Shown piece by piece: positions 1 to 48,004 of a stretch of 48,004 bases of DNA. The position numbers and the translations under genes are program-made. Source of the DNA: Deltaproteobacteria bacterium (GTDB lineage: Bacteria; Bdellovibrionota_B; Oligoflexia; Oligoflexales; CAIYRB01); contig VGTI01000033.1 in assembly GCA_016874735.1 (NCBI GenBank), forward strand, positions 1 to 48,004, in the 5' to 3' direction. The notes under the pieces are model-generated. The model searched no databases. It was not told the DNA's origin and worked only from the letters and a program-made list of their open reading frames with translations. The stretch's first letter is position 1. Every line of letters starts with the position of its first letter.

Positions 1-2
1 AC

Positions 3-956
3 TTTCGCTCACACTCTTTGGTTAATAAACAAGAATTTCAATACTTTTACCGGCGTGACGGTGCATTTGAGCATTTTGCTCAACCCTTGCGCGAGCCGTC
101 GCTTGTGGCATTGGGTCAACGTTTACTCAAGATTCCCCATGTACGGACTCAGCCTATACCGGGGCAGGTTTGGCATTCGGAGATGTTTTCATACGGCCGT
201 TATTTATTCACAGCACTGATAGAACCGGCGTGTAATGATACCAGCGCCCTCTGTCACCAGGATTGTTTGTCGTGGACTAGCCTGATGAAAGATCAGGGAC
301 GCTTAGCTTTACTCGGGCGGTTTCCGCAGTCGCGTTTGTTGGGGGAATCGCTCGCCACTTACCGTGAGTGGGAGCGCAGCTTGACTCAGTGCCTAGCGTC
401 GGTGCCGTCAGAGCTTGTACCGATGTCAGAAGTTAAAAAAGTATTTTGGCGTGCGGATATCCCGAACGAAACGGGATCTCAGTGGCGTCTTATCGATGCA
501 GCTCGGTCGATGAATCAAAAAATGTTCCGAGACTCTGAGATTAACGATCAGATTCTCACCAAGGCTCTTAATGATAAACTAGGCTATTACACCACCGAAG
601 AGGAGGCTGATAATCTAGCGTTCTCATGGCTCTCCCTGGTAGGATTGCCTGTGTCGGCCGCCTTTGATCACTGGTGGGCATTTGCCGCTTATTTTGATCC
701 CAATACTCTGGATTCGCCCCTTAACTTTGGCCTAGCGCGTTGCCGCCAACTGTACGATGCCAATCCGCGCTGGTCCGAACATGGTAGGCAGTTAAGAGTT
801 CCTATTGGCAGTTTCAGCGATCCACATCACAGCACCTGTTATCGGATTTGGAATCTGGATCAGCGCCGTCGTGGGATCAGGACTGAGCTTGAGGAGGCAC
901 CGATGGCGTCCTTGGACTTTGAGCTTTTAAAGAAGATGGCGGCAGACGCCCTTTAA
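3..956 (+). CDS. Hypothetical protein, possible degenerate M48-like peptidase, 5' end outside window
   Basis: The frame is open to the left edge. The first usable start is a TTG at 18 with no Shine-Dalgarno sequence, so the true start probably lies upstream and at least 317 residues are visible. I do not recognise the family with confidence. Two stretches recall the C-terminal half of M48 zinc peptidases: TTEEEADNLAFSWLSLVGLP resembles the third-ligand helix with its E-x-AD pattern, and SDPHHSTCYRI resembles the late HPxxxxRI motif. No HExxH is visible, so the zinc site is either upstream of the window or lost. No membrane segment is seen. The next gene is on the same strand 52 bases on, with its own ribosome binding site. 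Confidence 0.6.
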   Translation, partial: FRSHSLVNKQEFQYFYRRDGAFEHFAQPLREPSLVALGQRLLKIPHVRTQPIPGQVWHSEMFSYGRYLFTALIEPACNDTSALCHQDCLSWTSLMKDQGRLALLGRFPQSRLLGESLATYREWERSLTQCLASVPSELVPMSEVKKVFWRADIPNETGSQWRLIDAARSMNQKMFRDSEINDQILTKALNDKLGYYTTEEEADNLAFSWLSLVGLPVSAAFDHWWAFAAYFDPNTLDSPLNFGLARCRQLYDANPRWSEHGRQLRVPIGSFSDPHHSTCYRIWNLDQRRRGIRTELEEAPMASLDFELLKKMAADAL

Positions 957-1008
957 CTCGTATTTTTTAATTTACAATGTTATCGGACTTAAAAGGGAGG
1001 CACTGACC

Positions 1009-1614
1009 ATGCGTCGTTTTATCTTATCTACCGGATGCGCACTTTTACTCGCGGCTGCTTATAGCTGCGGCGATGCTTTAAAAACGGAGACCATCAGGAC
1101 TGAGACGAGCGCGCTCAAAGGCGCCGCTGTCGGTGGTTTCAGCTGCGAAGATCAGGCGCGCTGGGGCAAGTGTGGCGCATCGTGGATGCACCCAGTTTGC
1201 GATTATGCCTGCGGTGGGGGCAGTACTTCTGTTGGTGGTTACACCTGTGAACAGCAGGCTAGCTGGGGCAAGTGTGGTGAATCGTGGATGCATCCGGTTT
1301 GTGACCACGTCTGTGGCGGCGGCGGACTGCGCATCGCCTATTATGTACAACTGGCAAACGGTCAAGTGGTACCAGTTTACGTGAATCCCCAAGGTGGCGT
1401 GCTCTACCCCGATCTTGGTGCCAATAACAGCCCTGTATACTACCCGCGTCCTTACGAAGATCGGCAATATACGACTGGCGGTCTTCTCTACCCAGACCTC
1501 GGAGCTCATAACGGCCCTTGGGGTGGCGGCTACGGCGGTGGGTACACCACTGGTGGACTGATCTATCCGGACCTTGGCGCACACAATGGTGGCGGTTACT
1601 ACGGACGTTGGTGA
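1009..1614 (+). CDS. Lipoprotein with duplicated four-cysteine module and YPDLG repeats
   Basis: A 201-residue secreted lipoprotein. The signal peptide ends in a lipobox with the acylated cysteine at residue 20 (AAYSC). Residues 41-71 and 75-105 are two near-identical modules with cysteines spaced C-x8-C-x8-C-x3-C, containing WGKC and SWMHPVC. The W..C...WM...C...CG pattern recalls the second half of ShKT-type disulfide domains, an inference only. The tail carries three copies of GG-x-[LI]-YPDLGA-[NH]-N at residues 129-140, 157-168 and 182-193 in a Gly/Tyr-rich context. A GGGAGG ribosome binding site sits 9 bases before the ATG. Function unknown; probably an outer-membrane surface or periplasmic protein. 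Confidence 0.85.
   Translation: MRRFILSTGCALLLAAAYSCGDALKTETIRTETSALKGAAVGGFSCEDQARWGKCGASWMHPVCDYACGGGSTSVGGYTCEQQASWGKCGESWMHPVCDHVCGGGGLRIAYYVQLANGQVVPVYVNPQGGVLYPDLGANNSPVYYPRPYEDRQYTTGGLLYPDLGAHNGPWGGGYGGGYTTGGLIYPDLGAHNGGGYYGRW
1129..1323 (+). repeat. Tandem duplication coding for the Cys module
   Basis: Two copies of a 31-codon unit (1129-1221 and 1231-1323) encode the C-x8-C-x8-C-x3-C modules. They are separated by three codons, and most residues are identical between copies. Confidence 0.85.
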
Positions 1615-1627
1615 CCGGAACTGCCCA

Positions 1628-2083
1628 TTAGGGCTGTTTGTGTTTTAAAGCGTAAGCGTAGCCTTGGCAGTCGTTTTGATTTTGATAAACGCCCAGGTTG
1701 CCATTGCGTACGACTTCGCCTTTGGCAACTGCATAGAGTACGTATGCTCTACCATTATATTCGCAGCTAAAATCCATCAATTGAGCGGCTTCTGGGCAGC
1801 TTAGATTGATGCTGATTCGTTTTTGGTCGATCACCATTCCCGTCTTCAAGTAGATGAAGTAGCTCGTTTGACCCTCCGCGCAGACCATGGAAGAATTGCC
1901 ATCATAGTCGATAACCTGGGCCTTTAGTGGAGCCCAAGCACCGAATCTATTATTGAGTGGTGCACTGGCACCTTCGGGTATCTCTTCTTTTTCTGTAGGT
2001 CGGTTGCTTTTTTCAGACCCACACCCAGTGACAAGAATGGACATCGCTACAACGGTACTGGTCAGAAACAACTTCATGCTCAT
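1628..2083 (-). CDS. Small lipoprotein of unknown function
   Basis: I place the start at the ATG at 2083, which gives MSMKLFLTSTVVAMSILVTGC with a GGGAG ribosome binding site upstream. The longer reading frame to 2137 has no such site and would bury the signal peptide. The lipobox is LVTGC. The mature protein (about 130 residues) has several cysteines (VCAEG, LSCPEA, FSCEY, DCQGY), suggesting disulfides in a periplasmic domain. No known family recognised. It converges with the preceding lipoprotein gene, leaving 13 bases between stops. Confidence 0.8.
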   Translation of the reverse strand: MSMKLFLTSTVVAMSILVTGCGSEKSNRPTEKEEIPEGASAPLNNRFGAWAPLKAQVIDYDGNSSMVCAEGQTSYFIYLKTGMVIDQKRISINLSCPEAAQLMDFSCEYNGRAYVLYAVAKGEVVRNGNLGVYQNQNDCQGYAYALKHKQP

Positions 2084-2252
2084 GGCTACTCCCTCATCGT
2101 CCAAAGTTATCTCTGAATGCTGCAAACGAGATGCCATTCAAGCAGCTGCCATGCAAAGCTTCAGCTTCAATGAGTTAGCTTGCACAGCCGTCTAATTTAA
2201 CGACAGGGCTGTCAAAACTTTAGGCAGAGTGACACGATAGTGGCGCATGAAG

Positions 2253-2726
2253 TCAGAATTTAACTTCGATGTCTCGTTCGAAGCTCGTGACTTCTTTTTC
2301 ATCGATGATCAATTTTGCTTTCACCAAGTACCTCGTGGGCTCGCCGTTTTTGACCGACAATGGCTTAACTAAGGATAGTTTAGGGCTCACGATTTTACTT
2401 TGGCCGGCTTCCAAGGCTACTGGGGTCTTTAGATAGCTAACGAGATGACCAGGTTCATGAGACGGGAATATCCAGACGAGGAGCTCACCCTTTACACCCG
2501 CGTCCGCTTTGTTTAGGGCTAGCACATCGATATCGAGATAGGTCACTTGGGTGGATGCGGGATACGTCTTGATCGTCATTTCATCAGTTGCTAGCTCAAC
2601 TTGTGGCGTTGGCTTAGTCATAGAAGCAAGTTTGGCTCCCGAGGCCGAATGACCGCAGGCACCAGTGATGAGGACGTTGGCGACTAGGAGATAGCTTAGT
2701 CTGGGCAGGGACTTGAGCAGCTTCAT
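2253..2726 (-). CDS. Small lipoprotein of unknown function
   Basis: A 157-residue protein with N-terminal MKLLKSLPRLSYLLVANVLI and a lipobox (LITGAC). The remainder looks like a single beta-sandwich domain with alternating hydrophobic residues (VTYLDIDVLALNK, GELLVWIFPS, RYLVKAKLIIDEKEV). No catalytic motif or known family recognised. It lies upstream of the 1628-2083 lipoprotein gene on the same strand, but 169 bases away, so co-transcription is uncertain. Confidence 0.8.
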   Translation of the reverse strand: MKLLKSLPRLSYLLVANVLITGACGHSASGAKLASMTKPTPQVELATDEMTIKTYPASTQVTYLDIDVLALNKADAGVKGELLVWIFPSHEPGHLVSYLKTPVALEAGQSKIVSPKLSLVKPLSVKNGEPTRYLVKAKLIIDEKEVTSFERDIEVKF

Positions 2727-2823
2727 GACAGCGATCCTTTTTAAAACAAAAAATGATTGAGCAGCGGCCCGATGGCGTGACGCGGCAAGTATCAGTGCAG
2801 TGGCTGAGCAAGATTCGGGCCAG

Positions 2824-2848
2824 GTGGCGCAGCCAGCGCTGCTGCCAC
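2824..2848 (-). terminator. GC-rich hairpin downstream of hutU, possible transcription end
   Basis: GTGGC-GCAGC, a 4-base loop, then GCTGC-T-GCCAC forms a 10-bp stem with one bulged base, about 32 bases after the hutU stop. There is no U tract on either strand, so it is not a standard intrinsic terminator. It may protect the mRNA 3' end. Confidence 0.35.
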
Positions 2849-2880
2849 GAGATGGAGAGTCTAATCAACGATGTCGCTAC

Positions 2881-4554
2881 CTAGTCCAGCATGGGCATCT
2901 TCATGCCCTTCTCCCTAGCGCAATCCTTAGCTATCTGATATCCGGCGTCGGCATGACGCATGACCCCAGTAGCTGGATCGTTTGTGAGCACGCGCTCCAG
3001 ACGCCGCTTGGCGCTGTCCGTGCCGTCGGCGACAATGACGACACCAGAATGTTGGGAGTAGCCCATACCGACGCCTCCACCGTGATGTAGGCTCACCCAG
3101 GTAGCTCCGCTGGCGCAGTTAAGTAGCGCATTGAGGATAGGCCAGTCGGAGACGGCGTCCGAGCCGTCGAGCATGGCTTCAGTCTCGCGGTTGGGACTCG
3201 CTACGGAGCCTGAATCCAAATGGTCGCGGCCGATCACGATCGGTGCTTTCAGTTCCCCGCGGCGCACCATCTCATTAAACGCCAGTCCAAGCCTAGCTCT
3301 GTCACCTAAACCAACCCAGCAAATGCGCGCCGGCAGACCTTGAAACTGAATGCGCTCCTTTGCCATATCGAGCCATCGATGGAGATGGGTGTCGTTTGGC
3401 AGTAACTCCTTGACCTTGGCGTCGGTGCGGTAAATATCCTGAGGGTCACCCGACAGCGCTGCCCAGCGGAACGGGCCAATGCCACGGCAAAAAAGTGGAC
3501 GCACATAGGCCGGAACAAAACCGGGGAAGTCAAAGGCGTTGCTAACACCTACATCCTTGGCCATTTGCCTAATGTTGTTGCCGTAGTCAAAGACGGCAAT
3601 CCCACGTTTTTGGAATTCAAGCATGGCTTTAACCTGGACCGCCATCGAGGCCTTAGCATCCCGCACCACTTGATCCGGATTTGAGCGCCGCAAGTCAGCA
3701 GCCTGTTCGAGCGTGTATCCCTGAGGCAAATAGCCGTTGAGTGGATCGTGGGCACTCGTTTGGTCGGTGACCATGTCGGGTTTTATGTTGCGCCGCACCA
3801 TCTCTGCGTAAACGTCGGCCGCGTTACCAAGTAGTCCCACGGAGACGGCCTGGCCCTGCTTGTGGTGATGGTCAATCATGGCAAGCGCCTCATCAATAGA
3901 TTTGGCACCTAGATCTAAGTAGCGCGTCTCCAGGCGCCGCTGGATACGATGTGGGTCACATTCGACAGCAAGCATCGATGCTCCGGCCATGGTCGCCGCC
4001 AATGGCTGAGCTCCACCCATGCCACCGAGCCCACCGGTGAGAATCCATTTGCCGCGGAGATTGCCGCCAAAATGCTGACGACCTGCCTCGACGAAAGTTT
4101 CGTAAGTACCCTGCACGATCCCTTGGGACCCGATGTAGATCCAGGAGCCTGCCGTCATCTGCCCATACATCATGAGCCCTTTGGCATCTAACTCATGAAA
4201 GTGCGACCACGTGGCCCAATGTGGCACCAAATTGGAATTTGCGATTAAGACCCGTGGAGCGTCCTGGTGCGTCTTAAAAACACCAACAGGTTTACCCGAT
4301 TGAATGAGTAGTGTCTCGTCCTCCTCCAGCTGCGTCAACGTGGCCACAATCTTGTCGTAACACTGCCAATTGCGAGCGGCGCGACCGATGCCGCCGTAGA
4401 CGACGAGATCACTCGGAATCTCGGCGACATCGGGATCAAGATTATTCATGAGCATGCGTAGCGGTGCCTCGGTGAGCCACGATTTTGCCGTGAGCTTCGT
4501 GCCGTGAGCAGCCTTGATTTTGCGACTCGGATCATGACGACTGGTATGGGACAT
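2881..4554 (-). CDS. hutU: Urocanate hydratase
   Basis: Converts urocanate to imidazolonepropionate using NAD+, the second step of histidine degradation, in the cytoplasm. The 557-residue length is normal for the family. Recognisable segments include [19 protein letters not shown] near the N-terminus, the glycine-rich [20 protein letters not shown] of the NAD-binding region, [11 protein letters not shown] with the conserved cysteine, and the C-terminal [18 protein letters not shown]. It follows hutG by 24 bases and is surely co-transcribed with it. Nothing unusual in the protein. Confidence 0.98.
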
Positions 4555-4578
4555 GGCGATACCTCAGATGGCTTCGTT

Positions 4579-5565
4579 TTAAGCATCAACAAATTTGTGA
4601 TGATGAAATATTTCAAACAGTAGCTGGGCTGCTAAGCGTTCGGTCTTTTGATCCTGGTCTAGGAGCGGACAGAGCTCAGCAAGATCGTAACTCCTAAAAT
4701 TGCCGCTCCCTGCCCAAAGGCGGATCCAAGGGAGCACGGTCGTGGGATTGAGACCGGTGGGTTGTGGGGCGCTGACTCCGGGAGCTACTGCGACAGAAAA
4801 GGCATCTAGGCAAATCGTTAGATAATTAACTTCATGTTTAGATCCAATTTGGCTCAAGATGTGAGCTGCGACTGAATCGATTGTCGGTTCAATTTGCTGC
4901 GCTGTCACGACCTCGACCTGATGGTGGCGTGCCGTCTCAAAGAGCATTTTGGTATTGCCACTCGGTTGCGCTCCGATACACGCGTAGTTGAAGGCGATAC
5001 CTAACCTTTTACATAAGTCGGCCGCTTGCAAAAATGGTGTACCCGAAGATGCGAGCTTTTGCTCGATCAGTGGGCGCATATCGAGATGGGCATCGATATT
5101 GACCGTAGCAATGACCTGACCTGGGAAGGATTTGGTTAGGCCCAGAAAATGACCGTAGGCCAGCTCATGACCGCCACCCACAAGTAGAGGCGTCAGCCCC
5201 TGCTCGTGCAGCTGCCCGATGGCCCCAGCAAGCGTCTGTTGCGCCGCCTCAAGATTGCCGTCGTTACAGGTGATATCGCCAGCATCATATAGGGCGACTC
5301 CCTCCCGGTGCACGGGTAAGCGTGCAAAGGCACGCCGTGCGGCCGGGGGGCCACCCACAGCGCCTGGGCGTCCACGATTTCTTTTCACCCCCTCGTCGCA
5401 GGCGAAACCTATGAGGGCAAATCCAGGGCGCTTAATTTGCCCGGGCTGTACAAGGGATAGGTCAAGTGCTTGCGCGATTTGAAACATGGCCGAACCGCTC
5501 GGGGCATCTGGTCTGCCCTGCCACAGCGTCATATCAGGTTTTAGGTAGCGGTCGATGACAGTCAC
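4579..5565 (-). CDS. hutG: Formimidoylglutamase
   Basis: Arginase-fold manganese enzyme that hydrolyses N-formimidoyl-glutamate to glutamate and formamide, the last step of the direct Hut pathway. The metal motifs GGGHE and NIDAHLD are present. The third motif reads TICLDAFSVAVAPGVSAP, so the first Asp of the usual D-x-D pair is Cys; I cannot tell without an alignment whether this is common in this subgroup. The start is a GTG at 5565. It is the first gene of hutG-hutU and diverges from hutI. Length (328 residues) is normal. Confidence 0.95.
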   Translation of the reverse strand: MTVIDRYLKPDMTLWQGRPDAPSGSAMFQIAQALDLSLVQPGQIKRPGFALIGFACDEGVKRNRGRPGAVGGPPAARRAFARLPVHREGVALYDAGDITCNDGNLEAAQQTLAGAIGQLHEQGLTPLLVGGGHELAYGHFLGLTKSFPGQVIATVNIDAHLDMRPLIEQKLASSGTPFLQAADLCKRLGIAFNYACIGAQPSGNTKMLFETARHHQVEVVTAQQIEPTIDSVAAHILSQIGSKHEVNYLTICLDAFSVAVAPGVSAPQPTGLNPTTVLPWIRLWAGSGNFRSYDLAELCPLLDQDQKTERLAAQLLFEIFHHHKFVDA

Positions 5566-5600
5566 GACGCCGAATCCCCGCAGCAGAGGTGTTTGGAGGT

Positions 5601-5617
5601 ATTTAGCCTCCTATTTT
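5601..5617. promoter_or_regulatory. Inverted repeat between hutG and hutI, candidate operator
   Basis: GGAGG-TATTTAG-CCTCC lies in the 132-base region between the divergent hutG and hutI starts. The arms are perfect but short. Its position between two hut transcription units makes an operator plausible; no hut regulator gene is in the window. Confidence 0.3.
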
Positions 5618-5730
5618 GTTGCAGGGTGCTCGACTTGGCAAGATCGAAGTATGTCTAGGTCCCGATAGCACAGGCTGTGGTAGGCTAGGCAGAGAAGATG
5701 CGATCGGCTCAGAGGGTGGGGACTACGCAC

Positions 5731-6975
5731 ATGGCTCAGAGGCTTTGGGATAAAGTTTGGATCAATGCCACCGTTGCCACAGCCAATGGTGGCTACGGTA
5801 TCATCGAAAGCGGAGCTATCGCTGCCAAAGACGGTAGGATCGCCTGGCTAGGTCCCTTGACGGAAATTCCGACCTCACCAGCCGCTGGCGCCAGCACGGT
5901 GATCGATTGCCGAGGCGGTTGCATCACGCCGGGGCTAATCGACTGCCATACTCACGTGGTTTACGCTGGTGACAGACTCCGGGAATTTGAGCAACGCCTC
6001 AAGGGAGCGACCTACCAGGAGATAGCCGAGGCGGGTGGTGGCATCAAGGCAACCGTTCAGGCAACGCGGGCAGCCAGTGAGGACGATCTGCTGGCTGCAA
6101 GTCGGGAGCGCGTCAAAGCCATGATGGCATCCGGCACCACGACGCTTGAGGTCAAATCAGGCTATGGTCTTGATATCGAGAACGAACTGAAAATGCTGCG
6201 CGTCGCCCAGCGTCTCGAAGCCGATCTCGGTGTGACGATAAAGCGCACTTATCTTGGTGCGCACACCATCCCGGTGGAGTTTAAGGAGAGGCCTGACGAC
6301 TATGTCGATCTCATCTGTCGGGATATGATTCCTAAAGTAGCGCAGCTAGGCTTGGCGGATGCTGTAGACGTCTACTGTGAGACCATCGCGTTTAGCCTGG
6401 CGCAGACCGAGCGCATCTTTAATGCAGCACTAGCTTGTGGGCTCTCGCTTAAGTGCCATGCAGAGCAGCTTTCAGACCTCGGTGCCTCGGCCCTCGCCGC
6501 GAGGCTTGATGCCTTATCGGTCGATCACTTGGAGTACCTGCCGGCCAAAGTGGTCGCCAAGCTGGCCGAGGGGCCCACGGTGCCTGTGCTGCTTCCCGGT
6601 TCGTTCTACTTTCTGCGTGAGACAAAAATCCCGCCGGTAGCTAGTATGCGCGCGCACAAAGTGGCCGTCGCCATCGCTACCGATTGTAATCCGGGGACTT
6701 CCCCCCTGCTCTCGCTCCCGCTTGCTATGAACATGGCCTGCACGCTCTTTAAACTTACGCCCGAGGAGGCCTTTCTAGGCGTCACTAAACACGCTGCCAA
6801 GGCCTTGGGGATAGAAAAAGAGCGCGGTACGCTTGAGATCGGTAAGCGTGCCGACATGGCGGTCTGGAACCTAACGCATCCGGCCGCTCTGTCCTACCAA
6901 ATCGGCCATGCACCGTTACTTCAATTGGTCAAAGATGGTAAGTGTCTTTTGTCTAACGGACTCGCAGGCGGCTGA
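5731..6975 (+). CDS. hutI: Imidazolonepropionase
   Basis: Amidohydrolase-fold zinc enzyme opening the imidazolone ring to formimidoyl-glutamate, the third step of histidine degradation. Key motifs are DCHTHVVYAGDR (metal HxH), EAGGGIKATVQATR, a distal HAEQ, and LPGSFYFLRE followed by IATDCNPGTSP. I prefer the ATG at 5731 (MAQRLWDKVWINATVATA), which matches the usual family N-terminus and has a GA-rich stretch upstream; an in-frame ATG at 5698 would add 11 residues. Its 3' end overlaps the convergent acyltransferase gene by 55 bases. Confidence 0.97.
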   Translation: MAQRLWDKVWINATVATANGGYGIIESGAIAAKDGRIAWLGPLTEIPTSPAAGASTVIDCRGGCITPGLIDCHTHVVYAGDRLREFEQRLKGATYQEIAEAGGGIKATVQATRAASEDDLLAASRERVKAMMASGTTTLEVKSGYGLDIENELKMLRVAQRLEADLGVTIKRTYLGAHTIPVEFKERPDDYVDLICRDMIPKVAQLGLADAVDVYCETIAFSLAQTERIFNAALACGLSLKCHAEQLSDLGASALAARLDALSVDHLEYLPAKVVAKLAEGPTVPVLLPGSFYFLRETKIPPVASMRAHKVAVAIATDCNPGTSPLLSLPLAMNMACTLFKLTPEEAFLGVTKHAAKALGIEKERGTLEIGKRADMAVWNLTHPAALSYQIGHAPLLQLVKDGKCLLSNGLAGG

Positions 6976-8417
6976 TTTGTCGCAGGATCGACTGCTGTGC
7001 TTAATTTGGCAGCGTCAGACTGACCAATGTCCAGCATCATGGAATCTGAGAGTTGAGACACGTAATCAGCTAGGATCGTCCGCACGTCGTGTGCCGAGAG
7101 CGCTAGTGGGTCATAGTGAAAGGTGAGCGTCATAGCATCATGATACGTTACAACGCCAATCGCAAGGTTGGTATCAATCTTCACGGGTGGTAGTAACTCA
7201 AGACGCTTCAGCACTAAATGATCGATGACAACCTGGCCGTCACTGTTGTTTGGCAGGAGATGACGCCGAAAGCTAGGTCCAAGATTGCTTAGTACAACCG
7301 TGGCGGCGCATTTCCAATAGCCGGGACGCTTCAAGGCTAGGGTCAGGAGTCCCGGCACAAATGTCAGCAGCTTGGGGACGAAGGCGATGGCGAGTGCCAA
7401 ACGATGCGATTTGATGCGCTTTGTCTCGGTCGTAATGCTGGTCATCAATTCATGCGGCTGCCTCAACTCAGCGTCCGTGCGGTCCAGGGCATACATCCCC
7501 ATGTAGTTAGCGATTGGCAGATGATCATCATGCGGGGTGCGCATATTCACAGGCATACAGAGGCGGATGGTACGTCTTTTGCTGCCAGACTTGTTAAATT
7601 TAGCGAGGCTGAGAAACAGGTCGCGCAATAAAAGATCGTTGAGCGTGCCATGAAAAGCCCGTGCACAACGTTTGAGTGCTGCTGTAGATTCAGGACTAAA
7701 CGTATAATTGATACTCGTCGGTGATTTTTTTTGCCGGTAATCCAACGCGGTCGGCGAGTCTTGCCGCCGTCGCGCCAAGGGTCTTGGGATGACAGCGTAG
7801 TAGGTAAACGTAGTCCTTAGGTCTATGGGTAGCCTTTTGACGATTTGCCAAAAGCTCAGATCAAAGTATCCACGTCTGGTAAACCGCCGCACTGCATGTG
7901 GCGGTAGCGCCTCATCTGCGACGGTCCTTTGCCAGACTGCCGCCCCGTTGGCATAGGCCTCAAATAACTTCTCAAGAAATCTGAGACCTCCAGTGCCGTC
8001 GGTGACTGCATGATGGAGTTGTAAATACCACTCGCTTGACTCATTATCTTCGCGGACGAAAAGTCTAAGCCCTGGTTCTTTACTTAGGTCGAATCCGAGT
8101 TGTCCAGGCCGAGGGAAGTTAAGCGGCGTACCTTTGGGTGCTACATCCAGAAACACTTCGGTGTCGGCATCTTCACGCCATCTTAAAAGAAATCTAAATT
8201 TAAAAAAGTTAGTGTATAGGCGCGAGCGCAATAGCGGTTGTTGACTTGCCGTATATTGTAGAGACCGTTTTAATCGTTCCCTGTCAACGCGGCCGGTAAA
8301 TGTCGCCTTCAGCCAAAACACCATCGGATGACGCTGCGTGTCATCGGCGAGCATATAATGTTCGAAGCCAACAACGGGCCAAAGGCGCCTACGCACGGCG
8401 CCGGAAGTAAAAGCCAT
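6921..8417 (-). CDS. Condensation/WES-DGAT-like acyltransferase
   Basis: A protein of about 498 residues with the HHxxxDG acyltransferase signature (HHAVTDGTGG) roughly 140 residues from the start, as in condensation domains, PapA-type and wax-ester/diacylglycerol acyltransferases. The early LKATFTGRVDRERLKRSLQY and late LSNLGPSF segments fit that fold. The substrate is not predictable; a lipid or alcohol acceptor is likely given the divergent lipase-like esterase. I choose the ATG at 8417 because GAGG precedes it by 5 bases, while the ATG at 8435 has no ribosome binding site. The 3' end overlaps hutI. Confidence 0.85.
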   Translation of the reverse strand: MAFTSGAVRRRLWPVVGFEHYMLADDTQRHPMVFWLKATFTGRVDRERLKRSLQYTASQQPLLRSRLYTNFFKFRFLLRWREDADTEVFLDVAPKGTPLNFPRPGQLGFDLSKEPGLRLFVREDNESSEWYLQLHHAVTDGTGGLRFLEKLFEAYANGAAVWQRTVADEALPPHAVRRFTRRGYFDLSFWQIVKRLPIDLRTTFTYYAVIPRPLARRRQDSPTALDYRQKKSPTSINYTFSPESTAALKRCARAFHGTLNDLLLRDLFLSLAKFNKSGSKRRTIRLCMPVNMRTPHDDHLPIANYMGMYALDRTDAELRQPHELMTSITTETKRIKSHRLALAIAFVPKLLTFVPGLLTLALKRPGYWKCAATVVLSNLGPSFRRHLLPNNSDGQVVIDHLVLKRLELLPPVKIDTNLAIGVVTYHDAMTLTFHYDPLALSAHDVRTILADYVSQLSDSMMLDIGQSDAAKLSTAVDPATNQPPASPLDKRHLPSLTN

Positions 8418-8490
8418 CGGGTCCTCATGGTGCATCCAAAGCGAAGCGGTGAAGCTACAGAGAGTACCTGCAAGTGGGTAGTCTTTTTTG

Positions 8491-8586
8491 CCTAAAATAG
8501 GTGGTTTTTCGCGGAAAAAATTGCCCTTTGCTCGCCTACTGATAGCATTTCGACTAAAATAGGAACTTGAGATTTCCTATTTAGAC
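8491..8586. promoter_or_regulatory. Repeated CTAAAATAGG sites in divergent promoter region
   Basis: The AT-rich 188-base region between the acyltransferase and esterase starts contains CCTAAAATAGG at 8491-8501 (itself a short palindrome) and GACTAAAATAGGAA at 8552-8565 facing TTCCTATTTAGAC at 8574-8586. The second pair makes a near-perfect dyad of about 12 bp. Repeated half-sites between divergent genes suggest a shared operator. Confidence 0.5.
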
Positions 8587-8605
8587 ACATCGCAATCAGA
8601 TCACC

Positions 8606-9592
8606 ATGGCCTACCAACTTAAAGAGTACGCGACACGTCAGGACCTAGACCCAAGCCTTGCGGTCTTAGTGCGCCTATTAAATGTGTTGCCGTCTTTTGA
8701 ACACTTGTCGCCAAGTATACAAAGATTTTTGTTTACAATAATGGCTAAGATAGGTAGCCCAAAAATCACCACGACAATAAATAAAGAATCATTTGTTATA
8801 AATCGGCGGCATAATCTCGTAATACAAACCTGGGGAACACCAGGTTTAAGTCCTGAGCGTCCAGCTTTACTTTATCTCCACGGTGGCGGCTGGGTCATTG
8901 GACGTGCTTCTTGTTTTGATGCTTTTTTTTCCAGACTCGCATCTAAACTGTCGTTAAAGATTTATGCACTGAATTATAGAAGAGCACCTGAGCATCCGTT
9001 TCCGGCTGCTATCGATGATGCTGTAGAGGCGTGGCAATGGCTTACGGCAAGATGCCGCAGCGATGGCCAGCTACATAGGCAGGGTTTGATGGTAGGTGGT
9101 GACAGTGCAGGCGGCAATCTCGCTGCTGTGCTTTCGATCAAGACGCGCGACGAGAATTTGCGCCTGCCAGACGCCCAAATACTCATTTACCCCGTGACTT
9201 CGGCACTTGATACTTGGTCATCTTTTCAACGCTACGACCAAGGATTCCTCCTCACGGCTAGCATGATGAGGGAGTTTGTTAGACACTATGCGCAGTCCCA
9301 TTCTCTGAAGGATGGGCGACTGAGCCCTCTAGAGCACTCAAATCTTACGGGTTTGCCGCCGACGCTGATGGCGCTGGTGGGCTGTGACATCTTGCTGGAT
9401 GAAGGCTTAGCTTTTGCTACGCGCCTAAGGCAGGCTGGTACTTCCGTAGAGATAGCCATTTATCCGCAGGTCATGCATGCATTCCTAAACTTTCTGCGAT
9501 TCGATGCAGCCAGCCTGGCGGCAGACGATCTTATCGAACTGATCGACAAACTGATGAGCCAGTTGCCTGACCAAAAGAGTACCGCGGCTTAA
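8606..9592 (+). CDS. Alpha/beta hydrolase, HSL-type esterase/lipase
   Basis: A 328-residue cytoplasmic esterase of the hormone-sensitive-lipase family. The oxyanion-hole motif HGGGW is at residues 92-96, the nucleophile motif GGDSAGG has Ser167, and the C-terminal CDILLDEG and MHAF segments supply the likely Asp and His. No signal peptide. The start at 8606 lacks a clear ribosome binding site, but the frame and family length fit. It is divergent from the acyltransferase gene, so the pair may act on the same acyl ester; this is inferred from context only. Substrate unknown. Confidence 0.92.
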   Translation: MAYQLKEYATRQDLDPSLAVLVRLLNVLPSFEHLSPSIQRFLFTIMAKIGSPKITTTINKESFVINRRHNLVIQTWGTPGLSPERPALLYLHGGGWVIGRASCFDAFFSRLASKLSLKIYALNYRRAPEHPFPAAIDDAVEAWQWLTARCRSDGQLHRQGLMVGGDSAGGNLAAVLSIKTRDENLRLPDAQILIYPVTSALDTWSSFQRYDQGFLLTASMMREFVRHYAQSHSLKDGRLSPLEHSNLTGLPPTLMALVGCDILLDEGLAFATRLRQAGTSVEIAIYPQVMHAFLNFLRFDAASLAADDLIELIDKLMSQLPDQKSTAA

Positions 9593-9619
9593 GACTGATC
9601 GCCGCCGATGGGCCGAGGC

Positions 9620-10465
9620 CTAGGCCTTGAGGAACGGTGCGCAGAGCTGTTCGGTGATGGTCCAAAGTTTAGTTGCCAGCTCACTGTCCGTAGCGATGTG
9701 AGACGGCTTCTTGGCCTCACAGCTGGCAAAGTAGTCGCCATTTATTCCAGATACATCGGTTGAAGTGGCTAGGTAAACACTGGTCTGAGCACCCCTGTCT
9801 TCGTTAATGGCAAAGATTTTTTGACTGAGCTTAAGTAAAACTGCTAGGGCACCCTGATTGTTATGCCCGAACTTAGACGCCACAAATCCTGGGTGCAGAC
9901 AGTTAACGGTGATGGAGCCACCGGCAAGCTTTTTGGCCAATTCTTTGGTAAATAAAATATTGCAAAGTTTGGAACGGCAATAGGCTTCCCACCCGCTGTA
10001 GTGACGCTCCCCTTGCAAATTTTCAAAGTCGAGTTTAGCGCCGCGATGTGCCTCACTCGATACCGAAATGATGCGGCCCCGAGGAGATTTACGCACCAAG
10101 GGAAGTAAGTGATGCGTCAAGACGAAGTAACCCAGATGATTTAGGGCAAAAGTGCGCTCAAAACCCTCCGGTGTTTTTTCGTACATCTGAAAGTAGGCGC
10201 CAGCATTATTGATAAGCACATCGAGCTGCGGGATCTGGTTCTGTGCGTCAAGCGCGAGACGACGAACTTCAGGTGGACTAGATAGGTCGGCCACCAATCC
10301 GTGATAGGTGGCAGCCGGGCGCAAACTCTGAAGCTCGCGCACAGTTTCTGTGGTCTTGGCGGCGTTGCGGCCCACGACCCAGATTGTGGTGTCCGGCCGA
10401 CCAAGTTCCCTTGCAGTAACCTTACCAATGCCGTCGGTCGCCCCGGTGATCAGAATGTGTTTCAT
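9620..10465 (-). CDS. Short-chain dehydrogenase/reductase, retinol-dehydrogenase-like
   Basis: A 281-residue NAD(P)-dependent oxidoreductase. It shows the Rossmann motif TGATDGIG near the N-terminus, NNAGAY at the NAG position, and the catalytic Tyr-x3-Lys in YCRSK. The overall style (HxxTHHLLPLV, VSSEAHRGAKLDFENLQ) resembles the retinol dehydrogenase/WW-oxidoreductase-like branch. Substrate unknown. It converges with the esterase gene with 27 bases between stops. Confidence 0.92.
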   Translation of the reverse strand: MKHILITGATDGIGKVTARELGRPDTTIWVVGRNAAKTTETVRELQSLRPAATYHGLVADLSSPPEVRRLALDAQNQIPQLDVLINNAGAYFQMYEKTPEGFERTFALNHLGYFVLTHHLLPLVRKSPRGRIISVSSEAHRGAKLDFENLQGERHYSGWEAYCRSKLCNILFTKELAKKLAGGSITVNCLHPGFVASKFGHNNQGALAVLLKLSQKIFAINEDRGAQTSVYLATSTDVSGINGDYFASCEAKKPSHIATDSELATKLWTITEQLCAPFLKA

Positions 10466-10546
10466 GGCGGTCCCTGGGTCTTATAAATGAACGATGGATG
10501 TTATTATATTGACCGACGCGGGGATCGACAAGCGGGCACCTGCGAT

Positions 10547-11218
10547 TTACTGTGGCCGCCGTCCCACAAACAGGGTGTGCCAACTACCCTTCATGCCGTG
10601 TGATTTGGTTCTGGTAACGTTAACCTCAAAACCAATCCGGCCTAGCCTTTTAGCAAAAATCGGTGACGCCGCTGCAGACCAAAAGACCACAGTGCCGCCA
10701 GGCGCTAGGGCACTTTGAATCTGGTGGAGTCCCACTTCGCTATAAATGTCGTCGTTGTCTTTAGTGCATAAGCCAGCTGGTCCGTTATCGACGTCGAGCA
10801 TGATGGCATCGTAGCTCCCCCTGGCGGTAGCTATGATCTCCATGACGTCGCGCTGGATGATGCGTACGCGCGGATCCTGCATAACGTCCGCCGCCAGCGG
10901 TAGGTCCGGGTTCTTGTTCCAAGCAATCACCGCTGGCATCAGCTCGGCTACAGTGACGACCGCCGTTTTTGGCGCCAGACGCAGCGTAGCGCGCACGGTA
11001 AAACCGAAGCCGAGACCACCTATGAGAATTTTCGGTTTCTTTTTGCCCACCAACTGCTCGCAGGCGATCTCTGCCATGCGCTCTTCGCTGCTAGACTGTC
11101 GTGTAGACATGAGCTCCAGGCCGCCGACCCGTATGGAGTAGGCGCCATCGTGCTCATAAAGAGCCATGGCGGTTCCGTCAGGAGTTTTTGCTTCGTCGAT
11201 GAGGTTCCACTTTTTCAC
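10547..11218 (-). CDS. Spermidine-synthase-like methyltransferase-fold protein
   Basis: A Rossmann-fold protein of 223 residues resembling polyamine aminopropyltransferases. It has ILIGGLGFGFTVRATLR as the nucleotide-binding loop, the acidic VTVAELMP strand and YDAIMLDVDNGP. The start is taken as the GTG at 11218 (VKKWNLIDEAKT), which has GGAG 7 bases upstream. A start at 11296 would overlap the upstream DUF5522-type gene over most of its length. It may be a SAM or decarboxylated-SAM enzyme; polyamine synthesis is not established. It overlaps the end of the upstream gene by 41 bases, suggesting translational coupling. Confidence 0.85.
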   Translation of the reverse strand: MKKWNLIDEAKTPDGTAMALYEHDGAYSIRVGGLELMSTRQSSSEERMAEIACEQLVGKKKPKILIGGLGFGFTVRATLRLAPKTAVVTVAELMPAVIAWNKNPDLPLAADVMQDPRVRIIQRDVMEIIATARGSYDAIMLDVDNGPAGLCTKDNDDIYSEVGLHQIQSALAPGGTVVFWSAAASPIFAKRLGRIGFEVNVTRTKSHGMKGSWHTLFVGRRPQ

Positions 11219-11372
11219 AAGCCTGCTCCGGGGGCGTCGCACCCTTGATAAAACCGTAGGGGCAATGGCGGCAGCCGTTTTTACAGCAATGACCACGCGC
11301 CAAGAGATAGTGGGCGGTCAGTACCATAAGGCCGTCTTCGTTCCAGTAAAAATCGACACCTTCTCGCAGCAT
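11178..11372 (-). CDS. Small Cys-rich DUF5522-type protein
   Basis: A 64-residue protein with LTAHYLLARGHCCKNGCRHC followed by PYGF, the signature I associate with DUF5522. The cluster CC-x3-C-x2-C suggests a metal or iron-sulfur site. No biochemical role is known to me. It ends inside the start region of the spermidine-synthase-like gene and is easy to miss, because a long reading of that gene covers it in another frame. The conserved motif argues that this frame is the real one here. Confidence 0.8.
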   Translation of the reverse strand: MLREGVDFYWNEDGLMVLTAHYLLARGHCCKNGCRHCPYGFIKGATPPEQACEKVEPHRRSKNS

Positions 11373-11435
11373 GCGACCTCGTCATTCCGCCGTTTCCAGT
11401 TAGAATCTGTCATATCGGCCGGTTATATCAGAAGG

Positions 11436-12662
11436 TCAAGGACGTAGCGAGGCCTTCTCGCGCCAAATCTGGCCCCTTACATCCTCGAGTAGAAGGTCTT
11501 CACCGTCGCGACCTAATACGTGATTGGGTAGCATCGGCACCTTGCCCGAAGGGGTATCGACAATATAGGTCGGAATCCCCATACCTGTAATATTGCCACG
11601 CAGAGATTTCATCAACTTGAGGCCGTCATCGATCGGTACGCGCAAGTGCTCGGTGCCTTCAACCAAATGGGGATGAAACAGGTAGTAGGGCCGCACGCGG
11701 GCTTTGAGCAGTCCTCTTAACAAGGGCATCATGCGGTCCCTCGTGTCGTTGATGCCTTTAAGGAGTACCGACTGATTACCGACCGGAATGCCGGCATCAA
11801 CTAGGTTACGGACAGCCTGGACGGCTTCGAGTGTCAGTTCTTCCGCGCAGTTGAAGTGCGTGTTTACCCAAACTGGATGAAATTTAGCAATCATTTTCGC
11901 CAGTTTAGCTGTGACTCGGTAGGGGAGGGTTACCGGGGTGCGTGTACCAAAGCGAATAATCTCAACGTGCGGTATGGCGCGCAGACGCTCGAGCAGGTTC
12001 TCGAGAGCGCTATCACTAGCGATGAAGGGATCGCCACCGGTCACGAGCACATCCCGGATCGCTGGATTGCTGGCGATGTAGGCGATGCCGTTGTCAATGA
12101 TGCGACGGTTAAAGTGGAGTCCGTCCTCTTCGTCGCGACGCTTACGAAAACAGTAGCGGCAGTAAACCGGGCAAAGTTGAGCGACGCAGAAGGCCACGCG
12201 GTCTGGATAAACCTGCACTACCTCCTTGACCGGCGAGTGAGGGACTTCGTCCAAGGGATCCATGACTCCATGGCGCACATCGATCTCTTCGCTCCGTGGC
12301 AGAGCCTGCAGGCGCACAGGGCAAGGGACATCGGGGTCTGGGTTCATGAGCCCCATGTAGTAGGGGGTGATACCGGCGACGAAGGCGTCTTTGAGCAGGT
12401 GGAAGCCATCTCGTTCCGTCGCGGCGAGCGGTAAGACACTGGCCGCGCTAGTACCGTCCCCAATCTGGCGGCGCATATGCCAGCGCCAGTTTAGCACGGT
12501 CTCAGCTGGTACCTGGAACTGCCTAGCAATGCGGCTCGTGACCGAATCGGGATCTGCTACGAATCGTTTAAACTCGTCGGGCAGGAAATCGCTATCAGGT
12601 TCGGGCCCGGACGCTGCGGGCTGACAGGAGCGCACTTCTGGGGTATCACTAGGAGATCTCAC
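11436..12662 (-). CDS. KamA-family radical SAM aminomutase (lysine 2,3-aminomutase-like)
   Basis: Radical SAM and PLP enzyme of 408 residues. Cys164, Cys168 and Cys171 form the C-x3-C-x2-C iron-sulfur site (LCPVYCRYCFRKRR). VTGGDPF is the SAM-binding GGDP-type motif. IVDTPSGKVPMLPNHVLG holds the expected PLP lysine (Lys374). The lysine-binding Asp of clostridial aminomutase (Asp293) aligns with His332 in LFHPHLVEGTEHLR, while the second (Asp330) is kept as Asp369. The glycine loop before the PLP lysine is two residues shorter. Substrate may therefore not be lysine. Divergent from maf. Confidence 0.88.
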   Translation of the reverse strand: MRSPSDTPEVRSCQPAASGPEPDSDFLPDEFKRFVADPDSVTSRIARQFQVPAETVLNWRWHMRRQIGDGTSAASVLPLAATERDGFHLLKDAFVAGITPYYMGLMNPDPDVPCPVRLQALPRSEEIDVRHGVMDPLDEVPHSPVKEVVQVYPDRVAFCVAQLCPVYCRYCFRKRRDEEDGLHFNRRIIDNGIAYIASNPAIRDVLVTGGDPFIASDSALENLLERLRAIPHVEIIRFGTRTPVTLPYRVTAKLAKMIAKFHPVWVNTHFNCAEELTLEAVQAVRNLVDAGIPVGNQSVLLKGINDTRDRMMPLLRGLLKARVRPYYLFHPHLVEGTEHLRVPIDDGLKLMKSLRGNITGMGIPTYIVDTPSGKVPMLPNHVLGRDGEDLLLEDVRGQIWREKASLRP

Positions 12663-12713
12663 GGTTCCTCCGCGGCAAATCAGCCCGGCCTTAGTCTCAG
12701 AAGAGGCATCTGC

Positions 12714-13343
12714 ATGGCAAGTGTAAAAAAGCTCATCCTAGCCTCCCAGTCACCATTTAGGCGAGCGCTCCTCAGCGCCGCTGGACTGGAGTTCGAGGCC
12801 GCAGCGGCACCCATTGACGAATACACCATTCATGGTGACACCCCCGGTGTGCAGGCTAGCCGCCGTGCCGAGGCTAAGGCCATGGCCGTTGCAGCCATGC
12901 ATCCCGATGCCATGGTGGTCGGCGCCGATCAGGTGCTTAGTTTTGAGGACTTAACCTTTGACAAGGCGCCCGATGTAGCCACGGCCAGAGAGCGGCTCCA
13001 AGCCCTAGCGGGACGTACGCACTATCTGCATTCAGCCTTTGCTCTCGCCTACGGCAACCGTGGTGACACGCCAGTGATCGTCCACAGCGAAAGAGTCGAC
13101 GTCGGCATGACCATGCGTCCTCTGTCCGACTATGAGATCGAGGCCTATCTGGCCACGGGCGAATGGCGCGGCAGCGTCGGCTGCTACCAGTACGAAAATA
13201 AGGGTGTCCACCTATTCAGTAGCGTCAACGGCGACCAATCAGCGATCATCGGATTGCCGCTTCTACCGCTTCTGGCCAAGCTGCGCCAGGTTGGTATCAA
13301 TGCTTTGCTGCAGTCCTCGCCGCCTTGGACACTGAAGCCTTAA
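12714..13343 (+). CDS. maf: Maf family nucleoside triphosphate pyrophosphatase
   Basis: A 209-residue Maf/HAM1-fold protein that hydrolyses non-canonical or modified nucleotides to monophosphates. It has the family start LILASQSPFRRALLSAAGLEF, VVGADQVLSFED with the conserved Asp-Gln, and DKAPDVATARERLQALAGRTH. Which nucleotide it prefers cannot be read from the sequence. The ATG has GAGG 7 bases upstream. Its last 47 bases overlap the convergent nth gene. Confidence 0.93.
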   Translation: MASVKKLILASQSPFRRALLSAAGLEFEAAAAPIDEYTIHGDTPGVQASRRAEAKAMAVAAMHPDAMVVGADQVLSFEDLTFDKAPDVATARERLQALAGRTHYLHSAFALAYGNRGDTPVIVHSERVDVGMTMRPLSDYEIEAYLATGEWRGSVGCYQYENKGVHLFSSVNGDQSAIIGLPLLPLLAKLRQVGINALLQSSPPWTLKP

Positions 13344-14031
13344 AACTCGGGCAAATATCGGCTAAGTAGCACTGATCGCAAGCTGGTCGCAGAGCCTTGC
13401 AAGTGTATCGACCCAGCAGGATGAACCAGTGATGGGCCCGAGGCAGATACTTGCGGTCGATTTGGGCCATCAGCTTTGTCTCGCAAGCCTCCGGCGTCTT
13501 CTCGTTGTGGAGCCCAAGGCGCCTTGTGACGCGAAATACATGAGTATCGACCGCAAGTGTAGGTGCGCCGAAAAGCTCCGCCAATATTACATTGGCAGTC
13601 TTGCGCCCAACACCCGGCAGGGCCTCCAGGGCCGCCCGCTCTCCGGGTACTTTACCAGCGTGCTTTTCAATAATATCAGTGGCTAGCGCCACAGCCCTTT
13701 TAGCCTTGGTGGGGGCTAGGCCGATGCGCCGAATAAGCTTGAGCATGCCATCGGCTCCAAGTCTGACGACATCATCAGGGCCAAGGCCAGCGTCGTAAGC
13801 CTCGCGCACGGCTGCGTTCACCGCTTTATCGGTCGTTTGGGCCGACAACATGACGGAAAGCAGCAATTGGAAGTTGCTGGTGTAGTATAACTCGCAGCGA
13901 GGATCAGGATTGTGTGCCTCAAAACGCGCAAACATCTCGACAAGAGGGATGCGGCGGCGCTTTTTCGCGGGTGCTGACGACTCAGGCGTCGCCTTCGTTT
14001 TAGTCCGAGACTTCAACTTTAACGTCGCCAA
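13297..14031 (-). CDS. nth: Endonuclease III
   Basis: Bifunctional DNA glycosylase/AP lyase for oxidised pyrimidines. LPGVGRKTANVILAELFG carries the catalytic lysine, and TLAVDTHVFRV the catalytic Asp. The C-terminal CKALRPACDQCYLADIC gives the C-x6-C-x2-C-x5-C [4Fe-4S] cluster. Relative to E. coli Nth it has a basic N-terminal extension of about 25 residues. The start is a TTG at 14031 overlapping the ferredoxin stop by 32 bases, without a clear ribosome binding site, so the exact start is uncertain. The 3' end overlaps maf. Confidence 0.96.
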   Translation of the reverse strand: MATLKLKSRTKTKATPESSAPAKKRRRIPLVEMFARFEAHNPDPRCELYYTSNFQLLLSVMLSAQTTDKAVNAAVREAYDAGLGPDDVVRLGADGMLKLIRRIGLAPTKAKRAVALATDIIEKHAGKVPGERAALEALPGVGRKTANVILAELFGAPTLAVDTHVFRVTRRLGLHNEKTPEACETKLMAQIDRKYLPRAHHWFILLGRYTCKALRPACDQCYLADICPSFKASVSKAARTAAKH

Positions 14032-14281
14032 AGACTACACACTGGCAGGCAAGCCGCTCATTGGGCTCGGCCGCCATCGTCTCAAGAAAGTCGCGCTCGT
14101 CATCCTTCATCGGGCTGATGTTGTCAGCCCCTTCAAGGACGCGCACCATGCAGGCACCGCAAGCACCGTCGCGGCAGCCAAAAAGAATAGAGGTATCGTG
14201 GTCTTCACACATGTCAATCATGGCGTAGCCCGACGGAACGTCGATGGTCTTATTGTCGGTCGTTATCGTAACTTTAGGCAT
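14000..14281 (-). CDS. 2Fe-2S ferredoxin
   Basis: A plant-type [2Fe-2S] ferredoxin of about 93 residues, an electron carrier. FGCRDGACGACMVRV and LACQC give the four cluster cysteines. The start at 14281 (MPKVTITTDN) matches the family and lies 11 bases after AGAGGA; the reading frame is open upstream to 14371, but that extension overlaps the mtnD end and has no family similarity. It sits between mtnD and nth on the same strand, overlapping nth. Its partner enzyme is not evident. Confidence 0.92.
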   Translation of the reverse strand: MPKVTITTDNKTIDVPSGYAMIDMCEDHDTSILFGCRDGACGACMVRVLEGADNISPMKDDERDFLETMAAEPNERLACQCVVFGDVKVEVSD

Positions 14282-14367
14282 GCTGTACATCGTCCTCTTG
14301 TGGACATAGGGCAAACTGGAGGGACCCTGATTGCGAACCCTATATCTATCGCCTCCACCTGATGTGG

Positions 14368-14892
14368 TCAAGTGCCGGCCGCGTATTTAGCGTCTATACC
14401 GGAGTTTGTATAATGAGGCACCCACCCTGCGGCGTCGACAAAGAGGCGGATCGCCTTGAAGCTGGGATTAGCACCGATATCGGCCCAGTGCTTCATGTGA
14501 GCCGGTATGCCGAGGAGGTCGCCCCGCTCGCAGAGTACCGAGAAAACCTCGCCTTCCGTGTGAAACCAAAAGAGCGACTGCCCGTCGACAAAAAAACGCA
14601 CCTCATCCTCAACATGCGTGTGCTCGCCCAGAAACTTGGCGCGCAACTGCGCCACGTTAGGGGTGCCACTGTGGACGCTGATCACATCAGCCACCACGTA
14701 ACCGGCACGCTCCATGAACGGCTTAAGTTTGGATCCGTATGCCTCAAGGATCACCTCCTCCGGTGCATCGTCCGCAAAGTAGACTGGAGCCTCCCACCTC
14801 TCGTGACAAATACCGCGCCCTTGCAAGTAGCTAGTGACCGCAGTCTGGTCGCTAAGTCTCTGTCCTGAAACGGGAATATGTAGTACGGCCAT
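14368..14892 (-). CDS. mtnD: Acireductone dioxygenase
   Basis: Cupin metal enzyme of the methionine salvage pathway that oxidises acireductone to the keto acid precursor of methionine (iron form) or to an off-pathway product (nickel form). The ligand set is His91, His93, Glu97 (EHTHVEDEVRFFVDG) and His135 (HMKHWAD). Length (174 residues) is normal. No other salvage genes (mtnA, mtnB, mtnC, mtnK) are in the window, so the pathway must be completed elsewhere. Divergent from the leucyl aminopeptidase gene. Confidence 0.96.
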   Translation of the reverse strand: MAVLHIPVSGQRLSDQTAVTSYLQGRGICHERWEAPVYFADDAPEEVILEAYGSKLKPFMERAGYVVADVISVHSGTPNVAQLRAKFLGEHTHVEDEVRFFVDGQSLFWFHTEGEVFSVLCERGDLLGIPAHMKHWADIGANPSFKAIRLFVDAAGWVPHYTNSGIDAKYAAGT

Positions 14893-14943
14893 AACCTTAG
14901 TCCACTCGGGTTTGGGTGAGCTCGAAAACGCATCTTAGATGTG

Positions 14944-14994
14944 GAGGCTTAGGTTTGACAATAGTTGTCAAAATATGCTGATTTTGAAAGCCTC
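14944..14994. promoter_or_regulatory. Nested inverted repeats between mtnD and the aminopeptidase gene
   Basis: TTTGACAA-TAG-TTGTCAAA (14954-14972) is a perfect 8-bp dyad carrying a TTGACA hexamer on each strand, so it could place two divergent -35 boxes back to back. It is flanked by GAGGCTT (14944-14950) and AAGCCTC (14988-14994), a second perfect dyad. I could not assign convincing -10 boxes. Confidence 0.45.
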
Positions 14995-15033
14995 TGATAA
15001 GATTATGACACACTACCAAATCGACAAAAATGG

Positions 15034-16629
15034 ATGGGACTTCCTATGCCAGTCAAATCTTCGCGTACCAGTCGCAGCCCCGATAAGTCATGGCAGCTAA
15101 AGGCATTCGACCTTAGTCTCGCTGGATGGATCGGTGGGTCAAGCGATGCTAAAGCCGCATCTAAGACCGCATCCAAGGCAGAAAAGGCGCTGAGCGGCCG
15201 GGTTGTTGTCGCCGGGCAAGCGGCTTCGACCAGTATGACATTAAAGCACCTTGGCCTTAAGTTGCCGCCTTGGCAGATGGAACGCGTTGGTCGTAAGCGG
15301 GGTGAGATCGTTCACTTGCCGACAGATGACGGGCCCTTATGGTTGGTGCAGCTTGAGGCAAGAACGGTAGCTCATGCACATCACGATCTGTTCAAAGTCA
15401 GCGAGTACGGGGTTGCTAGAGATTTAGCGGCGCAAGTGGTCTCTCCATTACTGGAGCAGACCATCAGTGAGGTTAAAGTTGAGTTCGTTGCCGCCACTGA
15501 TGATGAGCAATGTGGCGCCCTGGTGGGCCTCGAGCTAGGTGCCTACCGCTACCGACTGATTCGTCAGCCGCGAGGGACAGCCGAACTTCCGCGGATCTCG
15601 GTACAAGGGGTAAAAACGGAGACTCTTGAGGCTGCGCAGCACCTCGGTAATTCTCTAAATTTTGCCCGGCATTTAGTTAACGTTCCTGCGGCAGAACTCA
15701 ACCCCAAATCGTATGCAGATTTACTAGAAGAGATTTTTGCCGCGTCACAGTCCATGCAGGTTGATGTGTGGGGCGCTGCACGTCTGAAAAAGGAGCGGAT
15801 GGGTCTACTTCTTGGCGTAGGGCAGGCCGCAACAGAGGGGCCAGCTTTAGTTCACTTGAAGTATCGCCCTAAAGGCGTCAAGAAGAGCGTCCGACCGATC
15901 GCTTTCGTCGGCAAGGGGATCACATTTGACACCGGTGGCCTTGATATCAAGGTTAGCTCTGGCATGCGTCTCATGAAAAAGGACATGGGCGGTTCGGCAT
16001 CTTTGGCTGGTCTAGCACTTTGGCTGGAGCGCTCGCAGTTACCGGTGCCCTGTGACATATATCTGGCGCTTGCCGAAAATGCGGTTGATCAGACCTCGGT
16101 CCGTCCCGGTGATGTCCTGCTATCGAGGAGTGGCCTCACTGTTGAGATCGACAACACTGATGCCGAGGGGCGTTTAGTTTTAGCAGATGCGATTGATGTG
16201 GCCGTAAAGGCGCAGGGTGATGATAAGCCGGAGCTTTTGATTAATTTAGCGACGCTTACTGGCGCCATGCGCATTGCGCTCGGCACTAGAGTGGCCGGCA
16301 TGTTTGCCAATAACGACGCGTTGGCAGAATCTCTCCTTAAGGCAGCCAAACGTGCAGCAGATCCAACTTGGCGCATGCCGCTTTTTGGTGACTATTTTAG
16401 TGCTCTCAAAACCCCTGTGGCCGACATGGCTAATTCCGGTCACAGCCGCTTCGGTGGTCCTATCGTCGCCGCCCTATTTCTCCAGCGCTTTATCGGTGAT
16501 GTGCCTTGGGCTCATTTTGATATGTATGCCTGGAGCGAAGGCAATACCGGTGGGTGCATCGAGGCCGGAGGGACAGGGCAGTGTCTGCAGCTGTTAACGG
16601 AGTTCTTGAGAAGCCGCGTTCAGGCGTAA
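15034..16629 (+). CDS. pepA: Leucyl aminopeptidase, M17 family
   Basis: Cytosolic two-metal aminopeptidase of 531 residues. The catalytic C-terminal domain shows FVGKGITFDTGGLDIK, MKKDMGGSA and the family signature NTDAEGRLVLADAI, which supply the metal ligands and catalytic Lys and Arg. The N-terminal domain (to about residue 200) is the less conserved Macro-like part, with an extra Ser/Lys-rich leader. The ATG at 15046 is an alternative start, with GGATGGG upstream. The stop lies one base from the convergent epimerase stop. Confidence 0.95.
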   Translation: MGLPMPVKSSRTSRSPDKSWQLKAFDLSLAGWIGGSSDAKAASKTASKAEKALSGRVVVAGQAASTSMTLKHLGLKLPPWQMERVGRKRGEIVHLPTDDGPLWLVQLEARTVAHAHHDLFKVSEYGVARDLAAQVVSPLLEQTISEVKVEFVAATDDEQCGALVGLELGAYRYRLIRQPRGTAELPRISVQGVKTETLEAAQHLGNSLNFARHLVNVPAAELNPKSYADLLEEIFAASQSMQVDVWGAARLKKERMGLLLGVGQAATEGPALVHLKYRPKGVKKSVRPIAFVGKGITFDTGGLDIKVSSGMRLMKKDMGGSASLAGLALWLERSQLPVPCDIYLALAENAVDQTSVRPGDVLLSRSGLTVEIDNTDAEGRLVLADAIDVAVKAQGDDKPELLINLATLTGAMRIALGTRVAGMFANNDALAESLLKAAKRAADPTWRMPLFGDYFSALKTPVADMANSGHSRFGGPIVAALFLQRFIGDVPWAHFDMYAWSEGNTGGCIEAGGTGQCLQLLTEFLRSRVQA

Positions 16630-16630
16630 T

Positions 16631-17536
16631 CTAAAGGATGCCTATCGTGACTCGGGACCTATGGCTCTCAGATGGCGCAAGCCATCTGAGCCCCGCACCA
16701 TTGTTGAGAGCATCGGGTAGTCCCATCCAGGGTTCGACACAATGAAATTCCTGGCCGCTCTGGGTCCAAAGCACTAAGTAGCGATAGGATGGGTCCCAAC
16801 CAAGGGCTATCGCATAACCACTAGCTGGAAACTCAACCAGTGCTTGATCACTTTTAAGATCGCCAAGTATGAGGTTACTGAGATGCGCCTGATGGAGAAC
16901 TTGATGATCAGGCAAAGATGAGCCTGGAAAAGCAGTAGGTTTGCCGGCGCCACCTATGGCGGTGACTGGAAGCTGTATCTGTGCTGAAGTTTGTAACCTT
17001 GCCGTTGCATCTACCGATCCTTGCCATTTAGGTAGATAAAAATAGGGATGCCACCCTAAGGCCATAGGCATGCGTGGTGCCAAGGGAGAGTGTGCCCCAA
17101 GACAGGATACTTCTGTATCAATGAGCAAACTTGTATCGTTTAGCGTGTATTTTACTTTTAAATCAAAATCGAACGGAAATAATTGCCGCGAGGCATCGCT
17201 CGTATGGAGCGATAGCACGGCGGTACGGTCGTCAGCGGCGACAACCCGCCATTTGTGAGCGTAGGCAAATCCATGCAGTGGCATTTGCCAAATCTTGCCT
17301 GCCAGCTCATATTGAAAAGGAGTGAGCCCATGGAAGACTCGCCCAGCGAATGGAAACATAAGGGGCATGCCACCAGCGGGCCAGCCGCTTTCCCTGAGAT
17401 CGAATTGGTGCGAGAGCCAAAGCACATCGCGGGACATGCCATCGGCGCTTTTGAGTGCTAGGGATGATAACAACCCACCACGCTCCGGCAAGAGCGTTGC
17501 TCTGCTGCCACCTGCAGTTTGCAATTCCAGCTTCAC
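16631..17536 (-). CDS. Aldose 1-epimerase family protein
   Basis: Galactose-mutarotase fold protein of 301 residues that should interconvert alpha and beta anomers of a sugar or sugar phosphate. PLHGFAYAHKW carries the first conserved His, ALGWHPYFYLP the second, and CVEPWMG the catalytic Glu. No sugar operon surrounds it, so the substrate is unknown. No signal peptide. It abuts the aminopeptidase gene tail to tail. Confidence 0.9.
   Translation of the reverse strand: MKLELQTAGGSRATLLPERGGLLSSLALKSADGMSRDVLWLSHQFDLRESGWPAGGMPLMFPFAGRVFHGLTPFQYELAGKIWQMPLHGFAYAHKWRVVAADDRTAVLSLHTSDASRQLFPFDFDLKVKYTLNDTSLLIDTEVSCLGAHSPLAPRMPMALGWHPYFYLPKWQGSVDATARLQTSAQIQLPVTAIGGAGKPTAFPGSSLPDHQVLHQAHLSNLILGDLKSDQALVEFPASGYAIALGWDPSYRYLVLWTQSGQEFHCVEPWMGLPDALNNGAGLRWLAPSESHRSRVTIGIL
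16667..16690. other. Perfect 10-bp hairpin inside the epimerase 3' end
   Basis: CTCAGATGGC-GCAA-GCCATCTGAG is a perfect stem with a GCAA loop, 37 bases after the aminopeptidase stop and within the last codons of the epimerase gene. It could end or stabilise the aminopeptidase transcript. No U tract follows on either strand. Confidence 0.4.
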
Positions 17537-17555
17537 TGCCTTTAAGCCCTCAACG

Positions 17556-18815
17556 TCATAGCGGGGCTTGCGGTACCCCTGCGCTAGGTGATTCCCCCAC
17601 TTTAACCTTTTTCTCGCCGTTGTACACCCAGTCGAGGTCGGGATTATGTTTTAACTCTAGATCGGCCGGATCATCCATCAGGCTATAGCAGTGTTCTAAG
17701 GCCTGAATAAATTCTTCTATGTTTGCTGCGCGCAAGGGCAGTGGAGCAAAAAATGGCGTTGGTAGACTAGACCTAAGGTAGTTCCATACCAATTTGACCC
17801 TGCCTAGAGTGGCCCGCGATACTTCCCGTAGGTGTTCCGGATAGCCTGAATGGCCAGGCCAAAGTTTAGTTGCCAATACGCCGTAGAGTTTTGCCCAACG
17901 ATCGTAATCCATGCCGCAGCTGACAGTAAAACACCCATCCTTGCACAACGCGTAGACCGCCGCGGGGTCTGTAGCCATTAGCTCGTGCAATAGGGCTTGC
18001 ACCATGAGGCTAATTTTTAGTGTCTGAAAGGGAAGCCGCTCGCTGCGCGATTGACGCAGCTCCGAGAAAATCCACGGGTTGCGCAGGGCACCACGTCCAA
18101 TGATGACCCTGCTTACTGATGGGGCCATGGCGAGGCGTTCCCGGAGGCTCTTGAGGTCCGTAATGTCACCGGATGCGACGACCGGTGCCACTGCTCTTTG
18201 TGCAGCCCGCTCAATCAAGTCCCAGTCGGCTTGTCCTGTGTAGCGGCTTGGTCTCGTGCGTCCGTGAACCGTCAGTCGGGCTAAAGGCAACTGGCGTAGA
18301 GGCTCGATCAGCGCATTAAACTCACTAGCGCTTTGAAATCCGGTGCGCATCTTGATGGCAAATCGGGTAGGTCCCAACTCCCCGCTAATCCGCGAGGCCA
18401 TCGCGCCAAATTCATCGGGGTCTCTGAGGAGGCTACTGCCTGCACCTTTGCCCACGCACTTAGGTGAAGGACATCCACAGTTGAGTTCGACGAAATCACA
18501 ATGTTCTAGTAGTGCTGGCGCCACGCGGAGAAAGTCGTCGGTTTCGGCCGCCATGAGCTGGGGTACCAGACGGTAGGGTAAATACGATCGTAGCTCGTCT
18601 AATTCAGGAGCGAATTCGCGTGGTAGTTCCCTTTGTGGATAGGTCGCAGTCACTCGAAGAAAAGGCGTAGCCATGACTTGCGGCGCCGCGACTAGATGGA
18701 ACCATAGGCGCATGGCTAGGTTGGTGACGCCTTCCATCGGAGCTAGGCCTATGAATCCCTCGGCGAATCCATTCCTGAATTCTTGTTTTGACGCAGTTTG
18801 CTTGTGATTGATCAT
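17556..18815 (-). CDS. tRNA-dihydrouridine synthase
   Basis: FMN enzyme reducing uridines in tRNA. LAPMEGVTNLAMR is the FMN-binding N-terminal strand. LNCGCPSPKCVGKGAGSSLL holds the catalytic Cys115 of the N-x-GCP motif. MRTGF and LTVHGRTR follow in the usual order, then ASGDI and IIGRGALRNPWIF. The wording of these motifs is nearest to the DusC type. At 419 residues it is about 90 longer than most family members, the extra part being mainly a C-terminal helical tail. 19 bases separate it from the epimerase gene downstream. Confidence 0.93.
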   Translation of the reverse strand: MINHKQTASKQEFRNGFAEGFIGLAPMEGVTNLAMRLWFHLVAAPQVMATPFLRVTATYPQRELPREFAPELDELRSYLPYRLVPQLMAAETDDFLRVAPALLEHCDFVELNCGCPSPKCVGKGAGSSLLRDPDEFGAMASRISGELGPTRFAIKMRTGFQSASEFNALIEPLRQLPLARLTVHGRTRPSRYTGQADWDLIERAAQRAVAPVVASGDITDLKSLRERLAMAPSVSRVIIGRGALRNPWIFSELRQSRSERLPFQTLKISLMVQALLHELMATDPAAVYALCKDGCFTVSCGMDYDRWAKLYGVLATKLWPGHSGYPEHLREVSRATLGRVKLVWNYLRSSLPTPFFAPLPLRAANIEEFIQALEHCYSLMDDPADLELKHNPDLDWVYNGEKKVKVGESPSAGVPQAPL

Positions 18816-19010
18816 AGAGTCTTCGAGTCATAAGGAAACTCCGTCCCTAGCACAAAGTTTAAGTCGATGCCTCTGATATTGTGTGTTGACGATAACAATC
18901 TAAAAACATTGAATAAATCAATCGGCTTTTGAACTCGAAGCTAGCCAAGTCTAGAGGCTTAGGTCCGCCTCGGTTAAACTTAGCTAGACTGATGAGTTGT
19001 TGCCGCTTGG

Positions 19011-19817
19011 ATGTTGGGGGGTGCTGCGTTGATATCCGAAGCTATGAATAGATTATGGGATGACTTTTTCGTGCGGCCCATCAGTGAATTCGGACGATTC
19101 ACGACGTTTTTTCTTGAGGGTGTGAAGCGCTGCATGGTGCCGATGATAGATAGGCGTCTCTTGCTCCGGCAAATGGAGTTTGTCGGTAATCGCAGTCTTG
19201 GGATTGTCGTCATAGCTGGTACTCTGGTGGGGGTTATTTTTGGCCTCATCCTCGGCAACATCTTTCGGCGCTTTGGTACGGAGTCCTTGCTAGGGGCTGC
19301 CACGGGTATTTCTCTCACTAAGGAAGTGGCGCCAGTCTTTTGTGGTTTTCTGGTAACTGCTCGGGCGGGATCTGCAATGGCAGCCGAAATTGGCACGATG
19401 CGCGTGAATGAGCAAATCGATGCCATGAGAATCATGTCTGTGAATCCCTACAGCTACCTAGTCGCTCCCCGGATACTAGCAGCCAGCCTGGTCATGCCAC
19501 TACTTAACTGTGTTTTTGTTCTGGTCGGTAGTGTCGCTGCTTACGGTGTGGCTGTCGCATTTTATGATGTCGATACTGGGGTATTTATTGAGAAGATGCG
19601 CTGGTTGGTGCGTCCCGCCTATCTAACACAGGGGATGCAGAAGTCGGCCGTGTTTGGTTTGCTCATCGCATCGATTGGATGTTTTCGCGGTTTTTATGCT
19701 GGTGGCGGTGCCAAAGGAGTTGGAAAAGCCACGACGGAAGCGGTTGTGGCCTCCCTCGTGGCTATATTGATCGCGGATTTTTTCGTGAGCTATCTTCAGT
19801 TCGACAAGTTTCTGTGA
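19011..19817 (+). CDS. MlaE/YrbE-type ABC transporter permease
   Basis: A 268-residue inner-membrane permease of the MlaE family, which moves phospholipids or other lipids between membranes with an MlaF-type ATPase and an MCE-domain partner. It shows the signature EVAPVFCGFLVTARAGSAMAAEIGTMRVNEQIDAM and a C-terminal GFYAGGGAKGVGKATTEAVV. About five hydrophobic segments. No ATPase or MCE gene is adjacent, which is unusual because these genes are normally in one operon. A TTG at 19029 with GGGGGG upstream is an alternative start. Confidence 0.92.
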   Translation: MLGGAALISEAMNRLWDDFFVRPISEFGRFTTFFLEGVKRCMVPMIDRRLLLRQMEFVGNRSLGIVVIAGTLVGVIFGLILGNIFRRFGTESLLGAATGISLTKEVAPVFCGFLVTARAGSAMAAEIGTMRVNEQIDAMRIMSVNPYSYLVAPRILAASLVMPLLNCVFVLVGSVAAYGVAVAFYDVDTGVFIEKMRWLVRPAYLTQGMQKSAVFGLLIASIGCFRGFYAGGGAKGVGKATTEAVVASLVAILIADFFVSYLQFDKFL

Positions 19818-19825
19818 GTACCTTT

Positions 19826-20902
19826 TTAGGTACCAGTCACTTCGAACTGACGATGGAGTAGGCTCAGACCCTTGAGGTTCCTAACATCGATAATCAGATC
19901 AACAAAGGTCCCATCTGTTTTGTTGGGTTTGAACTCCAACACCTTGGGCACGCCTAAGCTGCGTACTTTAAATTTTTCGGCATGAGGAGTTGAGTCTATA
20001 ATCTCTACCCGACCGTCACGATGCAGGTAGCGTGCCGTAGCATGGATACTACCTAGGGCAGGAACGGCGCGGTCATTGCGTAGACGGAACGATATCCGCA
20101 TACCCTGCTGTCTATGGAGACTGTATTTAAACTCCGTGAGTTTTAACCCGGCGCCTTCGTCATCTTCTTCAACGACATCAGTATCCAGTTTCCGCTCAGT
20201 GGAGTCAGCTGCAGCGGTATTAACTGGTGTCGGTTTAGTTGCATTGGGTAACATATTGACCGGTTTTGCTCCACTAGCCGCCACAGGCAGTGGCTGCACT
20301 GGTGGACCCATCTCTTCTTTGTCCTTTTGACCGAGTACATCCACCATTTCGCTGAGCTTTTCAACCGCAGCCAGCGGCTTAGCAGTCAGCGTTGCCGTGC
20401 TAGCGCCGGAATCGGCTGCAGCGACCTGTTGGTTTTTAACGTTAGCTTTAGCGGCTGCGGCTGTTAGTTGGCTAGAGCGGCGCTCGGCGGCAGTCTGGGC
20501 GGGCATGACCATTTTGTGTTTAGGAACCGTCACGAAATAAATAGCCCAAGCGACACTGGCGATGAGGATAAAGGGGGCGGCAGAGAGAGCGGTCTTACGA
20601 TAATTCGGCGTCGGCTTTTGCTGCTCGCGAGGTGATTCGGGAGTGCCGAGACCTTTATTGATCTGTTCAAGCTCGCGGGCCACTATCACAACACCGTTAG
20701 GTGGCACCGCCTTACTGTGACCGAGAGCTGCGGCTAACTTGCTCGGTGGTAACGTGGCAAAGATCTGGTTAGCGCGCTTGATGGGCATAACCGAGAGTAA
20801 CACGGCCACATTGGTTGCCGAGGTTGCTGCCGCATACGCAGCTAGCCGGTCATCCGACATAGCCAGTATCGTGGCTAGTGCTTCCTTCTGTAGATGTTCC
20901 AT
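19826..20902 (-). CDS. FliG-like domain, membrane segment and C-terminal beta domain; unknown function
   Basis: A 358-residue protein. Residues 1-80 are helical and resemble the FliG middle/MgtE N-terminal repeat (DRLAAYAAATSATNVAVLLS followed by MPIKRANQIFATLP). One membrane segment spans about residues 106-125. A low-complexity Ala/Thr/Pro region follows, and residues from about 255 on form a probable beta-sandwich. With positive residues before the segment, the N-terminal domain should be cytoplasmic and the rest periplasmic. AGGAG precedes the ATG. I know no family with this architecture; the FliG similarity is by eye. Confidence 0.8.
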   Translation of the reverse strand: MEHLQKEALATILAMSDDRLAAYAAATSATNVAVLLSVMPIKRANQIFATLPPSKLAAALGHSKAVPPNGVVIVARELEQINKGLGTPESPREQQKPTPNYRKTALSAAPFILIASVAWAIYFVTVPKHKMVMPAQTAAERRSSQLTAAAAKANVKNQQVAAADSGASTATLTAKPLAAVEKLSEMVDVLGQKDKEEMGPPVQPLPVAASGAKPVNMLPNATKPTPVNTAAADSTERKLDTDVVEEDDEGAGLKLTEFKYSLHRQQGMRISFRLRNDRAVPALGSIHATARYLHRDGRVEIIDSTPHAEKFKVRSLGVPKVLEFKPNKTDGTFVDLIIDVRNLKGLSLLHRQFEVTGT

Positions 20903-21084
20903 GATGCCGTCTCCTGCGTCTTAGCCCTTGACCACTCGGTGGGTCGCTTCGGCTATGCAGATGCTAAAAGGTGGGGATTCTTTTAGTGTAACATGCACAG
21001 CTAGAAACCTACTGATAATGGTCCTCCCGCGCCTGGGCTTGGTTAACTATAAATAAAACGTGTAAATGAATTAGATTTAGATCA

Positions 21085-21435
21085 TTAGCGGCTTTGCTGG
21101 TCAGTGTCTTCGGCTTCTTCGGGTAGTTCGCTGAGGTCATTTTGTTCGGCGTCGACGAGCTGGGTTAGTTGATCGCGCATAGCGGTGAGCTCGGTTAATA
21201 GCTGCTTGCGTTGCCCCTCAAATTTGGCCATTTCGCTTCGAACCGTGGAGAGGTGGATATCGTTGTCAGACAGCTCCTCCATCTTCGAGCGCATCAGTTC
21301 TTCAAAGAGCACGACTTCGCCAAATTTCTGGCTCGGCCTCGAGTTCATGATATTTCGCAATGCCAACGTTAGCGGAAGCGCGCAGCTGATCGCAGCTAGC
21401 GTCGCTTTTTGCCAAGTTGTCATGCGCAAACTCAT
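21085..21435 (-). CDS. Small membrane-anchored coiled-coil protein
   Basis: A 116-residue protein with one N-terminal membrane segment (about residues 9-27, ATLAAISCALPLTLAL) followed by a long charged helix rich in Glu, Leu and Lys that should form a coiled coil (about 45-95), and an acidic tail. GGAG lies 10 bases before the ATG. It is upstream of the FliG-like protein gene on the same strand, with a 182-base gap, so the two may share a membrane-associated role. No family recognised. Confidence 0.7.
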   Translation of the reverse strand: MSLRMTTWQKATLAAISCALPLTLALRNIMNSRPSQKFGEVVLFEELMRSKMEELSDNDIHLSTVRSEMAKFEGQRKQLLTELTAMRDQLTQLVDAEQNDLSELPEEAEDTDQQSR

Positions 21436-21759
21436 GAAATCATAACTCCAGAATGATCCACTCTCCTGGGTACAACTACGGAGGTTTACCCCGAAGTTGC
21501 GTCGTACGTGAGAGCGCGCACGAACACCATAATTAAAATCCTAAGCATTCAATTGGGTGATTCGTCACGACCGCGCCAATACTTGAGTGTCCTACCCAAA
21601 GTGTCATGTTGGTCGGGCGACAAAAAGGCGTCGCTTTGGCCAATCTGGCCGGGTCATTAGGGTGTCGCGAGAATTGCCTAAATTTTTGTCAGTTGGGTAT
21701 TTTTTCTTGCTGTGAGCACCATAGCTAGGTGCTGAAATTAAAGGAGGAATTTTTTTCCT
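21436..21759. other. Intergenic region without recognised gene
   Basis: A 324-base gap between divergent small genes. I see no tRNA or conserved RNA. It holds short hairpins: GGCGAC-AAAAAG-GCGTCGC around 21619-21637 and AGCACC-ATAGCT-AGGTGCT just before the ribosome binding site of the next reading frame. It should contain the promoters of both flanking genes. Confidence 0.5.
21745..21759 (+). promoter_or_regulatory. Possible ribosome-binding-site hairpin
   Basis: AGGAA-TTTTT-TTCCT directly overlaps the strong AAAGGAGG ribosome binding site before the ATG at 21760. Pairing would hide part of the site. Only five pairs and a U-rich loop, so weak. Confidence 0.25.
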
Positions 21760-21951
21760 ATGCGATTTCGTTGCATGTTACGAGGTGGTCGAATCAATTT
21801 TCTTAGTCCATTTGACAGGGTGATGGCGCGGACATCTGGCGCAAGTCACTCTGTCGCAATTGACAGTGGCTCGCATGTGGTTATTTTACTGCTTCTTGTC
21901 GTTTTAAACTGTTTGGTGGGAGCAAATTTCGGTGGAACAGAATGTGACTGA
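21760..21951 (+). CDS. Short reading frame with strong ribosome binding site, possible leader peptide
   Basis: A 63-codon frame whose ATG follows AAAGGAGG by 12 bases. The product has a basic N-terminus and one hydrophobic segment near the C-terminus (VVILLLLVVLNCLVGA). It overlaps the start of the next gene by 20 bases, so it may be translationally coupled to it. No similarity recognised. It may be a genuine small membrane protein, a leader peptide or a chance frame. Confidence 0.35.
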   Translation: MRFRCMLRGGRINFLSPFDRVMARTSGASHSVAIDSGSHVVILLLLVVLNCLVGANFGGTECD

Positions 21952-22372
21952 ATTAGTGACTGGCGTGAGTGGAAGATCTTTTGTGAATGTGGGACTGAGA
22001 GACGGTCCCTGGTCAAAACGTCAGTTAAAAATTGCGGGAACTAATGTTTATTTCGCGGATCAGGTATTAGACTTGAGTGATTTTCATCTTACTCTGCGTC
22101 TTTTTCGTCTCTACGCGATAGCAAAGGGTGGACGCTGTTCCCTTCGTGAAATTCTAGCTTTTGTGTACCGCATGCAACCCACGCAAACAAATTCGGCGCG
22201 ATTTCATAAGTCAGCGAGGGTAAGAGCAGTGAAATTACTTTCGCGTGCCCGTCTACTAGCGATGAAATACTTTGACGACGAGCTTGATTGGTTCTGCTAC
22301 GACTATAAAACGCGTACTTGGGCTCTCTATCGAGGCTGTGACGCGGCCTCTGTGCGGCAGCTCCATTCGTAG
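21932..22372 (+). CDS. Small winged-helix-like DNA-binding protein (tentative)
   Basis: A 146-residue protein starting at a GTG with GGGAG 9 bases upstream. Residues about 45-120 read like a response-regulator C-terminal winged helix: LDLSDFHLTLRLFRLYAIAK (where such domains have L-T-x-x-E-F-x-L-L), then GGRCSLREILAFVYR and a basic helix ARVRAVKLLSRARLLA, ending with aromatic beta strands. No receiver domain. It may regulate neighbours or itself. The assignment is by pattern only. Confidence 0.6.
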   Translation: MEQNVTELVTGVSGRSFVNVGLRDGPWSKRQLKIAGTNVYFADQVLDLSDFHLTLRLFRLYAIAKGGRCSLREILAFVYRMQPTQTNSARFHKSARVRAVKLLSRARLLAMKYFDDELDWFCYDYKTRTWALYRGCDAASVRQLHS

Positions 22373-22400
22373 TTTTTTGGGGGGCAGGGAGTACCCGAGG

Positions 22401-22871
22401 TCAGTGACTCCCTGGTGTCAGATTTGTTTGAAAGGAGCTAAGAGCCGCTTTTTTAAATTTGTTAAGCTGGCGCTGCGAAAGTGGCGTTTTTACATCGGCA
22501 GCAACTACTTTTCGGCTGGTTTGCACGGATCTAATTTTTGCCCTAAAGGCTGCCGGTCGTGCCCCAATTTGGTCAACAAACCGTTTTGAAAAGTGTGCTT
22601 GATTACTGAACCCGCAAACGGATGCGACGTGACGGAGTTCTAAATCTGGTTTGTGGGTTATGACAGTCTTTGCCAAGTGTACGCGGTAGTTCCAAATCCA
22701 CTGCATGGGAGTCAGACTACAGGTTGATTTGAACAGACGGTTTAAGCTTACTTTTGCCAGCCCTGTGGAGTCAGCCAGTTCCTCCAGCGAAATCGAGCGA
22801 TCGTGATTGCGGATCAGGTATCCGACAGCTCGTTTGAAGTCCCTGGAGTTGAGTTTTACGGGGCGTGGCAT
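22401..22871 (-). CDS. AraC-family transcriptional regulator, DNA-binding domain only
   Basis: I take the start at the ATG at 22871 (MPRPVKLNSRDFKRAVGYLI), 10 bases after GGGAG, giving 156 residues. Two helix-turn-helix units are visible: SISLEELADSTGLAKVSLNR and the more conserved LRHVASVCGFSNQAHFSKRF. There is no sensor domain. The open frame extends to 23081, but that would translate the terminator of the upstream cytochrome operon, so the long form is unlikely. It lies downstream of the cytochrome genes on the same strand and converges with the winged-helix gene. Confidence 0.85.
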   Translation of the reverse strand: MPRPVKLNSRDFKRAVGYLIRNHDRSISLEELADSTGLAKVSLNRLFKSTCSLTPMQWIWNYRVHLAKTVITHKPDLELRHVASVCGFSNQAHFSKRFVDQIGARPAAFRAKIRSVQTSRKVVAADVKTPLSQRQLNKFKKAALSSFQTNLTPGSH

Positions 22872-23037
22872 AAGGAGTGTTCTCCCTCCGCCCAATATCA
22901 CTGCAACGCCTGTGCCGTGCATAAAAATACAGCAATGAAATATTAAATCTAATAGTTTCATTCTGTTGTAGATCGGATCGCGGACGACGAAGGCTGGAAA
23001 TAGGCCACGTGGATAAATTATGGGACGTTTAGTGGTG

Positions 23038-23063
23038 AAAAAAAGGACACCCTGAAGGTGTCC
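23038..23063 (-). terminator. Intrinsic terminator after the cytochrome genes
   Basis: On the minus strand, GGACACC and GGTGTCC form a perfect 7-bp stem with a 5-base loop followed by seven T residues. It sits 28 bases after the stop of the small cytochrome gene. Confidence 0.9.
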
Positions 23064-23090
23064 GTCCGTAAACTCAAACAATTTAGTTTG

Positions 23091-23474
23091 TTAGTGCTTC
23101 GGCGTTTGTCCGCGGACAAATTTGTGGCATTGGACGCATTCGAGAGAGACACGTACGTAACCTACCGTAATTCCCTCGAGATTATGGGCCTTAGCCTGAT
23201 CTTTGACGTATGCCGCTGCAGTTTGAAAACTCTTCGAGTAAAACTGGAAGTCTGGTGAATCGCGTTTACTCCAAGTCGTGGCCTTACTAAGGTCGTGAAG
23301 CATCCCGGCAAAATGCTCAAGCTTGCTGTAGTCTTCGGTGGCAAGTGCATCGAGAAGACCATGAGCGGCGGTGAGCTTGTCCCGCATTAAAACTTTGACG
23401 TTGCTGTCAGCGGCCTGGGCTATTGGGGCCATTGCTGATAGGGCTGTGATGACAATTCCAAATGCAGATTGCAT
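23091..23474 (-). CDS. Periplasmic c-type cytochrome, cytochrome c'/c556-like
   Basis: A 127-residue exported protein. The signal peptide ends near AQAADS (residues 20-24). The rest is helical with a C-terminal haem-binding CVQCH at residues 113-117, the layout of the four-helix cytochrome c'/c556 group, where the axial ligand would be a Met or none. AAAGGAGG precedes the ATG. 12 bases separate it from the larger cytochrome gene upstream, so both are in one operon ended by the terminator at 23038-23063. Electron transfer partner unknown. Confidence 0.87.
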   Translation of the reverse strand: MQSAFGIVITALSAMAPIAQAADSNVKVLMRDKLTAAHGLLDALATEDYSKLEHFAGMLHDLSKATTWSKRDSPDFQFYSKSFQTAAAYVKDQAKAHNLEGITVGYVRVSLECVQCHKFVRGQTPKH

Positions 23475-23486
23475 TTCTGGCCTCCT

Positions 23487-24680
23487 TTAGGTTTTTTGCT
23501 GTGACTTAGCGTTGTCGATTAATTTCCTCAGCTCGGCGAGCAGTGCCTTAACATCAGGCGGGATATGAGTGCCGCTGGAGCCGCTAAACCCAACGGTATA
23601 ACTCTCCTCAAGGAGCGCGTAGGCCTTTTCAGCAAAAGGCGCTGCGGGAGCCATACGGATAGCCGTCTCAAAATCAAACTCCTCCCTGGAGATCCAATAA
23701 GAGTGAGATAGCAGCGATTCCGTGATTCCGAGTAAGTAGTAGGCTTCGGCGACATCGGGCGTTGCCTCTGGGTGATCGTGGACGTAACGATTGAGGATAG
23801 CTGCTGCGGTGATGTAATGAACTGTGCCATTACGGTCGCGCGGAAATTCCATCATTTCCCGGCCTTGAGACAGCACTCTATGAGCGGTTGCTACATCGGT
23901 TTTGGCGAGTGCTTTTTCGTTCTCGAGTTGCTGAATGGCATCAAGCCAATGGCTCATTTGACTTTTGACGTGCCCCGGTAGGTCAGGTCTTGCTAGGATT
24001 TTGTCTATCAGTTTTTTGGGGCGATCGAGGTCGCCTTTGGCATTAGTGGCGATTTTTAGGTAATCGGTAAACGAGCCGAGCAAACCAATGCTATTGAGTG
24101 GCACGTTGCCGCTGGCAAAATAGTCTTCATAGGTCTTCATTGCATCATCGAACTGTCGACTCACTACGTAGAAATGAGCCTTCTCGAGGGGATGCAGGCG
24201 GTCAATTTTAAGTGCGGCGAAGAAACCAGTAGCAGGTGGAACTTTGTGCGTTTCGGGTAGGCTCTCATGACAGGCAATGCAATTTTCAGTCATATTGTGT
24301 ATGGCGAATTTTGCCTCTTCGAAATCGCCACGCTCGAAGCGGCGATATGCATGACGCGCATCGTTACGGAGCGATTTGGCGATGTAGTCAAAGGCCTTAT
24401 CTTTGCGCCGTGCGTGGTCTTCGAGGTGGGTTGCGCTATCCATGAGTTGTTTCAAATCTTTGCTGATCGCAGCTCTGTTTTTTGCCGATTCAAAGCTAGA
24501 ATCATCAAAACTTAGCGGCAAAACACGAGATAAAGGAGCGATAATTTGTTGCATGATGCTCTGTGTCGGTGCGTCCTCTTTCGCCTTGGTGCCTGGAGCT
24601 GCGTAGCTCATTTGCCAAGTAGGCAAAAAACTTAAGGTTAAACCAACGACTCTACATACTTTGCATAGTGAAAAAGCCAT
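23487..24680 (-). CDS. Exported c-type cytochrome with helical repeat tail
   Basis: A 397-residue protein with an N-terminal signal peptide (cleavage near YAAPG, residues 26-30). Residues about 40-140 are a helical cytochrome c'-like domain ending in CIACH at 134-138. The remainder is alpha-helical with a TPR-like pattern (LEKAHFYVVSRQFDDAMKTY, PDVAEAYYLLGITESLL, FAEKAYALLEESY). The combination suggests a haem protein that docks onto partners through its repeats. GGAGGG precedes the ATG. It follows the sigma54 regulator gene by 62 bases on the same strand. Confidence 0.85.
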   Translation of the reverse strand: MAFSLCKVCRVVGLTLSFLPTWQMSYAAPGTKAKEDAPTQSIMQQIIAPLSRVLPLSFDDSSFESAKNRAAISKDLKQLMDSATHLEDHARRKDKAFDYIAKSLRNDARHAYRRFERGDFEEAKFAIHNMTENCIACHESLPETHKVPPATGFFAALKIDRLHPLEKAHFYVVSRQFDDAMKTYEDYFASGNVPLNSIGLLGSFTDYLKIATNAKGDLDRPKKLIDKILARPDLPGHVKSQMSHWLDAIQQLENEKALAKTDVATAHRVLSQGREMMEFPRDRNGTVHYITAAAILNRYVHDHPEATPDVAEAYYLLGITESLLSHSYWISREEFDFETAIRMAPAAPFAEKAYALLEESYTVGFSGSSGTHIPPDVKALLAELRKLIDNAKSQQKT

Positions 24681-24742
24681 GCGTATCCCTCCATGGAATC
24701 AACAATTCGCTACATACCCAAAATTCTCGCGTGCGATTGGGG

Positions 24743-26365
24743 TCAGGCCAGGGCGCCGTGGTGCGGTGCCAGCAAGCCATGCTTTTCCATTCGGTAGCGC
24801 AAAGTATGACGGGTAATCCCTAACAATTGTGCCGCTCGGGTTTGATTGTGTCTAGCCTGGTCTAAAGCTTGCGTCAAAAGGCTCTTTTCAAGATCATCCA
24901 AATTTACACCCGAGGCTGGTAACCGAAAGTTGCTGGTGACTGGTTCTGGGGCTTGCGTGCTAGGCAATCGATCACAGGTCATGGTTGTTTGGCGATCAGC
25001 GTTCGTCGGGTGTGCCATGGCTCCGGCGCGGATCGGCATAGGTAACTGCCGCTCATTGGTTGGTGCGAGTACCGGACTAGGCATTGGCAATTGCCGCGCT
25101 TGCGGTTCAAGGTCGCTGCTCAGCGGTGGCGCGCTAAGAGACTCGGGTACGGTATCTATGCGTAGATGGCGGGGCTCAAGTAATTGAGGTTCATAAAATA
25201 CCAGCGCGCGTTCGAGCACATTCTTCAATTCACGCACATTGCCCGGCCAATCGTGTTGCATTAGCACAGCTAAAGCCTCCCGACTCACGTCAGGCCTATG
25301 AAGTTCCAGGTCCGAACTTAGTTTTGTCAGAAAGAAGGCGACTAAGTGAGGGAGGTCGTCGATACGTTCTCGCAGTGCCGGTACGTAAACTGGCAAAGCG
25401 CTGAGGCGGTAATAGAGGTCGGCTCTAAAGCGCTTTTCGGCCACCTCCTCAAGTAGATTGCGGTGGGTTGCAGCGATAATACGTCCGGTAAATTCAATAT
25501 CTTTAATACTACCGAGGCGTTTAAACCGTCGATATTCGATCGCCCGGAGTAGCTTGGCTTGGAGTTTCAACGGCATATCGCCAATCTCGTCAAGAAAAAT
25601 GCTGCCGTTTCGGGCTATCTCAAAAAGTCCTAGCTTGCGTTCTCGGGCATCGGTAAAGGCGCCTTTTTCGTAACCGAATAGCTCGCTTTCGAGAAGCGTT
25701 TCAGGTATCGATGCGCAGTTGATCTCGACAAAGGGGTGGCCTGCCCGATCACCCCACTCGTGGATGGCCCGTGCGGCTAGCTCCTTGCCGCTGCCGCTTT
25801 CGCCGAGAATAAGTGCAGTCTGAGCTTTGCTTTTGGCGATTCTAGCGAGCTCGCTATGGAGTTGCCGCATGGCGACGGTGTCGCCGATGATTTTAACTTC
25901 ACTGCAGCCGGCTTCGCGGCCTTGCAGACGGCTGACTTTTTGGCGCAATTTAGCAATTTCGGTGGCGCGGCCGACGGCAGCTAGAAGATCTTTCATATCG
26001 AACGGTTTTTGCAAATAGTCACAGGCGCCAAGGCGTAGCGCCGTGATGGCCGAATCGATGGCGCCGTGGGCGGTAATTAAGATTACCGGCATGTCGGGGT
26101 GTTCTATTCTCCATTTCTTCAACAATTCTAATCCATTACCATCTGGCAGGCGTAGGTCGGTGACAGCTACGTCCGGGGTGAATTGGTGGAAACGCTCAAT
26201 GGCCTCCCGGACGCTACCGGCTCGCATGGTTTCGGCGCCAAGTCCGCGAAGCTCGGTGTCTATGCTCCACGCGAGAATGTCTTCATCATCGACGATAAGT
26301 ATTTTGGTATCTTTGAGGTTGATGGTGTGGCCGGGATTTTTGGTAGATGCGGTTTGGATAGTCAT
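24743..26365 (-). CDS. Sigma54-dependent response regulator, NtrC family
   Basis: A 540-residue activator. The receiver domain (about 20-135) has the acidic pair at 26-27, phospho-acceptor Asp70 and Lys120. The AAA+ domain has Walker A GESGSGKE (188-195), Walker B SIFLDE (255-260) and the sigma54 loop as GAFTDA (235-240) in place of GAFTGA. A Pro/Gln-rich linker with repeated RQLPMP leads to a Fis-type helix-turn-helix (NQTRAAQLLGITRHTLRYRM). It follows the kinase-like gene by 9 bases and precedes the cytochrome genes, which it may activate; no -24/-12 promoter was found before them. Confidence 0.95.
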   Translation of the reverse strand: MTIQTASTKNPGHTINLKDTKILIVDDEDILAWSIDTELRGLGAETMRAGSVREAIERFHQFTPDVAVTDLRLPDGNGLELLKKWRIEHPDMPVILITAHGAIDSAITALRLGACDYLQKPFDMKDLLAAVGRATEIAKLRQKVSRLQGREAGCSEVKIIGDTVAMRQLHSELARIAKSKAQTALILGESGSGKELAARAIHEWGDRAGHPFVEINCASIPETLLESELFGYEKGAFTDARERKLGLFEIARNGSIFLDEIGDMPLKLQAKLLRAIEYRRFKRLGSIKDIEFTGRIIAATHRNLLEEVAEKRFRADLYYRLSALPVYVPALRERIDDLPHLVAFFLTKLSSDLELHRPDVSREALAVLMQHDWPGNVRELKNVLERALVFYEPQLLEPRHLRIDTVPESLSAPPLSSDLEPQARQLPMPSPVLAPTNERQLPMPIRAGAMAHPTNADRQTTMTCDRLPSTQAPEPVTSNFRLPASGVNLDDLEKSLLTQALDQARHNQTRAAQLLGITRHTLRYRMEKHGLLAPHHGALA

Positions 26366-26374
26366 AACGGATCC

Positions 26375-27130
26375 TCAAGATTCGGTTGAAGGCATAAGGT
26401 CGCTGCTATCGTGTTTTGTGTCGGGCAGATGCATGGATACCTTAGCGCCGCCGAGGGCGCTCCTTTCAATGGTGATTTGACCTCCGTGCGCTCGCGCGAC
26501 TTTTGCTGCTAGGGCGAGGCCGAGTCCGGTGCCCGCCTCTTTGGTAGAGAAGAATGGTTCACAAGCGTGTTTCATCGCTAGTTCCGTGAACCCGGGGCCG
26601 TTGTCCGAGACCTCGATCGTCACCTTTTGCGGCGTTCGGTGGATGGCTACCTTTACCCTGGGGTGGTCGGCTCCGGGATTGCCCATGGCTGCTTCGGCGG
26701 CATTGCGGAGGATGCCAGCTAAGACTATGCGGAGGCGTTCATGATCGACCTCTAGCAACACCGCGTTGGCTGGTGCCACGGTATGTGTCTCAATCCCTGG
26801 TAATCCCGCTGTCATATCCCGCATCGCCGCGCTGAGAACTGCCAACAGATCTGTGGGTTGGAGGTCAATAACGGCTGGCTTGGCAAAATCAATAAGTTCC
26901 GATACGTATGCGCTGAGGCTAGTGAGGCGCCCCCGGATGCGGATTAAAGCGTCGTCGACCAGGGGTTGATTTCGCGCGGCGTGAGATTGAGCGGTTTGGA
27001 GCTGAGTCTCGAGGATGCTGAGCGCGGCGCTGATGCCGCTTATGGGGTTTCTGATGTTGTCAGCAATCGTTGAAACCCACCGGGCCATGGTGATGAGGGC
27101 GGCATTTTGTGTGGGAGTTGGTTGCGTCAT
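26375..27130 (-). CDS. Histidine-kinase-like protein with Asp in place of the phosphoacceptor His
   Basis: A soluble 251-residue protein from the ATG at 27130 (AAGGA 10 bases upstream). The dimerisation helix reads STIADNIRNPISGIS where NtrB-type kinases have IAHEIRNPL, so the phosphorylated His is Asp24 and the next Glu is Asn25. The ATPase domain is complete: ILRNAAEA N box, VSDNGPGF G1 box, EPFFSTKEAGTGLGLALA F and G2 boxes. No sensor or membrane segment. It probably binds ATP but cannot autophosphorylate in the normal way. It is in an operon with the sigma54 regulator. Confidence 0.9.
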   Translation of the reverse strand: MTQPTPTQNAALITMARWVSTIADNIRNPISGISAALSILETQLQTAQSHAARNQPLVDDALIRIRGRLTSLSAYVSELIDFAKPAVIDLQPTDLLAVLSAAMRDMTAGLPGIETHTVAPANAVLLEVDHERLRIVLAGILRNAAEAAMGNPGADHPRVKVAIHRTPQKVTIEVSDNGPGFTELAMKHACEPFFSTKEAGTGLGLALAAKVARAHGGQITIERSALGGAKVSMHLPDTKHDSSDLMPSTES

Positions 27131-27271
27131 CTGCCTCAGATCCTTACCGTTAAACGCGGCACTTCCTACTAAGCAACTTTGGTGCCATATTTTTATTTTC
27201 CGCAATATCCGGCGATCGTATGCTTTTATGGCTATCCTGGCGTACAGTGTGACACCACACAGGTGTGTTAT

Positions 27272-27290
27272 ATCCCGCAGAGAGCGGGAT
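27272..27290. promoter_or_regulatory. Inverted repeat between two signalling operons
   Basis: ATCCCGC-AGAGA-GCGGGAT is a perfect 7-bp dyad in the 207-base region between the divergent kinase genes, 47 bases before the ATG at 27338. A smaller dyad ACACC-ACACA-GGTGT precedes it. Could be an operator or a 5' UTR hairpin. Confidence 0.35.
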
Positions 27291-27337
27291 TCAAATCTAA
27301 AAACTGTTGGCCCTGTTTTTGCTACAGTGGGTGACCT

Positions 27338-28453
27338 ATGAGACAAAATGATTCTTATTCCGCGTCGATTTTCAATAGTTTGATGGAATCAGCACCAGAC
27401 GGCATTTTGGTGTGCGATGCCGATGGTAGGATCATGTTGGCCAGTAAGCAATGCACCGACCTTTTGGGCTACGAGGTCAGCGAACTTGTGGGCGCATCGA
27501 TTGACATGTTGGTTCCCGAGTCTGGGCGCCCTAAGCATGCAGAGCTGCGGTCGTCTTACATGAAGTTGCCGCGTCCTAGGCCTATGGGAGCTGGGCTTAA
27601 TTTGTCCGCACGACGTAAAAACGGCAGCTCCGTTCCCGTGGAAATAAGCTTGAGTGGTACCGAAGTCGATGGCAGCAAGTGTGTCATCGCCATCATTCGG
27701 GACGTGAGTGATCGGCGGCGCCTAGAGATTGATCTGCAGCGTCTTGTTGCGGAGCTCAAAAGGTCAAATGAGGAACTGGAGCAATTTGCTTACATTGCCA
27801 GTCACGACTTGCAGGAGCCGTTGCGCGTGGTGAGCGGGTACACGCAACTCTTGAAAAGGCGCTATGCTGGGCAACTCGACGACGAGGCGCAGGAGTATAT
27901 CGATTTTAGCGTCGAGGGTGTCAAACGCATGCAGGCCCTGATAAATGACTTGCTTGCTTATGCGCGTCTATCGACGAGAGGACGTGAATTTAAACCTACG
28001 GACTTGGGCCAACTTGCTAAGCAGACTATTTTGTACCTCTCGCCTGTGATTGAGGAAGCAAAGGCGCACATCGAGTTGGACGCCTTACCGATTGTCATGG
28101 GTGATCAGTCGCAGCTTTCTCAAGTACTGCAAAATCTTCTGAGCAACGCGCTGAAGTTTCGTTCCCCAGAGCGGCCAATTGTCATTAAGATTAGCGCCGC
28201 GCGTCGCGGCGATGAATGGGTGATTCAAGTTGCTGATAATGGTATCGGCATTGCCCCCGAATACCGGGAACGGATTTTTGTCGCTTTTCAGCGACTTCAT
28301 ACGCGCGATCTTTATCCCGGCAATGGCATCGGACTGGCTATCTGTAAAAAAGTTATCGAGCGTCACCACGGGCGCATTTGGGTTGAGCCGGTATCGACTC
28401 AAGGTACCGTGTTTTGTTTCACACTTCCTGTGGCTGGGAGCCAAGATTCTTGA
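27338..28453 (+). CDS. PAS-domain sensor histidine kinase
   Basis: A soluble 371-residue kinase. A PAS domain spans about residues 8-125 (MESAPDGILVCDADGRIMLA, later IIRDVSDRRRLE). A short coiled coil leads to the phosphoacceptor His156 in SHDLQEPLR. The ATPase domain has QNLLSNALKF, VADNGIGI and GNGIGLAICKK. The SHDLQEPLR box and the Rcp1-type partner are typical of the phytochrome-like kinase subgroup. The PAS ligand is unknown. Stop and start of the next gene overlap (TTGA), so the pair is co-translated. Confidence 0.95.
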   Translation: MRQNDSYSASIFNSLMESAPDGILVCDADGRIMLASKQCTDLLGYEVSELVGASIDMLVPESGRPKHAELRSSYMKLPRPRPMGAGLNLSARRKNGSSVPVEISLSGTEVDGSKCVIAIIRDVSDRRRLEIDLQRLVAELKRSNEELEQFAYIASHDLQEPLRVVSGYTQLLKRRYAGQLDDEAQEYIDFSVEGVKRMQALINDLLAYARLSTRGREFKPTDLGQLAKQTILYLSPVIEEAKAHIELDALPIVMGDQSQLSQVLQNLLSNALKFRSPERPIVIKISAARRGDEWVIQVADNGIGIAPEYRERIFVAFQRLHTRDLYPGNGIGLAICKKVIERHHGRIWVEPVSTQGTVFCFTLPVAGSQDS

Positions 28454-28896
28454 GTCCCTATCATTTAAGACGACCTATTGAGATCCTCTTGGTGGAGGAC
28501 AATCCTGCTGACGTGCGGCTCACTATCGAGGCCTTCAAAGAGGGTAAGGTGCGCCATAATTTGACGGTAGCCAGAGATGGAATTGAAGCAATCGCCATGC
28601 TGTACGCGTATGGAAATTATGCTGCAGTGCAAAGGCCCGATCTTGTGCTTTTAGACCTCAACTTGCCGCGCAAGGACGGTAGAGAGGTCTTAGCTACCGT
28701 GAAGGCCGACCCGAGTTTACGCAGCATTCCCGTGATCGTTTTGACCACATCATCAGCCGAAGAAGACATCCACCAGTGCTATGAACTCCATGCCAACTCG
28801 TATGTAACGAAGCCAGTTGATATGGATCAATTTATTGCTCTGGTCAGGACTATTGATCTTTTCTGGTTTCAGGTTGCGCAGTTACCGCTACTTTAG
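28450..28896 (+). CDS. Rcp1-type single-domain response regulator
   Basis: A receiver-only protein of 148 residues with IEILLVEDNPADVRLT, phospho-acceptor Asp69 (LVLLDLNLPRKDG), LTTS and the conserved Lys in YVTKPVD. I choose the TTG at 28450, which overlaps the kinase stop as TTGA and has GGGAG 9 bases upstream; the frame is open to a TTG at 28414, which has no such site. It is the cognate regulator of the PAS kinase and has no output domain, so signalling must go through protein contact or phosphorelay. Confidence 0.92.
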   Translation: MSPYHLRRPIEILLVEDNPADVRLTIEAFKEGKVRHNLTVARDGIEAIAMLYAYGNYAAVQRPDLVLLDLNLPRKDGREVLATVKADPSLRSIPVIVLTTSSAEEDIHQCYELHANSYVTKPVDMDQFIALVRTIDLFWFQVAQLPLL

Positions 28897-28917
28897 CGTA
28901 GCCTCAGTAAGCAGTCT

Positions 28918-29700
28918 TCATCTGCCAAAAATCTGTGTACCATAAAAACCTCGGGGTCCCCGATATACACCTGCACCAAGACGCTGATAAGGTCCAAGCA
29001 TGTTGGCTCTGTGACCTGCACTGTTGTACCACATATCAACAAACCTCTTGGCGACGTCTTCAGGGGATCCTCCGCCTCCACTAAACATCGCTACGTTTTC
29101 AGCATTAATCTGTGTGCCTGCGCCAAACTCTTGCTGATGTAGGGCATTCCTAGCGCCAGGGAAGCCGCTGTGGCTGATCGCACCTACCTGACTTTGCTCG
29201 CGCGACCAGTCTCGTGACACGAAAGCCAGATTCTTATCGTGGCGCAGGGGGCTCATGCCGCTGCGCTTTTCGTTGGTAAGTCGCACTATAGCGAATTCTA
29301 CCTTGCATGTGAACTCGTCGCCCTTGTGGCAGTCGCTGATTGCCGGATCCGCATTGGTCGGAGGCGTTGCAGCTGGGGGCGATATGGGCTGAGGCGCTGG
29401 CTGAGGCACCGGCTGGGGCGCTGGGCCTGCAGGTGAGCGACTGGCAGTTACAGCTCTGGTCAAGTCAAATGGGCCGGAAGTCTCGTCGTCTCCGGTAGCT
29501 TTGGCCTTGGCACTTTTAGACATGGTCGAAACCTTCCGGCGCCGCGTCGTGGCATCGTTGCTCTGGCTTTTATCATCCTCGCTGCTTTGCTCAGCTCTCC
29601 TGGTACCCAGGTCGTCGCTGGGTTCGGGACTACCGCAGCTGACGAATGACAACAGGGCGCAGAAGATTGTTACAGCAGTTTTATTCCGATGCGCGGCCAT
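28918..29700 (-). CDS. CAP/SCP-domain lipoprotein
   Basis: A 260-residue lipoprotein with lipobox SFVSC, a Ser/Lys/Pro-rich linker (PAPQPVPQPAPQP) and a C-terminal CAP domain from about residue 140. The CAP signature residues are visible: SHSGFPG, AENVAMF, and W-x-NSAGHRANML followed by GAGVY. Bacterial CAP proteins are exported, with roles in cell-envelope or host contact in known cases; none is shown here. The start at 29700 has GGAGG upstream; an ATG four codons earlier is less likely. Cysteines beside the linker may form a disulfide. Confidence 0.9.
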   Translation of the reverse strand: MAAHRNKTAVTIFCALLSFVSCGSPEPSDDLGTRRAEQSSEDDKSQSNDATTRRRKVSTMSKSAKAKATGDDETSGPFDLTRAVTASRSPAGPAPQPVPQPAPQPISPPAATPPTNADPAISDCHKGDEFTCKVEFAIVRLTNEKRSGMSPLRHDKNLAFVSRDWSREQSQVGAISHSGFPGARNALHQQEFGAGTQINAENVAMFSGGGGSPEDVAKRFVDMWYNSAGHRANMLGPYQRLGAGVYRGPRGFYGTQIFGR

Positions 29701-29799
29701 AACTTCCTCCACAAGACCGAGGGCCCGAGAGAATTTCGGCAGAATGCGGTCAAACTTGAGAGGTAATGCAAAAAACCAATAAAAAAATAATAATTACAG

Positions 29800-31482
29800 T
29801 TATCTGTCCGTGACGCATCCGTCGGAGGCCGAGCTCACCGTTCTGATGTACTTATAGAGCACTCCCGATTTTGCCTTCAGGGCAGGTGGTGACCACTCCT
29901 TGCGGCGGCGGGCCACTTGTTCTTCATCTACATGCCAGTTAATCTTCAGTTGAGTAGCATCGATGGTAATGAGATCTCCGTCTTCCACCAGGGCAAGAGG
30001 CCCGCCTGCCTGAGCCTCAGGCGCAATGTGACCGACGATAAAGCCGTGCGATCCGCCAGAGAAGCGGCCATCAGTCAGCAGGGCCACATCGCGCGCAAGT
30101 CCTGCACCCACGATGGCGGAAGTAGGTGTCAGCATTTCTGGCATACCAGGTCCCCCCTGGGGGCCCTCGTAGCGGATGATCACGACAGAGCCGCGCTTAA
30201 TGGTCCCAGTGCTGAGTGCTGTGAGCATAGCCTCTTCGCTATCAAACACGCGGGCTGGCCCACTAAAGCTGTCACCTTCCTTGCCAGTAATTTTTGCCAC
30301 GGCACCTTCCGGAGCCAGGTTGCCGCGTAACACTTTGATGTGCCCTTGATCCGCAAGCGGAGCATGCAGGGGTCTGATGATTTTCTGGTCCGGGCTGAGA
30401 TCGTCCAGAACGGATAGATTTTCTGCGAGGGTTTTCCCGGTGACGGTCATGATGTCCCCGTGGATGAGTCCATGACGTAACAGTAGTTTCAATACTCCGG
30501 GCGTGCCGCCGACGGCATGAAGATCGTTCATCACGTAAGTACCGGATGGCTTTAAATCGGCAAGATATGGGACCTCTTTGCTGACGCGCACAAAGTCGTC
30601 TAGGGTCAGGGGTACTTCGACCGACTTGGCCATAGCAATTAAGTGCAACACGGCGTTTGTTGAACCGCCAAGGGCCATGGTGATCGCGATTGCGTTTTCG
30701 AAGGCTTGACGCGTCATGATGTCACGCGGCTTAATGCCAGCTTCCATCAAATGACGAACGGCCGCCGCTGCCGCGCGACATTCTTCAGCCTTGCCTGGGT
30801 CGGCAGCTGGTGTCGAAGACGAATAGGGTAAGGTCATGCCCATGGCCTCAATCGCCGCCGCCATCGTGTTGGCGGTATACATGCCGCCACAAGCTCCTTT
30901 GCCGGGGCAGCTGTGCCGCACTATAGATTGACGCTCCTCCTCCGAAATGGCCCCACTTAGGGCAGCACCGTAGCTTTGGAACGCCGACACGACATCTAGC
31001 CGCTCACCGGGTCGTCGCGAGCCAGGTGCTGTTGTGCCGCCGTATATCATGAGCCCTGGTCTGTTCAAACGACCGAGAGCCATCATTGCGCCTGGCATGT
31101 TCTTATCGCATCCGGGGATGGCAATTAAACCGTCATACCACTGCGCGTTCATCACCGTCTCGATGGAATCAGCGATGATATCCCGCGAGGGCAGTGAGTA
31201 ACTCATGCCATCTGTGCCCATCGATATACCGTCACTGACCCCAATTGTGTGAAAGCGCATACCGATGAGACCTGAGGCGCTCACTGCGTCTTTAGTGACA
31301 CTGGCAAGGTCCCCTAAATGCATATTACAGGGATTGCCATCAAACCAATTGGCGACGATGCCGACCTGGGCTTTGGCCATGTCTTGTGGGCTTAAGCCTG
31401 TGGCGTAGAGCATTGCTTGGGCAGCGCCATGCTCTTTGGGTTGCGTGATGGTGGCACTAAATGTATTTATTGGCTTAGACAC
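29800..31482 (-). CDS. ilvD: Dihydroxy-acid dehydratase
   Basis: Iron-sulfur enzyme dehydrating dihydroxyisovalerate and dihydroxymethylvalerate to the 2-keto acids of valine and isoleucine. The cluster cysteines lie in [19 protein letters not shown] and [16 protein letters not shown]. The C-terminal [21 protein letters not shown] is the usual active-site segment. 560 residues is normal. Last gene of the ilv operon, 29 bases after ilvC. A T-rich but hairpin-poor stretch follows. Confidence 0.98.
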
Positions 31483-31511
31483 AGATTACCTCTTTCATCC
31501 CAAAAACGCCT

Positions 31512-32522
31512 TCACTGTGGCTTGGCGAAACTCATGCGCGATCGCAATTCCCGTCCCACTTGCTCCATCAAGTGGTTGGCACCGGCAGTGCGCATGGCTT
31601 TGAAATTGACGGCGCCTTTCTTGTTTTCTCCGAGCCAATCGCTCGCAAATTCACCACTCTGCACGTTTTCGAGTACCTTTTGCATCCGTTCACGAACACT
31701 GTGGTCAATAATCTTAGGACCAACCGTATAGTCACCGTACTCGGCAGTGTTAGAAATAGAAGATCGCATGTGAGCGAGTCCGCCCTCGTAGATGAGGTCT
31801 ACAATAAGCTTCATTTCATGAACGCATTCAAAGTAGGCCATGGCTGGACTGTAGCCGTTCTCAACTAGAGTCTCGAATCCAAGTTGAATGAGGCTTGTTA
31901 GTCCTCCGCACAGCACAGCCTGCTCCCCGAACAGATCCGTTTCCGTCTCCTCTTTGAACGTGGTTTCGTATACGCCAGCACGGGTGCCCCCGATCGCCTT
32001 AGCGTAAGAGAGCGCTAGTTGTAGGGATTTTTGGTCACCAGTTACGAGCGTTGCAACTAGACAGGGCACACCCTTACCTTGACTAAACTGGCGTCGCACC
32101 ATGTGCCCAGGACCTTTGGGAGCAACGAGGAATACGCTGACACCTGCTGGAGCCGCAATCTTATCAAAGTGGAAATTAAATCCATGAGCACAAACGAGAT
32201 AATCACCAGGCTTAAGTGCCGGGGCGATATCCTGCTCGTAGACTGCCGCGGCAACTTCGTCGGGAACAAGTAGCATCACCACATCAGCGTAGGCCGCTGC
32301 CGCAGCTGGGGTCAGCACGCGTAGACCCTCGGCCTCTGCTTTGGCTCTGGATTTGCTGCTCTCAGGCAGCCCTACGACCACATCGACTTCATTGTCGCGC
32401 AGGTTAAGTGCATGAGCATGGCCCTGACTACCGTAACCTATGATGGCGACCTTGCGCCCGCGAATGAGTTGGAGGTCGGCATCGTCTTCATAGTAAACAT
32501 GGAACGAGTTTGTAGTTGTCAT
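31512..32522 (-). CDS. ilvC: Ketol-acid reductoisomerase, class I
   Basis: NADPH- and Mg-dependent isomeroreductase of valine and isoleucine synthesis. IIGYGSQGHAHALNLRD is the dinucleotide-binding loop, VAPKGPGHMVRRQF the conserved active-site segment, and ETETDLFGEQAVLCGG the metal-binding helix. I use the ATG at 32522 (MTTTNSFHVYYEDDADLQ), which has AGGAG upstream; the frame is open 15 bases further, but that region overlaps ilvN. 336 residues matches class I. Confidence 0.98.
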   Translation of the reverse strand: MTTTNSFHVYYEDDADLQLIRGRKVAIIGYGSQGHAHALNLRDNEVDVVVGLPESSKSRAKAEAEGLRVLTPAAAAAYADVVMLLVPDEVAAAVYEQDIAPALKPGDYLVCAHGFNFHFDKIAAPAGVSVFLVAPKGPGHMVRRQFSQGKGVPCLVATLVTGDQKSLQLALSYAKAIGGTRAGVYETTFKEETETDLFGEQAVLCGGLTSLIQLGFETLVENGYSPAMAYFECVHEMKLIVDLIYEGGLAHMRSSISNTAEYGDYTVGPKIIDHSVRERMQKVLENVQSGEFASDWLGENKKGAVNFKAMRTAGANHLMEQVGRELRSRMSFAKPQ

Positions 32523-32530
32523 GACATCTC

Positions 32531-32914
32531 CTAACATGTGAGGGCGGACTGCATCTCAGTCAGACTCGAAAGTGAAATATTTGAGGGTTGCGGCAGAACT
32601 TCTCGGATAGATTCCAATTCTATAAGTTTACTAAGGTCTCGCGAAACCGCCTGCAGCTGCTCACTGGTTGCTCTAAATTCAAGGGTGACAACGACTTTCT
32701 CATAAGACTTAGTTTCGTCGAGTTTGAATTGAGCTATGTCAAGGCCGCGGCGGGAAAACACTAATGCCACCCTGGCTATGATCCCCAGGGAACGACGCAT
32801 CTTGAGTTCGAGCCTGACTCTGTCGCCAGTGGCATTCAAAAACCGTGGCGCTGGCATAGGGTCGGCAAAGATTGATTGATTGTTACTAGTTACTAACGTG
32901 CGGTCGCGAGGCAT
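32531..32914 (-). CDS. ilvN: Acetolactate synthase small (regulatory) subunit, ACT domain
   Basis: A 127-residue protein with one ACT domain (about residues 32-105, RLELKMRRSLGIIARVALVF and SYEKVVVTLEFRA). It should bind the large subunit and confer feedback control by branched-chain amino acids. At this length, without the C-terminal domain of IlvN/IlvH, it is nearer the short IlvM form, so the symbol is approximate. Its ATG follows the ilvB stop by one base, and the ribosome binding site lies inside ilvB. Confidence 0.88.
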   Translation of the reverse strand: MPRDRTLVTSNNQSIFADPMPAPRFLNATGDRVRLELKMRRSLGIIARVALVFSRRGLDIAQFKLDETKSYEKVVVTLEFRATSEQLQAVSRDLSKLIELESIREVLPQPSNISLSSLTEMQSALTC

Positions 32915-32915
32915 A

Positions 32916-34724
32916 TCAAGTACTCCCTGTAGGCATGGGTAATTGTGCCTTAGGATGGGCGAGGACCATATCTTGAGCGGACTTACCCGCTGGTATCATC
33001 GGCCAAACGTTATCTTCGTTTTGGACCTGTGCGTGAATCAGGCACGGGCCTTCTCGATAGGCAAGTGCCTCGGTGATAGTTTGGTCCAGTGTCGTTGAAG
33101 TATCGACATAGAATGCCTTGATACCGTATGCCTCTGCTAACTTAACAAAATCGGGATTGCCGTGCATGGATACACTGCTTAGCCGATTTTGATAAAAGAG
33201 CTGCTGCCACTGGCGCACCATACCGAGGCATTGGTTGTCTATGATGACAATCTTTATGGGCAACTTGTGAATGGCTGCCGTTGCCAGTTCGGCCTGTACC
33301 ATTTGAAAACCACCGTCTCCGACGACGGCGATCACTGTGGCGTCTGGGCGACCGAATTGAGCACCTATGGCTGCTGGTAAACCGAATCCCATCGTACCGG
33401 CGCCGCCAGAAGACAGCCAATTGCGATGCCCATCGGTCAGAATAAATTGGGCAGCCCACATTTGATGTTGACCGACATCGGTGGTCACCACGGAGTCGTT
33501 AGGTGCCATCCGGTGAATAGCACTTAACACTTGGGCTGCGCGCAGCCGGTGTTCCCTGCCTGCGATGATGCCGTCGCTATGTTCGACTACGAGCGGATGC
33601 TTTTTGCGGTAGGCCGCCAGTTCCTGGCGCCAAGCTATGGTATCAAGCTGATCCACAAGTTGTAGAATCTCAGCAATGGCTAGACGGGCATCTGCCACCA
33701 CAGCGGCATCTGTGCGGACACTGCGCCCAATTTCCGTCGGATCAATGTCGATGTGAAGAATCTTGGCACGAGGGCAAAATTCGCTGGGACAACCGTTGAT
33801 ACGGTCGTCAAACCTTGAGCCGATAGACAGGATTAGATCACACTGAGTTGTAGCATAATTGGCATAGGCGGTCCCATGCATGCCGAGCATACCCAGCGAC
33901 AAAGGATGGCTCTCAGGAAAGCCGCCCTTACCGAGCAGCGTGTTAGTGACTGGACTTCCCAGTTTCTCTGCAAGTTGAAGGACTAAGTTGTGTGCGCCAG
34001 AGATCACAGCTCCATGCCCAACAAGTAAGAGGGGGCGCTTACTCTTCATCAAGAGATTCGCCAGCCCTCGGCAACTAGCGACCTGCTCACTGTTCAATGA
34101 GTGGGTGGCCTTTGACGGCACGGCTGAACTACCGTGAGATTGCGCATGGTATCGAGTTTTTCTTGCTGAAATATCCTTGGGGATGTCGATGAGCACCGGT
34201 CCAGGGCGTCCATGCTTTGCGAGTTCGTAAGCATAACGTACAGTCGGTGCTATTTGTTCGACATCAAGGACCAAGTGATTATGTTTAACGAGTGGTAGCG
34301 TGGTCCCAAAAACGTCTGCCTCCTGGAAGGCATCCTTGCCTAGATTTGTGCTATTCGTTTGGCCAGATATTACCAATAGTGGGACGCTGTCCATCTTAGC
34401 TGTAAGGAGACCAGTTACCGTATTGAGAGCGCCAGGACCGCTCGTCACCAGCACCACACCAACGTGACCGGTGGCACGCGCATAGCCGTCTGCCATGTGG
34501 GTGGCGCCCTGCTCGTGACGCACTAGCACGACTTCAATTGAAGAATCGTAGAGTGCATCGAACATGTTGATTGCAGCACCGCCGGGGTAGCCAAAGATGT
34601 GCGTGACCCCAAGGTTCTCAAGTTCCCGGACCAAAATCTGCGCACCACTCAGCGTGCTGGCTTCGGTGATTGTCTCGATGGACGGGGACTTGGCCTCGGT
34701 GGGCAATGAGATTACCTCGGTCAT
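32916..34724 (-). CDS. ilvB: Acetolactate synthase large subunit
   Basis: Thiamine-diphosphate and FAD enzyme joining pyruvate with pyruvate or 2-ketobutyrate, the first common step of branched-chain synthesis. GVTHIFGYPGGAAINMFDAL and VRHEQGATHMADGYARATG (catalytic Glu) open the protein. QEADVFGTTLPLVKHN is the FAD/herbicide region. GDGGFQMVQAELATA with IIDNQCLGMVRQWQ is the thiamine-diphosphate and Mg site. 602 residues. Its ATG overlaps the ilvE stop by 4 bases. Confidence 0.98.
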   Translation of the reverse strand: MTEVISLPTEAKSPSIETITEASTLSGAQILVRELENLGVTHIFGYPGGAAINMFDALYDSSIEVVLVRHEQGATHMADGYARATGHVGVVLVTSGPGALNTVTGLLTAKMDSVPLLVISGQTNSTNLGKDAFQEADVFGTTLPLVKHNHLVLDVEQIAPTVRYAYELAKHGRPGPVLIDIPKDISARKTRYHAQSHGSSAVPSKATHSLNSEQVASCRGLANLLMKSKRPLLLVGHGAVISGAHNLVLQLAEKLGSPVTNTLLGKGGFPESHPLSLGMLGMHGTAYANYATTQCDLILSIGSRFDDRINGCPSEFCPRAKILHIDIDPTEIGRSVRTDAAVVADARLAIAEILQLVDQLDTIAWRQELAAYRKKHPLVVEHSDGIIAGREHRLRAAQVLSAIHRMAPNDSVVTTDVGQHQMWAAQFILTDGHRNWLSSGGAGTMGFGLPAAIGAQFGRPDATVIAVVGDGGFQMVQAELATAAIHKLPIKIVIIDNQCLGMVRQWQQLFYQNRLSSVSMHGNPDFVKLAEAYGIKAFYVDTSTTLDQTITEALAYREGPCLIHAQVQNEDNVWPMIPAGKSAQDMVLAHPKAQLPMPTGST

Positions 34725-35842
34725 GGGGTCACCGGTCTAATCCAATCGTAGTTTGTTAGGTGTGCACCGTTCTGGATGTCTACCAATAATTTACGGAGCT
34801 TCAAACTAATGGATAATTCAAACTCCAATACCGGTAGCTCGTAGACTGTGCCGTCACGCTCTGCAAGAGCGTGTACTGGTGAAATTACAGCAGCGGTGCC
34901 ACATGCGAAGAGTTCAGTGCAGGTGCCATTCCTTATCGCTGCTAAGAGTGTTTCGATAGGAATCGGAGCCTCGTTAACACGGAGTCCCATGCCGTGCGCC
35001 AAGTGGATCACGGAGTCACGCGTGACTCCGCCAAGTATGGAGTCGCATAGAGGTGGTGTCCATAGTGCACCGTCTATTACAGCGAAAAAGTTCATGCCCG
35101 AAAACTCTTCAATGTGAGTTTTGTTTACGGCATCGAGCCAGAGAGTTTGTTGGCAATTGAGATGAGTTGCTTTGATGTCTGCGCGAATGCTGGAGCCATA
35201 ATTCCCGGCCACTTTGTAGGCGCCCGTGCCTCCAGGTGCGGCGCGCGCATCCAGTCTCTCAATGAGTGCGGTCACTTTACCACTGGCAAAATAGGCTCCC
35301 GATGGACTAGCTATCACCAGGAATTTATAGGTGGATGCTGGCTTAAGGCTCAGTCCAACATCCGTAGCAAGCATCAATGGACGCAGGTAAAGCGATTCAC
35401 CGTGGCCACACGGCACGATGCTCCGTAAGTGATAACTTAGACTGCTTACCGCTTGGAGGAACAACTCCTCCGGCAGCTCAGGCATCGCCATGCGACGCGC
35501 TGAAGTATTAAATCTCCTGGCATTTAATTCCGGTCTAAAGAGCGCCACGCGCCCATCGTTGAGCCTGAAGGTTTTCATGCCTTCAAAGATCAGCTGCCCA
35601 TAATGAAGTGACTTACAGGCTGGGTCCAGAACCAGTGGCTGGTAGGATACCGTGGTGGGAGCTGACCACTGACCATCAGAAAAATCTGATACTACCATGA
35701 TCGGTGCCATCACTTGGCCAAAGCCTAATGATGTTGGTAATTCGAAATCTGCCACCAACTGGGATAAATGTGGTGGCAATCCAAGGGTGCCTGGGGGTGT
35801 TGTTCCACTATTGGTCGTTTTCGTCGTGCTCATCATAGTCAA
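34721..35842 (-). CDS. ilvE: Branched-chain amino acid aminotransferase
   Basis: PLP enzyme transaminating the 2-keto acids to valine, leucine and isoleucine. GGTGAYKVAGNYG carries the PLP lysine and LHYGQLIFEGMK is the conserved N-terminal box. EEFSGMNFFAV and the late ELFACGTAAVISPV phosphate-binding segment confirm fold type IV of the eukaryotic-like (BCAT2) subgroup, in keeping with 373 residues. First structural gene of the operon, directly after the attenuator. Confidence 0.96.
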   Translation of the reverse strand: MTMMSTTKTTNSGTTPPGTLGLPPHLSQLVADFELPTSLGFGQVMAPIMVVSDFSDGQWSAPTTVSYQPLVLDPACKSLHYGQLIFEGMKTFRLNDGRVALFRPELNARRFNTSARRMAMPELPEELFLQAVSSLSYHLRSIVPCGHGESLYLRPLMLATDVGLSLKPASTYKFLVIASPSGAYFASGKVTALIERLDARAAPGGTGAYKVAGNYGSSIRADIKATHLNCQQTLWLDAVNKTHIEEFSGMNFFAVIDGALWTPPLCDSILGGVTRDSVIHLAHGMGLRVNEAPIPIETLLAAIRNGTCTELFACGTAAVISPVHALAERDGTVYELPVLEFELSISLKLRKLLVDIQNGAHLTNYDWIRPVTP

Positions 35843-35871
35843 TCTGTAAGTAACGGTCCTGGTTTTCGGTC

Positions 35872-35911
35872 AAAAATCAAAAACCCCGAGTCCGCTATGG
35901 GATCCGGGGTT
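35872..35911 (-). terminator. Attenuator terminator of the ilv operon
   Basis: On the minus strand AAACCCCG and CGGGGTTT form an 8-bp stem (arms 35904-35911 and 35880-35887), with further interrupted pairing inside, followed by TTTTGATTTTT. It lies between the leader peptide and ilvE, where an intrinsic terminator makes sense only as an attenuator. Confidence 0.9.
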
Positions 35912-35934
35912 TAGTGAGCTTTCAGTCATGCGCT

Positions 35935-35997
35935 CTTAATTCCGGTCCCTTGGTAGGATGGAGCTAATAATCGCAATAATAATTTGAATTTGTCGCA
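35935..35997 (-). CDS. Isoleucine-rich ilv leader peptide
   Basis: A 20-codon frame from a GTG at 35997 to TAA at 35935. It encodes six Ile codons within eleven positions (I-Q-I-I-I-A-I-I-S-S-I) and then L. If a TTG 15 bases earlier were used, three Leu and one Val would be added. AGG sits 9 bases before the GTG. It lies 24 bases upstream of the terminator stem. This is the classical arrangement of ribosome-stalling leader peptides of ilv operons. Too short for automated gene calling. Confidence 0.85.
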
Positions 35998-36022
35998 CGG
36001 TTAGTAACCTGAGCAATCACGG

Positions 36023-36049
36023 AGTTAGTTACGAGCGCTCGCAACCTAA
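36023..36049. promoter_or_regulatory. Long palindrome upstream of the ilv leader
   Basis: GTTAG-TTACGAGC-GCTCGCAA-C-CTAAC is a 13-bp dyad with one mismatch and one extra base, no loop, 26 bases upstream of the leader GTG. The lack of a loop favours a protein-binding operator over an RNA hairpin. A TTGTCA hexamer lies next to it, but I could not place a -10 box. Confidence 0.45.
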
Positions 36050-36112
36050 CACTTTGACAAATAATCGCAAACAAAAAATGGCAACTTTTATTCGTTACCC
36101 ACTTGGACGGGT

Positions 36113-37609
36113 TTACAAAAGTAGTGTGTATGCCGGGTTGTCAGTTTCCCTCTTAAACGGGTATCCACTGTTAATCAAGTGCCGCTCGAAGTCTTCGCGC
36201 TCCTCTCTAAGCACCTCAAAGGCAATCAGCACACGACCATAATCGGCGCCGTGGGAGCGGTAGTGAAACAGGGAAATGTTCCAGCCCCCACTCATAGTGT
36301 TAAGGAAATTAGCCAATGCTCCCGGACGCTCAGGGAACACGAAACTATATAGCTCCTCGGCACTCACGTGCTGCGCCCTGCCGCCCACCATGTGGCGCAC
36401 ATGTTCTTTGGCTAAATCGTTAGAGGTCAGATCGGTAAAAAAGTACCCTTTATCTCGTAATTGTTTTGTAAAAATGCCGTGATCACTAGGTTTTTGCGTT
36501 GCTATACCAAGTAGGATAAAAGCATCGTCTGGTCCACTTTTGCGGTAATTGAATTCCGTGATACTGCGACCACCCAGGATATCAGAGCAAAGCGCTTTGA
36601 GACTGCCCGGACGTTCAGCCAAGCGCACGGCATAGAGACACTCGAGACCAGCTCCTGTCATGGCGCGTTCGGCGACAAACTGGAGCCTTTGAAAGTTCAT
36701 GTTTGCGCCCGAACTGATAGTGACGACATTCAGGCTCCGTTGTTGGCTGGCCATCAAATGCTTCTTGGCGCCAGCCCAAGATAAGGCCCCGGCTGGTTCC
36801 AGTAGCGTGCGCGTTTCGCGATAAATATCATGAATTGCGGAGCAAATTTCGTCCGTTGTGACCCTAACGTAGCCATCAACCAAAGACTGACTTAAGCTAA
36901 AAGTGTTTGCTCCCACCTGTTTGACGGCGACACCATCCGCGAATATTCCTACGTCATTCAGAACGATCCGCTCACCCGCCTCGACCGAACGGGCCATGGC
37001 ATCACTATCCCGCGGCTCGACACCGTAAATCTTCACGTCGGGGCATAGTTCCTTAACGTAGGATGCTATCCCGGCAAGGAGACCGCCGCCACCCACTGGG
37101 ACAAATATAGCGTCAACTTCGGGTAAATCCTCAAGGATCTCCTTACCAATCGTGCCCTGGCCGGCGATGACCAGGGGGTCATCAAATGGGTGGATCATGG
37201 TGGCGCCAGTGGATGCCACTAGCGCCAGGGAACGCTCGTAGGCCTGGGAATAGTGATCACCGGATAGAATGACCTTTGCTCCAAAGCGCGCTACGGCCTG
37301 AATTTTAATATCCGGAGTCGTCGTCGGCATGACTACCCAAGCCGGTATCCCTAGTCTTTGCGCCGAGAGGGCTACACCTTGCCCATGATTGCCCGCAGAG
37401 GCACAGATGACTCCGCGTACCCGCTCGTCTGGCGTCAGCGCTGCGATACGATTGTAAGCCCCCCGTATTTTGAAGGAAAATATGGGTTGCAGGTCCTCTC
37501 TCTTGAGATACACCTGATGGCCCAGTTCGTGGGAAATGGCGGGTGCGCGCTCGAGCGGCGTCCGCTTAGCTACTTCGTATACCCGTGCCTTTAGAATCTC
37601 TTTCAACAC
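36113..37609 (-). CDS. ilvA: Threonine dehydratase, biosynthetic
   Basis: PLP enzyme converting threonine to 2-ketobutyrate, the committed step to isoleucine. VYLKREDLQPIFSFKIRGAY carries the PLP lysine and ICASAGNHGQGVA plus PVGGGGLLAGI the cofactor-binding loops. Residues about 330-498 form two ACT-like regulatory domains (EFNYRKSGPDDAFILLGI; LFHYRSHGADYGRVLIAF), so feedback inhibition by isoleucine is expected. Start is a GTG at 37609 with a weak ribosome binding site. It lies upstream of the ilv operon on the same strand, separated by the leader region. Confidence 0.97.
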   Translation of the reverse strand: MLKEILKARVYEVAKRTPLERAPAISHELGHQVYLKREDLQPIFSFKIRGAYNRIAALTPDERVRGVICASAGNHGQGVALSAQRLGIPAWVVMPTTTPDIKIQAVARFGAKVILSGDHYSQAYERSLALVASTGATMIHPFDDPLVIAGQGTIGKEILEDLPEVDAIFVPVGGGGLLAGIASYVKELCPDVKIYGVEPRDSDAMARSVEAGERIVLNDVGIFADGVAVKQVGANTFSLSQSLVDGYVRVTTDEICSAIHDIYRETRTLLEPAGALSWAGAKKHLMASQQRSLNVVTISSGANMNFQRLQFVAERAMTGAGLECLYAVRLAERPGSLKALCSDILGGRSITEFNYRKSGPDDAFILLGIATQKPSDHGIFTKQLRDKGYFFTDLTSNDLAKEHVRHMVGGRAQHVSAEELYSFVFPERPGALANFLNTMSGGWNISLFHYRSHGADYGRVLIAFEVLREEREDFERHLINSGYPFKRETDNPAYTLLL

Positions 37610-37623
37610 AATAGCATTTACCC

Positions 37624-37664
37624 AATCCTACTGAGGATCCCCTTTTAGGGTATTTAGCAGGATT
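37624..37664. promoter_or_regulatory. Inverted repeat in the ilvA upstream region
   Basis: AATCCT (37624-37629) and AGGATT (37659-37664) face each other 15 bases before the ilvA start, with an inner CCC-CTTTTA-GGG hairpin. Could be an operator or 5' UTR structure. No Ile-rich leader frame was seen here. Confidence 0.3.
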
Positions 37665-37688
37665 CACCAACAACTAAGTGGAACTCAC

Positions 37689-39044
37689 TTAAGCAGCCGC
37701 GTGCAGCCAGACGACAAGTTGGTCGTCATGGCGTGGCAGGGTGTCCAGCGCCGCCGCGCCATTAGCTGTAAATACCTGTTGAAGCTTAATAATATCGCGT
37801 TTGCGCGTCCGTACACCCCGATCGAATATACCGTCCGTCCCCAGCATCAAACCTTTTAATTTGGCAAGATTTAGCTGAATTTTGGTGGGCTCGAGGGACA
37901 GTTCCTCTTCGAGTCCCAGTGGTATGCCCTGGCCGACGATAGTCTCAACGACGTCGTCACCGTTCTCGTTTTTGACGATCGCAAAGACGGGTACATGCCC
38001 CGCAGCAAAGTAAGTCAGTGACGATTCGTCGATGACAAGTAGGCCCAGGGTCAGTGTGTGATCGCGGCGGTGACCCAGTTGATAGAATACTTTATTTGCC
38101 ATAGCTAACCACGACATGGGGTCGAAGCTGTGTTGATCGTCAATCATGGCCCACATGGTCTTCAGCGCTTGGATCACAAGTGCGGCTTGTATACCCTTGC
38201 CAGTGGCATCCGCGACCACAATGACAAGTTTGCCGTCAGGAAACGTGCGGTGTGCTCCCCAGTCTCCACCCAGAGCGGAGAACCTCCTCTCAAACAACGA
38301 TATGGCGAGATCGCGCGACAGGACCTGAGAGCTGTTAACAACATCACCGCGCGTGGTAGCTTCGGCATTTTCTAAATCTTTTTGTAGAGATTTTTGTCTA
38401 GCATGCTCGTCCTCAAGGAGGATCATTCTGGCTTTGAATTCCAAGACGGCCTCTGAGTGAAGCCGATGCATCCAGGCGTAATAAAGACCAACTGATATGC
38501 CGGACACCAAAATAAGTTCGGCTATAAGGTCGGGTACTTTTAGATCAGGATTGGTGCTGAAAGCCAAAGCTGCTGCGGTGGTTTGAAACGCTGTCCACGG
38601 AATAATCCAAGCCGATCGATAGGGGAAAATACGGATATTAAAAATAAGTGCGGCAATGTAGATCTGGGTGACCAAAATGGAGGCCTCTAAATCAAACGGA
38701 CGCCGAAATGTTTGGATTATGATGCTCGTAGAACCCATGAATATTGTCAGCGATGCTACCGTTACCAGTAGCCGCACGTAATGCATTTGCAAGTGCCTTA
38801 GAACCGTTATCAGCCAACTTATGACGGACAGGACCAGAAGCGTTGCGGTAATAATCCAGTATTTGGACGCGTTGCCGTTCAGCATCATGATCAAAATAAA
38901 TATTGGGATTGTCCAGCGGCAGAATTTAGCTACTCCGATAATGTAAAGCGTCTGATCCCGTATCAACCAATCTTTGGTAAACGATTGCTCTTCGGGGGAA
39001 AGTTCGGTGTGGCGGAAGAAGATCCATTTAACCAGCTTTTTCAT
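37689..39044 (-). CDS. Membrane SpoIIE-family (PP2C-type) serine phosphatase
   Basis: A 451-residue protein with six hydrophobic segments in residues 33-190, a short coiled coil (about 195-235) and a PP2C-like SpoIIE domain. Metal-binding Asp279 lies in VVADATGKGIQAALV, and LGTDGIFDRG provides the second acidic motif, so the enzyme looks active. It probably dephosphorylates an anti-sigma-factor antagonist or similar protein, but none is encoded nearby. Its start overlaps the stop of the upstream paralogue by 17 bases, indicating translational coupling. Confidence 0.88.
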   Translation of the reverse strand: MKKLVKWIFFRHTELSPEEQSFTKDWLIRDQTLYIIGVAKFCRWTIPIFILIMMLNGNASKYWIITATLLVLSVISWLITVLRHLQMHYVRLLVTVASLTIFMGSTSIIIQTFRRPFDLEASILVTQIYIAALIFNIRIFPYRSAWIIPWTAFQTTAAALAFSTNPDLKVPDLIAELILVSGISVGLYYAWMHRLHSEAVLEFKARMILLEDEHARQKSLQKDLENAEATTRGDVVNSSQVLSRDLAISLFERRFSALGGDWGAHRTFPDGKLVIVVADATGKGIQAALVIQALKTMWAMIDDQHSFDPMSWLAMANKVFYQLGHRRDHTLTLGLLVIDESSLTYFAAGHVPVFAIVKNENGDDVVETIVGQGIPLGLEEELSLEPTKIQLNLAKLKGLMLGTDGIFDRGVRTRKRDIIKLQQVFTANGAAALDTLPRHDDQLVVWLHAAA

Positions 39045-40434
39045 AAGACACCCATACCATCAGACTATCTGCTTGTGATGTTGCTGCATTATTAATTGGT
39101 ATAGAATGATCCTGTTTGCCCCCGCTTTGAGCGGTGTTTAATTTGTTTGACTTAAAGAGATTGAAACTCTGATGGATCTCGTCAAGATCGCGAGTTGCAT
39201 CGTTTTTTGTATGTAAAACTAGTGATTGTTTTTGTTTATCACGGAGCCGGAAATCTTTTTGACCCACCACGTTAGTTTCTGATTGGGTAAATTTATTCAA
39301 TTCTGCGCTGAGATATGTGGTGTTTGCATGGTCATCCTGTTCTTCCACTAACCACAGGTGGGATAAATTTGTGGCGTATAGGCTTACTGTGTTTTGGGTT
39401 AGAATGACAAGCGACAAAGAGACCGCTTTTTCAACATCCGCACTGACTGCGCTCAGTGCTCTACTTGCCGTGCTCAACCATGTCTTTGGATCGAAGTTTG
39501 TCGCAGTGAGGCTCAATGCCCATAGTGCCTGCATTGAGTGGATCATCAGTCCAGCACGAAGTCCCAGCGTGGTTGCATCAACAAGAAATACTACGGTTTC
39601 CCCATGAGTAAGGTGGCGCACAGCACACCAGGCGGTAGCTAGACGCTCCACGCGCCTGTGTTGGATGTCAATTTTGAGTCCTGGTATTTTGGGCTCCCCT
39701 AATTCAAATGAGAATGATTTTTGAAGCTCCTCGGCCTCACGGATCTGCAATTCTACGTCGCCAGTGATTGCGCGTTGTTCATTGACGATTGTCTGACGTA
39801 CTGCAAACTCAGTGAGGGCTTGGTTTCTGATGTTTTTAATCATGGAATATCTAAACCAGGTTGCCAGAAGGATATTAAAGGTTGAAATCTGTACGACAGT
39901 TGTGGTGGAGATCGATGAGTCAGCAGAAACCGAGAAAAAAACCATGATCAGTAAAGCTACAGCCCATAGGAGCACGCTACCGTTAGCGAACGGGAATTGG
40001 ATGATGGTGATGATTGAAATGGCAGACTGAGCCGCAATGAGAAATACCGCCGCATTGACGTCGGGACCTTGGCGGAAAGCAAGGTTGATGGCTGCTGCGT
40101 AGCCTATTGCTGCAATCGCATTGAGTGTCAAGGCTATCCATGGTGTCCACGAAAGTAACTTCTCGAGGCGGTGAGCCCAGTAGACAGCTATGATGGACAT
40201 AAGAACATGAGTTGGAATTTGGGCGTATCTCTGGGGGGCAGGGCTTAGGATGGCGATAGCGACGACAGAAATTGGCATCATGATTGCGAAGAGCTTTGAA
40301 GTATGGAGATAGGATAACTTGATCTTATCCCATTCCCAACGCTTTAAATATTCTACCTCGTCCTCTGATAGCCCGTCGTTCGAGACCATCAGGATCCGGA
40401 TGAGGTTAATCAATATTTCTTTTAATGACTGCAT
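39028..40434 (-). CDS. Membrane SpoIIE-like pseudophosphatase, paralogue of the downstream gene
   Basis: A 468-residue protein with the same layout as its neighbour: N-terminal cytoplasmic stretch with LSEDEVEYLKRWEWDKIK (neighbour: LSPEEQSFTKDWLIRDQ), six membrane segments, coiled coil, SpoIIE-like domain. The first motif is VVFLVDATTLGLRAGLMIHS, with the Asp kept but the GxG lost, and the DG motif is replaced by LVLHTKNDATRDL. Metal binding should be lost. It may act as a regulatory partner of the active phosphatase. AGGA lies 4 bases before the ATG. Confidence 0.8.
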   Translation of the reverse strand: MQSLKEILINLIRILMVSNDGLSEDEVEYLKRWEWDKIKLSYLHTSKLFAIMMPISVVAIAILSPAPQRYAQIPTHVLMSIIAVYWAHRLEKLLSWTPWIALTLNAIAAIGYAAAINLAFRQGPDVNAAVFLIAAQSAISIITIIQFPFANGSVLLWAVALLIMVFFSVSADSSISTTTVVQISTFNILLATWFRYSMIKNIRNQALTEFAVRQTIVNEQRAITGDVELQIREAEELQKSFSFELGEPKIPGLKIDIQHRRVERLATAWCAVRHLTHGETVVFLVDATTLGLRAGLMIHSMQALWALSLTATNFDPKTWLSTASRALSAVSADVEKAVSLSLVILTQNTVSLYATNLSHLWLVEEQDDHANTTYLSAELNKFTQSETNVVGQKDFRLRDKQKQSLVLHTKNDATRDLDEIHQSFNLFKSNKLNTAQSGGKQDHSIPINNAATSQADSLMVWVSYEKAG

Positions 40435-40445
40435 TTAATCCTGCG

Positions 40446-40525
40446 AGAGAGGCATAGTCCTCTATACGTAGGATCGGCAATTATTCCTGTAACATTGAGC
40501 TTTAGTGGCCCTGCGACGGGGCCAT
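40446..40525. other. Intergenic hairpins between phosphatase and hydrolase genes
   Basis: The 195-base gap holds AGAGG-CATAGT-CCTCT near 40446-40461 and TGGCCC-TGCGACG-GGGCCA at 40507-40525. The second lies downstream of the SGNH hydrolase stop and may mark its transcript end, but has no U tract. Confidence 0.3.
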
Positions 40526-40629
40526 GGAGTATCGGGGCGGTATCCGGGTGACGCTAGAGTACTGCAGCAGCATCCCAAAGGTGACTATTTTAGGATTATG
40601 CAAACCTTGTCGTGGCCGCCCAATCCGAT

Positions 40630-41691
40630 TCAAAGTAAGGGTTCCACGAGCGGCCAGAGGTGCCTACCGATAGCTTCCTGAACGAATTTATCGGGATGAA
40701 TACAGTCCGCCGCAATGTGATTAGCGCCGTCGCCTCCAGTCATTGGGGGTACGAAGATGGCTTGACCCTTGTACTCCGGGAACATACTACGGTCGTCGTT
40801 CAAGTGAGCTACAGCTGCTTCCAGGGTATCATTCATGGCCAGAACCCTTTGCCGCGCCGCGTCGAGGACTTCCTCAGGAGCTCCCGGATACAGTCCAGTC
40901 TTATTGCCAAAGCGCACAATCTTATAGAGTTGGGAGCAGGTGATGGGTCCGGCAGGCGAATTCGGGATGGTCACGCGATCAGGTGCTGTCAACAACGGTA
41001 CAGGATCAGCCATTCCTGTGACCACGAGGTTCGCTTGGGGGGCCAGTTGTGTCAGCTCCAGATAAAAAGAGCGTACATTTTCTGCGTAGGATTCCAGCGG
41101 CCAGCCCTCCATAAAGTCCATGCCGTTGAAGTTTACGATGATGAGGTCGGGTTTTTTGATAAACGGATGGCGCTCTAAAAATTTCCTAAATGTCGCTAAG
41201 TAGAGATGGCCAAAGTGATACGCGCCAGCCATGCGCGCACCGTTGTATACAAGTGGCTTGTTGCCATGGGACTCTTCTATCAGCACTGGTAGGGAATAAT
41301 CTTGACGTCCGAGCAACGGCGACAGGTGAAGGCGTGCCATGTTGCCGAAGAAGGCAGTCAGGAGTCGATGCTGTTCGTCTTCGGTTCGCTCCTTCTTGAG
41401 TTTGCCGAGAGTCGCGTCATAAGTGGTGGCCGCGGCAATTGACGCGAGAAAGTCAGCATAAAATCGCGGGCCTGGTTGACCAAGTTTAGCGTCCGCCATG
41501 GTGGCCATCGAGACACTGTCTCCAAAGACGGCAAGAAAAATGCGATCTTCAACATCCGGCGCAGAAATAATGTCATCCGGGTTCACGGTTACGGGAAAAT
41601 CGGCCTTTGTGCGCGCCAACACCGTGGATGACACAAATAGACCGAGCGACACTAACTGATAAAGCCGGAGCCTTATTTTAAATACGAGCAT
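40630..41691 (-). CDS. Secreted SGNH/GDSL-type hydrolase
   Basis: A 353-residue protein with a signal peptide (LVSLGLFVSSTVLARTKA, residues 13-30). The nucleophile Ser59 is in FGDSVSMA (block I), NFNGMDFMEG fits the Asn block, and the C-terminal AADCIHPD gives the Asp-x-x-His pair. It should cleave an ester outside the cytoplasmic membrane; substrate unknown. GGGAG precedes the ATG by 10 bases. 47 bases after the MFS gene stop, so it is probably the third gene of the glycosyltransferase-transporter operon. Confidence 0.85.
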   Translation of the reverse strand: MLVFKIRLRLYQLVSLGLFVSSTVLARTKADFPVTVNPDDIISAPDVEDRIFLAVFGDSVSMATMADAKLGQPGPRFYADFLASIAAATTYDATLGKLKKERTEDEQHRLLTAFFGNMARLHLSPLLGRQDYSLPVLIEESHGNKPLVYNGARMAGAYHFGHLYLATFRKFLERHPFIKKPDLIIVNFNGMDFMEGWPLESYAENVRSFYLELTQLAPQANLVVTGMADPVPLLTAPDRVTIPNSPAGPITCSQLYKIVRFGNKTGLYPGAPEEVLDAARQRVLAMNDTLEAAVAHLNDDRSMFPEYKGQAIFVPPMTGGDGANHIAADCIHPDKFVQEAIGRHLWPLVEPLL

Positions 41692-41738
41692 GTTTAAGAT
41701 CTCCCGAAACGGTATTACGAACTACCAAGTTTAATTCA

Positions 41739-42920
41739 TCACTCGACGGTTATCATCTTGGCGCTGACGCCAACTGAAAGAGCCATTGTAGCCGCCACCA
41801 ATAATCCCACCACGGGAAATGCCGCCATGCCTTTATGGCCGCTAAGGATCACCCCGCCGGCGTAGGCAGCGCCACTAGCAGCAAGCTGCTGGACGGCTGC
41901 TACCAAAGTCATGAAGCTGCCCCTTTTTCTGGCGATCACACTACGGCTAATAAGGTCCATAGAGGGGGTCATTCGGCCGATACCGATGGCTGCCATGACA
42001 GTGTTTAGTGTGATAACCGTAAGTAGCGTCGCCGTCTCTAAGTGGGTGAACCAGGTCACAAAGAACGTAGATAGTACGGAGCAGATGATGAAAACTTTTT
42101 TGGCTCCGAAAAGGTCCGACAATCGACCCATCAAGGGAGCCGCGATCATGGTCGCTAAACCCTGTACTAGATAAATTTGTGGTAGGCGCGACTCGTCGAT
42201 CCCTAAAATCTGAACTATAAATTGGCTGATAAACGGAAACATACCGAATACGCTCATCATAGAGATTATGAGCATCCATGCGGTCCAGGTCGTAGGACTT
42301 TTCATCAGATTAGCGAATTCACTAGCTATCGAAGACTTGTCGTCAGTGCCGATATGCCCATCGAGTTTAGGTACGCGCCACATGACTAAGCCCAAGTTGA
42401 CGAGGCTGAATCCGGCAATCGCGAAAAAGGTCGCCTGCCAACCGTACTTGTTGGCGATAGCAAGTCCAAGCGGCACGCCGACTACTGAGGAAACGGCAAA
42501 AGCTGCCATGATCGTACCGGTTGCTCGCCCGCGGTGGTCTGCCGGTACGATGTCGCCGACGATCGCGAGTATGATGGATTGCAATAGTCCGCCGAAAAAT
42601 CCAGTGATCACCCTTGCTGCAAGCAGTAGTTCGAAATTTGTACTAGCTGCGCACATGAACGTGCCTAAAACCAGTCCACTGTAGATGAGAACTAGAACTT
42701 TCTTGCGGTCAAAGCGATCCATAACGAATGCGGCCAGTAAGCAGCTCAAAGCCGCACTCAAAGTGTAAACAGAGACCAACCAAGAAAAGCTCTGGGTGCT
42801 GATACCAAGTGCCCGCGTCAACATAGGACCAAGTGGCATGAGAATTACAAAATCAAGAACATGCGACAGTTGTACGCCTGCCAGTAGTAAGACCGGAATC
42901 GAATATATTGGACGTGCCAA
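41739..42920 (-). CDS. MFS drug-type efflux transporter
   Basis: A 393-residue major-facilitator protein with about 12 membrane segments. The loop 2-3 motif is DRFDRKKVLVL, and ADHRGRATGTIMAAFAVSSVVGVPLG is the motif C region of proton-coupled exporters (AraJ/NepI-like). The start is a TTG 6 bases after GAGG and only 3 bases from the glycosyltransferase stop, so the two are co-translated. Likely exports the glycosylated product or a toxic small molecule; substrate not predictable. Confidence 0.9.
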   Translation of the reverse strand: MARPIYSIPVLLLAGVQLSHVLDFVILMPLGPMLTRALGISTQSFSWLVSVYTLSAALSCLLAAFVMDRFDRKKVLVLIYSGLVLGTFMCAASTNFELLLAARVITGFFGGLLQSIILAIVGDIVPADHRGRATGTIMAAFAVSSVVGVPLGLAIANKYGWQATFFAIAGFSLVNLGLVMWRVPKLDGHIGTDDKSSIASEFANLMKSPTTWTAWMLIISMMSVFGMFPFISQFIVQILGIDESRLPQIYLVQGLATMIAAPLMGRLSDLFGAKKVFIICSVLSTFFVTWFTHLETATLLTVITLNTVMAAIGIGRMTPSMDLISRSVIARKRGSFMTLVAAVQQLAASGAAYAGGVILSGHKGMAAFPVVGLLVAATMALSVGVSAKMITVE

Positions 42921-42923
42921 TTC

Positions 42924-44195
42924 TCACCTCTCTACGTCTTGTTCATCCAGTTGACTCGTGTCACCTTTCGTGACGCTGGGCCTGGCGATCATCAGTTCGA
43001 CAAGTTTGAGTACAGCCCGCGGACCGCCGGCGGCATGGATAGCTTCTGACATGGCGGTGACTTTGGCGGCTATTTCTTTCGATTCATAGACCGTGGCAAC
43101 GGCCTCAGCCAAGGCGGGAGTAGTCAACTTAGGGCGGTCAAGTTTCATACCAAGGCCCATCTTTACTACGTTGTCGGCGGTGATCATTTGCTCCTCAATT
43201 TGCGGGATGACTACGAGAGGCACCTCGTAACTGAGCGCTTCCATAGTTGAGTTCATGCCGCCGTGGGAGATAAACAAGGCGGCGTGCTGCAGGAGAGCAA
43301 CTTGAGGAATATGCGGATAAATTGCAACATTTCTTGGGATAGGTCCAAGGTCGCTAGCTTTCAACTGACGGCCAATGCTCATCACAACGCGCCAATCCGT
43401 ATCTCGAAATGCGGCAATGACGCTTTGGTAAAATTCGGGCCATTCGTGAAACAGAGACCCAAGAGACACTACAAGGACCGGTCCGTCTCCCTGAGGAATC
43501 AGTTCGCTAGCTTCATGAGGCGATACCGGCAAAAAGCATGGGCCTACGAAGTGAAAGCGCTCGTCAAATGTGTCACCGTGAGGTTGCAGAGCTCGTGGCA
43601 AGAAAACTAAGTTGTGATCCGCAATGGTGTTCAAGGACTTGGCTAAACTCAGTGATTTGAGTCCCCAAGCGGTGCACTTAGTATCGATGATTTGCTGCGC
43701 TGCATTGAGAGCATCGAGGGTCATTGGTTCGCGTTTAGCAAAGGATGCAGCCATCAGGTCGTAATGTTCGTTAGAAGCATAAGTCGTATAGAATTTAATT
43801 TGAGGTACTTTAAGATTGTCGGCGATGATGCGGCCAGCAAGTGAGACAAAATCGACAATCATCAGGTCGGGTTTTAAATGTTCTAATTCTCGGTAGAGAC
43901 TGTCAAAAGTTGCACTAAACTCGTCGAGCCCCCTTTTCAAAGGAGCGAGCTCTTTGGGCGCTGCCGTCCCAGAGGTATCAGCAACGGCCTGTATCTGGGC
44001 TGTTGCGGCAATTGCTTTGCCGATGACGCTCGGGTAGGCGTGAAAGGTTACACCGGTGGGCAAGACGGATTCTCTAAACTCTTCGGAAGAGAAGAAATGC
44101 ACATCGTGTCCGGCTCGACGTAGTTCGGCAACCAACCCGAGGGTGGGGTTCACGTGGCCGTGCATGTCTATATTAATCAAGGCAATCTTGGCCAT
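42924..44195 (-). CDS. MGT-family UDP-glycosyltransferase
   Basis: A GT-B glycosyltransferase of family GT1. The start at 44195 (MAKIALINIDMHGHVNPTLG) matches the family; the frame is open to 44489, but the extra 98 residues are not similar to it. The donor-binding region reads VVSLGSLFHEWPEFY, HIPQVALLQHAALFISHGGMNSTMEALSYEVPLVVIPQ and EEQMITADNV. Known relatives glycosylate macrolides, flavonoids or carotenoids. Operon with the MFS exporter and SGNH hydrolase. 423 residues, normal length. Confidence 0.92.
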   Translation of the reverse strand: MAKIALINIDMHGHVNPTLGLVAELRRAGHDVHFFSSEEFRESVLPTGVTFHAYPSVIGKAIAATAQIQAVADTSGTAAPKELAPLKRGLDEFSATFDSLYRELEHLKPDLMIVDFVSLAGRIIADNLKVPQIKFYTTYASNEHYDLMAASFAKREPMTLDALNAAQQIIDTKCTAWGLKSLSLAKSLNTIADHNLVFLPRALQPHGDTFDERFHFVGPCFLPVSPHEASELIPQGDGPVLVVSLGSLFHEWPEFYQSVIAAFRDTDWRVVMSIGRQLKASDLGPIPRNVAIYPHIPQVALLQHAALFISHGGMNSTMEALSYEVPLVVIPQIEEQMITADNVVKMGLGMKLDRPKLTTPALAEAVATVYESKEIAAKVTAMSEAIHAAGGPRAVLKLVELMIARPSVTKGDTSQLDEQDVER

Positions 44196-44327
44196 GTCCA
44201 GGACCTTTCCCAGTGCAGGTGTGAAAATGCAAGTAGGTGGGGGGGACACTTGTTTCACAACCTTAGCACTAATGGCGCAGGGTAGCGTTGATCTTTTGTT
44301 TATAAAGTAATGAATTCTTACCCGAAC

Positions 44328-44366
44328 GCAGTAGCGGCCGATGGACGTAAGTCCACCGGCCACTGC
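44328..44366 (-). terminator. Long hairpin after the proline-rich protein gene
   Basis: GCAGT...TGGAC-GTAA-GTCCA...CACTGC forms about 14-16 pairs with two mismatches and a GTAA loop, 24 bases after the stop at 44390. No U tract follows, so it may be a Rho-linked 3' stem. Confidence 0.45.
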
Positions 44367-44389
44367 TCTGAAACTGACGATGATACGAA

Positions 44390-45094
44390 TCAGTAGGGGA
44401 CGCGGCATGAGCCGTTGGGTCCACCCAATTCCGGTTGGTAGCCCCATCCGTTGCCGTTGTTGCTCCCATTTGTACAGTATGGATAACACTGGTGGGAATA
44501 TGGGTCACACCATGTCCCCGGGTTTGGGCCTGGGTTGGGGTAAGGCTGCGGGTAAGGCTGCGGGTAAGGCTGCGGGTAAGGCTGCGGGTAAGGCTGCGGG
44601 TAAGGCTGCGGGTAAGGCTGCGGATAGGGTGCCGGGATTGGCACTGGTACCGGAATTGGCACCGGTCCAGGTCCCGGCCAGGGACGTGGTCCTGGGTACG
44701 GGCCAGGCCCTGGGTAAGGTCCTGGGCGTGGTCCTGGATAGGGGCCGGGGCGCGGGCCGGGATAGGGACCCGGGCGTGGACCAGGGCGAGGACCTGGGCC
44801 AGGGTGAAATCCACCTCCGGGAACACCACCACGATGGAACTCGAATGTCTGACCTTCAGATTCCTGGCTCTCTTTACTTAGGCACAGGCTCTGGTCTTCG
44901 TCGTAGATGCAGGCGTCTTGGGCTTCGCACAAATCCTGCTCCTCAATGAAGTCGCAGGCCAGGGCGTCGTCGTTGTGGATTTCCTCTTCACTGATCTCTG
45001 TTGCGTCGTCGTCATCGGCCGCCAACACTGGGCTAGCAAGCGACATCATCGCGAGCAACCAGGGTGCGACGACTGCCGTCAGCATCCGCTTCAT
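44390..45094 (-). CDS. Secreted acidic, proline-rich repeat protein
   Basis: A 234-residue protein with a signal peptide cleaved near VLAADDDD. The start at 45094 has GGGGAG 7 bases upstream. An acidic Cys-containing segment (CDFIEEQDLCEAQDACIYDE) is followed by PGPRPGPYPG repeats, PVPIPVPVPIPAP and seven PYPQ units, then a Cys-rich tail (WCDPYSHQCYPYC). It is probably an extended wall- or surface-associated protein. No family assigned; the acidic Cys motif resembles short EF-like or disulfide loops only loosely. Confidence 0.8.
   Translation of the reverse strand: MKRMLTAVVAPWLLAMMSLASPVLAADDDDATEISEEEIHNDDALACDFIEEQDLCEAQDACIYDEDQSLCLSKESQESEGQTFEFHRGGVPGGGFHPGPGPRPGPRPGPYPGPRPGPYPGPRPGPYPGPGPYPGPRPWPGPGPVPIPVPVPIPAPYPQPYPQPYPQPYPQPYPQPYPQPYPQPYPNPGPNPGTWCDPYSHQCYPYCTNGSNNGNGWGYQPELGGPNGSCRVPY
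44544..44627 (+). repeat. Seven tandem copies of a 12-bp unit
   Basis: Unit GGCTGCGGGTAA, with the last copy diverged (GGCTGCGGATAG). It encodes the PYPQ repeats on the minus strand and is a likely site of slippage and length variation. Confidence 0.95.
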
Positions 45095-45281
45095 GCTTTT
45101 TCTCCCCATTCAAAAATGTTTGTTAACTACCGTACTCCCCGAGTAGTCCCTCGTGGTTAACTATGGCACCATAGGTTACACCGAGGATCTCCGGATCATC
45201 ATTATGCGAATTGAAATAAAATACAAGTTCCGTCAATTTGACATAACATGCTGGAATGAAATGGTTAAATGAGGCCTGACG

Positions 45282-46523
45282 ATGTTGTACGGCGCATTGG
45301 CGCAGGTTTTACTTCGATGCTTTACCGTCGTGGTTGCCCTGGGGGTTGCCGGTGACCTTTTTGCGGCTCGCTACCAAATAAAGCTGGCGGCTCGTATGGC
45401 TGCCATTGGCTCAAGGCATGGCAGTTTTGCAATTGAAGAGGGTTTATATCCCTCTTTTCATCCAGTCGTCCTGAACGACGCAGGAGACATAGCCCAGCCT
45501 ATGCTTACAGGTCCGCATGGTAAAGCGGCTCTGTGGGTGCGAGGACACGATTGGTTATCGGGCCGGGTTGTTTTTGAGGTCGATGATACAGATCAGCTCA
45601 TCACAGAGGTCGTGAACGACGGGAAAGAAGGAGTCCTTTTCACCGTGATGGATGAGGCGGCTGCGCTCGGTGTCTATCGTTACAGCTACGCGAATGATCA
45701 GGTTACCTTAGTGACGGCACAGCCGCTCGGTGTCAGGGCATTTCGTAGCTTAGAATCTCTCGGTAACGGCGCTTTTGGATCGAAATTATCTTTTGGCGCT
45801 TCTGACCAACAATTAGGTGTATATCAGAGCGGATCTTGGCATTGGCTCGCTGCGACTATGAGTGTCGATCGGTTAAGTCCTTTTTACTTTTTCTACGGGG
45901 TTCATTTTGTTGAGAAGGACCAGGCTATCGTTCACGCAATGCATTCCCCTCGATCGGGTGATTCAGCAATTTATCGACTACGGTCTGGTGCTCCTCCTGA
46001 GTCTTTGCTGCAGCAGTCGTTCTCCGGGGGTGGGGCGGTTAACGGCGCTTTAGCACCATGGATTCATGGCAACGCCCGTGGCGAGCTTTTATTCGCCTAT
46101 TACGGTGCCCAGGGGGGCCTCGCTTGGCGTCTCTTGACGGTGCATAATCAGATTACGCCGATTGTTCCGTCCGCATTTGATGGAGTTGCAGAATTGTTCC
46201 CAGCGGCAATTAATGATGACGGCCTGGTGGTATTAAGAGCAGTAGCGAGAGGTCTCAGGGGCGTTTACCTAAGCGAAGACGACGCGTTCATCAAGATTAT
46301 TGGTAGCGGGGATACAGTCATGTCTGACCTTGGGCCCGCTGTGGTTGGTCGGCCAATGGGGGCGAGCGCCAACTTCAATCACAGCCCGAGTATCAATGGA
46401 CAGGGTGATATCGCATTCACATGTGACCTTGTTCTTCCTGCCTCTCCCCTGCAAAGCGTTGGACTAGCAGACTTCGGTGAGGGTATCGGTATCGGTATTT
46501 TCGTGGCGCACCGGCTGGATTAG
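45282..46523 (+). CDS. Exported repeat protein of unknown function
   Basis: A 413-residue protein with an N-terminal hydrophobic signal (VVVALGVAGDLFAAR). It has recurrent blades of the type NDAGDIAQPML, NDGKEGVLFTV, INDDGLVVLRAV and INGQGDIAFTCDL, each with N-D/G-x-G followed by beta strands, and phrases like IIGSGDTV. This resembles the propeller-like repeat proteins with choice-of-anchor or DUF7453-type repeats; enzymatic function not visible. GAGG lies 7 bases before the ATG. A TTGACA hexamer at 45238 is a possible -35 box. Confidence 0.75.
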   Translation: MLYGALAQVLLRCFTVVVALGVAGDLFAARYQIKLAARMAAIGSRHGSFAIEEGLYPSFHPVVLNDAGDIAQPMLTGPHGKAALWVRGHDWLSGRVVFEVDDTDQLITEVVNDGKEGVLFTVMDEAAALGVYRYSYANDQVTLVTAQPLGVRAFRSLESLGNGAFGSKLSFGASDQQLGVYQSGSWHWLAATMSVDRLSPFYFFYGVHFVEKDQAIVHAMHSPRSGDSAIYRLRSGAPPESLLQQSFSGGGAVNGALAPWIHGNARGELLFAYYGAQGGLAWRLLTVHNQITPIVPSAFDGVAELFPAAINDDGLVVLRAVARGLRGVYLSEDDAFIKIIGSGDTVMSDLGPAVVGRPMGASANFNHSPSINGQGDIAFTCDLVLPASPLQSVGLADFGEGIGIGIFVAHRLD

Positions 46524-46692
46524 AAATCTCTAGCCGGATGGGCAAATTTCTCTTATAATTTGGAAAAAGAGCAACCTTAGCGACCGTGATCCGAGCGGAG
46601 GTCCGATAGTTTAACGGTGGTCCTGGACTACTGTAACACTGACGGAGATCATTCACGTGCGGCAGCATGGTCGGCGACATCTGGAGCATTGG

Positions 46693-47745
46693 ATGCTTTC
46701 ATGCGCTCGCTGGGCCGTCTTTCGTTTTTGCTTGGTTGTCTTGACAGGATTTTTGGCTACACCGTGCTGGGCTTGGACGCTTCAGCCCGTAGTCGTGCCA
46801 CTTGATTGTGCTGATCGCATGCCTAGCGCCAATTTTCAGGTATCAACCGACTATAAAGTTGACAATGCGCTGCTAGCTACCTTGGCAAGTTATGTGGTGG
46901 AGAAGCGTAGCAAAGAACTCATTGAGGAGCAGTTTACGGCCTGGCAATTTCGCGATGTTCTGTATCTCGGTCAACCACGTCAGGGGTTTTACGGAATTGT
47001 GGCAGAAATGGATGACTTTCGGTTAGTCGCCTTTCGCGGTACCACAAGTTTTGAGGAGGCCATCAAGGACTCGCTTTTCAACCAAGTGTCCTATGCACCG
47101 ATAGGCCTTGCTGGCGCCGGACATTTTGGGATGAGGCGCCATTTCGAGAAGCTGCAAGGCCTAGTCATGCAGCCGCTACTCGAGCGCATAGAAAAGGATC
47201 CAAAACCACTATATCTCGTAGGACACAGCCTCGGCGGAGCGATGGCTCTTATGTACGGTATGCGTCTAAAACTTATGGGCCAGGAAGTGGCAGGGATTTA
47301 TACTTCTGGGCAGCCGCGCGTCGGCAACGAAGATTTTTATAATCAGGCCAGAGAACTCGTTGGCAGTCGTTACTTCCGTCTTGAGCATGTCAATGATATC
47401 ACCCCTCGGGTACCACCTAGCCGTGATGTTGCAGCTATTTTTGCGCGCGTGATCCCATGGGACGTCCCACCGCTACAAGCTCAGCTGGAAGGGCTAGTCA
47501 AGAGACTCAACTATCATCGCCCCGACGGATTTTTGATGTTACTGAACGATGAGAGTCCTCCACCCGATGAATCTGCTGTCGGACTAGACGAGATTTTTTG
47601 GGCTTCTCTCGACGGGGCGCTGCAAGGTGCTCGGTCAATTCATGACGTTTCGATGAGGCTAAGTGAGCGTCTGGTCGAGCATCCAGGAATGCGCTATGTG
47701 TGTAACTTAGTCGATGCCATGCGTGGGGGGGGCCTTAACAACTGA
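46693..47745 (+). CDS. Secreted class 3 lipase
   Basis: A 350-residue exported lipase. I choose the ATG at 46693, which has GGAG 6 bases upstream and gives a signal peptide (WAVFRFCLVVLTGFLATPCWA); a GTG at 46657 would add a charged leader. Residues 111-116 (LVAFRGT) form the oxyanion strand, GHSLGGA holds nucleophile Ser179, and HVNDITPRVPP has the likely catalytic Asp. The His is probably in YHRPDGF. Class 3 lipases cleave acylglycerols. 3' to the repeat protein on the same strand, 169 bases apart. Confidence 0.9.
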   Translation: MLSCARWAVFRFCLVVLTGFLATPCWAWTLQPVVVPLDCADRMPSANFQVSTDYKVDNALLATLASYVVEKRSKELIEEQFTAWQFRDVLYLGQPRQGFYGIVAEMDDFRLVAFRGTTSFEEAIKDSLFNQVSYAPIGLAGAGHFGMRRHFEKLQGLVMQPLLERIEKDPKPLYLVGHSLGGAMALMYGMRLKLMGQEVAGIYTSGQPRVGNEDFYNQARELVGSRYFRLEHVNDITPRVPPSRDVAAIFARVIPWDVPPLQAQLEGLVKRLNYHRPDGFLMLLNDESPPPDESAVGLDEIFWASLDGALQGARSIHDVSMRLSERLVEHPGMRYVCNLVDAMRGGGLNN

Positions 47746-47858
47746 TCCATTTAACTGTTGGTGAGAGATACATAAGTCATCGTGCGCAAGGCTCATGTCA
47801 CTTCTCTATGCGGATGAGTTGAAGCATAACTCGCTCTTCAAAGTAGGGAGAGAGAATT

Positions 47859-48004
47859 GTGCCTTCCAAGACCGCAGTACGTCCAGCTTGTCCCATTTGT
47901 CCCAAAGATTATCGCTCGGTAATCAAATATGGATTTTTTAAACGCGAAACGGGGCATATGCCACGGATTCAGCGTTATCGCTGCAAACTTTGCCGCTCTG
48001 CATT
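47859..48004 (+). CDS. Zinc-ribbon protein, N-terminal part only, possible transposase
   Basis: A frame opening with a GTG at 47859 after GGGAGAGAG and running off the right edge, 48 codons visible. Two C-x2-C pairs (ACPICPK and RCKLCR) enclose YRSVIKYGFFKRETGHMPR. This is the layout of the zinc ribbon at the start of IS1/IS1595-type transposases and of some DNA-binding proteins. No inverted repeat was found near it, so whether it belongs to a mobile element is open. Confidence 0.6.
   Translation, partial: MPSKTAVRPACPICPKDYRSVIKYGFFKRETGHMPRIQRYRCKLCRSA

Follow-up and report, generated by a model that had tools for sequence, protein, structure and literature searches.

A pseudo-histidine kinase with a fixed non-histidine acceptor position, encoded beside an intact NtrC-type response regulator

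The 48,004-nt stretch of contig VGTI01000033.1 that we analysed (the window) encodes a protein, here called DHK, in which an aspartate (Asp24) stands where histidine kinases have their phospho-acceptor histidine. This non-histidine acceptor is real, fixed and selected, and DHK is encoded together with RR54, an NtrC-type response regulator (Table 1). The reading we favour, at a probability of roughly 0.5, is that DHK is a pseudokinase that replaced a kinase and acts as a phosphatase or brake on phosphorylated RR54 (RR54~P). DHK is a variation on the pseudo-histidine kinase theme that is restricted to its lineage, not a new kind of system.

Pfam places a HisKA domain at residues 16-84 of DHK (27.4 bits against a cut-off of 26.9) and a HATPase_c domain at residues 129-238 (73.6 bits). 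The X-box reads IADNIRNPISG; as originally predicted, Asp24 occupies the phospho-acceptor His slot, and Asn25 occupies that of the Glu. The original description did not mention the loss of this Glu, the exact sigma-54 promoter at 27172-27187 or the GAFTDA loop of RR54. The nucleotide-binding boxes, also predicted to be intact, are all there (N143, DNGPGF, PFFSTKEAGTGLGL), and the N, G1, F and G2 boxes (N143, D176-G180, P192-F193, G202-L205) are invariant in 8/8 members of the DHK family. Since just 15 or so residues precede HisKA, the protein does indeed have no sensor domain, and Pfam gave no PAS match in DHK. We take the ATG listed in Table 1 as the start because a sigma-54 promoter lies just upstream of it. 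An AlphaFold model built from alignment A4 has a mean pLDDT of 87, with a continuous helix (residues 6-47) that bears both D24 and N28, and its fold matches those of ZraS (TM 0.73), CpxA, HK853 and DivL.

Table 1. Features of the DHK-RR54 locus and its surroundings, in window positions.
Feature	Position	Strand	Basis or remark
127-aa CxxCH protein, probably in the operon; weak match to cytochrome c'	23091..23474	-	Pfam, conserved order
Exported CxxCH protein of 397 aa, probably in the operon	23487..24680	-	62 nt after RR54; order kept in G004, G002 and G005
RR54, NtrC-type response regulator (receiver, sigma-54 AAA+, HTH_8)	24743..26365	-	Pfam and alignment
RR54 GAFTDA loop	25646..25663	-	Alignment
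Asp70 codon, RR54 phospho-acceptor, invariant	26156..26158	-	Alignment
DHK, 251-aa pseudo-histidine kinase (HisKA + HATPase_c)	26375..27130	-	Pfam; ATG at 27130
Asn28 codon, H+4, phosphatase-specific residue, invariant	27047..27049	-	Alignment; role per PMC3510030
Asn25 codon, H+1 (Glu in kinases)	27056..27058	-	Alignment
Asp24 codon, phospho-acceptor His position	27059..27061	-	Alignments A1 and A4
Sigma-54 promoter TGGCACCAAAGTTGCT of the DHK-RR54 operon	27172..27187	-	8/8 orthologous loci
Candidate enhancer half-palindrome GTGTTATATCCC (tentative)	27265..27276		2 mismatches to GTGTTATAACAC
Sigma-54-like site upstream of the PAS kinase, divergent, with 1 mismatch	27308..27323	+	Similar sites in G004, G002 and G005
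Divergent PAS histidine kinase, normal His	27338..28453	+	Considered as DHK partner
Single-domain response regulator that pairs with the PAS kinase; probably starts further downstream	28414..28896	+	Pfam

Homologue searches covered 43 genomes of the window's order and 58 of its phylum. DHK was found in eight genomes, comprising 7/7 of the window's taxonomic family and one (G038) from another family of the order; no relatives were found among viral contigs. Against a family profile the eight members score 328-400 bits, and the next best hit (G010) about 127. Position 24 is Asp in seven members and Asn in the eighth (G006); the other HisKA hits having a residue aligned at the acceptor position carry His there in 110/110 cases. 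Among the non-DHK kinases of alignment A4, the acceptor His is present in 34/34, a Glu at the next position (H+1) in 33/34 and an Asn at H+4 in 33/34. In the DHK family the kinase-specific Glu is gone from all eight proteins, with Asn in five, His in two (G001 and G003) and Gln in one, while the H+4 Asn (N28) is kept in 8/8.

With eight separate genomes in agreement, a sequencing error or a private mutation at Asp24 is ruled out. None of the orthologues has His at this position, and the substitution is fixed along with the operon, as RR54 adjoins DHK in every case. Asp24 might itself be phosphorylated by the CA domain and hand its acyl phosphate to Asp70 of RR54. Acyl phosphates can phosphorylate receivers, and an Asp is available in seven of the eight proteins. 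However, the Asn of G006 cannot serve, the Glu needed for autophosphorylation is missing from H+1 throughout, and a precedent was not found; we consider this route extremely unlikely.

The original prediction would also have fallen had another His nearby been phosphorylated. On the sequence side this is ruled out: no His of the DHp domain is conserved (the H+1 His of G001 and G003 is absent from the other six), and because H215, in the CA domain, is the sole His invariant across the family, no substitute phospho-acceptor is conserved. In a quick tree the eight DHKs form one fully supported group. Descent of DHK by degeneration from the PAS histidine kinase is unsupported, as a quick tree, weakly supported at depth, places that kinase elsewhere. 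We calculated dN/dS in the two close pairs where it was usable, dS being saturated or near-saturated in more distant pairs, and obtained 0.06 and 0.11 for DHK and 0.11 and 0.06 for RR54. These RR54-like values show that DHK is under purifying selection and rule out a decaying pseudogene.

The partner regulator is equally well preserved in its receiver, where the predicted normal phospho-acceptor (Asp70) is accompanied by D26, D27, T98 and K120. The receiver is intact in 8/8 DHK genomes, indicating that phosphorylation still matters, and the seven other DHK-linked RR54s share 62-83% identity with that of the window. RR54 belongs to the NtrC family by its receiver (acidic pair, Asp, Thr and Lys), sigma-54 AAA+ domain and Fis-type HTH. 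Its sigma-54 contact loop reads GAFTDA rather than the canonical GAFTGA, as it does in 14/14 RR54 orthologues and a paralogue in G006; this is a known natural variant (PMC4641369), which does not disqualify RR54 from the family. The same change in NorR (G266D) escapes internal repression and gives signal-independent activity (PMC2941729), and hence an external brake or block on RR54 would be useful. The G006 paralogue (L163 1823-6027, G006:C59) shares what looks like one operon with three other genes, for a REC-HisKA protein, a PAS kinase and a single-domain regulator, so that the grouping found in the window recurs there.

Such a block could also work with no phosphate chemistry at all. In this main rival to a phosphatase, DHK would bind RR54 stoichiometrically and block it under the control of ATP or ADP, as NifL does NifA. 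There too an HK-like protein is encoded with a sigma-54 activator, and ADP stabilises the inhibitory complex (PMC9866876); the invariant nucleotide boxes of DHK fit this arrangement, as does the RR54 loop that equals NorR G266D (PMC2941729). Yet every receiver residue of RR54 is kept in 8/8 genomes, unlike in NifA, DHK lacks a PAS or other sensor, and the invariant N28 goes unexplained. RR54s with no link to DHK, moreover, also have the GAFTDA loop. On balance, we consider a block of this kind unlikely.

DHK was originally described as "fused in operon" to RR54. The operon part holds, with DHK directly upstream of RR54 in 8/8 genomes and only 9 nt between them in the window, but the two are not fused. 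A sigma-54 promoter (TGGCACC-N4-TTGC) precedes DHK at all eight loci, exact in seven and with one mismatch in G038, where it falls at the mechanical ORF start; this speaks for a downstream Met as the actual start of the G038 protein. The window holds a single exact match to the promoter, against 0.06 expected; scans for sigma-70 promoters and terminators stayed at chance level. RpoN is present, and several genomes have a partly palindromic GTGTTATAACAC-like element further upstream, although significance was not reached in all. The conserved promoter, RpoN and upstream sites suggest that RR54 activates its own operon, and the DHK-RR54 operon is thus probably self-activated.

In four genomes, genes for two CxxCH proteins follow RR54 in the operon, and homologues of the 397-aa protein also lie near RR54 in G038, G007 and G036, so the output may concern c-type cytochromes. 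Both CxxCH proteins (window 23091-24680) are exported, and the longer one has no Pfam match yet recurs near RR54 in other families of the order. Next to them, an AraC-type regulator frame (22401-23081) contains a strong stem-loop and T-run (23063-23045) within its 5' part, indicating that the gene probably begins further downstream.

On the other side of DHK, the 207-bp intergenic region (27131-27337) contains two divergent sigma-54-like sites, and DHK and RR54 may therefore share their regulation with the PAS kinase and its single-domain regulator. This PAS kinase had been suggested as a partner for DHK. It lies beside DHK in 5/8 genomes, but is absent from that place in G006 and G038 (the contig ends there in G003) and has its own single-domain regulator immediately downstream, which weakens the suggestion. 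It bears on the possibility of mixed dimers, in which the CA domain of DHK would phosphorylate the His of another kinase, or DHK would tune that kinase, much as ChrS_CA-fs does. Pseudo-HK heterodimers have precedent (PMC9491836), and a CA domain fully conserved despite loss of the acceptor is what they would need. However, a conserved partner is also needed, none is linked to DHK in all eight genomes, and the universal link between DHK and RR54 would be left unexplained; we find mixed dimers quite improbable.

The single-domain regulator next to DHK in the window could instead be something that DHK reads. Here the DHp domain of DHK would sense the phosphorylation of this regulator, or of RR54, and relay it to another protein. 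DivL, which is among the structural matches of DHK, has a conserved non-His acceptor and intact boxes and binds DivK~P (PMC4211667). DHK has none of the PAS domains through which DivL is thought to bind in a phospho-specific way, though, and the single-domain regulator is not beside it in G006 or G038. Such a reader is very unlikely in our view.

Relatives without DHK indicate what it may have replaced. RR54 orthologues, recognised by DDE[DE]xLAWS and GAFTDA, occur without DHK in six genomes (G022, G030, G007, G014, G036 and G011). Near RR54 in five of these six, and on another contig in G030, is a PAS-HisKA kinase that retains the normal His (GIAHExGNP). Seven genomes contain this kinase at 659 bits or more; it was not found in any of the eight DHK genomes, where the best hits reach at most 276 bits. 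DHK and the GIAHExGNP kinase are thus mutually exclusive (8/0 vs 0/6, p = 0.0003, a value that overstates the exclusivity because it ignores the relatedness of the genomes). The RR54 tree is compatible with the DHK link having arisen either once or twice.

We infer from these residues and neighbours that DHK now probably serves solely to restrain or switch off RR54. Of the three roles originally suggested (phosphatase, allosteric partner or dimer-forming pseudokinase), the phosphatase is best supported by sequence comparison: the kinase-only residues are lost, the phosphatase-only Asn is invariant, and the pattern matches that of K-P+ mutants of the NtrB-like kinase CrdS. In CrdS, changing the H+1 Glu to Ala, Gln, Asp or Gly abolishes kinase activity and keeps phosphatase activity (K-P+), whereas the H+4 Asn is required for the phosphatase only (PMC3510030). 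CrdS H371A, which lacks the His itself, still dephosphorylates CrdA~P (half-life 2.6 min, vs 53.5 min alone; PMC3510030). Given this resemblance, dephosphorylation of RR54~P is the most likely mechanism, and the retained fold, nucleotide site and dephosphorylation Asn point the same way. However, the H+4 Asn is near-universal in this class of kinases (33/34 of the others), and its retention in DHK may just reflect ancestry or fold. DivL, although its HK motifs are retained, shows neither kinase nor phosphatase activity (PMC4211667). PleC H610A, as cited in PMC3510030, lost its phosphatase activity, and the acidic side chain of Asp24 could repel RR54~P, which would also count against a phosphatase.

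Having lost both the acceptor His and the autophosphorylation Glu, DHK cannot supply phosphate to RR54. If it is a phosphatase, it would bind RR54~P and promote loss of the phosphate, gated by ATP/ADP or a ligand. RR54 would receive its phosphate from another kinase or a small-molecule donor, and RR54~P would switch on the sigma-54 promoter of its own operon in a positive feedback, on which DHK from the same mRNA would act as the brake. Candidate kinases in the genome, from searches and sequence stretches, are one of HEINNP type (L199), beside which no response regulator was found, and two large ones (L194 and L196). The genome also has another HK-like fragment, cut by a contig end and directly upstream of a sigma-54 regulator (L206 2-2261, G000:C141). 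Perhaps, though we offer this only tentatively, the kinase was displaced by a dedicated HK-derived phosphatase, so that a self-activating RR54 with a permissive GAFTDA loop is run mainly by phosphate removal and has no cognate kinase of its own.

Pseudo-histidine kinases are already known, DivL being one. Plant ethylene receptors lacking the His may be another example. Few pseudo-histidine kinases have been characterised, and the output of DivL and NifL is not a retained phosphatase; our searches of the open-access literature turned up no HisKA protein in which the acceptor position holds a conserved Asp. DivL of Caulobacter resembles DHK in that its non-His acceptor is conserved across orthologues and its other HK boxes are intact (PMC4211667). 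It differs in having Tyr (Ala in one species) rather than Asp or Asn, in its PAS domains, and in acting on DivK and CckA instead of an operon-encoded sigma-54 regulator. NifL-NifA likewise pairs an HK-like nucleotide-binding protein with a sigma-54 activator, but NifL carries PAS domains as well as an H domain with a conserved His (PMC9866876), and NifA has a GAF domain where RR54 has a receiver. ChrS_CA-fs of C. glutamicum is also a kinase-dead HK that alters the output of its cognate response regulator (PMC9491836), although it arose by a CA-domain frameshift in laboratory evolution, whereas DHK lost its acceptor in nature and kept its CA domain intact.

The NtrB/CrdS-type kinases (NtrB, Myxococcus CrdS and E. 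coli ZraS) share with DHK the HisKA and HATPase_c domains, the HEIRNP-type X-box and an NtrC-type sigma-54 partner, and ZraS is both the best PDB sequence match and a top fold match (9jfj). Against these, every DHK member lacks the acceptor His and the adjacent Glu, and there is no sensor domain. The K-P+ protein obtained by engineering in CrdS appears here to have arisen in nature and become fixed beside an intact NtrC-type regulator. Relatives still pair the same RR54 with a normal kinase and so provide a clean comparison for asking whether dephosphorylation alone can run a response regulator.
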